Assembly: GCA_029262415.1 (NCBI GenBank)
Contig: JAJCZL010000008.1
Coordinates: forward strand, 1-64,000
Reading direction: 5' to 3'
Source of the DNA: Deltaproteobacteria bacterium
GTDB lineage: Bacteria; Desulfobacterota; Binatia; UBA1149; JAJCZL01
Length of the DNA: 64,000 nucleotides
The notes beneath the pieces were generated by a model, which saw nothing but the letters and a program-made list of their open reading frames with translations, did not search any database and had not been told where the DNA came from. The position numbers were made by a program, and so were the translations under genes. Below are positions 1-64,000 of this stretch, piece by piece; the stretch's first letter is position 1; each line of letters begins with the position of its first letter.

Positions 1-1
1 C

Positions 2-2680
2 AACGGCGTGGTTGTGGCTCCTGTGGTCTGAGACGACGGCAACCTGATTGACTTGGACGGCTGCGACTCGAATTGCAAAATAACGGGGTGCGGCAACGGC
101 GTGGTTGTGGCACCTGAGGTCTGCGACGACGGCAACCTCAATAACGGTGACGGCTGCGACTCGAACTGCACGGTATCGGCGTGCGGCAACGGTGTGATTG
201 TGGCACCTGAGGTCTGCGACGACGGCAATCTGGTTGACGGTGATGGCTGCGACTCGAACTGCAAGGTAACGGCGTGCGGCAACGGCGTGATTGTGGCACC
301 TGAGGTCTGCGACGACGGCAATCTGGTTAACGGTGACGGTTGCGACTCGAACTGCACGGCAACGGCGTGCGGCAACGGCGTGGCTGTGGCACCTGAGGTC
401 TGCGACGACGGTAATGTTATTGACGGTGACGGTTGCGACTCGAACTGCAAGGTAACGGCGTGCGGCAACGGTGTGATTGTGGCGCCTGAGGTCTGCGACG
501 ACGGTAACCTGTTTAGCGGTGACGGCTGCGACTCGAACTGCACAGTAACGGCGTGCGGTAACGGCGTGGTTGTAGCGCCCGAGCAATGCGATCCTGGTTC
601 GGAGACCGCGTTCTGCGACGGTAACTGCACGTTGGCCGTTTGCGGTGACGGAACGCTCAACGTGACGGCCGGCGAGGTCTGCGACGACAACAACTTGATT
701 AACGGTGACGGCTGCGACTCAAACTGCACACCGACCGGCTGCGGAAATGCGGCAGTCTCCGCCGGCGAGATCTGCGACGACGGCAACGCTGTTGACGGTG
801 ACGGTTGCGACTCCAACTGCACACTGACCGGGTGCGGTAACGGCGTGACCACTGGTCTCGAGCAGTGCGACGACGGTGGCCAGAGCGCGACGTGCGACAG
901 CGATTGCACGCTTGCGGTTTGCGGCGACGCAGTGTTCAACGCGAGTGCGGGCGAACAGTGCGACGACGGCAACGCCGTCGAAGGTGACGGTTGCGATTCG
1001 AACTGCACGGTTTCCGGGTGCGGCAACGGTGTGACCGGTGGTCTCGAGCAGTGCGACGATGGCAACGCCGTTAACGGTGACGGTTGCGATTCGAACTGCA
1101 CGGTCTCAGTGTGCGGTAACGGTGTTACCGGTGGTTCCGAAGCGTGTGACGACGGCAACGCCATCGAAGGTGACGGCTGCGATTCTAACTGCACGGTTTC
1201 CGCGTGCGGTAACGGTGTGACCGCTGGTCTTGAGCAGTGCGACGACGGCAACGCGGTCGACGGTGACGGCTGCGACTCAAACTGCACGCCGACCGGCTGC
1301 GGCAATGCGGTAGTCACCGTAGGCGAGATCTGCGACGACGGCAATGCTGTTGACGGTGACGGTTGCGACTCCAACTGCACACTGACCGGTTGCGGCAACG
1401 GCGTGCAGACGCTTCCCGAGGCCTGCGACGACGCCGGCGAATCGCCCACCTGCAATTCCGACTGTACCGTGGCCCAGTGTGGTGACGGAACGCTCAACGT
1501 GACGGCCGGTGAGGTCTGCGACGACGGCAACGCCGTCGAAGGCGATGGCTGCGACTCGAACTGCACGCTCTCGGTGTGCGGTAACGGTGTGACCGGTGGC
1601 CTCGAGCAGTGCGACGACGGCAACGCGATCGAGGGTGACGGTTGCGATTCGAACTGCACAGTTTCAGCGTGCGGCAACGGTGTGACCGGTGGCCTCGAGC
1701 AGTGCGACGACGGCAACGCGGTCGAAGGTGACGGATGCGACTCGAACTGCACAATTTCGGTGTGCGGCAACGGTGTGACCGGTCCCCCTGAACAGTGCGA
1801 CGACGGCGGCCAGAGCGCGACGTGCGACAGTGATTGCACGTTCGCCGTTTGTGGTGACGCAGTGTTCAACGCGAGTGCGGGCGAACAGTGCGACGACGGC
1901 AATGCGGTCGAAGGTGACGGCTGCGATTCGAACTGCACAGTTTCAGCGTGCGGCAACGGTGTGACCGGTGGTCTCGAGCAGTGCGACGACGGCAACGCCG
2001 TTGACGGTGACGGTTGCGACTCGAACTGCACAATTTCGGCGTGCGGCAACGGTGTGACTGCTGGTCTCGAGCAGTGCGACGACGGCGGTGAGAGCGCGAC
2101 GTGCAACGGCGATTGCACGTTAGCGGTTTGCGGCGACGCAGTGTTCAACGCGAGTGCGGGTGAGCAGTGTGACGACGGCAATGCGGTCGAAGGTGACGGT
2201 TGCGATTCTAACTGCACAGTATCGGCGTGCGGCAACGGTGTGACCGGTGGTCTCGAGCAGTGCGACGACGGCAACGCGGTCGAAGGTGACGGTTGCGACT
2301 CCAACTGCACGGTTTCGGTGTGCGGCAACGGAGTGATCGGTCCCCCCGAGCAGTGCGACGACGGCGGCGAGAGCGCGACGTGCGATATCGATTGCACGCC
2401 GGCCGTTTGCGGCGACGCAGTGTTCAACGCGAGTGCGGGCGAGCAGTGTGACGACGGCAATGCGGTCGAAGGTGACGGTTGCGATTCTAACTGCACGGTT
2501 TCGGTGTGCGGTAACGGCGTGGTCGGCGCTCCCGAGGTCTGCGATGACGCAGGCGAGAGCGTGACGTGCGATATCGATTGCACGCCGGCCGTTTGCGGTG
2601 ACGCAACGCTGAACGTGACTGCAGGCGAGCAGTGTGACGACGGCAATCTGCTCCCAGGTGACGGTTGCAGCGTTTCATGC
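2..2680 (+). repeat. Coding tandem repeat array, period about 93 bp
   Basis: Near-identical 93-bp units run through the whole gene. Stretches such as gcggcaacggtgtgaccggt and gaaggtgacggttgcgattc recur many times with few changes. The period is a multiple of three, so copy number can change without frameshift. A higher-order block containing the shorter GGQSATC-type unit followed by the FNASAG unit appears about four times (near 875, 1800, 2085 and 2360), which points to recent block duplication. Confidence 0.9.
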
Positions 2681-2692
2681 CTTATCGAGTAG
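53..2692 (+). CDS. Cysteine-rich tandem repeat protein (DUF4215 / Myxococcus Cys-rich repeat), 5' part missing
   Basis: About 27 tandem units of roughly 31 residues are visible, each of the form CGNGV..PEQCDDGNAV.GDGCDSNCTVS, matching the DUF4215 / Myxococcus cysteine-rich repeat family of surface or secreted proteins. The repeat frame is open back to base 2 except for a TGA at 29-31, which stands where every other unit has a Cys codon. The TTG at 53 is therefore only the first possible start after that stop and has no ribosome binding site, so the true start lies upstream of the window. Six Cys per unit suggest disulfide-bonded, extracellular modules. Some units are a shorter variant (GGQSATCDSDCTLAVCGDAVFNASAGEQ), and that variant recurs in blocks. 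The protein ends right after a last divergent unit with no visible anchor. The family call is firm; the binding partner and role are unknown. Confidence 0.85.
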   Translation: MDGCDSNCKITGCGNGVVVAPEVCDDGNLNNGDGCDSNCTVSACGNGVIVAPEVCDDGNLVDGDGCDSNCKVTACGNGVIVAPEVCDDGNLVNGDGCDSNCTATACGNGVAVAPEVCDDGNVIDGDGCDSNCKVTACGNGVIVAPEVCDDGNLFSGDGCDSNCTVTACGNGVVVAPEQCDPGSETAFCDGNCTLAVCGDGTLNVTAGEVCDDNNLINGDGCDSNCTPTGCGNAAVSAGEICDDGNAVDGDGCDSNCTLTGCGNGVTTGLEQCDDGGQSATCDSDCTLAVCGDAVFNASAGEQCDDGNAVEGDGCDSNCTVSGCGNGVTGGLEQCDDGNAVNGDGCDSNCTVSVCGNGVTGGSEACDDGNAIEGDGCDSNCTVSACGNGVTAGLEQCDDGNAVDGDGCDSNCTPTGCGNAVVTVGEICDDGNAVDGDGCDSNCTLTGCGNGVQTLPEACDDAGESPTCNSDCTVAQCGDGTLNVTAGEVCDDGNAVEGDGCDSNCTLSVCGNGVTGGLEQCDDGNAIEGDGCDSNCTVSACGNGVTGGLEQCDDGNAVEGDGCDSNCTISVCGNGVTGPPEQCDDGGQSATCDSDCTFAVCGDAVFNASAGEQCDDGNAVEGDGCDSNCTVSACGNGVTGGLEQCDDGNAVDGDGCDSNCTISACGNGVTAGLEQCDDGGESATCNGDCTLAVCGDAVFNASAGEQCDDGNAVEGDGCDSNCTVSACGNGVTGGLEQCDDGNAVEGDGCDSNCTVSVCGNGVIGPPEQCDDGGESATCDIDCTPAVCGDAVFNASAGEQCDDGNAVEGDGCDSNCTVSVCGNGVVGAPEVCDDAGESVTCDIDCTPAVCGDATLNVTAGEQCDDGNLLPGDGCSVSCLIE

Positions 2693-2755
2693 CGAAAGGC
2701 GCACGCGGGCGGCCGGAAAGACCCCGGCGCGAGACGACAAAACGTTTGTAGTAGA

Positions 2756-2787
2756 GACGGCCGCTCCAGGAAACCAGGGCGGCCGTC
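2756..2787. terminator. Bidirectional hairpin between converging genes
   Basis: A perfect 8-bp stem, gacggccg (2756-2763) with cggccgtc (2780-2787), encloses a 16-nt loop that can add three more pairs. It lies in the 119-bp gap between the converging Cys-rich repeat gene and the phosphodiesterase lipoprotein gene. The following ttcgttt is only a weak U tract, so termination is inferred from stem and position. Confidence 0.6.
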
Positions 2788-2811
2788 TTCGTTTCGCGCT
2801 TACGCCTGTTC

Positions 2812-4776
2812 CTATTCGGCCGGGGCGGCCTGTCGCAATCGCAGAAGATTGGTTTGGTACAGTGCGTTGTCGGGTTCGAGCTGCAGGGCGCGCTCGAGCG
2901 CTGCGATGGCTCCCGCTCGGTCGCCGCGCAGGAACGCGACGTTGGACCGGTACTGGTAAACCATCGCGAACTCCGGAGCGACCCGTTGCGCTTCGTCGAG
3001 CTGTTTCATAGCTTCGTCGTAGTCGCCCTTGCGTGCGGCGTCACCGGCCCGTTGGGCGAGCAACGAGGCGAGCCTTTCTGCGTCGGTGCGTGGAGGATTC
3101 GCGTCGGCAGAACCGGTAAGTCGCACCAAAGCCTGTGCGGCCGGGGCGTAGTCGGGACGGTAACGCAGAGCCTGTCTGTAGTCGTCGATCGCGGCGGGCT
3201 GTTCGCCGCGCCGCTCATGAATCAGCGCCCTGTTGTGATAGGCCTCCGGATTGAGCGGTTCGAGTTCGATCGCTGTAGTGAGCGACTCGTAGGCTTCGTC
3301 GTAGCGGCCAAGCGCGCCAAGCGCACCGCCGAGACTTGCCCGCAGTGAACCGTCGGAGGGGTTCGCGGCAACGAGAGCTTTGTAGGCGGTGACCGCTTCT
3401 TCGAAGCGCCCTGCCTCGAAGGCAATTGCCGCCATGTTACGATCTCCCTTCGGTGACTGGGTATCGAGGTAGCCAAGGCTTTTCAGTTTCTCGAGAATCG
3501 CGGCGTTGACTGTCGGGTCCTCGGATTCAGATGTTCCGTCTGCGGTCGGTTTGCCGGTCTCGAAGCTGGCGACCCTGCGGCGAGGGGACTCGATCTCCAG
3601 TGCCTCCGTCAGCACACGTCCAGGCATATCGGCCGCAGGGGCAATGCCGGCCAGGGTGAGCACTGTCGGCGCGACATCGACGAGAGTGGGGCGATCGATG
3701 CGGCTATGGGGACGTACCCGGTGGCCGTACATATAGAGGATGCCCTCGATGCGGTGGTAGCGTTCGCTTACACGGCGCATATCGCGTGTTTTACTTGGGT
3801 CATCGTGCAGCACGCCGAGTTGGAAACCATGATCGGAGACCACAACCAGGGTCGTGTCGTCGTCGATGGTATCGAGGAAGCTGCCGACCACGCTGTCGGC
3901 GTAGGTGTACATGGCTTCGACGGTGCCGCCGTAGCGTTTCTGTTGTTCGGCGAGTTCTCCTTTGAGTCCTTGGGCGCGAAACAAATGGCCGAACAGGTGT
4001 GAACTCGAATCGATACCTTCGATGTAGGTCATCACAAGGTCGGGCCGATCCTTCTTGAGGATATCCAGACCGATGTCGCGATAACTCATCGCGGTCGCCA
4101 GCGCCCATTTGAAGTGGCCGAGGTCGTCGGTGAAGTCGAAGGGCTTGGCAAAATCCTCGGCACTGACATTGACGTAGGAGGCAAGCTCGGAGGGCGTCAG
4201 ATCGCCGGGCCTTTTGACCATCGCGTCGACATGCCCCTGAAACGAAGGCGGCCAGACGATAGCGGTTTGGTCGTTGCTTCCAGTCTGGCCTTCAGGGAAC
4301 AGAAAATGGTAGCAGGTATGGTCGCTGACGAGTTTCCCGTTAACCTCTTCGGCCGGCCATGTCGCCCACCAGCCGACCACGCCCACGCTACGGCCGGCCT
4401 CGCTGGCTATGTTCCACAGCGCCTTGACGCCGCGCATCCGGCTGGTCACGGGAAGCTGTTCGCCGGATTGGTCGTTGACGGCGACAAAGTGTCCGATTCC
4501 GTGCAGATCGGGAGTCTTGCCGGTCGCGATCGTCGTCCAAATGATAGGGCTCAACAGCGGGCGGCTACTTATGAAGCGTCCGTACGCACCGTCCTGGCGC
4601 AATTTCGCGAAGTTGGGAAGTTTGCCTTCCGACATCAGCAAATCGACTGCTACAGGGTCCATGCCGTCCAAACCGAGGACGACGACCTTGCCGTGGTCGG
4701 TTTTCCGGCATCCCGGTGCAACGAACAATGCGATGGCGGTTACCAGAACCGCGAAAGTTAGAATCAGCTTTTTCAT
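2812..4776 (-). CDS. Alkaline-phosphatase-superfamily lipoprotein (type I phosphodiesterase fold) with C-terminal TPRs
   Basis: The 654-residue product begins with a lipoprotein signal (hydrophobic run ending APGC, Cys about 23). Residues about 30-410 read as a type I phosphodiesterase/nucleotide pyrophosphatase of the alkaline phosphatase superfamily: metal Asp in LGLDGMDP, a nucleophile-position Thr in IIWTTIATGKTP, SSSHLFGH, and the metal pair in VVVSDHGFQLG. Residues about 430-654 contain four or more TPR units (AYHNRALIHERRGEQPAAID, ALQLEPDN). It is the last gene of a three-gene operon and its ATG overlaps the stop of the preceding gene in an ATGA. A periplasmic hydrolase acting on phosphate or phospho-head-group esters is likely, possibly tailoring a glycan made by the two GT-C genes upstream; that link is inference. 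Confidence 0.82.
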   Translation of the reverse strand: MKKLILTFAVLVTAIALFVAPGCRKTDHGKVVVLGLDGMDPVAVDLLMSEGKLPNFAKLRQDGAYGRFISSRPLLSPIIWTTIATGKTPDLHGIGHFVAVNDQSGEQLPVTSRMRGVKALWNIASEAGRSVGVVGWWATWPAEEVNGKLVSDHTCYHFLFPEGQTGSNDQTAIVWPPSFQGHVDAMVKRPGDLTPSELASYVNVSAEDFAKPFDFTDDLGHFKWALATAMSYRDIGLDILKKDRPDLVMTYIEGIDSSSHLFGHLFRAQGLKGELAEQQKRYGGTVEAMYTYADSVVGSFLDTIDDDTTLVVVSDHGFQLGVLHDDPSKTRDMRRVSERYHRIEGILYMYGHRVRPHSRIDRPTLVDVAPTVLTLAGIAPAADMPGRVLTEALEIESPRRRVASFETGKPTADGTSESEDPTVNAAILEKLKSLGYLDTQSPKGDRNMAAIAFEAGRFEEAVTAYKALVAANPSDGSLRASLGGALGALGRYDEAYESLTTAIELEPLNPEAYHNRALIHERRGEQPAAIDDYRQALRYRPDYAPAAQALVRLTGSADANPPRTDAERLASLLAQRAGDAARKGDYDEAMKQLDEAQRVAPEFAMVYQYRSNVAFLRGDRAGAIAALERALQLEPDNALYQTNLLRLRQAAPAE

Positions 4777-6797
4777 GGGGTTACTCGGTTGTTACTTTCG
4801 GCCAGCGCTTTTTCAAGCCGGGCGGCATTGCGGCGGTATAGCTCGACTGCGGGGGCGAGCCGCATTGCTTTGCGGATCGAAGCGAGGGCCCTCACCGGTC
4901 GGTTTGTTAGATAGTAGAGGTTTGCCAGGTAGTGGTGCGGAAGCGCCGCAGTCTCGTCGAGCCAGGCGGTCGCCGCGAGCAGGTCTTCCGCTTCGCGCAG
5001 ACGGCCTTGTTCGATAAGCCCGCGTGCACGCGCACAGTGCTCCCGCGTCTTTGCACGCAGGGCGGCCGCGGCAACGCTCGGCTGAGCAGTGGCTGTGTTT
5101 TCCTCAGCGCCCGTGGCGCGGTCGAGTTGCGCGAGTAGGGTCTGCGCCGCCCGGTCGGTGGGGTTGATCGCGAGCACCTGCAGTGCTGCAGTGCGGGCGT
5201 TGCGTCGTTGTCCGCTTTCGAGTGCAACGATCGCAAGGTTGTACCAAGCGGGGCCGTGGCGGGGGTCGGTGGTGACCAGACGCCTATAAGCGCTTACCGC
5301 GTCCTCGCGACGACCGAGCAGGTCGTAGACGTATCCGAGGTTCAGCAACGTTGCGGGTTTGTTGGGGTTAAGCTCCCTAGCGCGTTCGAACGCGCTAAGC
5401 GCTTTGTAGTGCTCGCCGGTTGCCAAGCGCAGCAGTCCCATGTTGTGGTGTGCGTCGGCGAAGTCTGGGTCAATGCGTAGCAGTTCTTCTAGCTGAGCGA
5501 TTCCTTCTTGGTGCCGCCCGGTTTCAAGCAAGCGTAAGGCGAGGTTATTGCGGATCAACTCCGCTCTCGCGCTTTGCCCCAGCGTTTTCGTATACACGGT
5601 GATCTCGTCGCGCCAGTCTGTTGACCGCGCCGCGTCGACCGAGACGAAAACCGGGAGTAGGAAACACGCCACGAGCGCTGTTGCGCGGCGCAGGTTGGGG
5701 CGGTCGCGGTTTAGGCCATTGAGCGTGAGTGCGACGAGAAGAACGGCGCCGATACCCGGTAAGTAGGTATAACGCTCAGCGTACACGTTGAGTTTCGGCC
5801 AGCGGACCAGAAGGTAGGGAGCCGTGGTTACCGCCATCCAGATCAGGGCGAACGCTACTGCCGGGCGGCGGCGTAGCGTAAACCCCGCGCCGATCGCGAC
5901 TGCCATGGCCACGATCAAGCCCGCGATTACACGCGGGTCGGCAAAGCTGCCGGCTGCGGTGAAGTCGTGGTACATGTTGAGTTCGAAGGGCCAGGCGAAG
6001 GTCCGCAAATAAGAAGGGATCAATGCGAGCGCGTTGGCCGCGAGATCCGGGGGCGAGAACGTGCCTTCGCCCATGAGCCCCGGCAGCACGCCACCGAGGG
6101 CGCGAACCCTGAGGGTGGCGTACGTCGCGAAAGCGGGGATAAGAGCAAGGTAGCCCAACGCTTTTGCGGTGTATCCAGGTCTCTGTCGCCTTGCTCTAGT
6201 CAGTAGGATGTCGTCGGCGGCCATCAGCACCGGGGCGAGGATCGCGACTTCTTTGCACCAAAGTCCCGCCAAAAAGACCACCGTGATTGCAGGTGCATAG
6301 GCGGCGCGTGCCGCAGCGTGCAGGCGCAGGATGGTGAGCAGGGAGAGCGCCGCGCCGAGGCCGGCGATGTCGGATATCCAAATAGTCGCCTCGGACCACG
6401 CCGGGTGTACGGCAAAGATAGCTGCGGCGAGAAACGCGGCGTTGGGCGCGAGGCCGGCGCGTCCGAACAGCCACAGCACCAGCGTGCAGTTGGCAGCATG
6501 GACGAGAAGATTGAGCAGGTGCGCGGGGATCGGAGTGTCGCCGAAGAGGGCCAACGACACGGCGAGCGGGGCGGTCTGAAGCGGACGGTAGTACTGGTGT
6601 ACGTGGGTGTTTCCAGGAGTGTCGTTGAACCCCCACAGCGGCTCGACGAACAGGCGGTGTGTCTGCGCGATATCGCGAACCCGTTCGTCGCGGGTAACGA
6701 AGATAGCGTCGTCGAAAACAAAGTCGTTGGCCAGCGATGCGCCGTAAGCTGCCGCGACGAGCAAGACCAGTAGGGCGGATCGTCCGCGCCGACTCAT
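4773..6797 (-). CDS. TMTC-like GT-C membrane protein with C-terminal TPRs
   Basis: The 674-residue protein has about ten hydrophobic helices in residues 1-400 and TPR units over about 420-660. The N-terminal region carries GT-C marks: an acidic FVFDDAIF motif in the first luminal/periplasmic loop, YYRPL, and HLLNLLVHAAN. These resemble TMTC-type O-mannosyltransferases and bacterial TPR-fused relatives that use lipid-linked sugars. The sugar donor and acceptor cannot be read from sequence. It overlaps the upstream DUF2723 gene and the downstream phosphodiesterase gene by four bases each (ATGA), so the three are translationally coupled. An alternative reading is a membrane TPR scaffold that has lost transferase activity, but the acidic pair is retained. 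Confidence 0.78.
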   Translation of the reverse strand: MSRRGRSALLVLLVAAAYGASLANDFVFDDAIFVTRDERVRDIAQTHRLFVEPLWGFNDTPGNTHVHQYYRPLQTAPLAVSLALFGDTPIPAHLLNLLVHAANCTLVLWLFGRAGLAPNAAFLAAAIFAVHPAWSEATIWISDIAGLGAALSLLTILRLHAAARAAYAPAITVVFLAGLWCKEVAILAPVLMAADDILLTRARRQRPGYTAKALGYLALIPAFATYATLRVRALGGVLPGLMGEGTFSPPDLAANALALIPSYLRTFAWPFELNMYHDFTAAGSFADPRVIAGLIVAMAVAIGAGFTLRRRPAVAFALIWMAVTTAPYLLVRWPKLNVYAERYTYLPGIGAVLLVALTLNGLNRDRPNLRRATALVACFLLPVFVSVDAARSTDWRDEITVYTKTLGQSARAELIRNNLALRLLETGRHQEGIAQLEELLRIDPDFADAHHNMGLLRLATGEHYKALSAFERARELNPNKPATLLNLGYVYDLLGRREDAVSAYRRLVTTDPRHGPAWYNLAIVALESGQRRNARTAALQVLAINPTDRAAQTLLAQLDRATGAEENTATAQPSVAAAALRAKTREHCARARGLIEQGRLREAEDLLAATAWLDETAALPHHYLANLYYLTNRPVRALASIRKAMRLAPAVELYRRNAARLEKALAESNNRVTP

Positions 6798-8737
6798 TGG
6801 GCCTCGAGCACCTCGGCTCGGAGCGTGTGTCCGTGTGCCGCGAGCGGTTCGCCGTGCCCGTCGAGCCAGGTCGCCATTTGCCGGTGCGCCAGCGCGTTCT
6901 TAGGAGGCCCCGCCGCGCCTGCGGCCTGCACTTCGAGCGCCCGCAGACGCGTAAGTTCGCTGCGCAGTTCGCGAAGCTTGTCGGCCGCGCGCGGCTTCTT
7001 AGCGCTGGCCAAGTGTCGTGGGTTGATCTCGTGTGAATGCTCGAACGCCGCTACCGCTTCTTCGATCAAGCCGTTGCGCCAGTAAACGAGCCCGAGGTTA
7101 TAAAAGAGCACGTCGTTTTCGGGTGCGGCCTTCGCCGCTGCTTGCATACTCGCATAAGCACGAGGCCAGTCACGGTTCTCGAACGTAAAGCCGAGCATGT
7201 AGTGGAACAGGCCGACGAGGTTTTGTGTCAGGTAGTCTTTCGGTACACTCGGATCTTTCTCTCCCGGAAGTTCGGTCGCGGGGATCGATAGGTCTGGCGT
7301 GGGGGCGCCGGCACGGCGCGCCTGAAACACCACACCGAGCGGGACGATCTCGAGACCTGGGATGTTCCAGTTGGGGTGGTGTGTGAAGAATACGTCGTCG
7401 CTGTCTGGGTTAAAACGCAACGGCGGGAGTTCGGCTCCGCCGACGCCTTGGAGGATCAAATCGATGTCGGGGCGCAGACCCTCGGCGAGGTGCAGATACA
7501 TGAGTACGAACAGCACGTTGTCGTCTGTCGCGATCAGGCTCGCGCCGGGCGGAACCGAGTCGAGCACCGCCGTAGAGAACGCCTCGGCGATGCGGTAGCG
7601 GCTGCGGTCGAAGTCACGCCAGCCGGCTGCGAGCAGCACCAGTGGAATCAGCAGTGGGGCCGCGCGTACGGCCCTGGGGGTGCGCTTGAGAAGAGTGTGG
7701 GCTCCAACTCCGGCGAGTAACGCGATCATTGCCAAGCTCGGAGCGTAGTAACGGTGCCAGATGAAGATGTCGCTGCGCGAGCCATGGGTTGCCATCGAGA
7801 GGAAGTTGCCGGCCATAACCAGGGTCGCAAGAAGTGCGGGTGCCCACAGTTTACGCGCGGTCGCCAGTCCGACCAGCGCTAGAGCTGCACCTAGAAACGC
7901 GGTTTCGGTCGCGATTGCCTGTAGGTAGTCGAGCCCGATCGGCAAGAAATCTGCTGGGCTTTCCATCCAAGCCCGCTCCCAGAAATCGCGCCGGAAGACG
8001 GCGCCGAGAAAGCCATCGAGGGTTTCCGGGTTTCCCCAGTCCAGCCGTGGGTTGAAGCGGCTACGCAGTGGGAGGTAGGTATAAGGTAGTAAGCCGAGCA
8101 CAGTCATCGCGCCGAAAGAAGCGATGCGAAACGGTTGTGCGAGCACGCGCGGCTCGGAAAGCACAACCAAGACGGACAGGGCTAGCCCGTAGACGATCAT
8201 GAAGGTGTGGTTGCATGCGCCGAGTCCGCACAGGAAGTAGGCCGTGAGCAGGGTTCGGTTGTTGTGGTTGCGTGCCCAGCTCCACACCACGCCGGTTGTT
8301 ACGACGACGAACAGTGTATTGAGCCCATACACGCGCTGAATGTTCGCTTGCGACCAGACGCTCGGTGCGAAGCCGAGCATCAGCGCCGCGGTCAACGCTG
8401 CGGTCCGGTCACAGAGCGCGCGGCGTAGAATCCAGTACAAGGATGCGCAGGCTGTAGCCGTGCAGAAAGCACTGAACATGCTCATGCGGAAGGCGATCGA
8501 ACCGATCGGGACGAGCACCGTCCAGAGCTTCCCGAGCATGACGTAGAGCGGGTAGCCGCTCGGATGAGGGATGCCGAGCAGAGCCACGGCGGTGGTCAAC
8601 TCGCCGCTGTCGCCGACGTAGATCGTTCGCGAGGCGCCGCATACATACACGGCGAACATCGCCGCTGCGAGCAGGCACGCTTCGAGCGTCGACCTATCAT
8701 GGTCCGCGCGTATCGTCAGGGGATGGCTTGCCGTCAT
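6794..8737 (-). CDS. DUF2723 family GT-C membrane protein with TPR tail
   Basis: The 647-residue product starts with a short cytoplasmic tail and a long multi-spanning region (about residues 20-370). The DUF2723 hallmark YVGDSGELTTA followed by GIPHPSGYPLYVMLGKLW is present. DUF2723 proteins are GT-C-fold enzymes related to protein O-mannosyltransferases, with the Asp and Glu of GDSGEL as likely catalytic acids. A soluble region after about residue 400 ends in two or more TPR-like units (NDVLFYNLGLVYWRNGLIEEAVAAFEHS, split here only for description). It is the first gene of the coupled operon. Together with the next gene it suggests a surface protein or lipid glycosylation route. The ATG at 8737 follows a 65-bp stretch with no long open frame. 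Confidence 0.8.
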   Translation of the reverse strand: MTASHPLTIRADHDRSTLEACLLAAAMFAVYVCGASRTIYVGDSGELTTAVALLGIPHPSGYPLYVMLGKLWTVLVPIGSIAFRMSMFSAFCTATACASLYWILRRALCDRTAALTAALMLGFAPSVWSQANIQRVYGLNTLFVVVTTGVVWSWARNHNNRTLLTAYFLCGLGACNHTFMIVYGLALSVLVVLSEPRVLAQPFRIASFGAMTVLGLLPYTYLPLRSRFNPRLDWGNPETLDGFLGAVFRRDFWERAWMESPADFLPIGLDYLQAIATETAFLGAALALVGLATARKLWAPALLATLVMAGNFLSMATHGSRSDIFIWHRYYAPSLAMIALLAGVGAHTLLKRTPRAVRAAPLLIPLVLLAAGWRDFDRSRYRIAEAFSTAVLDSVPPGASLIATDDNVLFVLMYLHLAEGLRPDIDLILQGVGGAELPPLRFNPDSDDVFFTHHPNWNIPGLEIVPLGVVFQARRAGAPTPDLSIPATELPGEKDPSVPKDYLTQNLVGLFHYMLGFTFENRDWPRAYASMQAAAKAAPENDVLFYNLGLVYWRNGLIEEAVAAFEHSHEINPRHLASAKKPRAADKLRELRSELTRLRALEVQAAGAAGPPKNALAHRQMATWLDGHGEPLAAHGHTLRAEVLEAQ

Positions 8738-8802
8738 GCTCGGGTGTGTGCGTCAAGTGACGCGAGCAGCCGATTCTAGCCGGAAGGGGAGGATTTCGGA
8801 AC

Positions 8803-8958
8803 CTACGGTGAGATCGGGTCGGCGCTGGGTGGATTCACGCCGCTGAGGTGATACATCGTGCGGGCAAGCTGCCGGTTGGTGTCGAAGGAGTTGCTGTGTT
8901 GAAAGAGCCCATACATATCGTAACGCGACTGCGTAAGGTCGGCGGCTGAGGGGAATTC
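8803..8958 (-). pseudogene. Possible C-terminal fragment of an unidentified protein
   Basis: Between the DUF2723 start and trkA, the minus strand encodes about 50 residues, ...DLTQSRYDMYGLFQ... to ...PPSADPISP, ending at TAG 8803. Third codon positions are strongly G/C biased over the last 37 codons, as in real genes here, whereas the part running on into trkA looks like ordinary antisense frame. No start with a ribosome binding site is visible; an ATG exists at 8916. It may be the tail of a gene cut by rearrangement, or a 37-residue gene. No family is recognised. Confidence 0.3.
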
Positions 8959-8964
8959 GGCGGC

Positions 8965-10314
8965 GTGCACGTCATCGTTATCGGCGCGGGCGAGGTCGGC
9001 CGTTACCTTGCCCAGATTCTCGTAGAGGAGAAACACGACGTTTGTGTCATAGAACAGGACGAACAACTCGCCCTGGACCTTGACCAACGTATCGATGCCA
9101 GCGTGATCCACGGGACCGGCGTATCGCGCGAGGTATTGTTCCGCGCCGGGATCAGCAAGGCGGATCTGTTGCTTGCGGTTACACGGGTCGACGAGGTCAA
9201 CCTGATCGCGGCCATGACCGCCGAGCGACTCCGACCGGAGTGCCGGACGGTCGCGCGCGTGCGCGACCCTCGCTACCGAGGAGGAACCGATGCCATAAGT
9301 GCCCAGGAGTTTGGTGTTGACTATCTCGTTGGGCCGGAGCAGACGGTGGCCGATCAGGTTGTCAGCCTGCTGCGCTACATTGGTCCCGGACAGATCTCGA
9401 CAATCGGCAAGGGGCAGGTTTCGCTGTTGGAGGTCCCGGTTACGGCTCACTCGCCGCTGGCCTACGCGACCTCCGAAGAAGTTCGTGGTGCGGCACCGGA
9501 GGGCACTTCGCTCATCGCCTGCAGCGGTGACAACGGTTTGCGGTTCTGTGCTGGAACTGACCGTTTCGAGATCGGCGAACGTGTGTTTGTGTTGATACCT
9601 CAGCGAAACGTAGGGGATTTTCTCGCGCTTGCATCGGAGGATTCTCACGCTGTTAAGCGGGTTCTGATCGTCGGTGGCAGAGGTGTCGGTGAGGTCGTCG
9701 CCCGTTGCCTGTGCTCGCTCCGTATAGAAGTTACGTTGATCGAGCGCGACCGTGCGCGCGCTGAGGCCCTCGCGGTCAAGCTTCCGCGCGCCACCGTAAT
9801 CGCCGGCGATGCGACCGACGCTGTGGTGTTCGAGCGGCAGATGAGTGACGGACAAGACGCAGTCGTAGTCTTGCTTTCTGACAATGAAACCTCACTGTGG
9901 ATCGGACTGGTCGCCAAACACCTAGGTGCCACCAAGGTTATCGCCCGCGCCGGCAAGCGCGCATACGCACCGATCGCCTACAAGCACGGCATCGACGCCG
10001 TCATTTCACCGCGGCGTGCGATGGCGGATGCAATCCTCCGTTACGCGCGCAGAGGGCGCGTAAGCGCGACGGTCATGCTCGGTGATCACGAAGGAGAGCT
10101 GGTCGAGTTCACGATCGGAAAACACCCCGGTCACGGAATCACGGAAACTCCGGTCGCGGGACTCAAGCTGCCAGACGATTCGATGGTCGTGCTTATTGTG
10201 CGTGGATCCGAAATCGTCTCCATTGCTGATGATACGGTGATTGAACCGGGTGATCACGTCATCGCGATCGCGCTTCGTAGTGCGGTTTCAAGGCTTGATG
10301 CTTTTTTTGCCTGA
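8965..10314 (+). CDS. trkA: Trk potassium uptake regulatory subunit TrkA
   Basis: The 449-residue product has the two RCK modules of TrkA. Each begins with a Rossmann nucleotide-binding motif: VIGAGEVGRYLAQ at residues 4-16 and a second, LIVGGRGVGEVVARCL, near 234. Each is followed by a TrkA-C domain (around 145-215 and 365-449). It is a peripheral NAD(H)/nucleotide-sensing subunit that gates the TrkH channel encoded immediately downstream. The GTG start at 8965 is supported by GAGGGG at 8948-8953, and length matches two-domain TrkA proteins (about 450-460). The trkA stop lies 15 bases before the chosen trkH start, so co-transcription is expected. Confidence 0.95.
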   Translation: MHVIVIGAGEVGRYLAQILVEEKHDVCVIEQDEQLALDLDQRIDASVIHGTGVSREVLFRAGISKADLLLAVTRVDEVNLIAAMTAERLRPECRTVARVRDPRYRGGTDAISAQEFGVDYLVGPEQTVADQVVSLLRYIGPGQISTIGKGQVSLLEVPVTAHSPLAYATSEEVRGAAPEGTSLIACSGDNGLRFCAGTDRFEIGERVFVLIPQRNVGDFLALASEDSHAVKRVLIVGGRGVGEVVARCLCSLRIEVTLIERDRARAEALAVKLPRATVIAGDATDAVVFERQMSDGQDAVVVLLSDNETSLWIGLVAKHLGATKVIARAGKRAYAPIAYKHGIDAVISPRRAMADAILRYARRGRVSATVMLGDHEGELVEFTIGKHPGHGITETPVAGLKLPDDSMVVLIVRGSEIVSIADDTVIEPGDHVIAIALRSAVSRLDAFFA

Positions 10315-10329
10315 GTGGGAGGTCGTGGG

Positions 10330-11787
10330 GTGATACGTGTCACCTTCATGGCCAAGCTGCTCGCCCGCGTTTTTCAGTTCGCGGCGGCAAGCCTGGCTAT
10401 TCCGGGACTCGTTGCTCTGGGGTACGGTGATGGTGAGGCTTGGTCGTATGCGGCGACCGCAGTCTTGGCACTCGGGGTAGGGGGCATCCTCTTTATCATC
10501 GGTCGCGCGAGCGACCTCTCGGAATTGTCCCACCGCGAGGGATTCCTCGCGGTCGTCGTTTCTTGGGTCGTGCTGATCGTGCTCGGCACGATTCCTTTCT
10601 GGATCTCAGGTGCGATTCCGAGCTTGATCGACGCGTTTTTCGAGTCGGCGTCCGGATATTCGACGACCGGCGCGACGATACTGAACGATATCGAAGCGCT
10701 GGGGCACGGCCATCTGTTCCAGCGTAGCTTGGCGCACTGGATCGGTGGTATGGGCATCATCGTGTTGTCGGTCGCGATCCTCCCGGATCTCGCGGTCGGC
10801 GGGATGCAGCTTTTCTCGGCTGAATCCTCCGGTATCTCCACCGACAAACTCTCTCCTCGCATCGTCTCGACCGCGCGTCGTTTGTGGCAGATCTACGCCG
10901 GGCTCTCGCTGGTTTTGGCGGTACTCCTGCGGTTCGGAGGGATGAATTGGTTCGATGCGGTCACGCACTCCTTCGGAACGCTGGCGACCGGTGGGTTCTC
11001 GCCCAAGAACGCGAGTATCGCCGCGTATGGAAGCTTCTATATCGAAGCCGTGATCACCGTGTTCATGTTGCTTTCAGGGATGAGTTTTGCGCTTCACTAC
11101 CGGATGATCGTGCGGCGCCAGTTTGAACCGTTACTGCGCTCGGCCGAGGTGGGGGTGTACTTCGGCATCTATTTTGTCTTCACCGCGGTAATCGCCGCAA
11201 CGCTCGTTAACGACGGGACCTACCTGCAGTGCGGGACCGCCCTACGCGCCTCTGCATTCCAGGTGGCGTCGATCCTCACCACCACAGGCTACGCCACTGC
11301 GGACTTCGACCGCTGGCCGGATCTTTGTCGCTACCTCCTGGTGGTACTGATGTTCGTCGGGGGGTGCGCCGGGTCGACGGCCGGGGGTGTCAAAGTTGTC
11401 CGTGTACTGTTGGTGTTCAGGCATGCTGTGGCTGAACTTCGTCGGCTATTGTATCCCACGGCCGTGATACCCGTCACGATCGGCGGTCGCGCCGTTCCGG
11501 TGGATACGATTCGGGCGATGCTCGGTTTCTTTCTTCTCTACATCATGACGACTCTTGTCGCCGCTACGTTGGTTGTTGCCCTGGGGATGGATTTGGTCTC
11601 CGGCGTCACGGCAGTGATCAGTGCCATGAACTCGATTGGTCCGGGCCTCGGAACCGTTGGTCCGGCCTCTAACTTCTCCGATGTCCCGTCGGCCGCTAAG
11701 CTCATCCTCTCCTTTTGTATGGTGGTCGGGAGACTCGAGATTTATACGGTATTCGTGCTTTTCACCGCCGCTTTCTGGCGTCGCTAG
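10330..11787 (+). CDS. trkH: Trk potassium uptake channel TrkH
   Basis: The 485-residue integral membrane protein has four pore-loop repeats of the TrkH/KtrB family, visible as SGYSTTGATIL, FGTLATGGFSPKN, LTTTGYATADFD and AMNSIGPGLGTVGP, which together form the K+ selectivity filter. An open frame extends to GTG 10315, but the GTG at 10330 has GGAGGT at 10318-10323 with 6-nt spacing, so I chose it. It assembles as a dimer with a TrkA ring from the upstream gene and imports K+ at the inner membrane. The gene ends 43 bases before the converging dnaE2 stop. Confidence 0.95.
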   Translation: MIRVTFMAKLLARVFQFAAASLAIPGLVALGYGDGEAWSYAATAVLALGVGGILFIIGRASDLSELSHREGFLAVVVSWVVLIVLGTIPFWISGAIPSLIDAFFESASGYSTTGATILNDIEALGHGHLFQRSLAHWIGGMGIIVLSVAILPDLAVGGMQLFSAESSGISTDKLSPRIVSTARRLWQIYAGLSLVLAVLLRFGGMNWFDAVTHSFGTLATGGFSPKNASIAAYGSFYIEAVITVFMLLSGMSFALHYRMIVRRQFEPLLRSAEVGVYFGIYFVFTAVIAATLVNDGTYLQCGTALRASAFQVASILTTTGYATADFDRWPDLCRYLLVVLMFVGGCAGSTAGGVKVVRVLLVFRHAVAELRRLLYPTAVIPVTIGGRAVPVDTIRAMLGFFLLYIMTTLVAATLVVALGMDLVSGVTAVISAMNSIGPGLGTVGPASNFSDVPSAAKLILSFCMVVGRLEIYTVFVLFTAAFWRR

Positions 11788-11829
11788 CCGCTATCGGTGG
11801 GTTTTCTAGTTCCGTTCCTTCCGGTTCGT

Positions 11830-14800
11830 TCAGTGAAAGTCGCGCGCAGGTCCGGTCTGCGGTCGTGCGGTAACGCTGGGCACCCACAAACGCTCGGCAA
11901 CCAAGTGGATCACGTCTTGTTGCACCTGTAGCGTCCCCGATATCCCCAGAAACGACGAGGTTTTTGCGAGCAGCGCGTGCTTGTCGAATACGTTTTTCCA
12001 TAACACGAGATTGAGGAACCCGGTTTCGTCCTCGAGTGTCATAAAGACTACTCCTTTTGCGGTCGCCGGCTGTTGTCGGCCGATGACCACGCCTGCGTAG
12101 TCTACGTGCGTACCATCGGACATTTCTCGTACACGTGCCGCGTCGGGTAAGCCGAGCGCATCGAGTTCAGCGCGCAGCGGCGAGAGCGGATGCCCGCGCG
12201 TGCTGTGTCGGGTCACCTTGTAATCCCATGAGATTGTTTCGAAATCGCTCAGTGCCCCAAAGGCAGGCGTGTCTTCGGCAACGTGCATAGCCAAAGGCAT
12301 CCGCGCTGTGTGTATGTGGCCCGCCGTTTCCCACAGTGCGGAGCGCCGGTTCTCGACGAGCGGCTCGAGTGCCCCGGCTCTGCCGAGTAGCCGGAGGAAA
12401 CTGTTGCCGATTTGTGTTCGCCGTACTAAGTCTTGAATCGATTCGAAGGGCCGCTCACGGCGGCTTTGCTCGATACCGCTCCAATCGGACTCGCGTAGGT
12501 CTTTGACGTAACGTGCGCCGATTCGCACTGCGAAACCCTCGGCGTTGCAGTGCACCGCGGTAGTTTTGCAGTGTGTGGGTTGCCTGCCACGCTCGGGCTC
12601 GAGCGTGCAATCCCATTCGCTGGCATTGATGTCGATCGGTCGCACCTCGATGTCATGGTGTTTGGCGTCTTCGACAATGGTGGCGGGGGAGTAAAAGCCC
12701 ATCGGTTGCGCATTGAGAAGCGAACAGGTGAACTCGGCAGGATAGCGGCACTTGAGCCAAGCGGTGGCGTAGGCGATCAGTGCAAAGCTGGCGGCATGGC
12801 TTTCGGGAAAACCGTATTCGCCAAAGCCGCGGATTTGTTCAAAAACGCGCTCGGCGAACTCGGGCGCGATTCCTTTGGCCTGCATGCGTGAGACCAGGCG
12901 TTCACGGTGTGTCTCGATGCGACCGCTGCGCCGCCACGCCGCCATGTCGCGGCGCAGTTGGTCGGCTTCGCCGGGACTGTAATCGGCGGCGACGATGGCA
13001 AGCCGCATGACTTGTTCTTGGAAAAGCGGAATCCCCAAGGTTTTCTTCAGAACAGGCTTCAGGCACGGGTGCGGATATACGACCGGCTCTTCTCCGTTGC
13101 GGCGCCTCAAGTAGGGGTGAACCATGCCGCCGGTAATCGGCCCCGGTCGCACGATACTGACTTCGATAACCAGGTCATAGAAGTGTTGGGGGCGTAGACG
13201 CGGCAGCATCGCCATCTGCGCGCGGCTTTCGATCTGGAACACGCCGACGGTGTCGGCCCGTTGGATCATTTTGTATGTTGGGCCGTCGCGCGACGGGATC
13301 GTCGCCATCGAGAGTTCGATTCCGCGGTGTTGCTTGAGCAGAGCCAGCGCTTTGTCGATCTGTGTCAGTGCTCCGAGTCCGAGAAGGTCGACTTTGAAAA
13401 GCCCGAGTGCCTCGACGTCGTACTTGTCCCATTGGATGACCGTGCGATCGGCCATCGTCGCGTTTTCGATCGGCACTAAATCGTGCACCGGTTCGTGGCC
13501 GAGTAAGAACCCACCTGGGTGAATCGACAGGTGGCGGGGGAAGTCGAGAATCTCGTTGGCCAGTCTGTATAGGTGTGCGGTTACCGGGGCCTCGGGGTCG
13601 AGGCCGCCTTGTGCAAGTATTTCAGCGGGGACATCACCGTGGTGGCCGAGTAGTTTGGCTACACGGTCGAGCGCGGTGACGGCCAAGCCCAGCGCTTTGC
13701 CGACCTCACGCACGGCAGAGCGCGGCCGGTAGCGTACGACATTGACGACCATTGCGGCGTGGGTGCGCCCGTACTTGTCGTACATGTGTTGAATGACTTC
13801 TTCGCGACGCTCGTGGGCGATGTCCAGATCGATGTCTGGTGGCTCAGAGCGTTCTTTTGAGATGAACCGTTCGAAAAGCAGATCCATGCGCACCGGGTCG
13901 ATCGCGGTTATGCCCAGGCAGTAGCATACAATCGAGTTGGCGGCCGACCCGCGCCCTTGGCACAGAATGCCGCGGCTGCGGCAGAACTTGACGATCTCGT
14001 ACATGGTGAGGAAATAGCCGCAGTAGTCGAGCTCGTCGATCAAGCCCAGTTCCTTTTCGAGTTGACGATCGACGGAGGCAGGAGGAGCCTCGCCGTAGCG
14101 GTCGCGGACACCTTGTACGGCGAGCCGCCGCAGCCACTCCGATGAACTTGTGCCGTCGGGCAAACGCTCGGAGGGGTAGCGGTAACGCAATTCGGAGAGT
14201 GAGAAGCCGCAGCGTGCTGAGATCTCGCACGTACGCGCTACGGCTGCGGGGTCGTCGGGGAACAACAATGAGAATGCGTGGGCACCTTTGAGCGAGTGTT
14301 CGGCGTTTGGGCGCGTGCGGTTGCCTGCCCGTGCGAGCGTCGTGCCATGACGGATGCAGGACAGTACGTCGTGTAACGGTCTGCGTTCCGGTGCGTGATA
14401 CAAAACCTCGGTTGCTGCAACCAAGGGTATGCCGTGTTTGCTCGCGCGGCGCCGCAAGCGCATTTCGCGCACGACCTCATCGGCACTGCGATGTCGAACC
14501 GCCATTGCGTAGAGGCGGTCGTCGAAAGCTTCGTGCAGATCGAGAAGAGGCCGCAGGGGTTCGGCAGGTTCGCAGAGGAGACTGCGTTCTCCGCCCCAAA
14601 GTGCGATCAGCCCCGCCGCATGGTCGCACACTTCGCTCCAGCGCACCGAGGATTCACCTTTGGGCGAACGCAGGCGTCCCTTGCTGATCAGGCGGCACAG
14701 GTTTCGATAGCCACCATGGTTGGCGGCGAGCAGGACGATGGTGGAATCGTCTTCAATCGTGACCTCTGACCCTGCGATCAAGTGCACGCCGAGCTCGCAA

Positions 14801-14979
14801 GCACGCACGTGTGCGCGGACAAGTCCTGGAACGCCGTCGCGGTCGGTTAGTGCGATCGATCCCAAACCGAGTTCGTGGCTTTGCTCGATCAACTCATCTG
14901 GATGGCTGGCTCCCTCTAAGAATGAGTAGTTACTCTTACACCAAAGGGGTACGTGCCCCACCTGGTCTACGCGGCTCAC
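11830..14979 (-). CDS. dnaE2: Error-prone DNA polymerase DnaE2 (ImuC)
   Basis: This 1049-residue C-family polymerase is the catalytic enzyme of SOS mutagenic translesion synthesis with ImuA and ImuB. The N-terminal PHP domain begins [19 protein letters not shown]. The polymerase acidic motif [15 protein letters not shown] lies near residues 395-410, a helix-hairpin-helix region near 800, and an OB-fold ([20 protein letters not shown]) near the C terminus. The GTG at 14979 overlaps the imuB stop as GTGA, whereas the longer open frame to 15093 would run deep into imuB, so I chose the former. Length agrees with DnaE2 (about 1030-1080) rather than replicative DnaE1. It is the last gene of the operon and should be LexA-controlled through the promoter before lexA. 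Confidence 0.95.
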
Positions 14980-16481
14980 TGGACACTCCCGTGCGCGAAC
15001 CAGCGCCTGCGGCGGCGGTCGTAGTACACCCACAAGACATCGCCGCGTTGGGTTTCTAGGAAATGATACTCGCGGTGGATCGGGCGCATCCACCAGCCGC
15101 CCGAGACGATGTAAGGACCGATCGAGCGGGTCACGGAGCCTTGCTCGATGTTATCGAGCATCCAGCCGTCGTTGCTCACGGCCTTGGATTGAACGGGCAA
15201 GACTCGGGGGGCTGTGTGGATGCGGCGAATCAGGCCGGGGGTGCGAACGTTGCGCGGCTCGGCATGCGCCAGCGTTTCGAGTGGTGCCCAAGCATAGGTT
15301 GCTTCGGGTAGGTGTCCTTCGCGTCGGCGCGCATGGACGACCGCAGCATCTCCGAACTCTGCACGTATACGCGCCAAGGCGCGCTCCCCCGCACATAGAT
15401 CACGCCCTGGGTTTCTGTCGAATAACTCCAGCTGCCCAACGCTTGCCCGCATGGCTGCGGCGTGCGCACGGATCTCGATTACGCCGCGTGGCAATGTGAG
15501 AGATTCGAGCCGCAGGCGGATCAAGTTGATGAGGATGCGCCGGTCGAGCGTAGGTTCGGCAGGTCGAAGTTTCTCGGTGTGGATTTCGTGACCGTGCGCG
15601 GCAGGTGCGCGTTCGAGCGTGAACTCGATTATCAACTCCACGAGCGCCTGTGCGCGGTCGGCAAGAGCGGCAAGAACGGTGTCGAGTATCTGCCGTAGGA
15701 TGAACAGCAGGTTGGGGGTGTCACTGAAGGCGTGGTCGAGGATTTGCTCGGCTCCGGAGCGAGGTTCGGGATGCTCGGCTTGCAGCGGCGACCAGCCGTG
15801 GCCGTCGGCGAGCTGGTAGAGGTTGTAGGCTTGTTGACCGAAACGCTTGCGCAAGCCTCCGGCGGGTAGGCTGAGCAAGTCGCCGATGGTGATTACGCCG
15901 AGCTCGGCGAGTGTATCGCGCACAGAAGGGACAAAATCGAGCCGGTCTAACCTTACTTGGCGTGTTGCGGCGTGCTCGACTTGTGGGCTTTCTACAACAC
16001 GGATCGATGAACCTGAACGTGCCAGCGCGTAGGTGCCGAAGCGGCCAAATCCAACAGCGATACCTACGTGAAACCCTGCGGCACGCAGCCGTGTGCGAAT
16101 CGAGCGTGCCCAGCGGTCCAACGAGGGAAAAAGAAGATCCAACCCCGCAGCATCCAGCCAAAACACGCCGGGCATGTCGTGGGACGGTTCCACTGCGGGT
16201 GTGAAATCCCGGAGGATTGCGCAAACGTTGTCGATGCCTTGCCCGATTGCTTCTTCGGTCATGGTCCCGGCGCGTAGGTTGTGTGCGATTGAGAGTGCGG
16301 CTGCGTATCTGAGTCCGGGGAGTACGCGTGTGCGGTGCGCATGTTCATTGGCCCAAAGAACGATTCCTTGGGGAGAGTCTCGATCGATGACTGCGGCTGG
16401 AAACGCCTGCCACTTCGGGTTCTCGATCAGCAGCAGTTGAAGGGGGAAGGCCGGCAGATCAATGCAGGCCAGGCGGTCCAT
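14976..16481 (-). CDS. imuB: ImuB, Y-family polymerase-like mutagenesis factor
   Basis: The 501-residue protein matches ImuB, the non-catalytic Y-family relative that docks ImuA and DnaE2 onto the beta clamp. The pentapeptide QLELF at about residue 371 (GQLELFDRN) is a textbook clamp-binding motif. The palm begins [13 protein letters not shown], keeping an Asp where active Y-family enzymes have the first metal ligand. The second motif reads FWLDAAG, lacking the Glu of the usual S-x-D-E, so polymerase activity is unlikely. A helix-hairpin-helix region follows ([18 protein letters not shown]). It overlaps imuA by 23 bases and dnaE2 by four. Confidence 0.92.
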
Positions 16482-17163
16482 GGTGCACCTCTGTGTGTGT
16501 CCACCCTGGTCCCCGCCTTTTGTCTTTGACTGCCTCGGCCGTGCAGCGAAAACGGTTGCGTCCGATACGCTTGAGATTGGCGTGTAGGTGCAGAGAAACC
16601 AGAGACCCGATTGACGGGGCTTCGCATTGCTTCTCCGTCAGGCAGAGGATGGCAGTGTCGTGCTTTTTTGCGAGCCCGGCCAGGCGTGCCTGCACCGCCA
16701 TCGGCAAGACGGCGTCGGTGCCGAGGTCGATCACGATCAAGCCAAAGGCTCCTGAGCGTATCAATAGTTCGGCTGCACGTGCGGCGCGGGAGGTGTAACG
16801 CGTTCGCCGTTTCGACCGGTCCGGCAACTGCACGTAAGGGACGGGGGCGAGCCGGATCACGGCCAAGGCCGCTAAGTCGATTCCGAACGCCGCTGCGTCG
16901 GGAGGAAAAAAAGAACTCTCCGTCGATGCGATCCACGCGGCCGGTTCGTGGCGTATTTGTGCATCATGCACGATCCTAAAGGTGAGACTCAGGGTCGCAC
17001 CGGCGCCGTAGCCGGAAATCTCGCACAGTCGACCCGCAAGACAGGCTCGTGACCACCCGCACGAGGCTGAAGCCTCAAGTGGCGTTGCCGCCGAGGCGAC
17101 GTGTGCATGTGCTTGGTAGGACTGGGGTGAGTGCCGGCGCGGGAGATTTGTGCCGACGTTCAT
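16459..17163 (-). CDS. imuA: ImuA, RecA/SulA-like mutagenesis factor
   Basis: The 234-residue product sits between lexA and imuB as in canonical imuA-imuB-dnaE2 cassettes. It shows a RecA-like core: SSFFPPDAAAFGIDLAAL (a region conserved in ImuA), GLIVIDLGTD resembling a Walker B strand, and ARLAGLAKKHDTAILCLTEK. The N-terminal region lacks a clear GxxxxGK[ST] Walker A; only SGYGAGATLSLTFR stands there, which is common for ImuA proteins. Its ATG overlaps the lexA stop in ATGA. It is thought to assist ImuB and DnaE2 at stalled forks. Family membership rests on context plus these motifs. Confidence 0.85.
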   Translation of the reverse strand: MNVGTNLPRRHSPQSYQAHAHVASAATPLEASASCGWSRACLAGRLCEISGYGAGATLSLTFRIVHDAQIRHEPAAWIASTESSFFPPDAAAFGIDLAALAVIRLAPVPYVQLPDRSKRRTRYTSRAARAAELLIRSGAFGLIVIDLGTDAVLPMAVQARLAGLAKKHDTAILCLTEKQCEAPSIGSLVSLHLHANLKRIGRNRFRCTAEAVKDKRRGPGWTHTEVHHGPPGLH

Positions 17164-17822
17164 GGCGCACCGGGGTTGCCCAGGGGGGGACCGCTGGTGT
17201 TCAGGTAGCGTCTCACCTCGACGACCTTGCCGAGGATGGTCAGTTTGGCAGGGTCGGGGACGATCGGTTCGAATGCGTCGTTCTCGGCAAGCAGTCGCAC
17301 ACGGCCTTTGTGGATCTGGAATTTTTTGACGGTCGCTTCGTCGCCGACCAATGCCACGACGGTGTCGCCGTTCTCGGCCGCCTGCGTGCGCTGTACGATG
17401 ACGATGTCGCCGTCGAGGATGCCCGCGTTTTTCATGCTCTCGCCTTTGACGCGCAGGGCGAAGAGTTGGTCGCTTTGCCGACCGTCGGTTTTTTGCACCG
17501 CCATGTAGCCCTCGGGGTCTTCCAGCGCGGTGGTCAGCGCACCGGCTTGTACGCGGCCGAGCAGAGGAACCCAGGTGTTGGTGATCGCGGCACCGCCGGG
17601 TCCGGCCGCGAGCAGGTACCCTCTGGATCGACGCTCCAAGGCCTTGGTCAGCAGCCCCTCTTTGACCAGGGCTTCGAGGTGCTGTTGCGCCGACTGCACG
17701 GCGCGGAAGCCGAAGGTTTTTTGCACTTCGCGTACGGTTGGCGTGCAGCCCGCAAGGATTCGCTCGCGCATGAATGTGTAAATTTTCGCCCTGGTTTCGC
17801 CTGCCGGTGTGTACGGTGCCAT
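17160..17822 (-). CDS. lexA: LexA repressor
   Basis: The 220-residue product has an N-terminal winged helix (residues about 5-70, PTVREVQKTFGFRAVQSAQQHL) and a C-terminal S24 autopeptidase. The self-cleavage site is Ala93-Gly94 (VQAGAL), with Ser129 in GESMKNAG and Lys166 in ATVKKF, 37 residues apart as in E. coli LexA. I chose the ATG at 17822, preceded by AGGA. The open frame extends to a TTG at 17873, but that TTG is the -35 hexamer of the promoter and would place the operator inside the coding region. It heads the coupled operon lexA-imuA-imuB-dnaE2 and presumably represses itself and the mutasome until DNA damage triggers RecA-assisted cleavage. Confidence 0.95.
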   Translation of the reverse strand: MAPYTPAGETRAKIYTFMRERILAGCTPTVREVQKTFGFRAVQSAQQHLEALVKEGLLTKALERRSRGYLLAAGPGGAAITNTWVPLLGRVQAGALTTALEDPEGYMAVQKTDGRQSDQLFALRVKGESMKNAGILDGDIVIVQRTQAAENGDTVVALVGDEATVKKFQIHKGRVRLLAENDAFEPIVPDPAKLTILGKVVEVRRYLNTSGPPLGNPGAP

Positions 17823-17850
17823 CGCTGGTGTTCCTATGGATGAACCTAAG

Positions 17851-17873
17851 CAGACATTTGTCTGTTTTGTCAA
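17851..17873 (-). promoter_or_regulatory. lexA operon promoter -35 and palindromic LexA operator
   Basis: On the minus strand TTGACA (17873-17868) is followed after three bases by a perfect palindrome, CAGACA-AA-TGTCTG (17864-17851), lying 28 bases before the lexA ATG. The operator thus fills the -35/-10 spacer, a typical SOS box placement. The -10 (CTTAGG or TTAGGT) is weak. The arms differ from the E. coli, Gram-positive and Geobacter LexA boxes I know. Confidence 0.75.
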
Positions 17874-17994
17874 GCAGTCGTCTCGACCGGTTGGGGCGAA
17901 ACCGCCTTTCGCTGTGCGCTAAAGCAAGCTATTGTCGCGAAAACGGGCACGCTGCGGGGCGCAACGAGCGGCGGTGACAGACAAGGGGTCCTTC

Positions 17995-20376
17995 ATGAAA
18001 TCGCGATTTATTTTGGTATTGACGATTTTTGGCTTTGCTGTGCCCGCGGTTGCACCGGCGGGGGTCAATCTGTTGACCGACGGGGTGGAGTTCCGTGCAA
18101 ACGGTTTCACAATCAACTCACAAACCGGGGTACGCGGCGGCGCGGTTTCGCGTTCGGCCGACGGCAGTTTTGTGATTGTGTGGAGCGGCAACGGCTCGAC
18201 CGACGCCGCGGGGGCTTTTCTTCGCCGTTTCAACGCTGCAGGGACCGCACAGGGCGGCGACGTGCGCGTCAACACCTATACGACCTCGACACAGCGCGAC
18301 CCCTTCGTCGGTTCGGCCGATGACGGGAGCTTCGTCATAATCTGGGACAGCTTCGGCCAAGACGGCAGTGACCGTGGAATTTTCGGCCAGCGCTACGACG
18401 CAACCGGCGCGGCCGCGGGAACCGAGTTCCAGATCAACACCTACACGACGGGTGCACAGTTCGAGCCCGCGGTCGGGGTTACAGCTGCCGGCAGTTTTGT
18501 TGCGGTCTGGACCAGTCTGCACGACAGCGGCAGCCGCGGGGTCTTCGGCCGGCGTTACGACTCCTCGGGGGGCGCGCTGGGCACCGAGTTCCTCATCAAC
18601 TCCTACACGACCGGCAACCAGCAGCGCGGCATGATCGATTACGCGGCCGACGGCAGCTTCGTGGTGACGTGGGACAGCGTGCAAGACGGTGATCTCGACG
18701 GTGTGTTCGGCCAACGCTTTGATTCAAGCGGCAATGCCGTCGGTGGCGAATTCCAGGCCAACACTTTCACCACCGGGGCGCAGCGACTTTCCGACGTAGC
18801 GGTAGCCGATGACGGTAGCTTTGTCGTGGCTTGGACCAGTAGTCAGGATGGCGATGCTGAAGGCGTGTTCGGGCAGCGCTTCACCGCGGCCGGTGCAACG
18901 GCGGGCACCGAGTTCCAAATCAACACCTATACGACCGGCAGCCAGCAGCGCCCGGCTGTGGATGCTGACGATGACGGGAGCTTTGTCGTTGTATGGCGCG
19001 GCGACGGCCAGGACGGCGACGGCGAGGGTCTTTTCGCTCAGTGTTTTGATGCAGCCGGTGCGCCATCCAGCGGTGAGTTTCAAGTCAATACCTACACCAC
19101 CGGCCCACAAAACGGTGGCAACGCGGTTGCCGGCGACGGTGTCGGCAACTTTGCGATCACCTGGACCAGTACCGGACAGGATGGGTCGTCCGACGGTACT
19201 TACGCGCAGCAGTTCTGCAACGATGCCGACGCCGACCTGGTTTGCGACCGTGACGACGTGTGTCCGGGCTTCGACGACTCGGCCGACGCCGATTCCGACG
19301 GCTTGCCCGACGGCTGCGACGCTTGTCCTGCTGATCCCGACAACGACGTCGACGGCGATTTGATTTGCGGCGACGTCGACAATTGCCCGAACGATGCGAA
19401 TCCCGGCCAAGAAAACGCCGACGGCGACATTAACGGGGATGCGTGCGATCTGTGTCCAGGTTTCGACGACAGCATCGATGCCGATGGTGACAGCGCACCG
19501 GACGCGTGCGACTTGTGCCCCGGCTTTGACGACAACGTTGACGCCGACAGCGACGGCGTGCCTGACGGTTGCGATCTGTGTCCCGGCTTCGACGATGCGA
19601 TCGACGCTGACACCGATGGTGTACCTGACGGCTGCGACTTGTGTCCCGGCTTTGACGACAACGCCGACGCCGATAGCGACGGTGTGCCCGACGGTTGCGA
19701 TCTGTGTCCCGGCTTCGACGATGGCATCGACACCGATGGAGATACGGTTCCCGACGGCTGCGATGCGTGTGCGGGCTTCGACGACAACGACGATGTCGAT
19801 GCGGACGGGACTCCCGACGGCTGTGACGACTGCTCGGCGCTGGCACCCGACCAAAACCTTACGATCAAGCCTCAGGTCCTGGTCAAAAAGATCAACACCG
19901 ATACCACGGTAGGCAACGACGGACTCAAAGTTCTGGGAGAGTTCATCCTTCCGGTAGGCAGCGACTTCTCGGCGATTCAGCCGCTTGTCACCGCGATTCG
20001 TGTCGTCATGACAGCCGGCGGCGGCGTCGTCAAGCTTGACGAAACGCTTGCGACCACCGGCTTTGGTGGCAGCGGGACCGCAGGCTGGAAACAGAACGGT
20101 AGCGGCAGCAAGTGGACTTTTATCGACAAGACCGCTTCACCTGCCAACGGGATTACGAAGCTGAGCTTCCAAGACAAGAGCAAGAAATCGGCACGCCGTG
20201 TGAAGTTGCAGGTTAAAGGTAAGAACGGCAACTATCCGATCGTCAGCGGCGAAGAGCCGCCGGTCGCGACGGTGATCTTCGGTGCCGGCGGTGCCGGCGA
20301 GTGCACGTCTTCGGTGTTCACCGCCGTGCAGTGCGGGTTTAGCGGAAGCGGAAAGAAGTTGAAGTGCACGCAGTAG
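17995..20376 (+). CDS. Secreted multi-repeat protein: propeller-like repeats, thrombospondin-3-like Ca-binding repeats, C-terminal domain
   Basis: The 793-residue product has a Sec signal peptide (residues 1-22, ending in APAG). Residues about 30-410 hold about seven units of 53 residues built on GSFVVAWTSSQDGD...GVFGQRF...GTEFQINTYTTG, which suggests a beta-propeller. Residues about 415-615 are thrombospondin type 3-like repeats, DADSDGVPDGCDLCPGFDD, with many Asp for Ca2+ and paired Cys. Residues about 620-793 form a beta-rich C-terminal domain ending in a Cys-containing tail (CGFSGSGKKLKCTQ), possibly for sorting or anchoring. ATG 17995 has AGGGG at 17984-17988; the open frame upstream has no signal-like start. 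It is divergent from lexA, 172 bases away. An extracellular adhesive or Ca-dependent structural role is inferred. Confidence 0.82.
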   Translation: MKSRFILVLTIFGFAVPAVAPAGVNLLTDGVEFRANGFTINSQTGVRGGAVSRSADGSFVIVWSGNGSTDAAGAFLRRFNAAGTAQGGDVRVNTYTTSTQRDPFVGSADDGSFVIIWDSFGQDGSDRGIFGQRYDATGAAAGTEFQINTYTTGAQFEPAVGVTAAGSFVAVWTSLHDSGSRGVFGRRYDSSGGALGTEFLINSYTTGNQQRGMIDYAADGSFVVTWDSVQDGDLDGVFGQRFDSSGNAVGGEFQANTFTTGAQRLSDVAVADDGSFVVAWTSSQDGDAEGVFGQRFTAAGATAGTEFQINTYTTGSQQRPAVDADDDGSFVVVWRGDGQDGDGEGLFAQCFDAAGAPSSGEFQVNTYTTGPQNGGNAVAGDGVGNFAITWTSTGQDGSSDGTYAQQFCNDADADLVCDRDDVCPGFDDSADADSDGLPDGCDACPADPDNDVDGDLICGDVDNCPNDANPGQENADGDINGDACDLCPGFDDSIDADGDSAPDACDLCPGFDDNVDADSDGVPDGCDLCPGFDDAIDADTDGVPDGCDLCPGFDDNADADSDGVPDGCDLCPGFDDGIDTDGDTVPDGCDACAGFDDNDDVDADGTPDGCDDCSALAPDQNLTIKPQVLVKKINTDTTVGNDGLKVLGEFILPVGSDFSAIQPLVTAIRVVMTAGGGVVKLDETLATTGFGGSGTAGWKQNGSGSKWTFIDKTASPANGITKLSFQDKSKKSARRVKLQVKGKNGNYPIVSGEEPPVATVIFGAGGAGECTSSVFTAVQCGFSGSGKKLKCTQ

Positions 20377-20386
20377 AACTGGTGCG

Positions 20387-20410
20387 CTTGGGCTGAGTAT
20401 TCAGCCCGAG
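20387..20410. terminator. Hairpin at converging gene ends
   Basis: A 10-bp stem, cttgggctga with tcagcccgag (one G-U pair), closes a gtat loop. It lies 10 bases after the stop of the secreted repeat protein gene and includes the stop codon of the converging sensor gene (20401-20403). There is no U tract on either side, so intrinsic termination is only probable. Confidence 0.45.
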
Positions 20411-23001
20411 CGGTCGGCGTGTTGTGAAGGTTTCTGGCTCGCAGCACCGTCCGCAGACTCTTCGTCTTTGTTTGAGGGGGCGGCGCTTTCGTTCGCTTCG
20501 AGTGCACGCAGGCTTGCAGCCGTCGCAGCGGCAGAGTATCGCGTGCGCCCGAACTCCGGGCCGGCAACTTCGGCATCCCCCATGCTCTTGGGTAGCCAAC
20601 GCGCGATGACGGTCCCGAGTTCATTGATCCCAACCGGCTTCGCGAGGAAATCGTCCATGCCCGATTCCAGGCAACGCTCACGGTCTCCTTCGAGGTTGTG
20701 TGCGGTCATCGCTACCACCGGCGTGTGTCGCGCGACGTCTTCGCGTCGGCGTATTTCGGCCGTTGCTTCGAAACCGTCCATCTCCGGCATCACGCAATCC
20801 ATCAGCACAACGTCGTAGCGGACGCGATCGAGCGCCTCCAGTGCTTCGAAGCCGGTGGAGACGAGGTCGGCTTCGTACCCGAGCGCCTCGAGCTGCCGTA
20901 CGGCGATCTGTTGGGAAGCGGGGTTGTCTTCCGCCACCAATATACGCACCTTCCGTTTGTCGTTCTCGAGCCGACCTTCCCCGGCGCGTCGGTCCTCGAC
21001 GGCTTCGGTGGGAGGCCTGGGTTTGATACGTGCGGCCGTGTCCCCGACGGTCTTTTGCGCAATCTCTTGCGCACTGACCGATGCCTGGCGTTTGCGTACC
21101 TGTTCGCCGGTGGATCCGTTGGTTCGGCCATCGGGATGGATTGTGACGACGTAGCCCGCTGCCCGTCCGTGGTTGTCGCGAATCGGCGCGACTGTACGGA
21201 GAGTCTGGATCGTCACGCCGTTTCTCTTGCGGTTGATGCTCACACCTTGCCAGGCTTTTCCCTCTGCCAACGCGCGTGCGGCGGCGGAGTCGAGCCAGTG
21301 CTGGGTGCGGTCGTGGCCTAGGAACTTGAGGTTACGGCCAATGACCTCGTCGGCGTCGAACCCGGTCAACGCCTCGAACGGAGGGTTGGCGGCGATCACT
21401 ATTCCGAGCGCGTCCACGATTACGCAGGCGTCGGCTGCGCTGACAAAGGCGCTTCGATAGCGCATCGTTTCGCGTTTGGATTCGCAACGTAGCTGGACGA
21501 GACCGAGCACGTTCGCGAGTGCTTCGGCGGTGGCGATGTCGTTGTCGTCAAATGCGCGTCCGTTGCGCGCGTGCAGCGAAAGAACACCGGATGGTCCTGC
21601 TTCGTTGTGCAGTAGAACGCTGAGGCCGCATTTGTATCCACACGCGGCGTTGACGTCGGTGGTGGCAAAACGAGTTTCGGAGCTGTAGTTGGTAACCAAC
21701 AGCGACGCACGGCTGAGAAACGCGTAGCCGGCTTGCGAACTGGTACCTGCAGGTACGTGGGTCTCGCCGGGGCGTCCGAACGATGAATCCGATGCCGCCC
21801 GCAGTGTGAATCCGGTGGCATCCCCGTCGATCTCCCACACCGCGCAGGCGGCTGCTTCAAGTCCGCCGGCGATCGTCCGCGCCGAGGCTGATAGGGTTGT
21901 CGGTTCGTCACCAGTCCCGATGGCATGCGCGGCCAACTCCACTATCAGTCGCTGTCTAGCGCGGGCTGATTCAGCGGCCGGAGTTTCGGCCTCGATCCGC
22001 GCGGTCGGCTTGAGCACCAGGCTGACGTGTTTGAACGAACCCGAGCCGACCTTCTTCGTACGATGGTCTAACTCGACAGTCGTCCCTTGTGAGGTCGTAC
22101 CGAAGATGGTTGAGCGATGGCTCGATAGGTATCGCGCGATCTCGTGCGCGGGTGTGCCGGGTAGGATTGCCGGGATGAGCGCGCTCAGATGTGTACCGAG
22201 CGCTTGCTCGCTCGGTTGATTGAACAACCGTTCGGCGCCTGCACCGAAATGCTCGATCACGCCGTCTTCATCCACAACCAGAATCGCTTCGTCAGCTGAG
22301 AGCCCGACGAAGCGAGTGTGATCCTCAATCCATTCTAGGTCGCGGATCAAAGGATTGGTCATCCGAAGAATCAGTATTTGCACGATCAAGATCGTGAACA
22401 TTATGATCGGGGAGGCCACGGTCGCGGCGAGTACAAACGGGGCTTCGAGTTCGTCTAGCTGAACCTTCAATACGACGCCCACACCCCAGCCGTCGATCGG
22501 CTCATATGCCGCGAGAACGCGGTGTCCGCGGTGGTCGTAAGAAACGGTTGTTCCCGATCTACCCGCGAGCGCCAGGCGCATAGGCTCAGCGACTGGGGAA
22601 TTCGCGGCGTAGCGTAGGACCTCGGCCTCAAAGCCCTCGGTGTACACGGTGATGAGATCGTCGCGAATCGTTCCGTAGTCGAATTTCACCACAACTCCCG
22701 ACAGCGTGTGTACGGTCGGCACGCGAGCCGTGACTCGCTTCAAAAGATTGGTAACGTTGCCCTCGCGCGATGAAGTCGCCGCTTGCAGCAAGCGTGCGTG
22801 GTTCTTGGCCACGGTTGAGAGTTGCGCTCGTGTTTCCATCACCGCGAGCGAATAAAAGGTATAGATACCGAAGCCGCAGGCGCTTAGCCCGACCATCAGG
22901 ATCGCGACCAACAAGCGGTTCTTCTTGCGCGTATAGGATGCGCGTAAACTCGGCTTTGCCGTCTGTGGGTGGGGCGTGTCGCGCTCGTCCAGATCGACCA
23001 T
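20401..23001 (-). CDS. Membrane sensor with PAS-GAF-PAS and receiver domain, no kinase core
   Basis: The 866-residue protein has a membrane helix at about 29-51, a periplasmic sensor region of about 140 residues, and a second helix at about 190-215. These are followed by PAS (about 235-290), GAF (about 345-500), PAS (about 515-625, VVDALGIVIAANPPFEALTGFDADEVIGRN, quoted in part only) and a receiver domain (about 690-805). The receiver keeps its acidic pocket (AEDN), phosphoacceptor Asp (LMDCVMPEMDG) and Lys (AKP). No HisKA phosphoacceptor His box and no HATPase N/G boxes are visible between the second PAS and the receiver. It looks like a hybrid histidine kinase that lacks the catalytic core, so it may be phosphorylated by a separate kinase such as the one at 55.8-58.2 kb. 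Its gene stands alone. Confidence 0.8.
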   Translation of the reverse strand: MVDLDERDTPHPQTAKPSLRASYTRKKNRLLVAILMVGLSACGFGIYTFYSLAVMETRAQLSTVAKNHARLLQAATSSREGNVTNLLKRVTARVPTVHTLSGVVVKFDYGTIRDDLITVYTEGFEAEVLRYAANSPVAEPMRLALAGRSGTTVSYDHRGHRVLAAYEPIDGWGVGVVLKVQLDELEAPFVLAATVASPIIMFTILIVQILILRMTNPLIRDLEWIEDHTRFVGLSADEAILVVDEDGVIEHFGAGAERLFNQPSEQALGTHLSALIPAILPGTPAHEIARYLSSHRSTIFGTTSQGTTVELDHRTKKVGSGSFKHVSLVLKPTARIEAETPAAESARARQRLIVELAAHAIGTGDEPTTLSASARTIAGGLEAAACAVWEIDGDATGFTLRAASDSSFGRPGETHVPAGTSSQAGYAFLSRASLLVTNYSSETRFATTDVNAACGYKCGLSVLLHNEAGPSGVLSLHARNGRAFDDNDIATAEALANVLGLVQLRCESKRETMRYRSAFVSAADACVIVDALGIVIAANPPFEALTGFDADEVIGRNLKFLGHDRTQHWLDSAAARALAEGKAWQGVSINRKRNGVTIQTLRTVAPIRDNHGRAAGYVVTIHPDGRTNGSTGEQVRKRQASVSAQEIAQKTVGDTAARIKPRPPTEAVEDRRAGEGRLENDKRKVRILVAEDNPASQQIAVRQLEALGYEADLVSTGFEALEALDRVRYDVVLMDCVMPEMDGFEATAEIRRREDVARHTPVVAMTAHNLEGDRERCLESGMDDFLAKPVGINELGTVIARWLPKSMGDAEVAGPEFGRTRYSAAATAASLRALEANESAAPSNKDEESADGAASQKPSQHADRSG

Positions 23002-23453
23002 AACTGATCGAGTTTACTGCAGCGGGGAGGGGGCTTACCGTGTTTCCTTCGCTATGCGCCTGGCTACGGCGTCTGCGCTTCGGCCGGACCGCCCCCCGAT
23101 GGGCCCTAAAGAAGGAGTGGTGCGGGCGTGCGGTGACCGTTCCTGCCAGGGCTCCGGGGCCCAAGCCGTTGCGCGCTTCTCGGGGTTGCCGAAACTGTGC
23201 CCGGCCGGGTCCCTGCTCGGATGGGGAGACTGTCCGGGAATGTACCGATAGGGGGGGAGAGCCCGGGCGCGGCAGCGTGGCGTAGCCGGGGCCGACAGCT
23301 CGACCGTCGTGTTGCGTTTTTCTTCCAAATCAACAGGATAGGCACCCAGAAGCGGCACCACTTTTTTCACCAACGCACAAGCTCTACCTTACGCGGCTGT
23401 TCACGACCACTCTCGGGACCTAGCGGCACAAGAGCGGACGACGGCAAGCGACT
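23002..23453. other. 452-bp intergenic region, no gene recognised
   Basis: This divergent gap separates the sensor-receiver gene from pntAA. It is GC-rich with runs such as gggggg and gccccccg. Open frames on both strands are arginine/proline-rich with no start signal and no recognisable family. I looked for RNase P, tmRNA and cobalamin-riboswitch consensus elements and did not find a convincing set. It presumably carries the two promoters. Confidence 0.4.
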
Positions 23454-24596
23454 ATGCTCACGATCTTCATACCCAAGGAGACGCAACCCGGAGAAACTCG
23501 GGCGGCGATAACCCCAGATAGTGTCAAACGGCTGACCAAAGCAGGTGCCGCCGTACGTGTCCAAGCGGGTGCGTGCGCCGGAGCGTATATCTGCGATGCC
23601 GATCTGGCGGAGGCGGGTGCCGAGATTGTCGCCGACGCGGCTACCGGCCTCGTTGGTGCCGGCTTAGTCGCGATGCTCAACGCGCCCACGCTCGATGAAG
23701 TTGCACGGTTGCCTGAAGGATGCGCTGTGGTCAGCTTCATTTACCCGTCGCTGAACGGCGAGCTGGTCAAGGCCCTTCGGGACCGAAATATCTCGGTACT
23801 CGCGATGGAGTCGGTGCCGCGCATCACGCGGGCGCAAAAAATGGACGCCCTCAGTTCGCAGGCCAACCTAGCCGGCTACAAGGCTGTCATCGACGCGGCC
23901 AACGCCTTGCCGAAGATTTTTCCGATGATGATGACCGCGGCCGGGACGATCCAGCCCGCCAGGGTGGTGATCCTCGGTGCCGGCGTGGCCGGGCTGCAAG
24001 CCATAGCGACGGCGAAGCGTCTGGGCGCGGTGGTTGAGGTCTCCGACGTACGGCCTGCGGTCAAGGAGCAGGTTGAGAGCCTCGGCGGAAAGTTCATCGA
24101 AGTGCCGCTCGAAGAGGGCATGGAGACCGCCGGCGGTTATGCGAAGGAGCAAAGTGAAGAATTTCTCGCTAAGCAGCGCGGAATTGTCCGTAAAAAGATC
24201 ATTGAGGCCGATGTCGTGATTACGACTGCCGCAATCCCCGGACGTCCGGCTCCCAAGCTGGTTCCTGCAGACATGGTGCGCGATATGCGACCGGGTTCGG
24301 TGATCGTTGATCTCGCCGTCGAAACCGGCGGCAACTGTGAACTCAGTAAGCGCGGCGAGATTGTCGTCGAGAATGGCGTGACCATCATTGGGCGCGAGCG
24401 TGTGCCCGCGCTGGTCGCCGTAAACGCGACCGACGTGTACGCTCGCAACGTCGCTAACTTGCTTGCTGACATGATCAAAGAGGGAGAACTGGTCTTCGAC
24501 ATGGAAGACGAGGTCGTCGAGGGGACGCTCATTGTGCACGAAGGTAAGTTGCGCGGGCCCGCGGCCGTCGCGCTCGGGGAAGGAGGCAACGACTGA
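23454..24596 (+). CDS. pntA: NAD(P) transhydrogenase subunit alpha part 1 (PntAA)
   Basis: The 380-residue soluble subunit binds NAD(H) (domain I) in the proton-translocating transhydrogenase that couples hydride transfer between NADH and NADP+ to the proton gradient. Diagnostic segments are FIPKETQPGETRAAITPDSV at the N terminus, the Rossmann motif VILGAGVAGLQAIATAKRLGA near 165 and VVEVSDVRPAVKEQVESLGG after it, and TTAAIPGRPAPKLV near 260. The length fits the split type in which the alpha chain is two proteins. ATG 23454 lacks a strong Shine-Dalgarno, but the homologous N terminus begins here. It overlaps pntAB by one base (TGATG). Confidence 0.96.
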   Translation: MLTIFIPKETQPGETRAAITPDSVKRLTKAGAAVRVQAGACAGAYICDADLAEAGAEIVADAATGLVGAGLVAMLNAPTLDEVARLPEGCAVVSFIYPSLNGELVKALRDRNISVLAMESVPRITRAQKMDALSSQANLAGYKAVIDAANALPKIFPMMMTAAGTIQPARVVILGAGVAGLQAIATAKRLGAVVEVSDVRPAVKEQVESLGGKFIEVPLEEGMETAGGYAKEQSEEFLAKQRGIVRKKIIEADVVITTAAIPGRPAPKLVPADMVRDMRPGSVIVDLAVETGGNCELSKRGEIVVENGVTIIGRERVPALVAVNATDVYARNVANLLADMIKEGELVFDMEDEVVEGTLIVHEGKLRGPAAVALGEGGND

Positions 24597-24874
24597 TGTC
24601 CGAACTCATGATCGGCCTTTATGTGTTTGTGCTGTCGATTGTCGTCGGCTTCGAGGTCATCACCAAGGTGCCGCCGACACTGCACACCCCTTTGATGTCC
24701 GGGGCCAACGCGATCTCTGGGATCACTATCGTCGGTGCGCTTGTGTGCGCGCAGACCGGTGACGCCAGCTTTGCCAATATCTTCGGGTTTTTCGCGATCT
24801 CCTTTGCGATGATCAACGTCGTTGGCGGGTTCCTCGTAACCGACCGCATGCTGCGGATGTTCCGGAAGAGATAG
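24596..24874 (+). CDS. pntAB: NAD(P) transhydrogenase subunit alpha part 2 (PntAB)
   Basis: The 92-residue membrane protein corresponds to the C-terminal transmembrane portion of the alpha subunit (domain IIa), with three helices: LYVFVLSIVVGFEVI, the ANAISGITIVGALVCA region and FFAISFAMINVVGGFLVTDR. The segment TPLMSGANAISGI is the family hallmark near the proton path. ATG overlaps the pntAA stop, and pntB follows after three bases, so all three subunits are coupled. Confidence 0.95.
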   Translation: MSELMIGLYVFVLSIVVGFEVITKVPPTLHTPLMSGANAISGITIVGALVCAQTGDASFANIFGFFAISFAMINVVGGFLVTDRMLRMFRKR

Positions 24875-24877
24875 ACG

Positions 24878-26302
24878 ATGACATCGAGCTACATTTCACT
24901 CGGCTACCTCGGGGCCGCAATGCTTTTCATCTTCGGGCTCTCGCAGCTGTCTAAGGTCCGCACTGCGCGCCGTGGCAATACGATGGCTGCGGTCGCAATG
25001 TTGGCTGCGATCGTGCTCACGCTGATCGATCTCGGGTCGGTCGATTATCGCTACATTATCGCCGGGCTGATCGCCGGCAGCGCCATCGGGGCCATCGCCG
25101 CAATGCGCGTGCAAATGACGCAGATGCCCGAGATGGTCGCGCTCTTTAACGGCGTCGGAGGTGCGGCATCGGCGCTGGTCGGCCTGTCGTTCTTCTTCGC
25201 CAACGTACACAAACTCGCCGACAACCCGTCGGTGTCGGCGATGCTCGGCGGCGAGCACTTCGCAGTTACGACAGTGCTGAGTTTGTTGGTCGGCGCCGTG
25301 ACTCTAACAGGCAGCGTCGTTGCGTTTTTGAAGTTGAGTGGACGGATGACTGGTGACCCGATCCTACTTCCGCTCCGCCACCTGCTCAATATCGTGCTGC
25401 TCGGCGGCACATTGGGTATTGGTGTGTGGATCACGACGGGTGTCTTCACCCCTGCATCGGCTATCGCGCTTATACTTGTGGTGTTCTTTGCGGCCCTTAC
25501 GCTCGGCGTGACCGCGGTCATCCCGATCGGTGGCGCCGACATGCCGGTTGTTATCTCGCTGCTCAACAGTTACTCGGGCGTCGCCGCGGCGATGACCGGT
25601 TTTGTGCTCTCGAACAACTTGCTCATCATTGCCGGCTCACTGGTAGGGGCTTCAGGACTTATCCTTACCAACATCATGTGTAAGGCCATGAACCGGTCGC
25701 TCGCCAACGTCATGCTCGGTGGCTTCGGCGGCGATAGCCAACTGGGAGAGAAAGATACCGGCGGTTATACGACGGTCAAGGAGAGTTCGGCGGAAGAAGT
25801 TGCGCTGGTGCTGGAGGACGCGAGCTCGTGCATCTTTGTTCCGGGCTACGGACTCGCCGTCGCGCAAGCTCAGCACGCTACTCGTGAACTCGCCGACCTC
25901 TTACAGAAGCGGGGATGTAAGGTCTCCTACGCCATTCATCCTGTCGCCGGCCGTATGCCGGGTCACATGAACGTATTGCTGGCCGAGGCCGATGTGCCCT
26001 ACGATCAGCTCTTCGAGATGGATGTGATAAATGGTGACTTCAAGAGTACCGATGTATCCATCGTCCTTGGCGCTAACGATGTGGTAAATCCGGCAGCGCT
26101 CAACGACAAATCCAGCCCGATGTACGGTATGCCGATCTTGAACGTGCACGAGTCGCGCATGGTGTTCGTGGTCAAACGGTCGCTAAGCCCAGGTTTTGCC
26201 GGCATCCGAAACGAACTGTTTGAACTCGACAACACGAATATGGTTTTCGGTGACGCAAAAGCGGTGTTGACCGAGATTATATCGGAGCTGAAGGCCGCCT
26301 GA
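24878..26302 (+). CDS. pntB: NAD(P) transhydrogenase subunit beta (PntB)
   Basis: The 474-residue beta subunit has about nine membrane helices (domain IIb, residues about 1-270) and a soluble NADP(H)-binding domain III at about 290-474. Domain III shows the family fingerprints IFVPGYGLAVAQAQHA, YAIHPVAGRMPGHMNVLLAE (20 residues) and VVLGANDVVNPAA-like VLGANDVVNPAALND, plus the C-terminal KRSLSPGFAGIRNELF loop. It works with PntAA/PntAB at the inner membrane to supply NADPH. It is the last gene of the three-gene operon; a DUF937 relic follows 17 bases later. Confidence 0.96.
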   Translation: MTSSYISLGYLGAAMLFIFGLSQLSKVRTARRGNTMAAVAMLAAIVLTLIDLGSVDYRYIIAGLIAGSAIGAIAAMRVQMTQMPEMVALFNGVGGAASALVGLSFFFANVHKLADNPSVSAMLGGEHFAVTTVLSLLVGAVTLTGSVVAFLKLSGRMTGDPILLPLRHLLNIVLLGGTLGIGVWITTGVFTPASAIALILVVFFAALTLGVTAVIPIGGADMPVVISLLNSYSGVAAAMTGFVLSNNLLIIAGSLVGASGLILTNIMCKAMNRSLANVMLGGFGGDSQLGEKDTGGYTTVKESSAEEVALVLEDASSCIFVPGYGLAVAQAQHATRELADLLQKRGCKVSYAIHPVAGRMPGHMNVLLAEADVPYDQLFEMDVINGDFKSTDVSIVLGANDVVNPAALNDKSSPMYGMPILNVHESRMVFVVKRSLSPGFAGIRNELFELDNTNMVFGDAKAVLTEIISELKAA

Positions 26303-26319
26303 CGCTCTCGACTAGCAGC

Positions 26320-26616
26320 GTGCCGGCAGGTTGGAGTGGCGAGATCGTGTGGGGGGGACGACGAGCTAAGGAAACCGAAGCGCGCACGGCCGCTGCGAAG
26401 ATGTTGCCGGCGCTGGGACGCGGCATCCAGAAGAGCGCGGCGTCGCCGTCAGGCTTAGCGGCGCTGCTCGGTGCACTGGGCTCCGGCACCCACAGTCGCT
26501 ACGTCGATCACCCTGAAGAACTCGCCGAGCAGTCGTCTATTGATGATGGCAACTCGATCCTCGGCTTGAAGCCACCGACGCACGCGCTAAGTTTGAGCGG
26601 CAATGAACGATACTGA
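26320..26616 (+). pseudogene. DUF937-like gene relic
   Basis: The open frame (98 codons, GTG first) encodes residues 28-76 that resemble the DUF937/YidB-like family: KMLPALGRGIQKSAASPS, LAALLGALGSGTHSRYVDHP, and DGNSILG, which in the family leads into a Gly-rich second half. Here the similarity stops right after SILG, and the N-terminal half of the family (Gly-rich segment and iAxxLG helix) is absent. The frame runs 14 bases into hisI. This is best read as a decayed or truncated copy. A short coupled leader for hisI is the alternative. Confidence 0.5.
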
Positions 26617-27004
26617 AGAAGGCACCAAGCTCACCCTTGATTTCGACAAACTCGGTAAGGTCGGCGCGACCGGACAGGGCGTGATCCCCGTGGTATTGCA
26701 GCATGCCGATTCAGGCGAGGTTCTCTACGTTGCGTATGCCAACGAACTGTCCCTGCGCGAGACGCTTGCGACCAAGCGGGCGGTGCTGTGGTCGACCAGC
26801 CGCAACGAGTTGTGGCGCAAGGGTGAAAGCTCGGGCGATGTTCTCGATCTCGTTGACGTACGTGTCAACTGCGAACAGAACTCGGTGCTGTATCGGGTGC
26901 GTCCGCGCGGCGGTGTGTGTCACACTAAGGACGCGCAGGGCAATAGCCGGCCGACCTGTTACTACCGGGTGGTGGCGGGGGCCGACCATCTTCGATTTGC
27001 CTGA
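26603..27004 (+). CDS. hisI: Phosphoribosyl-AMP cyclohydrolase family protein (HisI variant)
   Basis: HisI opens the adenine ring of phosphoribosyl-AMP in histidine synthesis (step 3). The 133-residue product matches the fold: VLYVAYANELSLRETL, VLWSTSRNELWRKGESSGD and the Zn cysteines Cys90, Cys106 (GGVCHT) and Cys119 (PTCYYR). The Mg-binding triad that is D-C-D-x-D in characterised enzymes reads N-C-E-Q-N (residues 89-93), so only Cys remains identical. There is also an insertion between CHT and CYYR (KDAQGNSRPT). It may be a divergent but active subfamily or a paralog with a related reaction. No other his gene is in the window. ATG 26603 lies within the 3' end of the DUF937 relic. Confidence 0.8.
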   Translation: MNDTEEGTKLTLDFDKLGKVGATGQGVIPVVLQHADSGEVLYVAYANELSLRETLATKRAVLWSTSRNELWRKGESSGDVLDLVDVRVNCEQNSVLYRVRPRGGVCHTKDAQGNSRPTCYYRVVAGADHLRFA

Positions 27005-27046
27005 GACGACTCGGCATTACCTCTACTAAATAGTTCAAAAATAGAC

Positions 27047-27077
27047 AGAAATACCTAGAAATACAGAGGAAACCTCT
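27047..27077 (+). promoter_or_regulatory. Direct repeats and small hairpin upstream of DUF1329 pair
   Basis: The octamer AGAAATAC occurs at 27047 and 27057, exactly 10 bp apart. It is followed by a hairpin, agagg-aaa-cctct (27065-27077). The stretch is markedly AT-rich for this genome and lies about 90-120 bp before the first DUF1329 ATG. Same-face repeats one helical turn apart could bind a regulator; function is unproven. Confidence 0.35.
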
Positions 27078-27165
27078 ATCTCTAACCTGTTCACGCCGAG
27101 GGTTTCGAGAGTGGGGTTGCCGGGTTAAACTCTGGGTAGGGCAACCGGCCCGGAGAGGACTCGGA

Positions 27166-28455
27166 ATGAGAGCATTCCCCGCCAGCAGTCTTGTTCCTGC
27201 GGTCATCTGCGCCGCGTTGATCTTACCTGCATTGCCTACCACGGCCCCGGCCGATCAGAGCCCGCCGGTCGGCACGGTGGTCGACAACACTAACATTGAA
27301 AAGTACCAGCAACTTTTCGGACCCGCGATGGAGTGGATCGTGCGTCGAGGGGCCAAGATCAAGGTCGGTCCATACCAGAAGATCGAGTTGACGCCGCCGA
27401 TGCAGGCAGCGACCGAAAAGTACTCGGCCCAGGTCAAACTCGCGGATGATGGAACCCACATTCTGAACCACGTCGCCGGTTTGCCGTTCCCTACGGTTGA
27501 TCCCAACGAACAATGGGCGGCGACGAAGCTTATGTACAACTTCGAGTCCGCTATCGAGCTTGACGACCTCGATCTGCGCAACTTCGACTGCGATACCGGC
27601 GTGGTCGGTAGGAACGGCGACCCCGTACGAGTCGAACGGCACTTCCTTATCGACCACTTCCGCCGGATGTATTTCGTCGGCCGCCTCGAAGTCGAGCCGA
27701 TACCGGTTCTCGAGCCTAACTCTGACGAAGTCCGCTACAAGGAAGCCTTGTATCCGTTGATCGAGCCGTTCGATCTGAAAGGCGTCGGGTTCACCTATAA
27801 CCGTTACATTGATCACACCCGCCAAGACGACAGCTGGCTATACCTACCACAGCTCCGACGTGTCCGCCGCCTGTCGTCTGCGCAGCGCTCGGATGCGCTA
27901 TTCGGCCAAGACACCGATCAAGACAGCTACGCCGGTTACGCAGGAAACGTCTCGTGGATGGATTGGAAGTTTCTGGGTTCGAAAACGGTTCTTGCCACAA
28001 TGCACTCCACCCAGCTTCCGGTGAAGTGGTCGGCGCCTTCGGCCGACTATATGCACGACGATGCGTGGGAGCCGCGTGAGGTATGGGTGGTTGAAGGCCG
28101 CTCGAAGCTTCCTCAGTACGCGTTCTCGAAGCGCGTGATCTATCTCGATAAAGAGAGCTATCTGATCTCGTACTCCGACATGTATGACCAGGCTGGTGAG
28201 TTGTGGAAGATTTGGATCAACAACTTCAAGTACGCGAACAAGCCGATCGAAAACGCTAAGTACCAATCGAAGCACAAACGGCAGTTCTCTCCCTCGATCA
28301 CGATGGTGGACATTCAGCTCGAGCACGTAACCTACTGCTCCTTGCCGAGCAACCGGTTCGAGAATGAGCAGGGGTGGTACATGAATGTCGGCGACGTGGA
28401 AGGGACCACCGAGGAGTACTTCGCGCTGAGCAATATCATCAAATCCGCGCGCTAG
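27166..28455 (+). CDS. DUF1329 outer-membrane-associated protein, copy 1
   Basis: The 429-residue product has a Sec signal peptide (residues about 1-29, ending in TAPADQ) and a DUF1329 domain over the rest. Landmarks are FPTVDPNEQWAATKLMYNFE, YLPQLRRVRRLSSAQRSDA, GQDTDQDSYAGYAGNVSWMDW, VWVVEGRSKLPQYAFSKRV and YSDMYDQAGELWKIW. DUF1329 proteins have a LolA/LolB-like open barrel and often neighbour DUF1302 proteins and RND exporters in bacteria degrading sterols, terpenes or aromatic compounds. No such partner is present here. GGAGAGGA precedes the ATG. A near-identical paralog follows 109 bases downstream. Binding of a hydrophobic ligand in the periplasm is inference from fold. Confidence 0.85.
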   Translation: MRAFPASSLVPAVICAALILPALPTTAPADQSPPVGTVVDNTNIEKYQQLFGPAMEWIVRRGAKIKVGPYQKIELTPPMQAATEKYSAQVKLADDGTHILNHVAGLPFPTVDPNEQWAATKLMYNFESAIELDDLDLRNFDCDTGVVGRNGDPVRVERHFLIDHFRRMYFVGRLEVEPIPVLEPNSDEVRYKEALYPLIEPFDLKGVGFTYNRYIDHTRQDDSWLYLPQLRRVRRLSSAQRSDALFGQDTDQDSYAGYAGNVSWMDWKFLGSKTVLATMHSTQLPVKWSAPSADYMHDDAWEPREVWVVEGRSKLPQYAFSKRVIYLDKESYLISYSDMYDQAGELWKIWINNFKYANKPIENAKYQSKHKRQFSPSITMVDIQLEHVTYCSLPSNRFENEQGWYMNVGDVEGTTEEYFALSNIIKSAR

Positions 28456-28564
28456 GCGGGTGCGGCCTCAGGTGCCGGAAACCGTTGGTAGGGGCGGCAT
28501 TTCCGCCGGGCGCGCTACTGGGATAGGTTTTGCGCCGGGCACATCTGCCCGTAGAGGATCCCCA

Positions 28565-29854
28565 ATGACGCAATTTCCCCCCCGTCCATGTGTAGCTGCG
28601 CTTGCCTGCGTGGCGTTGAGTATCCCGGTGTTGGCGACCATTGCTACGGGCGAGCAGAACCCGCCGGTCGGCACCGTCATCGATAAAGCGAACATCGACA
28701 CATTCAAGGACTTCTTCAGCCCGGCTGTCCAGTGGATCGTGCGTCGCGGAGCGAAGATCAACGTGGCGCCCTACCGGAAGATCGAGTTGACGCCGCTTGT
28801 CAAAGAAGCGACCGAGAAGTACTCGGCTCAAGTCGAACTCTCCGAGGACGGCACCCACGTGTTGAACCACGTCGCCGGTCTGCCGTTCCCTACCGTTGAC
28901 CCCAACGAAAAGTTCGCTGCGACCAAGGTCATGTACAACTTTGAGTCTGCGATCGAAGTCGACGATCTCGACCTCCGCAACTTCGACTGTGACACCGGCG
29001 TGATCGGCCGGAACGGGGATCCGGTACGCGTCGAACGACACTTCCTGATCGATCACTTCCGTCGTATGTACTTCACGGGTCGGCTGGAGGTCGACCCGAT
29101 ACCGGTACTCGAGCCGAACAAGGACGAGGTTCGCCTGAAGGAAGCCTTGTACCCTCTGATCGAGCCGTTCGATCTGAAGGGTGTCGGCTTTACCTCCAAC
29201 CGCTATATCGATCACACCCGCCAAGACGACAGCTGGCTGTACTTGCCGCAGTTACGCCGCGTGCGCCGCCTCTCGTCGGCGCAGCGCTCGGATGCGTTGT
29301 TCGGCCAGGATACCGACCAGGACAGCTACGCCGGGTATGCCGGAAACGTCTCGTGGATGAATTGGAAGTTCCTCGGTGAAAAGAAGCTTCTCGCATCGAT
29401 GCATTCCAAGCACCTCCCGGTGAAGTGGTCGGCTCCGTCAGCCGATTATATGCACGACGATGGATGGGAGCCCCGCGATGTCTGGGTTGTTGAGGGCCGT
29501 TCGAAGCTTCCGCAGTACGCGTTCTCCAAGCGCGTGATTTTTGTCGACAAGGAAACCTCTCTAGTCGCGTATTCCGACATGTACGATCAGGCCGGAGAGC
29601 TCTGGAAGGTTTGGATCAACAACTATAAGCGCGGGACCAAGCCGATCGAGGAGGCCAAGTACGAGGCTCCTTACGAAAGGAACTTCAACCCCTCGATCAC
29701 GATGGTCGACATCCAGCTCGAGCACGTCACTTTCTGCTCACTGCCGAGCAGTCGGTTCGAAGCGGAGCAGGGCTGGTACGTGAACCTCGGCGACAAGGAA
29801 GGCACCACCGAGGAGGGCTTCGCGCTCAGCAGCATCATCAAGTCAGGGCGCTGA
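28565..29854 (+). CDS. DUF1329 outer-membrane-associated protein, copy 2
   Basis: The product is also 429 residues and is closely similar to copy 1 along its whole length; by eye about four residues in five match after the signal peptide. ATG 28565 has AGAGGA at 28553-28558 with 6-nt spacing, so the open frame back to 28460 is ignored. Differences cluster in the signal peptide, in the VIDKANIDTFKDFFSPAVQ segment and in the KRGTKPIEEAKYEAPYERN loop, while the core blocks are unchanged. It shares the operon with copy 1 and ends at a strong terminator. The pair could differ in ligand or timing; nothing in sequence decides. Confidence 0.85.
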   Translation: MTQFPPRPCVAALACVALSIPVLATIATGEQNPPVGTVIDKANIDTFKDFFSPAVQWIVRRGAKINVAPYRKIELTPLVKEATEKYSAQVELSEDGTHVLNHVAGLPFPTVDPNEKFAATKVMYNFESAIEVDDLDLRNFDCDTGVIGRNGDPVRVERHFLIDHFRRMYFTGRLEVDPIPVLEPNKDEVRLKEALYPLIEPFDLKGVGFTSNRYIDHTRQDDSWLYLPQLRRVRRLSSAQRSDALFGQDTDQDSYAGYAGNVSWMNWKFLGEKKLLASMHSKHLPVKWSAPSADYMHDDGWEPRDVWVVEGRSKLPQYAFSKRVIFVDKETSLVAYSDMYDQAGELWKVWINNYKRGTKPIEEAKYEAPYERNFNPSITMVDIQLEHVTFCSLPSSRFEAEQGWYVNLGDKEGTTEEGFALSSIIKSGR

Positions 29855-29884
29855 GTCGAGCCCCCGTCGTCGGGGGCTCGACTC
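29853..29884. terminator. Strong intrinsic terminator after DUF1329 pair
   Basis: A 14-bp perfect stem (29853-29866 with 29871-29884, core gtcgagcccccg / cgggggctcgac) closes a tcgt loop. It starts within the stop codon of DUF1329 copy 2 and ends two bases before the stop of the converging CPBP gene, so it can serve both. The following tctctcag is a weak U tract. Confidence 0.8.
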
Positions 29885-29886
29885 TC

Positions 29887-30447
29887 TCAGTCGTTCCAGC
29901 GTTGATCCCGGATCAGAATCAGCAAGACCATTAAGTCGTAGAGCGCGTGCGCCGTGATCGGTGCGAGCAGGTTGTCGCTGACCTGCCATAGCCAGCCTAG
30001 AAAGTAGCCGGCTACCGCGGCCACGAAGACATACGCGCGCGTCACCGGGTGGGCCAAACCGAAGATGGCTGCTGCGCCCCACAACGCGCTAGCAGGGCCG
30101 AACTGTTGTTCCAGTCCTCCCTGGATTAGGCCGCGAAACAAGGCTTCCTCTCCGATCCCGGCGGCGAGGCAAACCAACGCTATCTCGAGGAGCGAAGATC
30201 GTGCGAACAGAGTTCGCACGGCCGAGTCTACGCGTGCGCGCAGACGCCGGGCGAACGCCGCTTCGCTTCGCCATACCGCCAAGAAGCCGGCGAGCATCGG
30301 AGCTGTTGCGGCGATTCCGGCCAGCAATGCACGCCACTCCCACCTAAAGTCGGCAAACGGATCGATCCCCAGCGTCATCCCCACGGCAACGGCGATTACG
30401 CCCAAACTACCCTCGAAGAGTAGCGCGACGATCAGTGTTCTAGTCAA
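29887..30447 (-). CDS. CPBP family intramembrane glutamic protease
   Basis: The 186-residue membrane protein has about five helices and the CPBP (Abi/CAAX prenyl protease 2) motifs. These are Glu100-Glu101 with Arg105 in GEEALFRGLIQ, His133 in FGLAHP, and the third motif HALYD near 167-171. Relatives cleave within or next to the membrane and serve in CAAX processing, bacteriocin self-protection or regulated proteolysis; the substrate cannot be told. It lies alone on the minus strand, with its ATG 117 bases from the divergent SnoaL-like gene. Confidence 0.9.
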   Translation of the reverse strand: MTRTLIVALLFEGSLGVIAVAVGMTLGIDPFADFRWEWRALLAGIAATAPMLAGFLAVWRSEAAFARRLRARVDSAVRTLFARSSLLEIALVCLAAGIGEEALFRGLIQGGLEQQFGPASALWGAAAIFGLAHPVTRAYVFVAAVAGYFLGWLWQVSDNLLAPITAHALYDLMVLLILIRDQRWND

Positions 30448-30564
30448 TGCCGCCCCCGGTTAACGCACGGCGCCGTGAGTCGCTTACTTGACGCAGCCTC
30501 TGCCACCGATCTACAAACCATAGTCACCGCGGATTCCAGGTGGGCCAGACCAGGAGAAGTCAGC

Positions 30565-31092
30565 ATGATCAAGAAGTTCGCGAAGTTTACCATATTCGTC
30601 GCAATCGCATTCGTCGCTACGTCACTCACAACAGGACAGGCCGTCGCGCAAAGCAACGCCGGCGGGATCCGCAGCGATGCTGAGAACGAGAAGGTCATCC
30701 GAGCGTTGTACGACGGATTTGTAAAAGGATGGAACGAGCACGACTGGGAAAAGATCGCTGCCATGTGGGCTCTAGATGGTGACCACCAAGAGCCCGATGG
30801 GCGGGTCGCCAAAGGCCGCGACGAAATCACTGCGCTCCTAAAGAAGCAACACGAGACCGTTTTCAAGAAGACCACGCTCTCGTTGACCGTGGAAGGCGTG
30901 TGGTTCGTTTCGGAGAGCGTGGCATTGGTCACTGGCGACTATAGCATTCAAGGGATCGTCCTTCCCGATGGCAACAAGCTGGCCCCACGGGGGGGCTTCA
31001 TCACCTCGATCTTGATCAAAGATCGCGGCGAGTGGCTTATCGCGGCGAGTCGCTTGATGATTCCCTCAGTGATCCCTTATCGGCAGGGCTAG
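30565..31092 (+). CDS. Secreted SnoaL-like (SgcJ/EcaC family) protein
   Basis: The 175-residue product has a signal peptide (about 1-28, ending in AVAQS) and an NTF2/SnoaL-like cone of the SgcJ/EcaC, DUF4440-type group: NEKVIRALYDGFVKGWNEHDWEKIAAMWALDGD, quoted only in its key parts (WNEHD, MWALDGD), then KGRDEITALLKKQHE and LIKDRGEWLIAASRLMI. These domains bind small hydrophobic molecules or act as isomerase/cyclase scaffolds. ATG 30565 is preceded by AGGAGA at 30552-30557; the open frame upstream to 30475 lacks a signal-like start. It is monocistronic, converging on a DUF4112 gene. No substrate can be assigned. Confidence 0.8.
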   Translation: MIKKFAKFTIFVAIAFVATSLTTGQAVAQSNAGGIRSDAENEKVIRALYDGFVKGWNEHDWEKIAAMWALDGDHQEPDGRVAKGRDEITALLKKQHETVFKKTTLSLTVEGVWFVSESVALVTGDYSIQGIVLPDGNKLAPRGGFITSILIKDRGEWLIAASRLMIPSVIPYRQG

Positions 31093-31122
31093 GCGAACAA
31101 TCGGACCGGGTGTATCGGCCGC

Positions 31123-31623
31123 TCAGCTGCCGAAGACGACGCGCCACGCGAAGTAGCCGGCGATGGCGCTCGCCGCCGTGAGCGCGAGCGAGACGGCCGC
31201 GAGTCCGGCCAACAGCAGCAATCCGGCACGGTTGGACTCATCTCGCGACAGCTGCGGGTCGATGAGAGCCTGGTCGAGCAATGCGACGTTACGTGCGTTG
31301 GCTTTCCAGGCCGCGTCGAACAAGTCGCCGACGAATGGCACCACCCCTAGAAGTGCTTCGATCGCGACGTTAGCGCACATACGAACCAAAGTCGTCTTGG
31401 GCACGTTCAGGCGCGCGGCAGACGCGATGATTCCCCCTGAGAGTAGAACGCCGACAGCATCTCCGAGATAAGGTACCAAGCCGATCAGCGCGTCCACACC
31501 AAACCGAAAGTTGGTGCCTGGTACGCGAATCGCGGTGTCGAGAATATGGGCCACGCGCGCGAGCCCCCTGCGCACCACGGCGACCCGCGCGGGACCAGTC
31601 TCGGTGGGTCGTTCCTCGCTCAC
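31123..31623 (-). CDS. DUF4112 membrane protein
   Basis: The 166-residue protein matches DUF4112: LARVAHILDTAIRVPGTNFRFGVDALIGLVPYLGDA is the family core (key parts IRVPGTNFRFG, DALIGLVPYLGD), followed by LLGVVPFVGDLFDAAWKANARN. Two or three hydrophobic helices include the C-terminal AGLLLLAGLAAVSLALTAAS. The family is widespread and uncharacterised; a small membrane role is all that can be said. It stands alone between converging and divergent neighbours. Confidence 0.85.
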   Translation of the reverse strand: MSEERPTETGPARVAVVRRGLARVAHILDTAIRVPGTNFRFGVDALIGLVPYLGDAVGVLLSGGIIASAARLNVPKTTLVRMCANVAIEALLGVVPFVGDLFDAAWKANARNVALLDQALIDPQLSRDESNRAGLLLLAGLAAVSLALTAASAIAGYFAWRVVFGS

Positions 31624-31777
31624 GTATTCGCCGGCCCTGCGCTCGTGGGGGTCAGCGGCTTGGTCCTGTTGGGTTGTTTACTTGGAGGTTTATGTCGGTT
31701 CTCCTAGAATCCACGGGGCGCCGGCGCAGGCGTGACTTATAGTGGTTATATCCAACCAAGCTCCCAGGAATCAACGG

Positions 31778-32230
31778 GTGAATTCAGAGACCGATACGCG
31801 GTGGTACCGCGAAGGTCTGCACTTCGGCTGTACCGAGTGTGGAAAGTGCTGCTCCGGTTCGCTGGGCTACGTGTGGGTGAGTCTCGACGAGATCCGAGCG
31901 TTGGCTGCTGTGGCTGGGCTCACGCTTGACGAATTCGGTCAACGCTTTCTTCGCCGCGCGGGGAGCCGCTACGCGTTGCTCGAATCGGTCGCGGGCGATT
32001 GTATCTTGTTGCGCGACGGGCTCTGCACGCTGTACCAAGCACGGCCGGTACAATGCCGGAGTTTCCCGTTTTGGACGTCGCTGCTCGGCAGCTCCGAGAC
32101 ATGGCGGCGAGCCGCGCAGTCGTGCGAGGGCATCCGTGAAGCCGCACCGTTGATCGAGTACAAGGAGATCGAACGCCGCCGCTGCGATCCGGGGCGGGGA
32201 GGGCACGAGGCGAGGAATGGCCGAACGTAG
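31778..32230 (+). CDS. YkgJ family cysteine cluster protein
   Basis: The 150-residue product carries the YkgJ/Fli B-type cysteine cluster pattern: CTECGKCC early (C-x2-C-x2-CC), then GDCILLRDGLCTLYQARPVQCRSFPFW, expected to bind Zn or an Fe-S cluster (key Cys in DGLC and VQC). GTG 31778 is chosen because AGGAA (31766-31770) lies 7 bases before it; the alternative GTG at 31742 has none. The 3' end overlaps the ketopantoate-reductase-like gene by 14 bases. The cellular role of YkgJ proteins is not established; metal-site protein maturation has been suggested for relatives. Confidence 0.82.
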   Translation: MNSETDTRWYREGLHFGCTECGKCCSGSLGYVWVSLDEIRALAAVAGLTLDEFGQRFLRRAGSRYALLESVAGDCILLRDGLCTLYQARPVQCRSFPFWTSLLGSSETWRRAAQSCEGIREAAPLIEYKEIERRRCDPGRGGHEARNGRT

Positions 32231-33134
32231 CTACACCGTTATTGGTACCGGGGCGCTTGGTGGCTACTATGGTGCGTTGCTCCATCACGCGGGTTTGGAC
32301 GTACGCTTCTTGCTGCATTCCGACTTCGACCACGTGCGTGTCCACGGGCTGAAAGTCGAGTCGAAGCAAGGCGATCTCAGTATTGGTGAACCAAAGATCT
32401 TCGCGCGGGCCGCGGACCTGGCGGTTTCCGATGTTGTGCTCGTTTGTCTGAAGACGACGTCGAATGGTCTGCTCCCGGAATTGCTACCGGCAGCGCTTGA
32501 AGCGGGTTCGATCGTCGTGATGCTGCAGAACGGTCTCGGCCCCGAGGATGCCGCGGCCATCGCGGCGCCCGGGCACACCATCCTCGGTGCATTGGCGTTC
32601 GTGTGTTCAAACAAGGTTGGTCCGGGGCACATACGACACATCGACTACGGCGGCGTGCGGGTAGGGCAGTTCACCGCCGATGGCACCGCGGCGGGTGTGA
32701 CTACCGAGGTCGCTGCGGTGGTTGGTGATTTCGCATCTGCCGGGGTCGAGTGCGGCTCCGAAGACGACTTGCTACGCGCACGTTGGCGCAAACTGGTGTG
32801 GAACGTCCCGTTTAACGGCTTGTGCGTCGTCGCGCGCGGCACCACCGATGTGGTTATGGCCAACCCGCGGATGCGTGTCAGAGCCGAGGCGCTGATGCAG
32901 GAAGTGGTCGCTGCCTCAGAGGCGTGCGGAAAACCAGTAGGTCGGCAATTCGCGGAGCTGATGATGGTCCACACTGAGGCCATGGCGCCTTACAAGCCGA
33001 GTATGCTGCTCGACTTCGAGCGTAACGCGCCGCTTGAACTAGAAGCTATCTACGAAAATCCACTGCGTGCCGCGAAACAGGCCGGCGTCGAGTGCCCACG
33101 AATCTCTGAGCTTCTCGAAGAGCTGCGCGGTTGA
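32217..33134 (+). CDS. panE: 2-dehydropantoate 2-reductase (ketopantoate reductase) family
   Basis: The 305-residue enzyme has an N-terminal NADPH-binding Rossmann fold (VIGTGALGGYYG, residues 7-18), the family Lys in VLVCLKTTSNG, VVMLQNGLGPED, and an all-helical C-terminal domain with RARWRKLVWNVPFNGLCVV followed by the KPSMLLDFERNAPLELEAI substrate segment. PanE reduces ketopantoate to pantoate for coenzyme A. Because the family contains paralogs with other substrates and no pan genes are near, the pathway is tentative. ATG 32217 overlaps the YkgJ gene; its own stop overlaps the sulfotransferase start. Confidence 0.82.
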   Translation: MAERSYTVIGTGALGGYYGALLHHAGLDVRFLLHSDFDHVRVHGLKVESKQGDLSIGEPKIFARAADLAVSDVVLVCLKTTSNGLLPELLPAALEAGSIVVMLQNGLGPEDAAAIAAPGHTILGALAFVCSNKVGPGHIRHIDYGGVRVGQFTADGTAAGVTTEVAAVVGDFASAGVECGSEDDLLRARWRKLVWNVPFNGLCVVARGTTDVVMANPRMRVRAEALMQEVVAASEACGKPVGRQFAELMMVHTEAMAPYKPSMLLDFERNAPLELEAIYENPLRAAKQAGVECPRISELLEELRG

Positions 33135-34126
33135 CAGCGTTGGAGGCTTTAGATACTTCTGGCGCCGATCCGATCTTCATCGTCGGTGCGCCGCGTAGTG
33201 GAACCACACTGCTGCGTACGATGCTCAACCGTCACCCTGACATCGGCATCTGTGACGAGACCTTCTTCTTCTACTACGTTGGCTCACGTCGCAAAGTATT
33301 CGGCGAGCTAAAAAGCATGGCCAACCGCGAGCCGGTTGTCGATCGCTATCTCGAGACCCAACGCGTACGCCGCCTCGGTCTCCACACGCAGGATCTGCGC
33401 ACCGCGCTGCTGCGCGACGGAGAAGACTACGAGCGGTTGTTCCTCGCCTTGCTCAGGTTCTACGCCGCGAGCCAAGGCAAGCGGCGCTACGGTGAGAAAA
33501 CACCTCAGCATGCTTACCACGTGGATACCCTCTGCCGGGTGTACCCCGGCTGTCGGATTATTCACCTGGTGCGCGACCCACGTGATGTCGTTGCATCGTT
33601 GAACCGGATGCCTTTTGGGGCACCGTACACCGCTGCCAACGCGCGTGTCTGGCGGAGTTGTGTTCAAGCCGCCGAACGCGAGAGCGGCCGCGATAACTTC
33701 CTACGCGTGCACTACGAGCATCTGGTAGACCGACCTGAGGGTGAATTGCAGCGGATCTGCCGATTCATAAGCGAGCCTTACCACCGTTGTATGCTGGCCG
33801 CGGATCCTTCGGCCCGGGTGGATCAGTGGTGGTTTCAGCGCGCCCAGGAGCCTCTGAGTACTGATCGCAAGGAAAAGTGGCGTGAGGATCTGACACCGAC
33901 TGATGTCGGCGTCGTCGAATGGATCAATCACGACTTGATGACCGGGTTGGATTACACGCCGACAGGCCGGCCGCCCTCTGAGTGGCAGCGGCTAGTTGCG
34001 CGGGTACAGGAGGTCCTGTGGTCCGTACAGTCGCGCATTTGGGGGCTGCCGCGGCTTTGGTACTACTGGCTGCAGCCCACGAAGCTTGCAGCAGAGGAGG
34101 CCTGGATCGACCGCAACCGCCGTTAA
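33131..34126 (+). CDS. PAPS-dependent sulfotransferase
   Basis: The 331-residue enzyme has the two PAPS-binding motifs: 5'-phosphosulfate loop FIVGAPRSGTTLLRTML (residues about 16-32) and 3'-phosphate loop RIIHLVRDPRDVVASLNRM near 145. The helix between them and the C-terminal RKEKWREDLTP are typical of bacterial sulfotransferase family 3. It would transfer sulfate to a hydroxyl or amine of a glycan, lipid or small molecule in the cytoplasm. The start is TTG at 33131, forming TTGA with the stop of the upstream gene; no in-frame ATG lies before the nucleotide loop. A sulfatase-family gene follows 74 bases later, which suggests handling of one sulfated or phosphorylated product. Confidence 0.88.
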   Translation: MTALEALDTSGADPIFIVGAPRSGTTLLRTMLNRHPDIGICDETFFFYYVGSRRKVFGELKSMANREPVVDRYLETQRVRRLGLHTQDLRTALLRDGEDYERLFLALLRFYAASQGKRRYGEKTPQHAYHVDTLCRVYPGCRIIHLVRDPRDVVASLNRMPFGAPYTAANARVWRSCVQAAERESGRDNFLRVHYEHLVDRPEGELQRICRFISEPYHRCMLAADPSARVDQWWFQRAQEPLSTDRKEKWREDLTPTDVGVVEWINHDLMTGLDYTPTGRPPSEWQRLVARVQEVLWSVQSRIWGLPRLWYYWLQPTKLAAEEAWIDRNRR

Positions 34127-34200
34127 GCGGTGTTGCGTTCCTTCGGGGCGTCGGTCGAACAGGTTGGCGACACCGGAACGCCGTCGAGGAGTGAGTAGAG

Positions 34201-36075
34201 ATGGGTTTGCTTAAACGCAGCATGGTTATCGGGTTAGCCTATGGGCTTACAGTATGCATTGTCGAGTTCTGGGACGGGGCTCTGCGCATAGCTTTGTTGC
34301 GCATTCCGGTCGGTCTCGGACTCTTGAGCAGTGCGGCGTTGCTTGAGGTCGGACTCGGTGTGGCCCTCGGTGTCTTTGCCGCTCCGCTTGCAGCGGTTTC
34401 CAAAAGACCGTTCCTGCCGGCGCTGGCGATTGCTCTCATGTGGATTGCACTCGCGCGCGCAGTTGCTCCCGACCCGGCGCTCGTGCCGATGTGGTTGATG
34501 GCTCCGGCGGCAGGGCTGTTGTTGGCAGGGCTTGGGTACGCCGTGGCGAGACGACGACCCCGCTTGGCGTGGTGCACGGGGGTTCTGGCTCTGGTTGGGG
34601 CGATCGCCACCCCCATCGTGATCCTCCGCGGTCAGGCTGCCGAAGTCGCAGCTCCCCAGGTCGGCATCGAACAGGGCTCGGCGCCTAGGGGTGCTCCCGA
34701 TATCGTTGTTGTCGTCCTCGACACCGTACGCGCCGCCAATATGTCCACCTATGGTTACGCGCGTGAGACCACGCCGACCTTTACCGAGCTCGCCGCCGAA
34801 GGCGCGTTGTATCTCGACGCGACATCGCCGTCTACCTGGTCTCTACCGTCTCACGGCTCACTCTTTACGGGTTGGTTCCCGTCTGCACACGGCGTTCACG
34901 GCGAGCATCGCGTGTTGGGACCGCAGCCGCCGACTCTCGGCGACGTGTTGTACCGGAACGGTTACGACACCTTGTGCTTTACGGCGAATCCGCACATCAG
35001 CGACGGGTTTGGGCTCACCCGCGGCTTTGCGTGGTCGGATCGGGCCTACCTCGACGGCGACGGCGGACGTAGCTTTCTGTTTATTTATCGCGTCCTCGAC
35101 CTGTTCGGCGTGAGTGTTGCAGACAAAGGCGGCGGGGCGGTCGCGGACGACTTCGAGCGATGGGTTGATGGTCGCGGTGAAGATGACCGCCCCTCCTTCG
35201 TGTTCCTGAACTTCCTTGAAGCTCACTTTCCCTACCACCAGGTTCCGCGCGAGTTCCTTGCCGAGTTCACGAAGAAGTCGCCCTACGCGCTACGTAATTT
35301 CAGTCTGCAGACCTTCGGTGCGCAGTTCGGTCGCGAACTGACGGAGGATGAAATCGGCGACGCGATCGCGCCGACCACGGACATGTACGATGCCGGCGTT
35401 CTCTACTCCGATTATCTGCTTGGTCGCGTCGTCGATAGGCTACGCGAGGCTGGCAGTCTTGACCGAACGGTTTTGGTCGTGCTGTCGGACCACGGCGAGA
35501 TGCTCGGCGAACACGGCGACTTTGGCCACGGTGCTTCGATGCACGAGCCAGACCTCCGCGTGCCGTTGCTGGTACGCTATCCGCCGGCGGTGCCCGCACA
35601 AACGCGTGTCGCCGCGCCTGTCTCTACAGTTGGGATTTACGCTACTGTGCTCGACCTCGTCGGCTTAGAGCCGCCCGGGCGAGTACACGTTAGTTCGCTG
35701 CTGCCGATGCTGAAAGGCGAGGCGGGTGGCTTACCGATCATTGCCGAGCGATACCGCAACGATTTGTTGGCCTCAGGCCCCGGCAAGGGTCTGAGCCAAA
35801 ATGTTCGCTTTCGCAGCTACCGGTCCGGGCGTTTCAAGCTCGTGGTGACCGACACTGACGAGAGTTTTCTTTTTGACCTGGTGGCCGATCCCGGTGAAAT
35901 GCGCAATCTGGCCGACGAACACCCGGAAGACCTCAGGCGTTTGCGCGAGGAACTTGCGACCTGGGTCGAAGCGCTGTCCTTGCCTGCGCTCGCTGCCGAA
36001 CTGGACGTGACCAACGACGCCGAACTCGACCCAGCGACACGCGAGCGTCTGAAAGCGCTCGGATACGTAGACTGA
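34201..36075 (+). CDS. Membrane-anchored sulfatase/phosphatase (alkaline phosphatase superfamily)
   Basis: The 624-residue protein has about five N-terminal membrane helices (1-155) and a periplasmic sulfatase-fold domain (about 168-600). It shows VVVVLDTVRAANMSTYGY (metal Asp), STWSLPSHGSLFTGWFPS at the nucleophile site, FLEAHFPYHQVP, and LVVLSDHGEMLGEHGDFGHG (metal Asp-His). The nucleophile region reads S-L-P-S-H, not C-x-P-S-R, so Arg is replaced by His and any formylglycine would have to come from Ser. Many membrane sulfatase-like proteins with LPSH act on unknown substrates. ATG 34201 follows GAGGAG at 34186-34191. It follows the sulfotransferase in the same direction. Confidence 0.82.
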   Translation: MGLLKRSMVIGLAYGLTVCIVEFWDGALRIALLRIPVGLGLLSSAALLEVGLGVALGVFAAPLAAVSKRPFLPALAIALMWIALARAVAPDPALVPMWLMAPAAGLLLAGLGYAVARRRPRLAWCTGVLALVGAIATPIVILRGQAAEVAAPQVGIEQGSAPRGAPDIVVVVLDTVRAANMSTYGYARETTPTFTELAAEGALYLDATSPSTWSLPSHGSLFTGWFPSAHGVHGEHRVLGPQPPTLGDVLYRNGYDTLCFTANPHISDGFGLTRGFAWSDRAYLDGDGGRSFLFIYRVLDLFGVSVADKGGGAVADDFERWVDGRGEDDRPSFVFLNFLEAHFPYHQVPREFLAEFTKKSPYALRNFSLQTFGAQFGRELTEDEIGDAIAPTTDMYDAGVLYSDYLLGRVVDRLREAGSLDRTVLVVLSDHGEMLGEHGDFGHGASMHEPDLRVPLLVRYPPAVPAQTRVAAPVSTVGIYATVLDLVGLEPPGRVHVSSLLPMLKGEAGGLPIIAERYRNDLLASGPGKGLSQNVRFRSYRSGRFKLVVTDTDESFLFDLVADPGEMRNLADEHPEDLRRLREELATWVEALSLPALAAELDVTNDAELDPATRERLKALGYVD

Positions 36076-36191
36076 GCACCGTCGGCTAGGGAAGCTCTGC
36101 ACAAGTCTTTCAAAATGAGATAAGTACGTAAGTCGAGCGACTCGTGAGGAGGTTGGGCGATGGGTGAGCAGCGTGTGTTCGCGTCGGTAGC

Positions 36192-36311
36192 GTGGAGTCA
36201 GATCGGTGGCGTGGAGTCAGAAAGGAACTGAAGTCGGGGACGATCGTAGACGCGACGATCATCGCGGCGCCGAGTTCGACAAAGAACGCGGCCAAAGCGC
36301 GCGATCCCGAG
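36192..36311 (+). pseudogene. IS5-type transposase fragment
   Basis: Codons 14-40 of this frame read KSGTIVDATIIAAPSSTKN followed by AAKARDPE, the conserved block around the first catalytic Asp of IS5-family DDE transposases (TIVDATII). In intact enzymes the block continues after RDPE with a conserved Met-His/Lys-rich stretch; here it changes abruptly into unrelated sequence containing a palindrome. The DDE core downstream and the N-terminal half are missing. Confidence 0.8.
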
Positions 36312-36324
36312 CTGAAACCGCGCT

Positions 36325-36349
36325 ACATTCCGCGCGGAATGTGCATAAC
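36325..36349. repeat. Palindromic repeat copy 1
   Basis: The core is ACATTCCGCGCGGAATGT, an 18-bp perfect palindrome (36325-36342), followed by GCATAAC. The same 25 bases occur once more at 55252-55276. Here the copy sits inside the IS5 remnant, just after the transposase fragment breaks off. Confidence 0.85.
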
Positions 36350-36411
36350 TCGGCGCAAAGTACACCGGCGGCACGATGATCGGTCCGCTCAGTCACTTGT
36401 GCAGAGCTTTC

Positions 36412-37125
36412 TTAGCTGGCTAAGCGCGCGACTTGTTTGCGTAGCGCGTCTTTGGCGCCGCCCAGCTTGGGCGTTCCGTGGCCTGATATGAGATTGTCGA
36501 AGTCTAGTTCGAGAACACGCTCGAAGTCGCTCTTGATGCTTCCGCCCGGCGGTGTCACGTCCTTTAGCCACAGCGGCCCAATCACGCAGGGCTTAAAGAA
36601 CCCCATCGGTAGCATGACGACGCGCGCAAGTGCCGAGAGTCGGTCGTCCTTCTTGTAGTTCTGAACGCTGTCGCAGGTGACGAGCAGGCGGTGCTCGGGG
36701 AGCAACACTACGCACTCTGCGCGTATGGCCTTCTTGAATACCACGGCGCGGGCATTCGGGATCGGCAGCGGTTTGTCCTCCTCGATTTCGCGGGTGACGG
36801 CTGGTGTGAGGTATTTTTGAACCCCCGCTGCCGCCCAAAGCTCTGCCCCGAACTTATCAACATAGTATGTATCGTCGCATCCGTGGAAAGTGCCGAGCCG
36901 AAGCGCGTGCTTGATTGGGCCGAGCGCAAGCAATTCACACTCAGCTTGTTCGTCCAAGCGCACCGGGTTGAGCAACACCAGCCCGTCGGTGCCACGCACG
37001 ACGACCATGTTGCGGCTGATACGGATCGGCGGCTTGGACATCTTCGCGGTGCTCGGCGCGAACCAAAGCCCGGGGAGGATCTCCTTTACGGGCCCGTGCG
37101 GGGCGGGGGCCGGGTGGATGGTCAT
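36412..37125 (-). CDS. Metallo-beta-lactamase-fold-like protein (DUF4336-like)
   Basis: The 237-residue protein resembles MBL-fold hydrolases of the DUF4336 type. It has an N-terminal strand EILPGLWFAP, NMVVVRGTDGLVLLNPV, a motif LGTFHGCDDTYYVDKFGA where classical enzymes have HxHxDH, an Asp in LLVTCDSVQN, and a last His in LISGHGTPK. Several metal ligands are therefore altered and catalysis is uncertain. The TAA stop (36414-36412) lies inside the 4-bp target duplication of the IS5 remnant, so the insertion touched the stop codon without changing the protein. ATG 37125 is 98 bases from the divergent MAPEG gene. Confidence 0.7.
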   Translation of the reverse strand: MTIHPAPAPHGPVKEILPGLWFAPSTAKMSKPPIRISRNMVVVRGTDGLVLLNPVRLDEQAECELLALGPIKHALRLGTFHGCDDTYYVDKFGAELWAAAGVQKYLTPAVTREIEEDKPLPIPNARAVVFKKAIRAECVVLLPEHRLLVTCDSVQNYKKDDRLSALARVVMLPMGFFKPCVIGPLWLKDVTPPGGSIKSDFERVLELDFDNLISGHGTPKLGGAKDALRKQVARLAS

Positions 37126-37223
37126 GCGGCCACTATAGCGCTCTGTCCGCTGCAGAGCATAGTGTTAGACCTGATCATGCCTTAGTCTGTCGCCCGTGAC
37201 GGCTTCTTAGAGGGGAGAAAAAT

Positions 37224-37640
37224 ATGGGAAGTTCTATTCTGACACCTGCGCTGGCGCTGGTGGTTTGGACGCTGGCGATTTGGATGGTGATGTACAGCCG
37301 ACGTATCCCGGCGATGCAGGCGGCCAAGATCGATCCCGATTCCGCGCGGCACCCCGGCTCTCTCGACACATTGCCTGCCTCCGCACGTTCGGCGGCCGAC
37401 AACTACAATCATCTGCACGAAGCGCCGACTATTTTCTATGCACTGGTTTTCTACACGCATCTAGCCGGCAACGCAGACCCGTGGTTCGTCGTGCTTGCTT
37501 GGGCGTACGTAGGGTTGCGTGTCATGCATTCGCTCGTACAGGTGACGATTAACAAGGTGTTGATCCGTTTCGCGTTGTTTACGCTCTCCACGTTGGTGTT
37601 GATGGCGATCGCCGTTGGCAACCTGCTGATGCTCAGCTGA
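37224..37640 (+). CDS. MAPEG family membrane protein
   Basis: The 138-residue protein has four hydrophobic helices and the MAPEG family signature around NYNHLHEAPTIFYALVFY (helix 2) and AYVGLRVMHSLVQVTINKVLIRF (key AYVGLRVMHS). MAPEG members include microsomal glutathione transferases and leukotriene synthases; bacterial ones are mostly uncharacterised detoxification or lipid enzymes. ATG follows GGGGAGAAAAAT. It precedes the saccharopine-dehydrogenase-like gene by 34 bases in the same direction. Confidence 0.88.
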   Translation: MGSSILTPALALVVWTLAIWMVMYSRRIPAMQAAKIDPDSARHPGSLDTLPASARSAADNYNHLHEAPTIFYALVFYTHLAGNADPWFVVLAWAYVGLRVMHSLVQVTINKVLIRFALFTLSTLVLMAIAVGNLLMLS

Positions 37641-37674
37641 TGTAGGTTTTCGTAATTGACGGAGGGAACTCATC

Positions 37675-38904
37675 TTGGCGAGTGCAGATAGGACCTATGA
37701 CGTCGTAGTTTGGGGCGCGTCGGGATTCACCGGTCGCTTGGTGGCCGAGTATCTGGTGTCGCGCTACGGAGTTGGCGGCGGTCTACGCTGGACGATAGCG
37801 GGACGCAACCAACAAAAGCTCGAAGAGATTCGCAAGGCGCTCGGCGCCGAGGCCGCCGGGCTGGAGATCCTCACAGCAGACAGTCACAACCCGGAGACGC
37901 TCGACGCTCTGGTGAAACAGACCAAGGTTGTTTGCACGACTGTCGGGCCCTACCCCCGCTACGGGGCTGAATTGGTTGCTGCATGCGTGCGCAACGGCAC
38001 CGACTACTGCGACCTCACCGGCGAGGTGCCGTGGATGCGCAAGATGATCGATGCGCACGAGCTGGCGGCCCGCGAAAGTGGTGCGCGTATCGTTCACACC
38101 TGTGGCTTCGACTCTATTCCGTCGGACATGGGCGTGTACTTTTTGCAGCGCGAAGCGCGCGAGAAGTTCGGCAAGCCCTGCGTGCAGATTAAGTTCCGCC
38201 TCAAGGCAATCAAGGGTGGCGCGAGCGGAGGGACGATCGCCAGCATGCTCGACATATTGACGGAAGCGCAAGGCGACCGTGAGGCTGCGAAGATTTTGGT
38301 TGCACCCTACAGCCTGAACCCTGAAGGCGATCGCAAAGGGCCCGACAGCCGCGACCAGACCGGCGTGGTCTGGGATGCGGACGCGGATGCATGGACAGCA
38401 CCCTTTTTGATGTCGGCGGTCAATACCAAGGTTGTGCGCAGAACCAACGCGATAACCGACTATGGGTATGGACGCGACTTTCGCTACGACGAAGCGATGA
38501 TGTTTCCGCGCGGTGCCGTCGGGCTCGCCCAGGCCGTCGCCGTTACGGTGGGGCTCGGCGGGTTTATGCTCGCCGGCACTTTCGGCCCGACGCGGCGTTT
38601 GCTCGAGCGCTATGTTTTGCCCGCGCCGGGTCAAGGTCCGAGCGAAGCTGAACGTAAGAGCGGCTTCTTCGACATCCGTCTCATCGGCAAGCTCGACGAC
38701 GGCACCTTGATTCGTGGGCGCGTAACCGGCGATCGCGATCCTGGGTATGGATCGACGGCCAAGATGCTCGCCGAAGCCGCTGTTTGTCTGGCCAAGGACG
38801 AAGCACAAACCGGCGGCGGGTTCTGGACGCCGGCTTCTGCCATGGGACAGGCGTTACTCGAGCGGCTCCAATCCAACGCCGGCTTGTCGTTCCGGCTCGA
38901 GTAG
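37675..38904 (+). CDS. Saccharopine dehydrogenase-like / trans-acting enoyl reductase family
   Basis: The 409-residue enzyme starts with a Rossmann motif DVVVWGASGFTGRLVAEYL (residues 8-26), then AGRNQQKL, VVCTTVGPYPRYGAELVAAC, DYCDLTGEVPWMRKMID and HTCGFDSIPSDMGV. These are the hallmarks of the family including mycobacterial trans-acting enoyl reductases of phthiocerol/glycolipid synthesis. NAD(P)H-dependent reduction of a lipid intermediate is likely; the substrate is unknown. The TTG start is supported by GGAGGG at 37661-37666, 8 bases before. An alpha/beta hydrolase gene follows after 15 bases, probably in the same operon. Confidence 0.86.
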   Translation: MASADRTYDVVVWGASGFTGRLVAEYLVSRYGVGGGLRWTIAGRNQQKLEEIRKALGAEAAGLEILTADSHNPETLDALVKQTKVVCTTVGPYPRYGAELVAACVRNGTDYCDLTGEVPWMRKMIDAHELAARESGARIVHTCGFDSIPSDMGVYFLQREAREKFGKPCVQIKFRLKAIKGGASGGTIASMLDILTEAQGDREAAKILVAPYSLNPEGDRKGPDSRDQTGVVWDADADAWTAPFLMSAVNTKVVRRTNAITDYGYGRDFRYDEAMMFPRGAVGLAQAVAVTVGLGGFMLAGTFGPTRRLLERYVLPAPGQGPSEAERKSGFFDIRLIGKLDDGTLIRGRVTGDRDPGYGSTAKMLAEAAVCLAKDEAQTGGGFWTPASAMGQALLERLQSNAGLSFRLE

Positions 38905-38919
38905 GTCACTTAGGAGTCG

Positions 38920-39732
38920 ATGAGTAAGACCCCGCACGAGATCGAGACGCGGATTGGCAGGCTCTACGTGGAGACCTCGGGAGAGGGTCCGCCGATGATT
39001 CTTTGGCACAGCTTTTTTGTTGACGGACGCACCTGGTCTGCAGTCGAGCCCAGCCTGGCCAGGCATCGCTCGCTTATCAACATCGACGGCGCGGCACACG
39101 GGCGTAGCGGACCTGCGCCGCGGCTGTTCAGCCTCGAAGACTGTGCCGCGGCGGCGCTCGAAGTGCTCGATGCACTCGGGATCGACGGTCCGATAGACTG
39201 GCTCGGTAACGCGTGGGGCGGGCACACGGGCATCGTTTTTGCGGCCGAGTATCCCGACCGCTGCCGGTCTTTGGTGACGATCTCGGCGCCGTTGCTCGCG
39301 ATGCGCGGTTTGGCGCGTGCGCAAGTTTACCTGCTGATGGGACTCTATCGTTTCATGGGACCGGTTGATTTTCTGACCCAGGTGATCTCGTCGGCGCTGC
39401 TTTCACAGAAAACCCGCAGCGAGCGTCCCGATCTCGTCACGCTGGTGCGCGAGAGCTTTGCCGTCGCGGCACCTCGCGCGATGGTGTTGGCGGCCCGTTC
39501 GGTGGTGCTCGGAAGGCCGGACATCGATGGCAAGCTGGCGACGATCTCCGCGCCGGTTTTGCTGATGACGGGTAGCGAAGACGAATTCTGGACGCCGCAG
39601 GATGTACGCAACTACGCGAAGACGGCAGCGAACGCGACGTTCTCGGTCATCGACGGTGTTGCACACATCCCGCAACTTGAAGCCCCGGCTCAGGTGATCT
39701 CCGAACTCGAGAGTTTCTGGGGACGGATGTGA
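38920..39732 (+). CDS. Alpha/beta hydrolase fold protein with Ala at the nucleophile elbow
   Basis: The 270-residue product has the alpha/beta hydrolase layout. PPMILWHSFFVDGRTW holds the oxyanion strand, the elbow is GNAWGGHTG, the acid residue is in LLMTGSEDEFWTP, and the catalytic His is in GVAHIPQLEAP. At the elbow the usual G-x-S-x-G reads G96-N-A98-W-G, so the Ser/Asp/Cys nucleophile is Ala (codon 39211-39213). Acid and His are kept. It may use another mechanism or be a binding protein. It is in an apparent operon with the enoyl-reductase-like gene. Confidence 0.85.
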   Translation: MSKTPHEIETRIGRLYVETSGEGPPMILWHSFFVDGRTWSAVEPSLARHRSLINIDGAAHGRSGPAPRLFSLEDCAAAALEVLDALGIDGPIDWLGNAWGGHTGIVFAAEYPDRCRSLVTISAPLLAMRGLARAQVYLLMGLYRFMGPVDFLTQVISSALLSQKTRSERPDLVTLVRESFAVAAPRAMVLAARSVVLGRPDIDGKLATISAPVLLMTGSEDEFWTPQDVRNYAKTAANATFSVIDGVAHIPQLEAPAQVISELESFWGRM

Positions 39733-39753
39733 AGACTGGTCGGCGGGTTGGTG

Positions 39754-39936
39754 TCAGCCGGCCGAAGCGCAAAAAGCCGCGATCCCACCGTCCTCAACAG
39801 CGTAGGTGACCGCGATCGGTGCGCAACATACCTCACAATCCTCGACATAGGTTTGCGTGCCCACCGACAGGTCCAGCACCATTGAGATACGCTCCAAGCA
39901 GTAGGGGCACTGAAAGCAATGCTCGCGTGTTTCCAT
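39754..39936 (-). CDS. CPXCG motif small cysteine-rich protein
   Basis: The 60-residue protein has CPYCLE near residue 11 and CEVCCAPI near 34, two zinc-ribbon knuckles, followed by an acidic C terminus and a final CASAG. This matches the CPXCG family of short proteins (about 60-70 residues) of unknown role. The gene ends 21 bases after the converging hydrolase. Its ATG (39936-39934) overlaps the likely start of the divergent phospholipase-D-like gene, so the two promoters must lie within each other's 5' coding region. Confidence 0.85.
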   Translation of the reverse strand: METREHCFQCPYCLERISMVLDLSVGTQTYVEDCEVCCAPIAVTYAVEDGGIAAFCASAG

Positions 39937-41405
39937 TGTCTTGTCGCCTGGCTGTCTTCGCGTTGCTCGCCGCGGCGCCGGTTCTCGGATGCTATCCCGC
40001 CTTTCAACGGGCCCCGCCGGGGACGTCGTTCGCTGGGGCGGTCCATCCGGCGGGTGGTGTCCGCTTTCTCAGCGATCTCACCTACACGGATTCTGCCGGA
40101 AACCGGCAGACCGATCACGTCATCTTCGATGAAGTCTTTGCTCTGATCGGTGGTGCCGAGCACTTCATCGTCGTGGACATGTTTCTCTATAACGAGTTCC
40201 AGGGCGAACGGCCCGAACGCACCCGTGCTCTGGCCGACGAGCTTACCCAGGTGCTGATCGCACGAAGACGCGAGCGTCCGGATCTGCCGATCACGGTGAT
40301 CTCCGACCCGGTCAACACGGTTTACCGAGCCGTAGCCTCAGAGCATTTCGATGCTTTGCGGGCTGCCGGGATCCACGTTGTGATCACGCGGCTCGAACAT
40401 CTGCGTGATAGCAACCCGTGGTACTCAGGCCTCTGGCGCCTGCTCGTACGACCGTTAGGCAGCGGCGGCCGGAACGGGATCTTGCCGAGTCCGTTCGGCG
40501 ATCAACTCGTGACGCTGCGCAGCTACCTGGCGTTGCTTAACTTCAAAGCAAACCACCGTAAGCTGGTTGCTGTAGGCACCGACTCGGGAAGCGCCGCGAT
40601 CGTCAGCTCGGCCAATCCACACGACGGTAGCAGCGCGCACGGCAACGTCGGCCTGTACTTTACCGGACGTTCGGTTGCCGACCTCGTGCGCACAGAAGCG
40701 GCGGTGGTCGCGTTCTCTGAACGCGGGGCGGCGCGCGATGCACTGCTGGCTTCACTCGAACGGAGCGCCCAATTGGCTGAGTCGGCGGTGCCGGTGCCGC
40801 ACGATGTCCCTGCCGACGGCGAGCGAATCCAGGTTGTGACCGAAGGTAAGATATTTGCCGCCCTCATCGACGCGATCGCGCAGGCGGGTAGGGGGGACGA
40901 GATCGGCGTTGCGGTCTTTTACTTGTCAGAGACCGATATCGTCGATGCACTGCTGGCGGCGGCCGCGCGCGGTGTGCGTGTGCGCGTGTTGCTCGACCCG
41001 AACAAGGACGCATTCGGCTATCGGAAAGGCGGAGTCCCTAACCGGCCGGTCGCGGCGCAGCTGCACGACGGTGGGATCCCCGTGCGCTGGTGCGATACCC
41101 ACGGCGAGCAGTGCCACGCGAAGATGCTGCTTGCACGCTACACTTCGGGCGCGGCGGTGCTGATCGCGGGCTCGGCGAACTTTACGCGGCGCAACTTACG
41201 TGACTACAACCTGGAGACCGACGTGGTCGTACGGGGCGCGCGGGACGTCGGCGTGTTTGCAGATGCACAGGCCTATTTCGAGGCGGCGTGGGGAAACACC
41301 GCGGGCCGCACCTTCAGTGCCGACTATGAAGTGTTCAAAGACGACTCAGCGCTCAAGGCGATTCAGAAGACGGTCGGGGAAGAGTCAGGGCTCAGCACTT
41401 TTTGA
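39927..41405 (+). CDS. Phospholipase D-like lipoprotein
   Basis: From GTG 39927 the 492-residue product has a lipoprotein signal with lipobox VLGC (Cys22). A TTG at 39936 would give a signal three residues shorter, and the frame is also open to 39819 but without a signal there. Two PLD-type halves follow. The first has KANHRKLVAVG and VSSANPHDGSSAHGN; the second has CHAKMLLARYTSGA and GSANFTRRNLRDYNLETDV. Both keep the H-x-K pair. Such proteins hydrolyse or transfer phosphodiesters such as cardiolipin or phosphatidyl lipids, or cut nucleic acid. Anchoring suggests an envelope lipid substrate. Confidence 0.82.
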   Translation: MFPLSCRLAVFALLAAAPVLGCYPAFQRAPPGTSFAGAVHPAGGVRFLSDLTYTDSAGNRQTDHVIFDEVFALIGGAEHFIVVDMFLYNEFQGERPERTRALADELTQVLIARRRERPDLPITVISDPVNTVYRAVASEHFDALRAAGIHVVITRLEHLRDSNPWYSGLWRLLVRPLGSGGRNGILPSPFGDQLVTLRSYLALLNFKANHRKLVAVGTDSGSAAIVSSANPHDGSSAHGNVGLYFTGRSVADLVRTEAAVVAFSERGAARDALLASLERSAQLAESAVPVPHDVPADGERIQVVTEGKIFAALIDAIAQAGRGDEIGVAVFYLSETDIVDALLAAAARGVRVRVLLDPNKDAFGYRKGGVPNRPVAAQLHDGGIPVRWCDTHGEQCHAKMLLARYTSGAAVLIAGSANFTRRNLRDYNLETDVVVRGARDVGVFADAQAYFEAAWGNTAGRTFSADYEVFKDDSALKAIQKTVGEESGLSTF

Positions 41406-41452
41406 CTCTCAATTGACGCGTCGGTCAGAACGGCGTTTTATTGATAGTCGAT

Positions 41453-42253
41453 ATGAAGACTTTACTCGCCCGTGCGCTCGTCGGAATCGGCGTCTTGGTC
41501 GCGGCTGCCTGCTCGACTTCCCCGCTGGGGCGCAGCCAGCTGTTGCTGCTTCCTGACTCCCAGGTCGATGAGATGGGCGTGACTGCCTACACGCAGCTCA
41601 AGAAACAGACCCCGCTCGATTCCCGGTCTTCGGTCAACCGCTACGTCGACTGCGTCGCGTGGGCGATCACCCGTGAACTTCCGGGCGACCAAGCCGCGCA
41701 GTGGGAGGTCAGTGTATTCAACGAAGACCAGGCCAACGCCTTTGCGTTGCCGGGTCGCAAGATCGGAGTGTATGCGGGCCTGCTCAAGGTTGCCGAGAAC
41801 CAGAGCCAGCTCGCCACGGTGATGGGCCACGAGGTCGCACATGTGCTCGCCAAGCACTCCAACGAGAGGGTGTCGCAGGGGTTCATTGCTGAGGCCGGGA
41901 TGCAGGCGGTTCAGGTGCTCGCCGGTGATCCAACCCCACAAAAGCGACAGTTGTTCGCGTTGCTTGGCGTTGGTACGCAAGTCGGTGTCTTGTTACCGTT
42001 CGGCCGCACCCAAGAGAGCGAGGCTGATCTTCTCGGTCTCGACCTGATGGCGAGTGCCGGCTTTGACCCGCGCGAGTCGGTTGCGTTATGGCGCAATATG
42101 GCAAAGGCCGGGGGCGGCAGACCGCCGGAGTTCCTCTCTACCCATCCATCCGGCACTCGCCGTATCGGAGATCTGAACGAACGGATGCCGCACGCGCTGG
42201 AGTTGTACGAACAGGCGCGTGCGCGCGGCAAACGGCCGGACTGTCGTCCGTAG
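41453..42253 (+). CDS. M48 family metalloprotease lipoprotein
   Basis: The 266-residue product has a lipoprotein signal (LVAAAC, Cys20) and an M48 peptidase domain: Zn motif HEVAH at 126-130, followed by LAKHSNERVSQ, and the third ligand in FGRTQESEADLLGLDLM. The C-terminal STHPSGTRRIGDLNERM is typical of the Oma1/LoiP/BepA-like periplasmic group that cleaves damaged outer membrane proteins. I took ATG 41453 (four codons into the open frame) because the signal peptide begins there. A barrel-like protein gene begins five bases after its stop, so the protease may act on envelope proteins, possibly that one. Confidence 0.9.
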   Translation: MKTLLARALVGIGVLVAAACSTSPLGRSQLLLLPDSQVDEMGVTAYTQLKKQTPLDSRSSVNRYVDCVAWAITRELPGDQAAQWEVSVFNEDQANAFALPGRKIGVYAGLLKVAENQSQLATVMGHEVAHVLAKHSNERVSQGFIAEAGMQAVQVLAGDPTPQKRQLFALLGVGTQVGVLLPFGRTQESEADLLGLDLMASAGFDPRESVALWRNMAKAGGGRPPEFLSTHPSGTRRIGDLNERMPHALELYEQARARGKRPDCRP

Positions 42254-42258
42254 GTTCG

Positions 42259-43239
42259 ATGAAACCTAGGGGCTTTGCTGTTGCGCTTGTCGCCGTACAC
42301 CTCACCTTGTGGGTGTGCGCAGGCGCTGTTGCGTTTGCCGACGACGCAGAGGATCCCAACTACGACACCGCTGCTCCAGTCGGACGTCTTGACCGCTGGC
42401 ACCAGGCGATCGAGACTGGTCTACGGCGTACCGCTACCTGGGCGGATTCGTTCTTTTCTGATGAGCGCTACGAGGCTGAGAGCAATGAGTCGAGATTACG
42501 GCTGCGCATCGGTGCGTTTGTCGAAGAGGGAGAAGGGCTGAGCGATGACCTCGACGCCGACCTGAGGATAGCTCTGCCGGGTACCCGCGACCGTATCGCC
42601 TTTATTGTCGAGGGTGGTTCGGATGAATCGAATGATGACCGGCGGGTTCCCGCCGACGACATCGCCCGTGAGTTCCGCGGCAATGACGACTCGAACTTCT
42701 CACTGGGGCTGCGCTACCGTTTCCTCGAGACGCGGGGCCACTCGATACTCGGACAGGCAGGACTGGAGTTGCGTAGCGTTAATGCCCAAGGGGCATTCGG
42801 CCTTCGTTACAGGGGATTGTTTGGATTGGGTCAGTGGGGCGTGCGCTTCGCCGAGCGGCTGAGGTGGTTTACTGACGACGGCGTCGAGACCATCACCACG
42901 CTGGATTTCGACCGTGAAGTATTTGGGAGAATGTTGTTTCGGCACACGCTGAAGGCCGCCTGGTTTGAGAAAGAGCAAGGCTACTTCTACGAGATCAACT
43001 TCAGCCTCATCCAGCGTTTGAACCAGATCAGCGCGATCCAGTACGAGTGCAATAATTTCTTCGAGACCGAACCCAACAACCACCTGGTCGAGAGCGTGTT
43101 TCGGCTGCGTTACCGCAGGCAAACCTATAGGGATTGGTTGATCCTCGAGGTCGCGCCGCAGGTGGCCGTCCCCCACGACCGCGACTACGAACCCACGCCC
43201 GGCATCCTCCTGCGCGCAGAACTTACGTTTGGCGGCTGA
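42259..43239 (+). CDS. Putative outer-membrane beta-barrel protein
   Basis: The 326-residue product has a signal peptide (about 1-28, ending in VAFADD). After about residue 70, alternating hydrophobic/polar strands recur (SRLRLRIGAFVEEGEG, SNFSLGLRYRFLETRG, GAFGLRYRGLFGLGQWGVRF, VFRLRYRRQTYRDWLILEV), ending in a strand LLRAELTFGG. About ten to twelve strands are plausible. I do not recognise a named family. Start ATG 42259 is the only one giving a signal peptide. It follows the M48 gene by five bases and ends one base before the converging DUF2079 gene. Confidence 0.7.
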   Translation: MKPRGFAVALVAVHLTLWVCAGAVAFADDAEDPNYDTAAPVGRLDRWHQAIETGLRRTATWADSFFSDERYEAESNESRLRLRIGAFVEEGEGLSDDLDADLRIALPGTRDRIAFIVEGGSDESNDDRRVPADDIAREFRGNDDSNFSLGLRYRFLETRGHSILGQAGLELRSVNAQGAFGLRYRGLFGLGQWGVRFAERLRWFTDDGVETITTLDFDREVFGRMLFRHTLKAAWFEKEQGYFYEINFSLIQRLNQISAIQYECNNFFETEPNNHLVESVFRLRYRRQTYRDWLILEVAPQVAVPHDRDYEPTPGILLRAELTFGG

Positions 43240-43240
43240 G

Positions 43241-44869
43241 TCAGCGGCCGCGGATCTTTTCGCGTGCGGCGTCTCGTTGGGGCTGCGCGACCAGGCTTTC
43301 GTAGAGGTGTACCGCGTCGTCACCGGCGATGCGTCGGAACTGTCCACGCTCCACGAGTTCGGCGATGGTCTTCCAATCCTCGCGTTCGGCGTCGACTTTC
43401 CCGCGCATCAATATGTAGTCGACGATGTCAGTCGGGTCGGGGTTCTCCCTTTTGACGCCCCATCCAATCGGTTTGAACGGGTTAGGCCACATGTAGATGA
43501 GTTTGCGATGGCTGAGGTGAGGCACAAACGTGAAGTGTGTTGACACCGCGGCGTCGGCCGGAATCTGTGCGACGGCACGTTGGATGGCCGCGATCTGCGG
43601 GCTGGTGATCGCCCGGTTGTGGTAGATGAAAAGTTTGTCGACCGCGCCGACGCCGTAGCGGCCGTGGGTGTAGCTGAGGGCCAGTGTCAGTGGCACGATC
43701 AATCCCCAGGCCAGGGCGGTGGGCGAGACACGGAGCGGCAATTTACGGATGCGTGCCCGCACCAAGTCGATGTCGATGAGCGGCTCGCTCTCGCTCATTT
43801 TGCCTAACGTGAGGATCGTTGCCAGGTAGAGAAACGGCTCGATCGACGAGGTGTAGTGGTACAGGATCGAGCGCGTGTAGTGCATGTCACTGAAGATATT
43901 AGCGACCAGCGCCGGCAGTGCCGGCAACAGTACCCATGGCGAGAACAAGAACAAGAAGGCGAGCGGCGCACCGAGCAGCAGCAGGTAACGCAGCAAAACC
44001 GGATCCACCGCGTGGGTGGCGGCCCACAAGGGGTTGGCTTTGTTCATGAATGCGTGGCCGAAACCGGCACTGTTAAGTCGGTAGAAGCCCGCCGCATTGA
44101 AGTGGGGCAGGATAACCAGCAGGGCGACGGCAAAGTAAACCACCGCTGCAGCGGCGAGAAACCCGCCGAGCTGTGCGCGGCCGGTGCCCATCAGCCACAG
44201 CCCCATGACGGTGTAGACCAACGGGATGTCTTCCTTGCACGTCATCGCGAGCGCTACGGTGACCCAGAACGCTGCGATCTTGTTGCTGCGCAGAAAATAG
44301 ATCGAAGCCAGGATCAGCGTGGTGGCGAAGCCGTCGGGGTGCGCGTAGTCGGTCGTAAGGTTGTGGACCGCTGGGTTGAGCAGATAGGACAAGCAAATCC
44401 CGAGCACCGCCCAGGGGTGCGAAGGGAGCTCGCATCGTCCGATAAGATAGACGAATGTCCCACCGAGGCCGATCGTGCAGGCGTGGAGTATGAGTAGGAA
44501 GCGTACGTCATCCCAGATCCAGTAAATCGGCGCGAGCAACAGCGAGACAACGCGGACGTGGTCACCGAGGAGGTGAAGCCCGCGGACAGTGACGAACAGG
44601 CTGTCGGAATGGCCGGCAAGCCAGATGCCTTGGTCGAAGGTCCCCAGGTCGTAGGCCTGGGTGGCGTAGATCGCATGGCTGAGGACCGACATTGCCGAGA
44701 AGTAGGCGCAGTACACCGCCACCAAAGCGGTCACTACGAGGGTATGGGTTCGAGTAAAGCGGTCGGTGCCTGGCAACCTGAGACCCCGGGCGGCGCCGTG
44801 GCCGCAGCGAACACCCTTATTCGGGGGAGCGATGAAATGAAACAGGAAGGCGGGCGCGGCGGACTTCAC
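43241..44869 (-). CDS. DUF2079 multi-spanning membrane protein
   Basis: The product has about eleven membrane helices and DUF2079 landmarks: YDLGTFDQGIWLAGH in the first periplasmic loop, LLGDHVRVVSLLLAP, DYAHPDGFATTLILAS and MTCKEDIPLVYTVMG. DUF2079 proteins are GT-C-like in topology and are often near glycosyltransferases, as here (GT2 at 46.5 kb). The open frame extends to 45070, but that proline-rich part would overlap the divergent lipoprotein gene. I took GTG 44869; a TTG at 44776 is also possible and neither has a clear ribosome binding site. The C-terminal soluble part (AAVSTHFTFVPHLSHRKLIYM) is periplasmic. Confidence 0.8.
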   Translation of the reverse strand: MKSAAPAFLFHFIAPPNKGVRCGHGAARGLRLPGTDRFTRTHTLVVTALVAVYCAYFSAMSVLSHAIYATQAYDLGTFDQGIWLAGHSDSLFVTVRGLHLLGDHVRVVSLLLAPIYWIWDDVRFLLILHACTIGLGGTFVYLIGRCELPSHPWAVLGICLSYLLNPAVHNLTTDYAHPDGFATTLILASIYFLRSNKIAAFWVTVALAMTCKEDIPLVYTVMGLWLMGTGRAQLGGFLAAAAVVYFAVALLVILPHFNAAGFYRLNSAGFGHAFMNKANPLWAATHAVDPVLLRYLLLLGAPLAFLFLFSPWVLLPALPALVANIFSDMHYTRSILYHYTSSIEPFLYLATILTLGKMSESEPLIDIDLVRARIRKLPLRVSPTALAWGLIVPLTLALSYTHGRYGVGAVDKLFIYHNRAITSPQIAAIQRAVAQIPADAAVSTHFTFVPHLSHRKLIYMWPNPFKPIGWGVKRENPDPTDIVDYILMRGKVDAEREDWKTIAELVERGQFRRIAGDDAVHLYESLVAQPQRDAAREKIRGR

Positions 44870-44913
44870 GCGCAAAAGATGTTCGCTCGGGTTGCTGCTG
44901 GTAGGTTGGATGC

Positions 44914-46488
44914 ATGATCGTGGAGCGGATGTGGTTGGTGGTTCTGGTGTTGGGGTTCGCGTCGTGTACGACCTCCGATGGCGTCGGCCCCGGGATGGAT
45001 TTCGCAGCGGCGGCGGCGGCGGAGATTTCCGGCGAAGTTCCTGAACGCTGGGAGGCGCGTGTGCGTACACCGGAGGGTGGCGCCGCAGGCGTGGAGGGTT
45101 TGCCGCCCGAGGTTTTCGATGTGCGCCAGTTCGGCGCCGATCCCTGGGGCGATCCCGCCGTCAACACCCACGCGATACAATCGGCTATCGACGAGGCTTC
45201 GGCGGTGGGCGGCGAGGTCTTGTGCACGGGCGGCCGCTATCCGCTGGCGCCGGCCAAGTACACGACTCTCGAGCACACCTACATGCTGATGGTGAGCGAC
45301 ACGGCCATGCCGTTGGCGATCCGCGGCGATTGCACGCTGTACGCATCGGTGCCCGGGCAGAACCAGACCGGCGACGGCCACATGATCATTCTACGTCTCC
45401 AGGGGAAGGTCGACGGCCTGCTCGTCGAGGGGCTGACATTCGATGGCGGTGAGTCTACCGGTCAGGACCCACCGCGGCGTTGGGTGCGTGGTATTTGGAC
45501 CGCCTCGGGTAACCAGATCCGTGGGTTTTCCGCGCGCGGCAATCATTTTCGCAACTTGATCGAAGGTATCGCCCTCAACGCCAACGATCTGGTCGGCGGC
45601 GGTGCGTTCTCAGATGCCCGCGTATTGCACAATACCTTTGAAAACATCGTGGGGACGCTGCCGGGTACAGGTTATGGAGTAAGCGATACCGGCGAAGGCA
45701 ACACTGTGGCCTTCAACGTGTTCGACCGTACCGGGCGCCACGCAATCTATGTTGCCAACGCCCGCGACCATCTCTCGTACGGCAACGTTCTCAAAGGCCA
45801 CCGTTTCGGTGTGAGCACCGGGCAGGTACGCCCGGCGATCAATATCGCTCGCTCCCGGCAGGTTGCTGTTCACGGCAACCTGTTTCAGGACTTCAGCGAT
45901 TCGGCGATCAACATCGCGCAATCTTCGGCGACCGACAGGGATTGCGAGGACATCGACGTTCGTGCCAACACCTTCATGAGCCCGCGCAACCGAATGCCTG
46001 TGATCCTTATCGGTGAACAGCACGAAGGCGGTATCGACCCGAGCACCGGTGCGATCACACAGTGGCGAACGCGCAACGTGATGATCACCGAGAATCGCTT
46101 CGTGGTTGACGCCTCGAGCCTCGATCCCAGCGAAGGTATCCCGCGTGTGGTCCAGGTCTTGAACGGCGAAGGCGTCTCGATCGTCGGCAATCTGATCGGG
46201 TTACGGCGTCTGCCGGGGTCTTCTTACGACGCCGTCGTGCTCGGCTCGACCGATCCGGCTTACGCTGGGGCGGTCGACGGTTGCCCGGATATTCGCCGCT
46301 GCCTAGCGCAGGGATGGTCGGTGCGCGGCAATCGGATCAGTGTTGCCGGTTCTTCCCCCTCCACTGTGCATGCGGTCAAGCTGCTCGGACCGTTCGCTGA
46401 CGAATCGCGAAGTTTCGCTTTCGATATCGACGACAACTCCGTGCACGCGGCCGGTGAAGGTAAGCCGCGCGTGAAGCGACGCCGGTGA
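44914..46488 (+). CDS. Right-handed beta-helix lipoprotein
   Basis: The 524-residue product has a lipoprotein signal (LVLGFASC, Cys18) and an N-terminal pectate-lyase-3-like segment, FDVRQFGADPWGDPAVNTHAIQSAID (key FGADP and N-T-x-A-I-Q), typical of parallel beta-helix glycan-active proteins. PbH1 repeats follow: FSARGNHFRNL, ARVLHNTFENI, VAFNVFDRTGRHAIYV, VAVHGNLFQDFSDSAINIAQ, VMITENRFVV and VSIVGNLIGL. It may be a polysaccharide lyase/hydrolase, an epimerase or an adhesin; catalytic residues cannot be assigned. Its stop overlaps the GT2 start in GTGA, linking it to glycan synthesis. Confidence 0.82.
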   Translation: MIVERMWLVVLVLGFASCTTSDGVGPGMDFAAAAAAEISGEVPERWEARVRTPEGGAAGVEGLPPEVFDVRQFGADPWGDPAVNTHAIQSAIDEASAVGGEVLCTGGRYPLAPAKYTTLEHTYMLMVSDTAMPLAIRGDCTLYASVPGQNQTGDGHMIILRLQGKVDGLLVEGLTFDGGESTGQDPPRRWVRGIWTASGNQIRGFSARGNHFRNLIEGIALNANDLVGGGAFSDARVLHNTFENIVGTLPGTGYGVSDTGEGNTVAFNVFDRTGRHAIYVANARDHLSYGNVLKGHRFGVSTGQVRPAINIARSRQVAVHGNLFQDFSDSAINIAQSSATDRDCEDIDVRANTFMSPRNRMPVILIGEQHEGGIDPSTGAITQWRTRNVMITENRFVVDASSLDPSEGIPRVVQVLNGEGVSIVGNLIGLRRLPGSSYDAVVLGSTDPAYAGAVDGCPDIRRCLAQGWSVRGNRISVAGSSPSTVHAVKLLGPFADESRSFAFDIDDNSVHAAGEGKPRVKRRR

Positions 46489-47411
46489 CTTCTGCAAGCA
46501 AGGCTCACCGACCGTCTGTCGGTGTCGGTGTGGTGTCCATTTGTAGCGCGCGCCATCTGGCTAGATGTTTGGACGCACTGGCGCAGCAGGTGGATTGCGG
46601 GGCGTTTGAGATTGTCGTTGCCTTCGATCCGGCGCTCGACGACGTTGCTGCGCTTGCGCGTTGTTACCCGAAAATCAGGTTCGTCAGCGACGCGGCCGAG
46701 CGAACCCCGCTCGAGTTGGCCGCACGGGCCGTTCGTGAGACCAGCGGTGAAGTTGTGCTGCTGACAGAAGACCACTGTGTCCCGGCATCCGATTGGGTTG
46801 CGCGCTTGAGCGATGCCGTACTCAGTGACTGCTCGGCAGCGGGAGGCGCAATACTCGCCGATCCGCGCGCCGATGCGATCGCGTACGCGTTCTACTTCGT
46901 CGATTTTTTTCGCTACGCGCCGCCGTTCTCAAAGGCCGAGTCGCCGACGCTGTCGGTGTGCAACGTCGGCTACCGCCGCGAGCGCCTTAAGGCCTTAGGC
47001 ATCACCGACGGTGGCTATTTTCACGAAACCGCGGTTAACGATGCCCTTCGCGCAGCTTATGGTCCGCTGCTGCTCGACCCGTCACCGCGCGTCACCATGC
47101 ACCGCCATGTTCGCTTCTCAGATGCGGTCTATGAGCGCTATGCGTTTGGTCGCCTGTTTGGTTGCACCCGGCTCGACTCGTGCTCGAATGCGAAAGCGTG
47201 GTTGTACCGTTTGGGCACACCGCTGTTGCCTTTGCTGTTGATGACACGGATGTGCGCCAAAGGTCTGGTGGGTGCCGAAGCGAGACGGCGGTTCTTACCG
47301 GCGTTTCTGCCGACGCTGACCATGGTCCTGGCGTGGTCGTGGGGAGAGTGGCTCGGCTACCTGACCGCCCGCCGCCCGCGCCACCTGACTGTTGCCCGCG
47401 AAATCCGCTGA
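46485..47411 (+). CDS. Family 2 glycosyltransferase
   Basis: The 308-residue protein has a GT-A fold start: [24 protein letters not shown], then [14 protein letters not shown] and [20 protein letters not shown], where TEDH stands at the DxD position. An acceptor-side segment has [13 protein letters not shown] and [12 protein letters not shown]. Two hydrophobic C-terminal helices ([15 protein letters not shown] and [16 protein letters not shown]) suggest membrane association. It would transfer a nucleotide-activated sugar to a lipid-linked or surface glycan. GTG 46485 overlaps the upstream beta-helix gene by four bases. Confidence 0.85.
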
Positions 47412-47475
47412 CCTCTGTTCGAGATTCGGGGCTATCGTTGCACGTTACTGCTGGTCCGGCCATGCTCATGCGTGG

Positions 47476-49089
47476 ATGGCCGGGCAAAGCGATGATTCGG
47501 AGCGTTACAAGCTTCTCTACGACCTCGGTTGCGCGTTCGGCGCGCGGCTCGAACTCGACGAACTGATTCCCACTGTGGTCGAGCGTTGCCGCGATGTGCT
47601 CGGGGCAGAGGCGGCATCGGTGCTGTTCTTGGATCGCGCGAGCGACGAGCTTTACTTCCCCTATGTTTCCGAGGCCGACGGCGAGGTGGCGCGTAGTTTG
47701 GCTTCGATGCGCTTCCCGGCCACCGAGGGCGTCGCCGGAGAGGTGCTCGCGAGCGGCGAGGCTAAGCGGGTCGGCGATGCCCGTGCCGACCCCGCATTCT
47801 ACGATAAGGTTGACGAAGCGACCGGGATGGAAACGCGGCAGATCTTGGCCGCGCCGCTGCGCTCGGTACACGGCACCATCGGCGTGCTCGAGGTTGTAAA
47901 CCCGCGTGACGGAGGCTCGTTCGACGACGAGGATCTGCAGTTTCTCGAAGCGCTCGCGGGCAGTGTTGCGGTAGCGATCGAGAACGCGCGCATGCACGGA
48001 GACCTGAAGGCGAGCGAGGAAAAGCTGCGCTCGCAAGTCGGTGTATTGCGGCGCGACCTTGCACGACGCGACACCGTGCGTGAGATCGTCGGTGTCAGCG
48101 AGCCGATGCGTGCGGTTCTGGCGTTGATGGAAAGCGCCGCGGATTCCCAGCTGGCGGTACTCATCCACGGGGAAACCGGCACTGGAAAGGAACTCGCCGC
48201 CCGCGCGATTCACCAAGCGAGCAGCCGCGCCGATGGTCCGTTTGTTGCGGTCAACGTGGCTGCGCTCGCCGGCGACATCCTCGAGAGCGAACTCTTCGGG
48301 CATGTGCGTGGCGCGTTCACCGGTGCATCGCGCGACAGGATCGGGCTGTTTGAAGCGGCGAGCGGCGGTACGATTCTTCTCGACGAGGTTGGCGAGCTGA
48401 CCCCCTCGGTGCAGGTGAAGTTGTTGCGCGTGCTGCAGGAGAGCGAGGTGACGCCGGTAGGGTCGAATCGCGCCCGCCGTGTTGACGTCCGTGTCCTTGC
48501 GGCCACGAATAGCGATCTGGAGAAAGCGGTCGGTGAGGGTCGCTTCCGTGAAGACCTCTACTACAGGCTCTCGGTTTTCCCGCTGGTCCTTCCTCCGTTG
48601 CGTGAGCGCTCCGGAGACGTACCGCTGCTCGTCGATCACTTTCTCTCGAGGGCGAGCGAGCTGGACGGCAAGAAGATCGCGGGCATCGCGCCCGATGTAT
48701 TCGCGACCTTGGCGCGCTATCAGTGGCCCGGCAACGTTAGGGAGTTGGAGAACGAAATCCGCCGTGCAGTGGCTTTGACTCCGGCCGGTGGGGTCATCGC
48801 GCGTACGACGTTGTCGCCGAGAATTCTCACGCCGAACGGCGCGGATATTGCCGCTGCTGCTGCGCCGTCATCGCAACAGTTCTCGCCCCGCGGCCTAGGC
48901 CCAGCTGCTGAGAAGCCTACGCCGCGCGGCGATTTTGCCGGGTTGCGCGAGGCGCGGGCCGCCTTTGAAGGGCGCTTCATCGCCGATGCGCTTAAGCAGA
49001 ATGGCGGAAACGTCACACATACGGCCCGAACTCTCGGGATCTCACGCGTGGCACTGCAGAAAAAGCTGAAAGATCTCGGCCTCCGTTAA
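47476..49089 (+). CDS. Sigma-54-dependent transcriptional activator with GAF sensor
   Basis: From ATG 47476 the 537-residue regulator has an N-terminal GAF domain (about 15-170) and a short coiled linker. The AAA+ core has Walker [16 protein letters not shown], an intact GAFTGA loop ([13 protein letters not shown]), Walker [13 protein letters not shown] and the arginine-finger region [15 protein letters not shown] Fis-type HTH closes the protein ([20 protein letters not shown]). The open frame to 47392 lacks an ATG and overlaps the GT2 stop. It drives sigma-54 promoters when the GAF domain binds a small ligand, unidentified here. No -24/-12 promoter could be assigned with confidence nearby. 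Confidence 0.92.
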
Positions 49090-49327
49090 CCCCTGCCCAC
49101 TGCTAACTTTGCTTTACTGCTGCAAAGCATTGATAGCGGCTAGGCATGCCGGAGCCGCCAATCAAAGTATGCGCTGAATCTCAGGTAAGGCTCGGCGTGG
49201 ATCTATCACGCTTGAGGGAATCACATAAAAGATGAGTAATATTAAGAGATGAGGGGGATGTTCTATGTGCCGGCCAAGATCCCTGGTGGTTTGGCATGCG
49301 TCTTGGATGGTGTGCCACAGAGTCGCC
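49090..49327. other. Intergenic, AT-richer promoter-like stretch
   Basis: After the activator stop there is a weak hairpin (gcttt...aaagc, about 49106-49122). Around 49215-49245 lies an AT-richer run, cacataaaagatgagtaat, that could be a promoter for the small downstream gene. Nothing else is recognised. Confidence 0.3.
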
Positions 49328-49642
49328 ATGAAAGCGCACAACGAAAACACGGGCAGGCAGCACAGCGAAGTGGAGGGTATCCCCCCCCAAACCGCTTCGA
49401 TGTTGTCCGTGTGTGGGTCGGCTACCCGCACTCGTCGCGAGTTCAGTGGCGGCATTTCTGGTAACCCGCAAAAGCAGTCGGCGGAGGAAGAGGCGAGTGG
49501 CAGCGAGTGGATTAGCTCGCTTCTCAGCTCCGCCGGCTTGCCGGTTACCCCGCAGTCGGTGGCTTCGCGCGCCGGTTTGGGTGCGGCGCTCAGTACACGG
49601 ATGCTCGCACTGACCCTGGCACGCTCTGAGCTGCGCCGCTAA
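49328..49642 (+). CDS. Hypothetical small protein
   Basis: This 104-codon frame from ATG 49328 has the G/C-biased third positions of local genes. It encodes a polar, Ser/Gln/Glu-rich first half (EVEGIPPQTASML, KQSAEEEASGSEW) and a helical second half (ISSLLSSAGLPVTPQSVASR, MLALTLARSELRR). No signal peptide, membrane helix or known domain is seen, and no good ribosome binding site precedes the ATG. It lies between the sigma-54 activator and the SGNH hydrolase genes. It may be a real small gene or an unexpressed frame. Confidence 0.4.
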   Translation: MKAHNENTGRQHSEVEGIPPQTASMLSVCGSATRTRREFSGGISGNPQKQSAEEEASGSEWISSLLSSAGLPVTPQSVASRAGLGAALSTRMLALTLARSELRR

Positions 49643-49692
49643 GCGACCGCCCTTTCAATTAATTTACATTTGCGACCCCGCAAAGCTCCATA

Positions 49693-50775
49693 ATGGCTGC
49701 TATGCGAAAAGTGCTGCAGATTCTGGGTGTAGGCGCGCTGGTGCTTGTCGTGCTCTTTGGTATCGGCGAGATCTACGTGCGTACGAGTATTTCGGGTGGC
49801 TTGGACGGGGTTTTCAGCACTGCACTGGCGACGGCTGCGGCTGGCGAACCCGAGAGCAAAGACGGTATAGGCGCTTACCTTCCCGATACGGAGATCGGCT
49901 ACCGGCCCAATCCTGCGGCCCCGGGCCGCAACTCACTGGGACTGCGTGGCGTTGAACCGGAGGTTCCGAAACCTGCCGACGTCTTTCGTATACTCATCCT
50001 CGGCGATTCAATCGGCGCCGGCAAAGACGCTTTCGCTCCATTGCTTGGTCGGCGCTTGTCGGCCTCGGCTCGCAAGCCGCGTATCGAGGTCTTTGACGCC
50101 TCGGTTCCCGGATACACGATTGTTCAGAAACGACAGTATGCCGAGCGGGTTCTCGCGAAGTTGCAGCCGGATCTGGTGTTGTTGGCCTACTCGCTCGATG
50201 ACAACATGGATCGCCACCGCCGACTCTTGTCCGAAGGCGGGTTTGCGCTTACCCAGGAAGCAAAAAGGGCATACGTCGCCGGTTCGTTCGCCGCAGAAGC
50301 CGATGACGGCGCTTACAGCTTCTTGGCCTTGGAGTTCAAGTACCGTTTGGCCAAAGACGGGATGGTGATCCCAGGACCCAATCCTTGGGACCGACGCGAG
50401 GATGTGTCGGTTGCGTGGCGAGAACAGGGCTGGCCTGTTTTCACCGAGAACCTACGCCGGCTCGATACGGCTGTCGCCGATTCAGGCGCGCGCCTTGCGG
50501 TGATGGTTTTCCCGTTTCACAACCAACTAGATCGGCGTTTTTTGGAGTCCAATCGTGAGGCTGTTCTCGCGCCGCAGTCGCGCGTTTCCGCGGGGGCTGC
50601 GCGCTTGGGAGTCAAGGTGTTGGATCTTCACCCGTTGTTCATTGCGCACGGTGATCGCACGCTTTTCTCTGACGGTTTCCACCTCACCGACAACGCCCAG
50701 CGGATCGTCTCCGAGGAACTGCTCGACTGGATCTTCAAGAGCGGGCTGATCGATCGCAATGCCATCGGCTCCTGA
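49693..50775 (+). CDS. SGNH/GDSL-type hydrolase, membrane anchored
   Basis: The 360-residue protein has an N-terminal membrane helix (about 8-27, ILGVGALVLVVLFGIGEIYV) and a periplasmic SGNH domain. Block I is ILILGDSIGAGKDAFAPLL (Ser near 108), an Asn/Asp-rich LLAYSLDDNMDRH stands for block III, and the block V acid-His pair is in FSDGFHLTDNAQRIV. Relatives are esterases or acyltransferases modifying surface polysaccharides. ATG 49693 and ATG 49702 are both possible. Position downstream of GT2 and beta-helix genes would suit glycan deacetylation, which is inference. Confidence 0.86.
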   Translation: MAAMRKVLQILGVGALVLVVLFGIGEIYVRTSISGGLDGVFSTALATAAAGEPESKDGIGAYLPDTEIGYRPNPAAPGRNSLGLRGVEPEVPKPADVFRILILGDSIGAGKDAFAPLLGRRLSASARKPRIEVFDASVPGYTIVQKRQYAERVLAKLQPDLVLLAYSLDDNMDRHRRLLSEGGFALTQEAKRAYVAGSFAAEADDGAYSFLALEFKYRLAKDGMVIPGPNPWDRREDVSVAWREQGWPVFTENLRRLDTAVADSGARLAVMVFPFHNQLDRRFLESNREAVLAPQSRVSAGAARLGVKVLDLHPLFIAHGDRTLFSDGFHLTDNAQRIVSEELLDWIFKSGLIDRNAIGS

Positions 50776-50988
50776 ACCAGGTCGTGATCGTGTTTGGGCG
50801 GGCTTTCCCAGGATTGGTCAAGAATGTACAGCCACCGCTCGTCAATGGACGTCTGTCGGCATAGCTAGCGGCCGCGTAGCTGACCCATGAGCGTGTTTTA
50901 GGCGGTTGCGCGACCCAGCGGCGAGCGCTGCGTCAAATGGTACGTCACTTGCTTGGCTGAGCCTAGGTGCCGAAGCGCCGACTCTACG

Positions 50989-51342
50989 ATGATGCGGGAT
51001 CCAACAGAACTTGAAATTGCGCTGTTCGCGCTGCGCTCACGCCGCAAGCAGCAACGGTTGGCGCGCCGTGAACTCAAGCGTGCGGCCAGGTGCAGACGCC
51101 GGGCGCATCGGCTACTCCGCAGGCAAGAGGCCTGCGCTCCGGCAACGATCATGCGAGCGATGGTATTGGACGCCAGGCAAGAAGCGGCATCACACGCCCC
51201 GCAACCGCAAGAGGCACCTTCGAGGTGCGCTTTGGTTGCCGGGTGGCTGCGCGCTGCGATGCAGCCGTTGACTGCCTCGGTGCGCGCAACCGCTGTCTTG
51301 GCCACACTCGAACGATTCGTTGTAGCACGTATTTCGGGCTGA
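50989..51342 (+). CDS. Hypothetical basic protein
   Basis: This 117-codon frame from ATG 50989 encodes a strongly basic N-terminal helix (LRSRRKQQRLARRELKRAA, RAHRLLRRQE) and a hydrophobic C-terminal helix (LVAGWLRAAMQPLTASVRAT). Third positions are G/C-rich, but a longer frame is also open on the opposite strand. No family is recognised and there is no clear ribosome binding site. A 12-bp palindrome GATCGGCCGATC (51341-51352) follows at its stop. It is placed ahead of the GTPase pair without overlapping it. Confidence 0.4.
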   Translation: MMRDPTELEIALFALRSRRKQQRLARRELKRAARCRRRAHRLLRRQEACAPATIMRAMVLDARQEAASHAPQPQEAPSRCALVAGWLRAAMQPLTASVRATAVLATLERFVVARISG

Positions 51343-51440
51343 TCGGCCGATCGGCTGATTGGAAACCCGCACCTGCACGGCGTAGGGGTTAGGGCCGAGC
51401 CGCGGCGGCGCTTGCCGTCGTTGCCGACCGGTCTGAACCC

Positions 51441-53324
51441 GTGGCCCAACGCAGCTTCGAGAAACCCGACGGATCCGTTGCTGCTTCGGCTCGCCTCGAA
51501 GCTTTTTTCGGGCACTTGAGCGACCGCTACCGTGCCCGCCTAGCCGCATGGGAGCCTGCGCGCGCGCGAATCTCGACGCTGGCGATCGCGCGCGCAGCCT
51601 TGCGCGCTGCCGAAGTATCCGCTGCTGGGCAAGGCCCTTTTCAACTCGCGGTAATCGGTCCCACCCAAGTCGGCAAGAGCACGATCGTCAACGAGCTGCT
51701 CGGCGTAGAAGTCGCACAGCCGAGTCCGCTTGCCGGATTCACGGTGCAGGCGCACGCCTTTGATACCCAAGGGGGCAACCTGGCGCGCGTGCGATCGCTG
51801 TTTCCCCATCGCTTGGTCCAGACCGCGGTTGAGTCGGGCCGGGAGTCGGCCCCGGATTCCAACAAAGGCCGCGCGACAGTCGTCGGTACCGAGCGCGGGC
51901 CGGTGTCTGCACCCGATGCCGTGGTCTACAGCGAAGTCGCAGGGGCGCACCTGCTTGATGGCGATGGCGCTATCGTGTGGGACACGCCCGATTTCGACTC
52001 GGTTGCGAGCGGCCCGTATCGAGACGCTGCACTCGAGACACTCGCGATTGCCGATGCGGTGTTGTTGGTGCTCAGCAAGGAAAAATACGCAGACCTGACG
52101 GTTTGGAACGTCCTGTCGATGATCGCACCACTTGGCCAACCGTTGCTGGTTTGCCTCAACAAGATGACGCCCGACGCAGAACCGGCAATTCGGCGTTCAC
52201 TGCTCGCCCGGTTGGCGAGCGAAGGGGTCTCTCTCGACACCGCGTGTTTACTCAGTGTACCGGCGTTTGCCTACGGCCGGGCTGAGTCAGCGGATGAGCG
52301 CGCAGCGGTACAAGCGCTGCGCGGCGGTGTTTCAAGTGTTGCGGGCACCGCCCGTTCCGCCTCCCAACGGCGCAGCGGGGCAGTGGACTTTATGCGTGCA
52401 TATTGGCCTGAGTGGATCGAGCCTATCATCGCCGAACATGCTGCAGCCGACGATTGGAGCGACAAAAGCGCTGCCGCCGTCACCGAGGCCGCGGAGACTT
52501 ACGAACGGGAGTTCCTCGACCACCCGCAACGCTACGATACCTTCAGGCGGGCGACCGCGGAGTTGCTCTCTCTTCTTGAAGTTCCGGGTATCGGCGGGGC
52601 GCTTGCAGGAGTGCGGGCGATCGTTACCTACCCGGCTCGGCGTCTGCTCGCAGCCGGAAGGTCTTTGTTGGGGCGCGCGGCGGCAAGCAGTGGCGCGATG
52701 GTGCACGGCGAAGGCAGCGAGCAAACCGTTCTCTTTGAGATCGCCGATCACCTGCTCGCGGGTGCGGCGCGCGACGCTGCGCGCAGGGCTTCGTCGGGTG
52801 GTGCTGCGGCATCGCTGTGGAGAGCCCTCGCGTATGCGCTCGAAGAACGCGAGGACGCCTTGCGTTCGCAGCTACGTGAGGCCGCTCGCAAGAGCTGCCG
52901 TAACTTTGAGCCGGAGATCCAAGCGGCCGCCGACAAACTCTACGAACAGCTGCGCACGCGGCCTGCGCTGCTCAACGCTCTGCGCGCAACACGCGCCAGC
53001 ACCGACCTCGCCGGCGTCGCGCTTGCGATTAATTCAGGTGGTGCGGCGCTCGATGACTTGCTGTTCGCGCCTGCGATGTTTGCGGTGACATCAATGCTTA
53101 CCGAAGGCGCGCTCGGATCCTATATGCGCGGGGTGGCTGCGGACTTGAAGGCGCGTCGTAAGGCCGAGGTGAACGAGAAACTGTTCCAATCTGTGTTTGC
53201 CGATGCGCTCCGTGGTCTGCTCGATGAGCTCGACGGTGAGAACCTGTTTGCGGTCGAACCGGAACAACTCGAGCGCGCACGAGCAGCTATCGATGCGCTG
53301 TCTGAGAACCGAGGGCACCTGTGA
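51441..53324 (+). CDS. Dynamin-like large GTPase A
   Basis: The 627-residue protein has a P-loop GTPase domain: G1 GPTQVGKST (73-81), a G3 region VWDTPDFDS (179-187) in place of the usual DxxG, and G4 LNKMTPD (239-245). The rest is a long helical stalk with a hydrophobic patch near 510-560 (LLFAPAMFAVTSMLTEGALG), as in bacterial dynamin-like proteins that bind or remodel membranes. GTG 51441 has no obvious ribosome binding site, but no better start exists. Its stop overlaps the start of GTPase B (GTGA), so the two are made together and probably act as a heteromer. No specific bacterial dynamin-like group is recognised. Confidence 0.78.
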   Translation: MAQRSFEKPDGSVAASARLEAFFGHLSDRYRARLAAWEPARARISTLAIARAALRAAEVSAAGQGPFQLAVIGPTQVGKSTIVNELLGVEVAQPSPLAGFTVQAHAFDTQGGNLARVRSLFPHRLVQTAVESGRESAPDSNKGRATVVGTERGPVSAPDAVVYSEVAGAHLLDGDGAIVWDTPDFDSVASGPYRDAALETLAIADAVLLVLSKEKYADLTVWNVLSMIAPLGQPLLVCLNKMTPDAEPAIRRSLLARLASEGVSLDTACLLSVPAFAYGRAESADERAAVQALRGGVSSVAGTARSASQRRSGAVDFMRAYWPEWIEPIIAEHAAADDWSDKSAAAVTEAAETYEREFLDHPQRYDTFRRATAELLSLLEVPGIGGALAGVRAIVTYPARRLLAAGRSLLGRAAASSGAMVHGEGSEQTVLFEIADHLLAGAARDAARRASSGGAAASLWRALAYALEEREDALRSQLREAARKSCRNFEPEIQAAADKLYEQLRTRPALLNALRATRASTDLAGVALAINSGGAALDDLLFAPAMFAVTSMLTEGALGSYMRGVAADLKARRKAEVNEKLFQSVFADALRGLLDELDGENLFAVEPEQLERARAAIDALSENRGHL

Positions 53325-55117
53325 GTGGTGGTTCTGATAACCCGGTTGTTCGTGCGTTCACCGAGGCGCGTGACTGGGCTCTGCGCGCACACAGCGAGCA
53401 ATTGATTGATGCCGAGATGCTGGCCCGGTTCAGTCAAGTTGAAAGTGCGGTTCCGTCCGACCTGTTCCTCGGAGGTGGTCCACGGCCGTTGGTTGTCGGG
53501 CTGTTTGGTGGCACCGGTGTCGGCAAGTCGAGCATGTTGAACCGCTTTGCGGGCGAGACCGTTGCACGCACCGGAGTCGAGCGGCCGACCTCGCGTGAGG
53601 TGACCCTCTACCTACACACGGGTGTCGCGTTAGCCGATCTACCGGGCTCACTACCCTTGGACAGGCTCCAGGTTAGGCGTCACAAAAACGCGAAATGGCG
53701 CGACGTCTTGTGGCTCGACGCGCCCGATATCGACAGCGTCGAGGGGCGCAACCGCGAGGCTGCACTTGCGTGGCTGCCGCACATCGATTTGCTCCTGTAT
53801 GTCGTCAGCCCCGAGCGCTACCGTGACGATGCCGGTTGGCGAGTGCTCGCGGCGCGCGGCGGACGGCACGCATGGATGTTCGTAATGAACCGTGCCGATG
53901 AATCGGACCCTGCACAGCGCGAAGATTTTGGTCGCATGTTGGCCGAGACGGGGTTTACCGAACCGATGCTGTTCTCGACGTCATGCGCCGAGGCTCAGTC
54001 GGTCCGCGAAGCTGCCGGCGATCAATTGGCAGCCTTGGAGTCCGCGATCGAAGATCTGTTGCGCGACCATGGTGTAGCAGAGCTGCAAAAACTCGGTGAA
54101 GCTGCGCGTCTCGACGCGCTTGCCACACTGCTACGCGAAGCCTCCGGCGCTGTCGGCAATACGGAACAATGGGCAGCACTGCGGGTCAGATGGACGAAGG
54201 AGTGGCAGGTCTGCGCTGCAGATCTACGCGCGGGCTTAGACTGGCCCATTCGTGCAATTTCTGAGCGTTTCGCAGCACGGTCTTATGATTTGAAGGCGCG
54301 CTTGCTGACGCGTGCGGCCAAGGTCGCGGTGCCCGCAGCTGCGGGCAAGGCCATGGCCGGGCTTGAGCAGGCGGCCGATGAGGTGCTGGGTGAGGCAGCG
54401 ATCGATGCAGCGGTCTCAACAGATACTCGTGTTTCCGGTTCAGGACTTCGCAGCGGTGATCCCAGTGCGGTCGCCGATACCACCGAGGTGGTCGAACCGC
54501 TATGGGACGAATGGGCCCGGCGCCGCTTGGAGACAACCATCGATACCACCGAGCTGGTCGCGCGACGCGGTGGGCTGCCGGCTGAATCCGTGCGCGCCGG
54601 TCTCGAGTCGGCGGCCGAAGCTGCGCCGGCTGCAGTGCGCGGCCGCGCTCAGGAAACGCTGCGCGCAGCATTGGCAAGCCCCGGCAACTTACTCAGACGT
54701 GCGGCTCGACGCACTGCCCGTTTTCTCAGCGGTGCCCTGCCTGCGGCTGCGCTTGCTTGGGTCGGCTATACGGTAGTACGCGGCTACAGCGAGGCGGCAG
54801 CGGGAGCGGCACCTTACCTGACCTCGGACTTTGCGGTTCACAGTGTCTTGATGGTCGCGGTCGCTTGGAGTTTCCCTTACGCGCTGGACCGATTGTTAAG
54901 ACCCGCAATGGAAGAGGTTGCCGCGAAAGCGCTCAGGCGCGGCTTGGCCGAAGGCGTCGAAGATCTTGGACGCGAACTACAGAGGGGTTTCGAGGGTACC
55001 GAGAATCAGGCCGCCGAACTTGCCGGGGCTGCCGTAGAACTTGCCTTGCGAATAGACCCGGGCGCGGTCGGTTCGCACGCCAAGGGCGCTCTAGCACGGG
55101 TAGTTTCGCGCGCCTAG
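53321..55117 (+). CDS. Dynamin-like large GTPase B with two membrane helices
   Basis: The 598-residue protein has G1 GGTGVGKSS (63-71), a possible G2 Thr in RPTSREVTL, G3 region WLDAPDIDS (131-139) and G4 MNRADESD (189-196, Arg for the usual Lys). A helical stalk follows. Two membrane helices lie at about 469-487 and 505-523 (LPAAALAWVGYTVV and VLMVAVAWSFPYAL), and an amphipathic C-terminal helix ends the protein. It shares with GTPase A the pattern D-x-P-D-[FI]-D-S where DxxG is expected. Membrane insertion suggests that B anchors the complex while A is recruited. GTG overlaps the A stop by four bases. Confidence 0.8.
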   Translation: MSGGSDNPVVRAFTEARDWALRAHSEQLIDAEMLARFSQVESAVPSDLFLGGGPRPLVVGLFGGTGVGKSSMLNRFAGETVARTGVERPTSREVTLYLHTGVALADLPGSLPLDRLQVRRHKNAKWRDVLWLDAPDIDSVEGRNREAALAWLPHIDLLLYVVSPERYRDDAGWRVLAARGGRHAWMFVMNRADESDPAQREDFGRMLAETGFTEPMLFSTSCAEAQSVREAAGDQLAALESAIEDLLRDHGVAELQKLGEAARLDALATLLREASGAVGNTEQWAALRVRWTKEWQVCAADLRAGLDWPIRAISERFAARSYDLKARLLTRAAKVAVPAAAGKAMAGLEQAADEVLGEAAIDAAVSTDTRVSGSGLRSGDPSAVADTTEVVEPLWDEWARRRLETTIDTTELVARRGGLPAESVRAGLESAAEAAPAAVRGRAQETLRAALASPGNLLRRAARRTARFLSGALPAAALAWVGYTVVRGYSEAAAGAAPYLTSDFAVHSVLMVAVAWSFPYALDRLLRPAMEEVAAKALRRGLAEGVEDLGRELQRGFEGTENQAAELAGAAVELALRIDPGAVGSHAKGALARVVSRA

Positions 55118-55127
55118 AGATTACGGT

Positions 55128-55169
55128 TGGGTCGACGTCTCGCGCGTCAAACGAAACGAGACTGACCCA
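55128..55169 (+). terminator. Imperfect hairpin after GTPase operon
   Basis: tgggtc (55128-55133) pairs with gaccca (55164-55169) and gtctcg (55137-55142) with cgagac (55157-55162), with small bulges and a 14-nt loop. It begins 11 bases after the GTPase B stop. There is no clear U tract. Confidence 0.4.
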
Positions 55170-55251
55170 GGACTGCTCTAAGTTTCATGATGCGAGTGGC
55201 TCTACAGGCGTTCGCAAGATGAGAAACGCCGTAAACGACAGGCCCGGCTGC

Positions 55252-55276
55252 ACATTCCGCGCGGAATGTGCATAAC
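55252..55276. repeat. Palindromic repeat copy 2
   Basis: The same 25 bases as at 36325-36349 occur here; the palindrome is 20 bp in this copy (CACATTCCGCGCGGAATGTG, 55251-55270). It lies in the gap between the GTPase operon and the two-component genes, and no similarity to the other locus extends beyond the 25 bases. Confidence 0.85.
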
Positions 55277-55340
55277 CTCCATGACCCGCCGCGCAGCCTT
55301 GCCCGACGGTCTCGCGCTCGATTTCGCCACATCACCGACC

Positions 55341-55362
55341 GACTCGCCCGGGCGGGTGAGTC
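55341..55362 (-). terminator. Hairpin downstream of response regulator gene
   Basis: gactcgccc (55341-55349) pairs with gggtgagtc (55354-55362) with one G-U, loop gggc. It lies 13-34 bases past the response regulator stop codon (55375) on the minus strand. No U tract follows. Confidence 0.45.
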
Positions 55363-55374
55363 TTGAGTCGGCTT

Positions 55375-55773
55375 CTAGCTCTGAGTCGGCATCGCCGCCG
55401 TCCCGCCTGCTAAGATCTCGGAGACCGTCGCCAGAAGTTCTTTCAACCTGAACGGTTTCGCAAGCGTACGGCGCGCTCCGAACGCTTTTGCCGTGGGCAG
55501 ATAGGAATCGAGGGGTCCCATACGGCTGCCGCCGGAAATCGCGATTATCGGAATCTCCGGATGGGCGGTGGTCAGCTCGTGGATCGTCTCGATGCCTTCT
55601 TTGTCGGGCATGATGATATCGGTAATTACCAGGTCGAAGCGGTCATTCTCTACCAGCGCGAGTCCGGCGTTGCCGTCGCCTGCGGTCGCGACGTCGTGGC
55701 CCACACTTTCGAGCATTTCCCGCATCGTTTGCAGCAGAAGCTCGTCATCGTCGATGAGTAAGATCCTTGCCAT
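55375..55773 (-). CDS. Single-domain response regulator
   Basis: The 132-residue protein is a stand-alone receiver: acidic pocket LLIDDDELLL (residues 5-14), phosphoacceptor Asp in VITDIIMPDKEG, Thr/Ser position in IIAISGGSR and Lys in RTLAKPFRL. No output domain follows, so it acts as a phosphorelay or CheY-like messenger. Its ATG lies six bases after the stop of the hybrid kinase gene, and the two are probably co-transcribed. Opposite in direction to both neighbouring operons. Confidence 0.92.
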   Translation of the reverse strand: MARILLIDDDELLLQTMREMLESVGHDVATAGDGNAGLALVENDRFDLVITDIIMPDKEGIETIHELTTAHPEIPIIAISGGSRMGPLDSYLPTAKAFGARRTLAKPFRLKELLATVSEILAGGTAAMPTQS

Positions 55774-55779
55774 TTTCTT

Positions 55780-58188
55780 CTACTCCGGTGTTACTTGTGG
55801 GTTTGCTGCGGTATCGAGTGCAGTCTGCAGTGCGTTCGATAGGTCCTGAACCAGATAGGGTTTGCTAACATACGCTTTCAGTCCCATCGCCAACGCGTTT
55901 TCCGGAGTGACGGTTTCGCTGTAGCCGGTTGCGATAATGATGGGAAGCTCCGGGCGAACCTGCATCATCAGCTTTGCCATGTCGGCGCCGCTTAGGTTGG
56001 GCATCGCCTGATCGGTGATGACGACGTCGTAGTCATTGGGGGCATCGCGGAAGCATTTGAGGGCCTGCAAGCTATCGGAGATCGCGGTGACCGTGTAGCC
56101 GAGCTCTTGCAGAATCTCCTGGGTGGTTTCGATCAGATTGACCTCGTCATCGACCAACAAAATCCGAGCGCTACCGCGTTGCGATCCGAGGCTTGCGATG
56201 TTCGCCTGTTCCTCGGGCGTCGCCGCGTCGTTGCAGGATGGGAGATAGACATGGACGCTGGTGCCTCTGCCCGGCTGTGAGTCGATGGAGATCTGCCCAC
56301 CAGACTTCATCACGATGCCGTGGATGACGGCGAGTCCCATGCCGGTGCCTTTGCCGACCGGTTTCGTCGTGAAGAACGGCTCGAAGGCCCGAGTTTTTGT
56401 AGCCTCATCCATTCCGCAGCCGGTGTCGCTGACTGCGATGTGTACGTACTTGCCGGGTTCCATGCCCGCACGGGTCGCGACGAATTCGGCGTCAGCGTCG
56501 AATGGTTTTACCGAAACGCGGAGCGTTCCACCGCGCTCACCCATGGCGTGATAGGCGTTGGTGCACAGGTTCATGATCATCTGGTGGATCTGGGTTTCTT
56601 CGCTGAGTACGCGGACGCTCTTCGAGGTGATCTCTTTGCGAACATGGACCATCGCGGGCAGCGAAGACTGTATGAGAGTCAGTGCCTCCTCGACCACGTT
56701 GGAGACATCGACGGACTTGCGTTCGGCGTCGTTAACGCGGCTGAATGTGAGGATCTGCTTGACCAGGCGAGTAGCGCGATAGCCGGCTTGCATGACGCGC
56801 TGAAGGTTGGTTTTGAGCTTCTCGTCTTCGCCGATTCTCGCCATCGCGAGTTCGGTGTTTCCGATCATTGCCCCGAGCAGGTTGTTGAAGTCGTGCGCGA
56901 TTCCGCCGGCCAGGCCGCCCATCGCCTCCATCTTCTGTGCTTGGCGCAGTTGGGACTCTAGGCGAGTCTTTTCCTGCTCGGCCTGCTTGCGGGCGCTGAC
57001 GTCGCGCATCATGTAGGTGAGTACGGTTGCGTTCTCGCCGGTTTCGAGTTTCGAGATCGTGGCCTCAGCGGCAAACTCGCCGGTGCCCTTGCGGAGCACG
57101 ACGATCTCGCCGTTGCGCCCAATCCTGCGCGCGGTCACGCTCGATTTGAGGAACCCCTCCAAGTAGGACCGGTGGGCTTTGATGCTGTCGGGCGGCAGCA
57201 ATCGCTCGAACTGAGTGCCGATCAGCTCCGAGGCGGAGTAGCCGAACATGACCTCGGCGCCATGGTTGAAGATCAGAATGCGGTTGTCTTGATCGACCGA
57301 GATGATCGCGTCGTTGGCAACCTGGATGATCCCCTGGAAACGCGCCTCGCTCTGTCGCAACGCTTCTTCGGTATCGCTACGTTCGATCACACTGGAGAGA
57401 AGACCGGCTAGAAGTTCGAGTTCAGACTCGTTCCACTCGCGGTTCTTGGCGCGGCTGAGTAGTCCGAGAAAGCCTTCGCCTGCGCTACCGTGCGTTAGGG
57501 GATGCAAGAGCCCGCTGTTGACGCCCATTGCCGCGAACATCTTACGTTCGGCTTTGGCCCTTAGAGGGAAGTCCGAAAGGTTTTGGAATACGACGTTCTC
57601 TCCGCTTCGCAGCCGTTCGCACAACCACGGCAACCCTACGTCGAGGTTGGTCGTAGGCAGCGCTTCGGTACGCTCGTTTGACCATTCGAGTAGCTGGTCG
57701 ATGGTATCGCTCTTGGGTGACACCGTGATCAGCGCCACGTGACTGCGCGGCATCGCGTTGCCGATCTTGGCTAGCGTCGCGCTGACCTCTTTCTCAAGGC
57801 GCGCGCTCCGCTCGCCGGTAAAGCTGCTCGATACTTTGGCCAGGAGCCGTTGCAGTTCAATCGCCGCGTCCAGAATGGAGCGGGTCTCCTCGAGTGTCTC
57901 GAGAGTCTCCTGTGTGCGCGCAACGGTCCTACGGAAGGCGAGGAGCAAGGTGGTGTAAAACACCACCACGACGCCGGCCTTGACGGGGAGCGGCATGCTC
58001 GACAGCGAATAGTCGAGGGTGCCCGGATTGAACAGGATGTAGGCGTACGTACAGAACGCGGTCGGGATGGAGATGATCAGCCCGTAGTCACAGGTGAGGT
58101 TGCGTTTTAGTCTACGAAGCTTTGCACGGCGGGCTGTGCGCCGCGTGCGCGTGACCGATTCGGCACGTTCTCTCGATGCTCTTCCCAA
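55780..58188 (-). CDS. Hybrid sensor histidine kinase (TM-GAF-PAS-HisKA-HATPase-REC)
   Basis: From TTG 58188, preceded by AGGAG (58201-58197), the product is 802 residues; the longer frame to 58383 starts without a ribosome binding site. Two membrane helices lie near 35-52 and 70-87 (LIISIPTAFCTYAYILF, VKAGVVVVFYTTLLLAF). They are followed by GAF (about 130-290), PAS (about 300-420), HisKA with phosphoacceptor His in GGIAHDFNNLLGAM, and HATPase boxes NLCTNAYHAM, DTGCGMD and GTGMGLAVIHG. A C-terminal receiver closes the protein (VDDEVNL; VVITDQAMPNLSG; VSKPY). It is the only complete kinase in the window and may phosphorylate the neighbouring receiver and possibly the kinase-less sensor at 20.4-23 kb. 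Confidence 0.92.
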   Translation of the reverse strand: MGRASRERAESVTRTRRTARRAKLRRLKRNLTCDYGLIISIPTAFCTYAYILFNPGTLDYSLSSMPLPVKAGVVVVFYTTLLLAFRRTVARTQETLETLEETRSILDAAIELQRLLAKVSSSFTGERSARLEKEVSATLAKIGNAMPRSHVALITVSPKSDTIDQLLEWSNERTEALPTTNLDVGLPWLCERLRSGENVVFQNLSDFPLRAKAERKMFAAMGVNSGLLHPLTHGSAGEGFLGLLSRAKNREWNESELELLAGLLSSVIERSDTEEALRQSEARFQGIIQVANDAIISVDQDNRILIFNHGAEVMFGYSASELIGTQFERLLPPDSIKAHRSYLEGFLKSSVTARRIGRNGEIVVLRKGTGEFAAEATISKLETGENATVLTYMMRDVSARKQAEQEKTRLESQLRQAQKMEAMGGLAGGIAHDFNNLLGAMIGNTELAMARIGEDEKLKTNLQRVMQAGYRATRLVKQILTFSRVNDAERKSVDVSNVVEEALTLIQSSLPAMVHVRKEITSKSVRVLSEETQIHQMIMNLCTNAYHAMGERGGTLRVSVKPFDADAEFVATRAGMEPGKYVHIAVSDTGCGMDEATKTRAFEPFFTTKPVGKGTGMGLAVIHGIVMKSGGQISIDSQPGRGTSVHVYLPSCNDAATPEEQANIASLGSQRGSARILLVDDEVNLIETTQEILQELGYTVTAISDSLQALKCFRDAPNDYDVVITDQAMPNLSGADMAKLMMQVRPELPIIIATGYSETVTPENALAMGLKAYVSKPYLVQDLSNALQTALDTAANPQVTPE

Positions 58189-58646
58189 CCTAGTTACTCC
58201 TGGGACACGGCATTGCGCACAGCATGGGCGGGTCCGCGTCCGGGCCGGCCTCAGGCAGCGTCTTTCTTGGTAAGCAAACCAAGTGCCAAGAGCAGCTTTG
58301 TGTCGGACTCCTACTAAATTCGTCTTTCCACGCGGAAACCGCGCGTGTGCCGGTTGCGGAAGGCGATTGGTGCCGTGACACAAAGGCAGTTCTTTGCCGC
58401 AGCAACTGTTCCCGCGTGAACAAGCCGATCGCCGATCTCTGCGCCAGGCCTAGCGCAGCGATACCCGTTGCGCACAAAACACAGAGCGGGCTTGATCTTG
58501 ACGGGCTAAACCCAGGTCTTTACAAACTAAATCGCGTACTTGGACGCGCTGTACATACCGGTGTTTTCACCGTAGACCTATGCCCTTGCGGGGCCGCCCG
58601 GACGCTGCGGTGCGGTCGAAATCGCGGTGGCTCGGATTGTGAATCA
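58189..58646. other. Divergent intergenic region before the SbcD/YhaO-like gene
   Basis: This 458-bp gap lies between the hybrid kinase and the metallophosphoesterase-like gene. The plus-strand frame of the latter stays open through it back to 58224, but the translated text is Cys/Ser/Arg-rich with no domain, so I regard it as non-coding. AT-richer spots around 58311-58325 and 58518-58535 may carry promoters. Confidence 0.4.
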
Positions 58647-59972
58647 ATGGTAGCAAAGCTTCTTTGCGTCGGCGACATGCTCATCGGCTGTCGTCCGTCG
58701 CGGATTCCCGCTGGATTAGCCGAGTACCGGCGCGATGCTTCGGCCCTGTCGCCTGTGGCTGCTTGGCGCAACACGGTTCGATGGGGTATCGAGCACAGCG
58801 TCGATGCCGTAGTTCTCCTCGGCGACGTGCTCTATAGCCCAGACGATCGTTTCGAAGCTTTCGGGCACCTGGAGCGCGGGGTCGGCGATCTTCTTAACGC
58901 CGGAATCCATGTGCTGGCTGTTGCCGGTGAACGCGATAGCGATTCGCTGCCGAGGCTCGCCGAACGGTTTGACGGGTTTCAACTGCTCGGGCGCGATGGC
59001 CGTTGGGAATTCACCACACTGAAGACGAAGTCCGGTTTCGAGGTTCGGCTTCTCGGCTGGTCTTTTCCCTCCGGCCGTTTTCGCGACAACCCGCTCGATA
59101 CCCTCGGCCACAAGTTCAACGACACCACGCCGACCATAGGCCTGCTGCATTGTCATGTAGATGGAGGAAAGAGTCCGCACGCGCCGGTACCGCGTGCCAC
59201 GCTCGAGCGCGCGCCCGCCGATGCTTGGTTGCTCGGTCACGTCCACGAGCCCGGCGACTTGGCCGGCGTTCGCCCGATCGGATACCTCGGCTCGATCGTC
59301 GGACTGGATCCGTCTCAGACCGGCGCACGCGGCCCTTGGCTGGCCGAAGTCGAAGGCCGACGCGACATCAAGTTGACTCATATCCCGATAGCGCCGTTGC
59401 GTTGGGAAGTTTTGGAGATCGACGCTGCGTGTTTCGACACTACGTTGCCCGGAGATCTCGGGGAGGCCATAGGTGCTGCTGTAGCCGACGGTTTTAAGAA
59501 GTTGCACAGGCGTTTGGCCGAAGCTGTCAAAGCCGGGGCAGCCGTCGGCTGCCGCGTGGTAGTGACGGGTCGCAGTAAGCAACACCGTGCGCTCCGTCAC
59601 GCACTTGAGAACGATGACGTTGCCGATCGGCATCGTGTGCTCGACGACGTGGTCTATTTCGCCGAGAGTGTCCGTGACGATGCCGAGCCCACGCTTGACC
59701 TCGAACAGCTCGCGCAGGCGAGCGACCCGCCGGGTTTACTCGCGCGCCGGCTTCTCGCGTTGAAGGCCGGCAAGGAGGAGTGCGAACGCCTGGTCGACGA
59801 GGCATCGCGTGAAATGTCGGCGTTCTCCGAACGCAACGCGAACTGGAGCGCGTTGGGTCCGGTTGAGGAAAACCCGTTCGACACGCGTGGGCTTTTGCTG
59901 CGCGCCGGTCTTACCGCACTCGAGGAACTTCTCGCCCAAGACGGTGGCGATCGGGCGGGGGCTCGGCGATGA
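58647..59972 (+). CDS. SbcD/YhaO-like metallophosphoesterase with eroded metal site
   Basis: From ATG 58647 the 441-residue product follows the Mre11/SbcD/YhaO layout, but several metal-binding motifs are changed. Motif I, usually D-x-H, reads GD10-M-L. Motif II, usually GDxxD, reads GD60-VLY. Motif III, usually GNHD, reads GERD (94-97). The late motifs are kept: H168/H170 in LLHCHVDGG and GHVH at 197-200. With the first His, the second-shell Asp and the Asn/His of GNHD gone, two-metal nuclease catalysis looks doubtful. A C-terminal helical part (about 255-441) probably contacts the ATPase subunit. The stop overlaps the start of the YhaN-like gene (ATGA), as for sbcD-sbcC and yhaO-yhaN pairs. 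Confidence 0.8.
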   Translation: MVAKLLCVGDMLIGCRPSRIPAGLAEYRRDASALSPVAAWRNTVRWGIEHSVDAVVLLGDVLYSPDDRFEAFGHLERGVGDLLNAGIHVLAVAGERDSDSLPRLAERFDGFQLLGRDGRWEFTTLKTKSGFEVRLLGWSFPSGRFRDNPLDTLGHKFNDTTPTIGLLHCHVDGGKSPHAPVPRATLERAPADAWLLGHVHEPGDLAGVRPIGYLGSIVGLDPSQTGARGPWLAEVEGRRDIKLTHIPIAPLRWEVLEIDAACFDTTLPGDLGEAIGAAVADGFKKLHRRLAEAVKAGAAVGCRVVVTGRSKQHRALRHALENDDVADRHRVLDDVVYFAESVRDDAEPTLDLEQLAQASDPPGLLARRLLALKAGKEECERLVDEASREMSAFSERNANWSALGPVEENPFDTRGLLLRAGLTALEELLAQDGGDRAGARR

Positions 59973-62900
59973 GGCTGCGTCAGATTAACCTGCGGCGGGT
60001 GCCGGGAATCGACCCGCCGTTTTCGCTCAACAACCTGGCTTCGGGTGTCAACGTGATCGTCGGGCCCAACGGTTCGGGCAAGACCTCGATTTGCCACGCC
60101 GTCGGCGCGACACTTTGGCCAGAGCAGACCCGCTACGACCGCGCTGAGATAGAGACTCTGTGGGAAGAGGGCAGCGAGATGCTGCGCGCCGACGTCGAGG
60201 GCAACCGTGTCTCATGGCAGCGGGCGGGTGCCGACGCAGGCCCTCCCGCGTTACCGGACGGCCACCTAGCTCCGTGCTACACGCTGAGCATCCGTGATCT
60301 TCTCGGTGAGCATGCCGATACCGACATCGATATCGCTGGACAGATCCGCATACAGATGTCTGGCGGGTACGATCTACAGTCGGTCCTCGAACAGCGTTTC
60401 CGTGTGGCCCCGCGCGCGGGGATGGTGACTAAGAAAGCGCTTGACGATTCGGAGCGGCGACTATCGGCAGAGCGCAAACGTATGCGCGATCTCGCGCAGG
60501 ACGAAGACCGTCTTACTTCGCTTCGTGCCGAACAGGACCGCGCGCGCAAGGCGCACAGTGACGTGCAGGCTCTCGAACTCGCGATCGAGTTGGCCGACGT
60601 CCGCGCTAGACTCGCCGCGGTACGGGCAGAGTTGGCGTCGATGCCCATTGGCCTGGAGCGGATTACCGGCGAAGAAACAGACCGGGTAGATGAGCTCACG
60701 CGCGATCTCGCGCAGGCCAATCTCGGTGTCCGCAAGTGCGAAGAGCGCATCAAGGCGGCCGAAGCACAAATAAGAGACTCGCGGATGCAGAGCGAGGCTA
60801 TCGACGACGCTTCGGCAGAGAGCTGGCGCGCGCGCGCTAAAGAGCTCGCAGAACTAGAACGCGACCTAAGGCATGCTTCGACAGAGGCGGAGAAGGCAAG
60901 GGCCAAACTAGCGAGCACGCGGGCCGCGCTCGGAGCCGAACCCGGTGGGGACCAGCAGCCGCGCATCGAGCTGTCGGCACTCAGCGACCTGGAGGGCTTT
61001 TTGCAGAGGCGCGCCGATTTACACACGCGGCGGACAACGCTCGAGGAAAGACTGGTGACGCTCGAGAGCGGCGCGGGTGTCGAGGATCCCGGATCCCTTG
61101 CGCGCGGTCTCGACGCACTACGCGAATGGCTCGCGGCGCCGCTTCCGGGTCAACGGGCACGGGTGCCGTTCTGGGTTGTCGTGTTAGCGATGATTTCCGC
61201 GGGTATCGGTTCGATCTTCGCTCTCGGGGCCAGTCCTTGGTGGTCTTTAGTGACGGGTGCCGGTGCCGGGGTGCTGATCCTTGCAGGCATCCTGCGTTTC
61301 GCGACCGATGATGCCAACCGCGAACGCCAGCTACACCTTCGGCGCTGGCGTGAAACCGGCCTGGAAGATCCGCCCGATTGGTCGCCGGATTCGGTTCGTA
61401 AACTTGTCCGCTCGCTGGAGACGCGTCTGGCGCGTTCTCACGTGCAGCGCGAACGCGAGGGCCAGCGACAGGACTTAAAGCAGCAGCTCCGTGCCGTCGA
61501 GGTCATGTGGGAGGGGCTCGAGAAGGAGCGCGAGTCGCTGCGCAACCGACTCGGTGTCGACCTTCCCGAATCCGATCTCGGCGCGCTTGAACTCGCCAGG
61601 CGGATTCAAAGCTACCGAGAAGCGCTGGGCGATCACCAATCATCGTCGGCTGCCAGTGGCGAGTTGGCCTCCAAGCGCGACTCTGCGCTGGAAGGCCTGA
61701 ACCAGTTCCTCCACGTGCAAGGTTACGACTCCGGCGGCGATTCAGCAGGTGTTGTGACCGCACTCGAGAATTTCCAGGGGCGGCGTGCTTCCTTCCGTGC
61801 AGGGCAGGCCGAGCGGATGCGCGCGGAAGCCGAGCGCGCCGAGTACCAGACCAAGGCGACGGTTCTGCAATTACGCGTCACGCGGTTGTATCAAGAGCGC
61901 GGACTCGAGGACGACGATCGCGACGGTCTTCGCCGCTACATCGACATGTGGCCGACGTACAAAGAACGCCGGCTCGACGAAAGAAAACTCAGCGGGCGTG
62001 TACTCGAATTCGAGCACAAACTCGCCGAGAGAAGCGACCTTGCCGGATTAACGGCTGAGGAAGCTGCCAGGCTCAAGGCAGAAGCCGAGTCGACGGCACG
62101 CCGTTACGAAGAAGCCACGAACGAGATCGGGCAGATCCAAGAGCGCGTGCAGCATGCACGGAACGGCAGTCAGTTGGAGTCTGCGGCTGCAGACCATCGG
62201 AGGGCGCAGGCCGACTTGTTCGATGAACGCGAGCACGCGCTTTTGCGGACTGCAGGTAGGTTCCTGATAGCCGACGTCGAGAAGGAGCACGAACTCCATT
62301 CGCGGCCGGTCGTTTTGCGTCGCGCGATGGAGTGGTTCTCGTCGTTTACGCGCAACCGTTACGAGCTTGTTCTCACCGAAGGTGCGGATGCGGTGTTCCG
62401 TGCGCGCGATACATCGACGGCGCGCGAGTTATCCATTTCGGAACTCAGCGATGCTACCAGGATTCAGTTGCTGCTTGCCGTGCGCCTAGCATTTGCGACC
62501 CACGCTGAGCGCGGAGTGCAGATACCGCTGTTTCTCGACGAGGCTCTGAGCACCGCTGATCCCGAGCGTTTTCGCGCCGTGGCCGAGAGCCTGATGGTGC
62601 TTGCCTCCGAGGGGCGCCAAGTTTTCTATCTGACTTCGAACCCCACCGACGCGGCGATTTGGACACAGATCCGCGACTCCGGTTCCAAGAAGAACAACCG
62701 ACCGAATGTAGTTGATTTGGCTACCGCGCGTGGACTGCAGGGTTCGGTACTCGACCCTTCGCAACTCAAGCCGCCGCCGGCCAGGGTGATCCCGGAGCCC
62801 GACGGGGCCAAAGCGGAAGACTACGGCGTGCGTTTGGGCGTGAGTCTTCCCGATCCCTTCATGCCGGTTGACGCCGTACATTTGTTCTATTTGCTGCGCG

Positions 62901-63457
62901 GTGATCTCCCTCTCCTTTACCGGGTTATGTGTGCGACGCGTGTCGAGACCGTCGGGCAGTGGCTTTCGCTTTCGCGCGCCGGCCGCGCCGACCGCCTACT
63001 GTCGGGGACGGTTTGTCGACGTATTGATACGCTTGTCGATTGTGCGACGGCTGTCTTCGAGGGCTGGGTAGTAGGACGCGGCAAACCAGTCGATCGCGAG
63101 GTGCTCGAAGAAAGCAAAGCGGTCGACGGAAAATTTTTGCGACGCCTGACCGATGTCGCCAATGACCTTGGCGGCGACGGCGAACGGTACTTGATGGTGA
63201 TTCGTGACGGGCTCGACGACCGCACCGCGGGCTTCCCCGCCGAGTCGATCGACAAGCTGCGTAGTTACCTAGAAGAGAACGGCTTCATAGACGCGCGTGA
63301 GACGCTCGGGGAGAGCGAGCTTTCAACCTACGTCCTCGAGGCCATGGCCGACCATATAAGCGCCGGTCGCATCACCCACCATGAGGTTTCACGCAGAGTC
63401 GAGGAGTTCCTCGCGTTATTTGAGCGCTCAGGCACGGTAGCTCCGGTAGCGGCTTGA
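59969..63457 (+). CDS. YhaN/SbcC-like AAA+ SMC-type ATPase with central membrane helices
   Basis: The 1162-residue protein has a split ABC-type ATPase head: Walker A VGPNGSGKTS (31-40), then signature ELSDATRIQLLLAVRLA (about 822-838) and Walker B IPLFLDEALSTADPERF (about 852). Between them are long coiled coils (about 145-330, 470-800), but no CxxC zinc hook. Two hydrophobic helices interrupt the coil (about 398-441: VPFWVVVLAMISAGIGS, WWSLVTGAGAGVLILAGIL), as in Bacillus YhaN, so the protein is likely membrane-tethered. After the ATPase about 275 residues (885-1162) form a mostly helical extension, VDAVHLFYLLRGDLPLLYRV to LFERSGTVAPVAA, that I do not recognise and that YhaN/SbcC normally lack. 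It is coupled to the SbcD-like gene. Confidence 0.85.
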   Translation: MRLRQINLRRVPGIDPPFSLNNLASGVNVIVGPNGSGKTSICHAVGATLWPEQTRYDRAEIETLWEEGSEMLRADVEGNRVSWQRAGADAGPPALPDGHLAPCYTLSIRDLLGEHADTDIDIAGQIRIQMSGGYDLQSVLEQRFRVAPRAGMVTKKALDDSERRLSAERKRMRDLAQDEDRLTSLRAEQDRARKAHSDVQALELAIELADVRARLAAVRAELASMPIGLERITGEETDRVDELTRDLAQANLGVRKCEERIKAAEAQIRDSRMQSEAIDDASAESWRARAKELAELERDLRHASTEAEKARAKLASTRAALGAEPGGDQQPRIELSALSDLEGFLQRRADLHTRRTTLEERLVTLESGAGVEDPGSLARGLDALREWLAAPLPGQRARVPFWVVVLAMISAGIGSIFALGASPWWSLVTGAGAGVLILAGILRFATDDANRERQLHLRRWRETGLEDPPDWSPDSVRKLVRSLETRLARSHVQREREGQRQDLKQQLRAVEVMWEGLEKERESLRNRLGVDLPESDLGALELARRIQSYREALGDHQSSSAASGELASKRDSALEGLNQFLHVQGYDSGGDSAGVVTALENFQGRRASFRAGQAERMRAEAERAEYQTKATVLQLRVTRLYQERGLEDDDRDGLRRYIDMWPTYKERRLDERKLSGRVLEFEHKLAERSDLAGLTAEEAARLKAEAESTARRYEEATNEIGQIQERVQHARNGSQLESAAADHRRAQADLFDEREHALLRTAGRFLIADVEKEHELHSRPVVLRRAMEWFSSFTRNRYELVLTEGADAVFRARDTSTARELSISELSDATRIQLLLAVRLAFATHAERGVQIPLFLDEALSTADPERFRAVAESLMVLASEGRQVFYLTSNPTDAAIWTQIRDSGSKKNNRPNVVDLATARGLQGSVLDPSQLKPPPARVIPEPDGAKAEDYGVRLGVSLPDPFMPVDAVHLFYLLRGDLPLLYRVMCATRVETVGQWLSLSRAGRADRLLSGTVCRRIDTLVDCATAVFEGWVVGRGKPVDREVLEESKAVDGKFLRRLTDVANDLGGDGERYLMVIRDGLDDRTAGFPAESIDKLRSYLEENGFIDARETLGESELSTYVLEAMADHISAGRITHHEVSRRVEEFLALFERSGTVAPVAA

Positions 63458-63564
63458 TACAGGGCGCATAGCGTTTACGGGTAAGGTCGGTGGTTACGGC
63501 GTCGACGGCCGCGCGCAGGTCCGCTACGAACCGCGATTCTCTCTTGCGTGATTCTCTCGGAGTG

Positions 63565-63583
63565 CGCTAACTATGAGTTAGCG
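63565..63583. promoter_or_regulatory. Perfect inverted repeat upstream of last gene
   Basis: cgctaact-atg-agttagcg is an 8-bp perfect stem with 3-nt spacing, 30 bases before the ATG of the final gene. It could be an operator or, less likely, a terminator of the preceding operon (no U tract). A direct repeat of gattctctc precedes it (about 63535 and 63550). Confidence 0.4.
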
Positions 63584-63612
63584 GGTACGCGTCCGCAGGT
63601 GCTCGGAGGTTT

Positions 63613-64000
63613 ATGCACCGAACACACCGACAGTCCTTGGTTCGATGCCTGGTCATGCTGGTGGTCTGTGGCGCAACGGCTACGGCTGCGCATGCGGTCA
63701 TTCAAGCCTCGGTTGCCGGTGATGTATGCGGGCCGACGGTCGATCCGTGCGTGATCACCGAGGTTGTGCAACTTGCCGATAACTCAATCCTCGATTTCGG
63801 CACGCGCACCGTGCGCGTGCAGGGGTTGGGCCAACTCGACTTTGGATCCTCGTTGGCGACGCTTCGCTGTGGACGACTTGAGATAGATGTAGGGACCTCC
63901 ACCGGCGTCAAGGCGCGTGGATCGGGCGGCAGTACCAGCGGCGGGGTGGCGGTTTTTCAAGTGCGCCGCCGATGCAGCGGTAATCTCTCGATCGTGTGTT
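63613..64000 (+). CDS. Secreted protein, truncated by window end
   Basis: ATG 63613 follows GGAGG (63605-63609), and 129 codons are visible before the window ends. The N terminus is a Sec signal peptide (RCLVMLVVCGATATAAHA, cleavage near residue 28). The mature part is beta-rich with Gly and Cys: CGPTVDPCVITE, VVQLADNSILDFGTRTV, LATLRCGRLEIDVGTSTG, GSGGSTSGGVAVFQV. This resembles the start of a right-handed beta-helix or autotransporter-like surface protein, with no anchor visible because the 3' part is missing. The family is not assigned. The upstream inverted repeat may control it. Confidence 0.7.
   Translation, partial: MHRTHRQSLVRCLVMLVVCGATATAAHAVIQASVAGDVCGPTVDPCVITEVVQLADNSILDFGTRTVRVQGLGQLDFGSSLATLRCGRLEIDVGTSTGVKARGSGGSTSGGVAVFQVRRRCSGNLSIVC

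Follow-up and report, generated by a model that had tools for sequence, protein, structure and literature searches.

A perfect inverted repeat, CAGACA-TT-TGTCTG, lies just upstream of a lexA gene in the genome of a deltaproteobacterium (assembly GCA_029262415.1). It reads CAGACATTTGTCTG on the + strand at positions 17851-17864 of the window, i.e., the whole stretch of 64,000 nucleotides of contig JAJCZL010000008.1 that was analysed here. Is this palindrome an operator, and if so, which regulator does it serve, and at which genes? From the sequence data we judge, with a probability of roughly 0.92, that it serves as operator for LexA2, a second LexA whose gene heads a lexA2-imuA-imuB-dnaE2 mutagenesis operon. 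This reading draws on the position of the palindrome, its conservation, its overlap with the promoter, its near-uniqueness in each genome, its recurrence before detached imuA and dnaE2 genes, and the intact cleavage residues of LexA2. Binding by LexA2, repression and RecA-dependent induction are what we infer.

A palindrome in the lexA2 promoter

The features of the locus are as follows.

17868..17873, minus strand: -35 hexamer TTGACA, its first base 9 bases upstream of that of the operator
17851..17864, minus strand: predicted LexA2 operator, CAGACAAATGTCTG on the gene strand (CAGACA-AA-TGTCTG), unique in the genome and conserved upstream of LexA2 orthologues
17843..17848, minus strand: weak and uncertain -10 candidate TAGGTT, matching the consensus at 3 of 6 positions with a spacing of 19
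17160..17822, minus strand: lexA2, 220 aa, LexA DNA-binding domain plus S24 peptidase (TIGR00498, about 151.5-151.9 bits; cut-off 110.95)
16459..17163, minus strand: imuA, whose start and the lexA2 stop overlap; the name is based on position and on the counterpart that follows LexA2 in other loci
14976..16481, minus strand: imuB, Y-family polymerase-like protein (PF00817 over its cut-off, DNA polymerase IV models below theirs)
11830..15093, minus strand: dnaE2/imuC, error-prone C-family polymerase (PRK05672, 1314.5 bits; cut-off 939)

The initial annotation of this DNA had described a perfect 14-bp palindrome between a TTGACA -35 element and the lexA start, and this geometry is borne out; the ATG of lexA2 is at 17822-17820, leaving a gap of 28 bp to the box. 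The palindrome had also been the only one of its kind noticed in the window. That holds for the exact repeat: CAGACA-N2-TGTCTG has a single occurrence in the 3,911,266-base genome (0 in a reversed control). It does not extend to the two looser copies found at up to two mismatches, which bring the window count to 3 with the exact one included, the level expected by chance (2.02 in shuffles). One of them, at 60349 with 1 mismatch, falls within an open ATPase-like frame. No Rfam family matched the window at gathering scores. A single 14-bp palindrome is, on its own, weak evidence.

The relation between box and promoter recurs in other loci. TTGAC starts 8, 9 or 10 bases 5′ of the box in 20 of 65 scored promoters, that of the window among them, and just one other TTGAC was found between -40 and +20 in the same 65. 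In those 20 promoters the spacer between the -35 and -10 elements is filled by the box. For the window LexA2, it is by sequence and conservation only that the operator is placed in the gene's own promoter.

LexA2 and the operon it heads

Both Pfam domains of LexA2 score above their cut-offs, namely PF01726 (29.3 against 23.7) and PF00717 (110.9 against 23.3). Alignment matches its cleavage pair A93-G94 and its S129 and K166 to the E. coli LexA residues named in passages of PMC3091678, and all of these are invariant across 13 aligned LexA2 proteins. With domains over curated cut-offs, an Ala-Gly site and a Ser/Lys dyad, the window LexA2 is a predicted LexA repressor. It is also the second lexA of its genome: two genes exceed the TIGR00498 cut-off, one on contig C58 (LexA1, 200.7 bits) and the copy in the window (LexA2, 151.5 bits).

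The frames of imuA, imuB and dnaE2 follow lexA2 in that order, overlapping and on the same strand, so that the window has both hallmarks of a cassette LexA2, i.e., a second genomic lexA and linked imuA-imuB-dnaE2 genes in order. The imuA product had no NCBIfam match, and its RecA match fell below the Pfam cut-off. The true start of dnaE2 may lie further inside the frame. Adjoining lexA2 is a divergent gene (17998-20373, + strand) for a 792-aa protein rich in acidic repeats that resemble one another (such as DADSDGVPDGCDLCPGFDD), which had no Pfam match at E 0.001.

Conservation of the box upstream of lexA2 genes

LexA2 orthologues were sought in 145 genomes, namely the genome of the window and 144 relatives. 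Full-length orthologues at 58-62% identity are present in 12 relatives, and the box precedes all 12, as an exact CAGAC-N4-GTCTG in 10 and with one mismatch in 2 (L033 and L038). Three further relatives (G004, G006 and G008; E ~1e-36) have a LexA2 preceded by an exact box, AACAGACATTTGTCTGCTATCT; at these loci (L042, L043 and L041, respectively) the linker between the DNA-binding domain and the peptidase is longer by about 30 residues. Thus, the box stands at all 15 LexA2-type matches among the 144 relatives (E ≤ 6.6e-36), 13 times exactly and twice with one mismatch. Weaker matches (E 1.9e-33 upward, at most 46% identity) were taken as other LexA proteins and lie outside the 15. The fuller consensus of the box is TACCAGAC-N4-GTCTGGTA.

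To cover a wider range of bacteria, the species genomes of GTDB were scanned with the alignment of 13 LexA2 proteins, and the best 80 of at least 279 relatives were used. Record names among these best 80 include Acidobacteria, Gemmatimonadota, Latescibacterota, Krumholzibacteriota, Nitrospirae, Myxococcota, Verrucomicrobia, Planctomycetota, Spirochaetes, Zixiibacteriota, Hydrogenedentota, and Thiocapsa and other Chromatiaceae, with more besides; the scanned genomes are mostly metagenome bins, and individual names could be wrong. In the DNA fetched for the same best 80, ImuA is encoded downstream of LexA2 on the same strand in 64, ImuB in 61 and all three genes in 42, counts that are limited by the many contigs that end early. 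In the retrieved DNA, a few LexA2-like genes are unaccompanied by imuA, imuB or dnaE2, namely L145 and L151 (Planctomycetota) and L123 and L129 (Nitrospirae); L145 and L151 also lack a recognisable box.

Loci from the relatives and from the scan were merged, 93 loci being reduced to 80 at 97% identity; L041-L043 are outside the 93. L092, L096 and L100, whose records bear the names Candidatus Binatota or Binatia, duplicate the loci of the relatives G011, G074 and G123, and the window thus very probably belongs to a Binatota genome. The upstream DNA of L032 was too short for shuffling, which left 79 of the 80 promoters. Within these 79 non-redundant promoters, CAGAC-N4-GTCTG occurs exactly in 31, with up to one mismatch in 51 and with up to two in 63, as against 0.01, 0.5 and 6.8 in dinucleotide shuffles of the same promoters. 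Without the window, the relatives close to it and four loci from Clostridia, the corresponding counts are 22, 41 and 52 of 65 promoters. By a weighted site score, 63 of 80 loci have a best site above all of 343 random windows drawn from these loci (60 of 76 when the Clostridia are set aside); the other 17 stay within the background range, and five of them, L139, L145, L146, L151 and L157, resemble random sequence. The weights of this score were set after the first alignments had been inspected, which makes the shuffle test, where no weights are used, the cleaner of the two. The initial annotation had taken the palindrome for an unusual autoregulatory LexA operator; judged by its position and by its conservation before orthologous genes, it very probably is one.

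Boxes at detached cassette genes

That the box is the site of a regulator, and not a peculiarity of lexA2, is best supported by genomes in which the cassette is broken up. In G002, two open frames part dnaE2 from lexA2-imuA-imuB, and a separate TACCAGACGTTTGTCTGGTA lies 54 bp upstream of dnaE2. In the Gemmatimonadota genomes G147 and G150, no imuA, imuB or dnaE2 lies near lexA2 (L106 and L112), and the sole genomic CAGACAWWTGTCTG is found upstream of imuA, beside a TTGACA. A close relative with an equally unlinked lexA2 (L113, genome G151) has no exact CAGACAWWTGTCTG anywhere in its genome. Thiorhodococcus minor (L101) and Thiocystis violacea (L120) have dnaE2 away from imuB, with CATACAATTGTATG about 150 bp upstream of dnaE2; in the lexA2 promoter, the former has an imperfect box of the CATAC type and the latter a box that mixes CAGAC and CATAC. 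The half-site type is thus broadly common to the separate promoters of one genome. Altogether, a box precedes a detached imuA or dnaE2 in five genomes from three lineages, the two Gemmatimonadota and the two Chromatiaceae each being a pair of close relatives.

Sites per genome and alternative regulators

If the box were bound by the main LexA (LexA1), the cassette would be part of the ordinary SOS regulon. LexA1 is indeed present in the genome, and in Pseudomonas aeruginosa imuABC is under a single main LexA, as described in passages of PMC5261740. Against this, no CAGAC-N4-GTCTG is found at the recA and lexA1 promoters of the same genome, and across phyla the box goes with LexA2 genes, also at the promoters of detached cassette genes. 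We therefore consider control by LexA1 very unlikely.

The initial annotation had envisaged a genome-wide SOS regulon for the box. This idea was dropped: lexA2 is a second copy, recA and lexA1 lack the box, and genome-wide counts, which take in uvr and ruv for the arms searched, are at control level. In the genome of the window, CAGAC-N4-GTCTG occurs at 2 places, in the window and on contig C34, compared with 6 in a reversed control; ACAGACAAATGTCTGT at up to three mismatches gives 4 forward and 4 reverse matches, compared with 3 and 5, and two of the eight are the window site on its two strands. It had further been held that the proposal would fail if no other SOS gene carried the motif. The outcome comes close to that, given that the recA and lexA1 promoters have no such box; this yardstick does not apply here, however, because a private operator should occur once per genome. 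The C34 site, CAGACCGATGTCTG (G000:C34:119040; 4041 in L077), has a non-AT core and lies about 100 bp before a frame that is MoxR-like by eye; it may be a chance copy or a second target.

The main lexA promoter (L002 1484-1498, G000:C58) carries another palindrome, TCGCTAGTCTAGCGA, immediately upstream of the start, and its core GCTAGNCTAGC has one genomic occurrence, at lexA1 (57 in the reversed control). It was not seen at recA; it is possibly the LexA1 box. CTGT-N8-ACAG gave no sign of being the box of the main LexA, with 17 places as against 25 in the reversed control.

The near-uniqueness of the box extends to other genomes. We searched 30 genomes for CAGACAWWTGTCTG, picked from the 80 loci largely for having a box-bearing lexA2 promoter. 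Exactly one site was found in 21 of these chosen 30 (reversed control, 0 in all 30): 19 at lexA2 and 2 before imuA, in the two Gemmatimonadota. The other 9 genomes lack CAGACAWWTGTCTG; the boxes at their lexA2 genes are variants that fall outside the pattern. A looser pattern, CRTACANNTGTMYG, gave 13 forward and 17 reverse matches across 14 genomes, compared with 11 and 8 in the reversed control. These matches fall at 20 places, of which 13 are at lexA2 and 2 at dnaE2; the remaining 5 are at neither gene, a number within the control level. Among 13 genomes searched for CAGAC-N4-GTCTG, G002 has the most sites, 14, against 4 in its reversed control; the two of the 14 that were examined, at lexA2 and dnaE2, have an AT-rich core and TACCAGAC flanks.

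Could the box belong to some other dimeric regulator that acts at these promoters? Palindromes of this size fit many repressors, and binding of LexA2 to the box is a prediction; the AC-N4-GT frame, however, is typical of LexA sites, and all 21 exact sites in the 30 chosen genomes stand before lexA2 or imuA, which makes such a regulator an improbable candidate, slightly more so than LexA1. That the palindrome arose by chance is scarcely credible: one 14-bp palindrome of any kind per 64 kb is not rare, and the two-mismatch count in the window is that of chance, but the palindrome is far above chance because it recurs before orthologous genes at frequencies that shuffles do not approach. The box thus looks like a private operator of the mutagenesis cassette.

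Recognition helix and operator

The initial annotation had expected a LexA with an unusual operator to show matching changes in its recognition helix, and an altered helix is what we find. According to passages of PMC3091678, E. coli LexA contacts bases through S39, N41, A42, E44 and E45. By alignment, LexA2 of the window has A41, Q43, S44, Q46 and Q47 at these positions, i.e., all five differ.

Covariation between helix and operator was examined in 65 LexA2 loci, namely the 80 loci minus those with scores under 22.5 and the four Clostridia loci. The third base of the half-site is T at 12 of 16 S41 loci and at 5 of 49 A41 loci, a link with a Fisher p of 2e-6 on raw loci; CTGAC boxes are limited to the two F42 loci among the 65 (L125 and L127). 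On a tree with poor branch support, the S41 label and the box label each change 5 times. The tree alignment retained the recognition-helix columns, against the recommendation to leave them out. A tree-aware test yields 1 independent pair on well-supported branches (5 on all branches), with a sign-test p of 1. Given descent, the covariation is suggestive; as proof of a helix-operator code it was dropped, there being one independent pair on supported branches.

Relation to known LexA systems

The LexA2 box of Pseudomonas putida is GTAC-N4-GTGC, and that of Xanthomonas is TGTACAAATGTACA. Compared by operator and gene order, the P. putida box has AC-N4-GT alone in common with CAGAC-N4-GTCTG, and its LexA2 resembles that of the window in being a second LexA whose gene comes first in the same cassette. 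The Xanthomonas box is identical to the window box in its inner ACAAATGT, whereas the outer bases are TGT instead of CAG. The sequence of the window box, CAGACAAATGTCTG, is therefore neither of the two. Gram-positive LexA half-sites are CGAAC; their GAAC-N4-GTTC box has the same half-site spacing and the same AC-N4-GT core, but the window half-site is CAGAC (AGAC, not GAAC), and it serves one operon instead of a genome-wide regulon. The four Clostridia LexA loci in our sample have AAAC-AAAT-GTTT sites. In the E. coli box, CTGT-N8-ACAG, a dimer likewise occupies a promoter palindrome, with half-sites and spacing that differ from those of the window; a CTG-N10-CAG site is found upstream at two gammaproteobacterial loci with an ordinary LexA. 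The arms had been described as matching none of the CTGT-N8-ACAG, GAAC-N4-GTTC and GGTT/ACC-type boxes. This was right for the half-sites and went too far for the frame, since the AC-N4-GT of the GAAC-N4-GTTC class is kept.

A search of 274 genomes at 1e-35 for gammaproteobacterial LexA2 of the Pseudomonas/Xanthomonas type returned 3 matches, the query's own genome and two with an ordinary LexA. In P. putida, LexA2 controls lexA2-imuA-imuB-imuC as one transcription unit after damage (passages of PMC3901139 and PMC5261740), and Xanthomonas campestris is listed with others as having the imuABC cassette (passage of PMC8072749). Passages of PMC8565304 report 17 LexA motifs and link new motifs to lexA duplications; LexA boxes are described there as changing strongly in evolution, with duplication thought to drive the change. 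We regard the window LexA2 as that of a known cassette with a new operator variant. The box strings had no match in the open-licence papers searched, a body of text mostly without subscription journals; a cassette with its own LexA2 is already known, and a limited search that did not find this operator or its breadth in print is a weak indication of novelty.

Proposed mechanism and significance

The predicted LexA2 dimer would place one DNA-binding domain on each CAGAC half-site, around the AC-N4-GT core. Because the first base of the box lies 9 bases downstream of that of the -35 element and the box fills the spacer between -35 and -10, bound LexA2 would exclude RNA polymerase and so keep its own operon repressed. 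Upon DNA damage, cleavage of LexA2 at A93-G94, by S129 and K166, would be triggered by RecA filaments, and the box would be vacated. The mutasome would then be made along with fresh LexA2, which would close the operon again.

We lean, if not by much, towards a broader proposal, namely that LexA2 and its box form a self-contained unit that travels between phyla with imuABC, stands apart from the main SOS response and governs about one promoter per genome, and that the pair re-tunes itself as A41/CAGAC, S41/CATAC and F42/CTGAC. Movement of the cassette between phyla is suggested by the mixed record names.

What stands out is that a paralogue has kept one box type across many phyla, tied almost wholly to a single error-prone polymerase operon. 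The box would allow damage-induced mutagenesis to be predicted from sequence in uncultured bacteria. It also points to detached cassette genes, and the helix and operator variants offer matched tests of specificity. If the re-tuning is true, these variants would be a natural series for reading the LexA recognition code.

Follow-up and report, generated by a model that had tools for sequence, protein, structure and literature searches.

Mre11 holds two manganese ions with seven conserved residues (PMC7407228). A nuclease-deficient form of the Escherichia coli complex, SbcCD-H84Q, loses only about 15% of its ATPase activity (PMC6265447). YhaO/YhaN pairs are another related system, annotated as a "DNA repair exonuclease" and an AAA ATPase. 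Here, we describe a similar pair of genes from a 64,000-nucleotide stretch of DNA ("the window") in a metagenome-assembled genome. The genome is 3.9 Mb in 83 contigs, with 96.8% completeness and 0.6% contamination, and the pair lies on a contig of 107,890 bases.

The gene pair and its predicted fold

The positions of the two genes and of their motifs are given in Table 1. The stop codon of the subunit's reading frame overlaps the start codon of the ATPase (ATGA, 59969-59972), which implies translational coupling. There are no internal stops or frameshifts across the 441 codons of the subunit gene, and its GC content by codon position matches that of the ATPase gene. As in Mre11/SbcD systems, the subunit is in an operon with a Rad50/SbcC-like ATPase whose Walker motifs are intact (GPNGSGKT and LFLDE). 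At the columns that are conserved among its relatives, the ATPase shows no departures (0/37). This agrees with the initial annotation, which described an intact frame coupled to an apparently complete ATPase. (Two neighboring reading frames in the window at 51393-55117, of about 643 and 598 amino acids, match the GTPase family MMR_HSR1 and bear a weak resemblance to dynamin; close to its C-terminus, the second contains a hydrophobic stretch.)

Table 1. Positions of the gene pair and its functional motifs in the window
Feature	Position	Strand	Details
Mre11/SbcD-like metallophosphoesterase subunit (P0001)	58647..59972	+	441 aa; PF00149 match, subfamily profile, AF2, Foldseek
Motif 1	58674..58682	+	D10 kept (GAC, 58674-58676); H12 to Leu (CTC, 58680-58682); D10-M-L12 for DxH
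Motif 2	58824..58835	+	D60, the ligand, is kept (58824-58826); Tyr at position 63 (58833-58835), Glu/Asp in relatives
Motif 3	58926..58937	+	GNHD to G-E95-R96-D97 (GGT GAA CGC GAT)
Motif 4	59148..59156	+	H168 kept; D170 of relatives is His (H168-C-H170)
Motif 5	59238..59246	+	GHVH; H198 and H200 kept
Rad50/YhaN-like ATPase partner (P0002)	59969..63457	+	1162 aa; Walker A intact
ATPase Walker A, GPNGSGKT	60062..60085	+	Subfamily alignment
ATPase signature motif, ISELSDATRIQ	62435..62467	+	Gly in most, but Ala here and in L126, L136, and L137
ATPase Walker B, IPLFLDEAL	62522..62548	+	Subfamily alignment

The subunit matches PF00149 with 22.0 bits (the curated cut-off is 21.5), while its intact relative L080 scores 39.2 bits. 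The AlphaFold2 model of the subunit, from a 59-row alignment, has a pLDDT of 93 and a pTM of 0.90, and the active-site segments are modeled with high confidence. Among the PDB matches that Foldseek listed for this model, 50/50 were Mre11 or SbcD, with E values down to 1.2e-14, and the profile of the subfamily (described below) also matches Mre11/SbcD chains in the PDB. From these comparisons, the subunit is predicted to have the nuclease and capping fold of Mre11. TM-scores against Mre11 or SbcD in the PDB, by target length, do not exceed 0.64 and the rmsd is large, so either the arrangement of the domains differs or the alignment is only partial.

A patchily distributed subfamily

Judging from its sequence, the pair is part of a subfamily of Mre11/Rad50-like proteins that has a patchy distribution and is apart from SbcCD and from generic YhaO/YhaN. 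A profile built from four members identified 80 loci in GTDB genomes, from the Pseudomonadota, Planctomycetota, Myxococcota, Acidobacteriota, Kiritimatiellota, Nitrospirota, and other phyla. After duplicates were removed, we had 85 distinct relatives. Members of the subfamily score at least 309 bits against the profile and YhaO-like proteins score at most 139 bits. The window's subunit scores 718 bits, but its sequence is in the seed alignment; a phmmer search with this sequence alone gave the same nearest relatives. (A scan of the genome contigs with a single sequence gave no match, and the alignment-based scan did find relatives.) In a quick tree, the subfamily and YhaO form separate groups, with a support of 100. 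A subfamily ATPase adjoins nearly all of the loci that have sufficient downstream sequence, and this is also the case in the window. The initial annotation placed the subunit as SbcD/YhaO-like; it is indeed Mre11/SbcD-like and similar to YhaO, but it falls in a subfamily of its own.

Within the window's order, a relative of the subunit occurs in just one other genome, G011, at 47% identity. More relatives, about 40% identical, come from several genomes of one genus in the same class, some of which carry two or three copies. Haloarchaeal plasmids have relatives at 32-37% identity, annotated as "DNA repair exonuclease" and "SMC family ATPase". On a plasmid of Halorussus caseinilyticus (L163, 9989-13846), the nuclease match opens a single annotated AAA ATPase of 1285 amino acids, and the two subunits seem to be fused. 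On other plasmids of haloarchaea, the two subunits are encoded by two overlapping genes. At another locus (L014, 7777-11346, on contig C161 of genome G033), a stop near 8620-8625 splits the ATPase in two, while the nuclease gene is intact; a second copy in that genome (L015) is whole. Phages gave only distant matches and viral contigs gave one weak fragment. Nothing ties the window's copy to a plasmid, a phage, or another mobile element.

We also asked what else the genome encodes. A search for PF00149 found only the window's subunit and one membrane-type phosphoesterase, and a search with the SbcD model TIGR00619 gave no match. Five of the other 12 genomes in the order have an SbcD above the TIGR00619 cut-off, and G011, like the window's genome, has none. 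Across the order, the pair occurs without such an SbcD in 2 genomes, SbcD occurs without the pair in 5, and 6 have neither. The subfamily's pair and a canonical SbcD were not found together within the order, but these numbers are small. No conserved third partner gene is common to the relatives and to the window's surroundings; the one weak overlap between neighborhoods is a histidine kinase with generic domains. The nuclease subunit matched none of the anti-phage defense systems in PADLOC, and the ATPase had only short matches at the level of the P-loop.

Three invariant active-site residues are changed in the window alone

The five metallophosphoesterase motifs of the subunit read VGDMLIG, LLGDVLYS, AGERD, LLHCHVD, and LLGHVHEP. 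The alignment to the homologs is clean through all five motifs, which rules out that the true motifs lie elsewhere or in another frame. We compared these residues across 124 homologs (85 members of the subfamily and 39 YhaO-like proteins). His12, Asn95, and His96 are invariant in all of them, and the window alone differs, with H12L, N95E, and H96R. Asp10, Asp60, Asp97, His168, and His200 are invariant as well. His198 is replaced in one member of the comparison set, from the Acidobacteria (L157, 8950-10290), in which GHxH has become GPxH; the subfamily has thus lost a metal ligand independently a second time. The patterns that were used to fetch the loci (DAVxxxGDV and IGxLHxxxD) do not cover His12, Asn95, or His96, so the set of 80 loci is not biased towards proteins in which these residues are intact.

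The initial annotation had read D-M-L for DxH and GERD for GNHD, and it had both the letters and the positions right. It also counted GDxxD, which reads GD-VLY, as lost. But no ligand is lost there because the metal ligand is the first aspartate, Asp60, which is present in the window as in 85/85 subfamily members. Position 63 is glutamate in 68 members and aspartate in 17 (so the motif usually reads GDVVE or GDVVD), and is tyrosine in the window. The late HxH and GHxH motifs had been described as intact, which holds for His168, His198, and His200, but His170 is a private change from the relatives' Asp170. Overall, five of the seven Mn ligands are kept (Asp10, Asp60, His168, His198, and His200), so the claim that most of the metal-binding motifs are lost was overstated.

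Of the remaining two ligands, His12 is lost and Asn95 is replaced by glutamate. By comparison with Mre11, His12 would be a ligand of metal 1 and Asn95 would be a ligand of metal 2. Glu95 could possibly be a metal ligand in its own right. The catalytic histidine, His96, is arginine in the window, and an ungapped alignment pairs this arginine with residue 84 of E. coli SbcD. With H12L, N95E, and H96R, the subunit lacks the complete set of seven Mn ligands and a catalytic histidine that characterizes Mre11/SbcD.

Decay or retained function?

The initial annotation suggested an alignment of homologs to distinguish an old loss from a private one, and it regarded private changes as a hint that the gene may be decaying. 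The loss is private and not lineage-wide: 85/85 relatives keep His12, Asn95, and His96, and 0/124 homologs share the changes. We also compared the window at the 53 columns that are conserved in 97% or more of the relatives. It differs at 9/53 of them, which is the most of any member (the next highest is 6). The nine departures are H12L, L13I, A47G, A58L, V62L, N95E, H96R, D170H, and E224Q. Of these, seven fall no more than two residues away from an active-site residue, as do 20/53 of the columns (hypergeometric P = 0.010). A caveat is that the two-residue distance was picked after the data were seen. If we consider just the eight active-site residues, then 3/8 are changed, versus 6/45 of the other columns (P = 0.12, Fisher test, same 97% threshold), which is not significant. 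Because of the post hoc criterion and the narrower test, we view the clustering as supporting evidence only.

The rate of change of the subunit is not clearly raised. Relative-rate counts (Tajima-type) for the window's subunit versus L080 are 49:48, 48:44, and 51:45 with the distant outgroups L015, L084, and L106, which indicates no acceleration. With nearer outgroups, the window's subunit appears to be faster than that of L080 (68:36 with L085, 65:43 with L081, 78:47 with L013, and 74:38 with L095), but some of these four may group with L080. The ATPase has no significant excess on the window's side with any outgroup. We set aside dN/dS with the nearest relatives because fourfold sites are near saturation (identity of 0.32-0.41, versus 0.27-0.32 expected).

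Could the gene be in the early stages of decay? That is, selection on the nuclease would have been lost and the gene would be drifting, with its frame kept by chance or by its coupling to the ATPase. The changes are private, the conserved-site departures are the highest of any member, and the subunit is faster than its nearest relative with some of the outgroups, as would be expected from decay. But there is no stop or indel, the changes cluster near the active site rather than being spread out, the partner ATPase is intact, as are the other conserved positions, and the distant outgroups give no acceleration. We also simulated neutral change, allowing substitutions only; among the runs that reached nine conserved-site changes, 8% were free of stops. 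A frame can survive in this way by chance, but since it does so in only 8% of such runs, the intact frame is mild evidence against a long period of neutral drift. We consider decay to be unlikely. An error in the sequence or the assembly is far less probable still. There is just one assembly, in 83 contigs, but the altered codons would require several separate base changes at two sites, while the frame and the flanking conserved residues are intact, and both the length of the contig and the quality of the genome argue against it.

Another explanation is that the active site has been remodeled. The second metal pocket (Asp60, Glu95, His168, and His198) would bind one metal, and the enzyme would be a modified phosphoesterase, perhaps a mononuclear one, that acts on another substrate; as part of the same reading, Arg96 would take over the contact with the phosphate and His170 would add a ligand. 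Five of the seven ligands are kept, glutamate can ligate metals, and His170 is a new histidine two residues from the ligand His168. There is also a partial precedent: the lariat debranching enzyme Dbr1 was crystallized with only its beta pocket filled (Asp45, Asn90, His180, and His230; PMC4176325). However, Dbr1 keeps the GNHD pair (Asn90 and His91) and the histidine at the end of the first motif (His16), and both are changed in the window. Also, we found no active metallophosphoesterase in this analysis in which both His12 and His96 are replaced. We view remodeling as unlikely too, if marginally less so than decay. The fuller evolutionary version, in which a natural Mre11-Rad50-like machine with a rebuilt site (E95, R96, and H170 in place of N, H, and D) and a single metal or a new substrate evolved from an ordinary two-metal nuclease within one lineage, seems slightly less plausible than either.

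The most likely reading of the sequence is that two-metal cutting has been lost, as His12 and His96 are gone while the fold, the reading frame, and the ATPase are intact. The lack of stops or frameshifts, the lack of a robust increase in rate, and the concentration of changes around the active site speak for a retained function that does not involve cutting. We think it reasonably probable that this subunit, known from a single metagenome-assembled genome, is a nuclease-disabled Mre11-like protein that has been kept as the DNA-binding part of an ATP-driven clamp. Nuclease catalysis would have been lost in its own lineage, with the protein still made and a non-catalytic job retained. By analogy to SbcCD, we infer that the subunit still assembles with its ATPase: the ATPase dimer would use an ATP-driven cycle to clamp DNA ends or duplex DNA, and the metallophosphoesterase dimer and its C-terminal helices would hold the ATPase heads together and line the path of the DNA. 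Without His12, Asn95 (now glutamate), and His96, such a clamp would recognize, tether, or protect DNA instead of cutting it. The initial annotation had proposed a disabled two-metal nuclease with a structural or DNA-sensing role, or else a one-metal chemistry. The loss of His12 and His96 in an intact setting fits the first of these, but the change is confined to the window. The finding is real and private, and the changes are probably inactivating, but it is narrower than first described and comes from a single genome.

Comparison with known systems

There is a precedent for a loss of nuclease motifs in which an ATPase survives, and there the loss has persisted in more than one species. Five genomes (G030, G482, G483, G050, and G056) from a different order of the window's class encode a YhaO-like protein in which essentially all of the metallophosphoesterase motifs are gone. 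In G030, this pair (L020, on contig C11, at 6590-7813 and 7824-10898) has AAGLRLN, SGGIE, AGPDD, and VGQADEP in place of the motifs. Homologs of the L020 pair (L164-L168) are about 50% identical in three sister genomes and 32% identical in G056. The adjoining YhaN-like protein has no recognizable N-terminal Walker A in four of the genomes, and keeps it in G056 (HGANEAGKTT in L168). These two proteins appear to be an ancient, conserved pair of pseudoenzymes, which may be of greater interest than the window's case. (In G030, the pair adjoins an arginine-decarboxylase-like reading frame. G030, G482, G483, and G050 each have a second YhaO-like copy, and the motifs are intact in G030's.)

The literature yielded nothing useful on YhaO/YhaN or on the residue numbers of the Mre11 ligands. 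Like E. coli SbcD and Thermotoga maritima Mre11, the window's pair has the Mre11 fold (as predicted), the same order of motifs, and coupling to an SMC-like ATPase. Unlike them, it is in its own sequence subfamily, it has lost His12, Asn95, and His96, and it does not match TIGR00619. It shares the two-gene layout of the YhaO/YhaN pairs and is about 25-34% identical to them over most of its length, but a clean gap in profile scores and the separate, fully supported group in the tree distinguish the two. As a metallophosphoesterase with a changed first motif, it also resembles Dbr1, which was crystallized with one metal (PMC4176325); but in Dbr1 the aspartate of DxH has become cysteine and the GNHD pair is kept.

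The nuclease-dead mutants SbcD H84Q and Mre11 H85S have a replacement of the same catalytic histidine, and the H84Q complex keeps its ATPase activity (PMC6265447). A deposited structure of Mre11-H85S with DNA and manganese (3dsd) is among the Foldseek matches listed for our model. If our preferred reading is correct, then the window encodes a natural separation-of-function form of an Mre11-Rad50-like complex, with the ATP-driven clamp kept and the scissors removed. The assembly that contains the window has no canonical SbcD. The case is weakened by resting on one genome. Nuclease-dead mutants have so far been made in the laboratory; the change in the window is natural and comes with two further changes in the active site, and a natural lineage of this kind would show what roles the complex has besides cutting.
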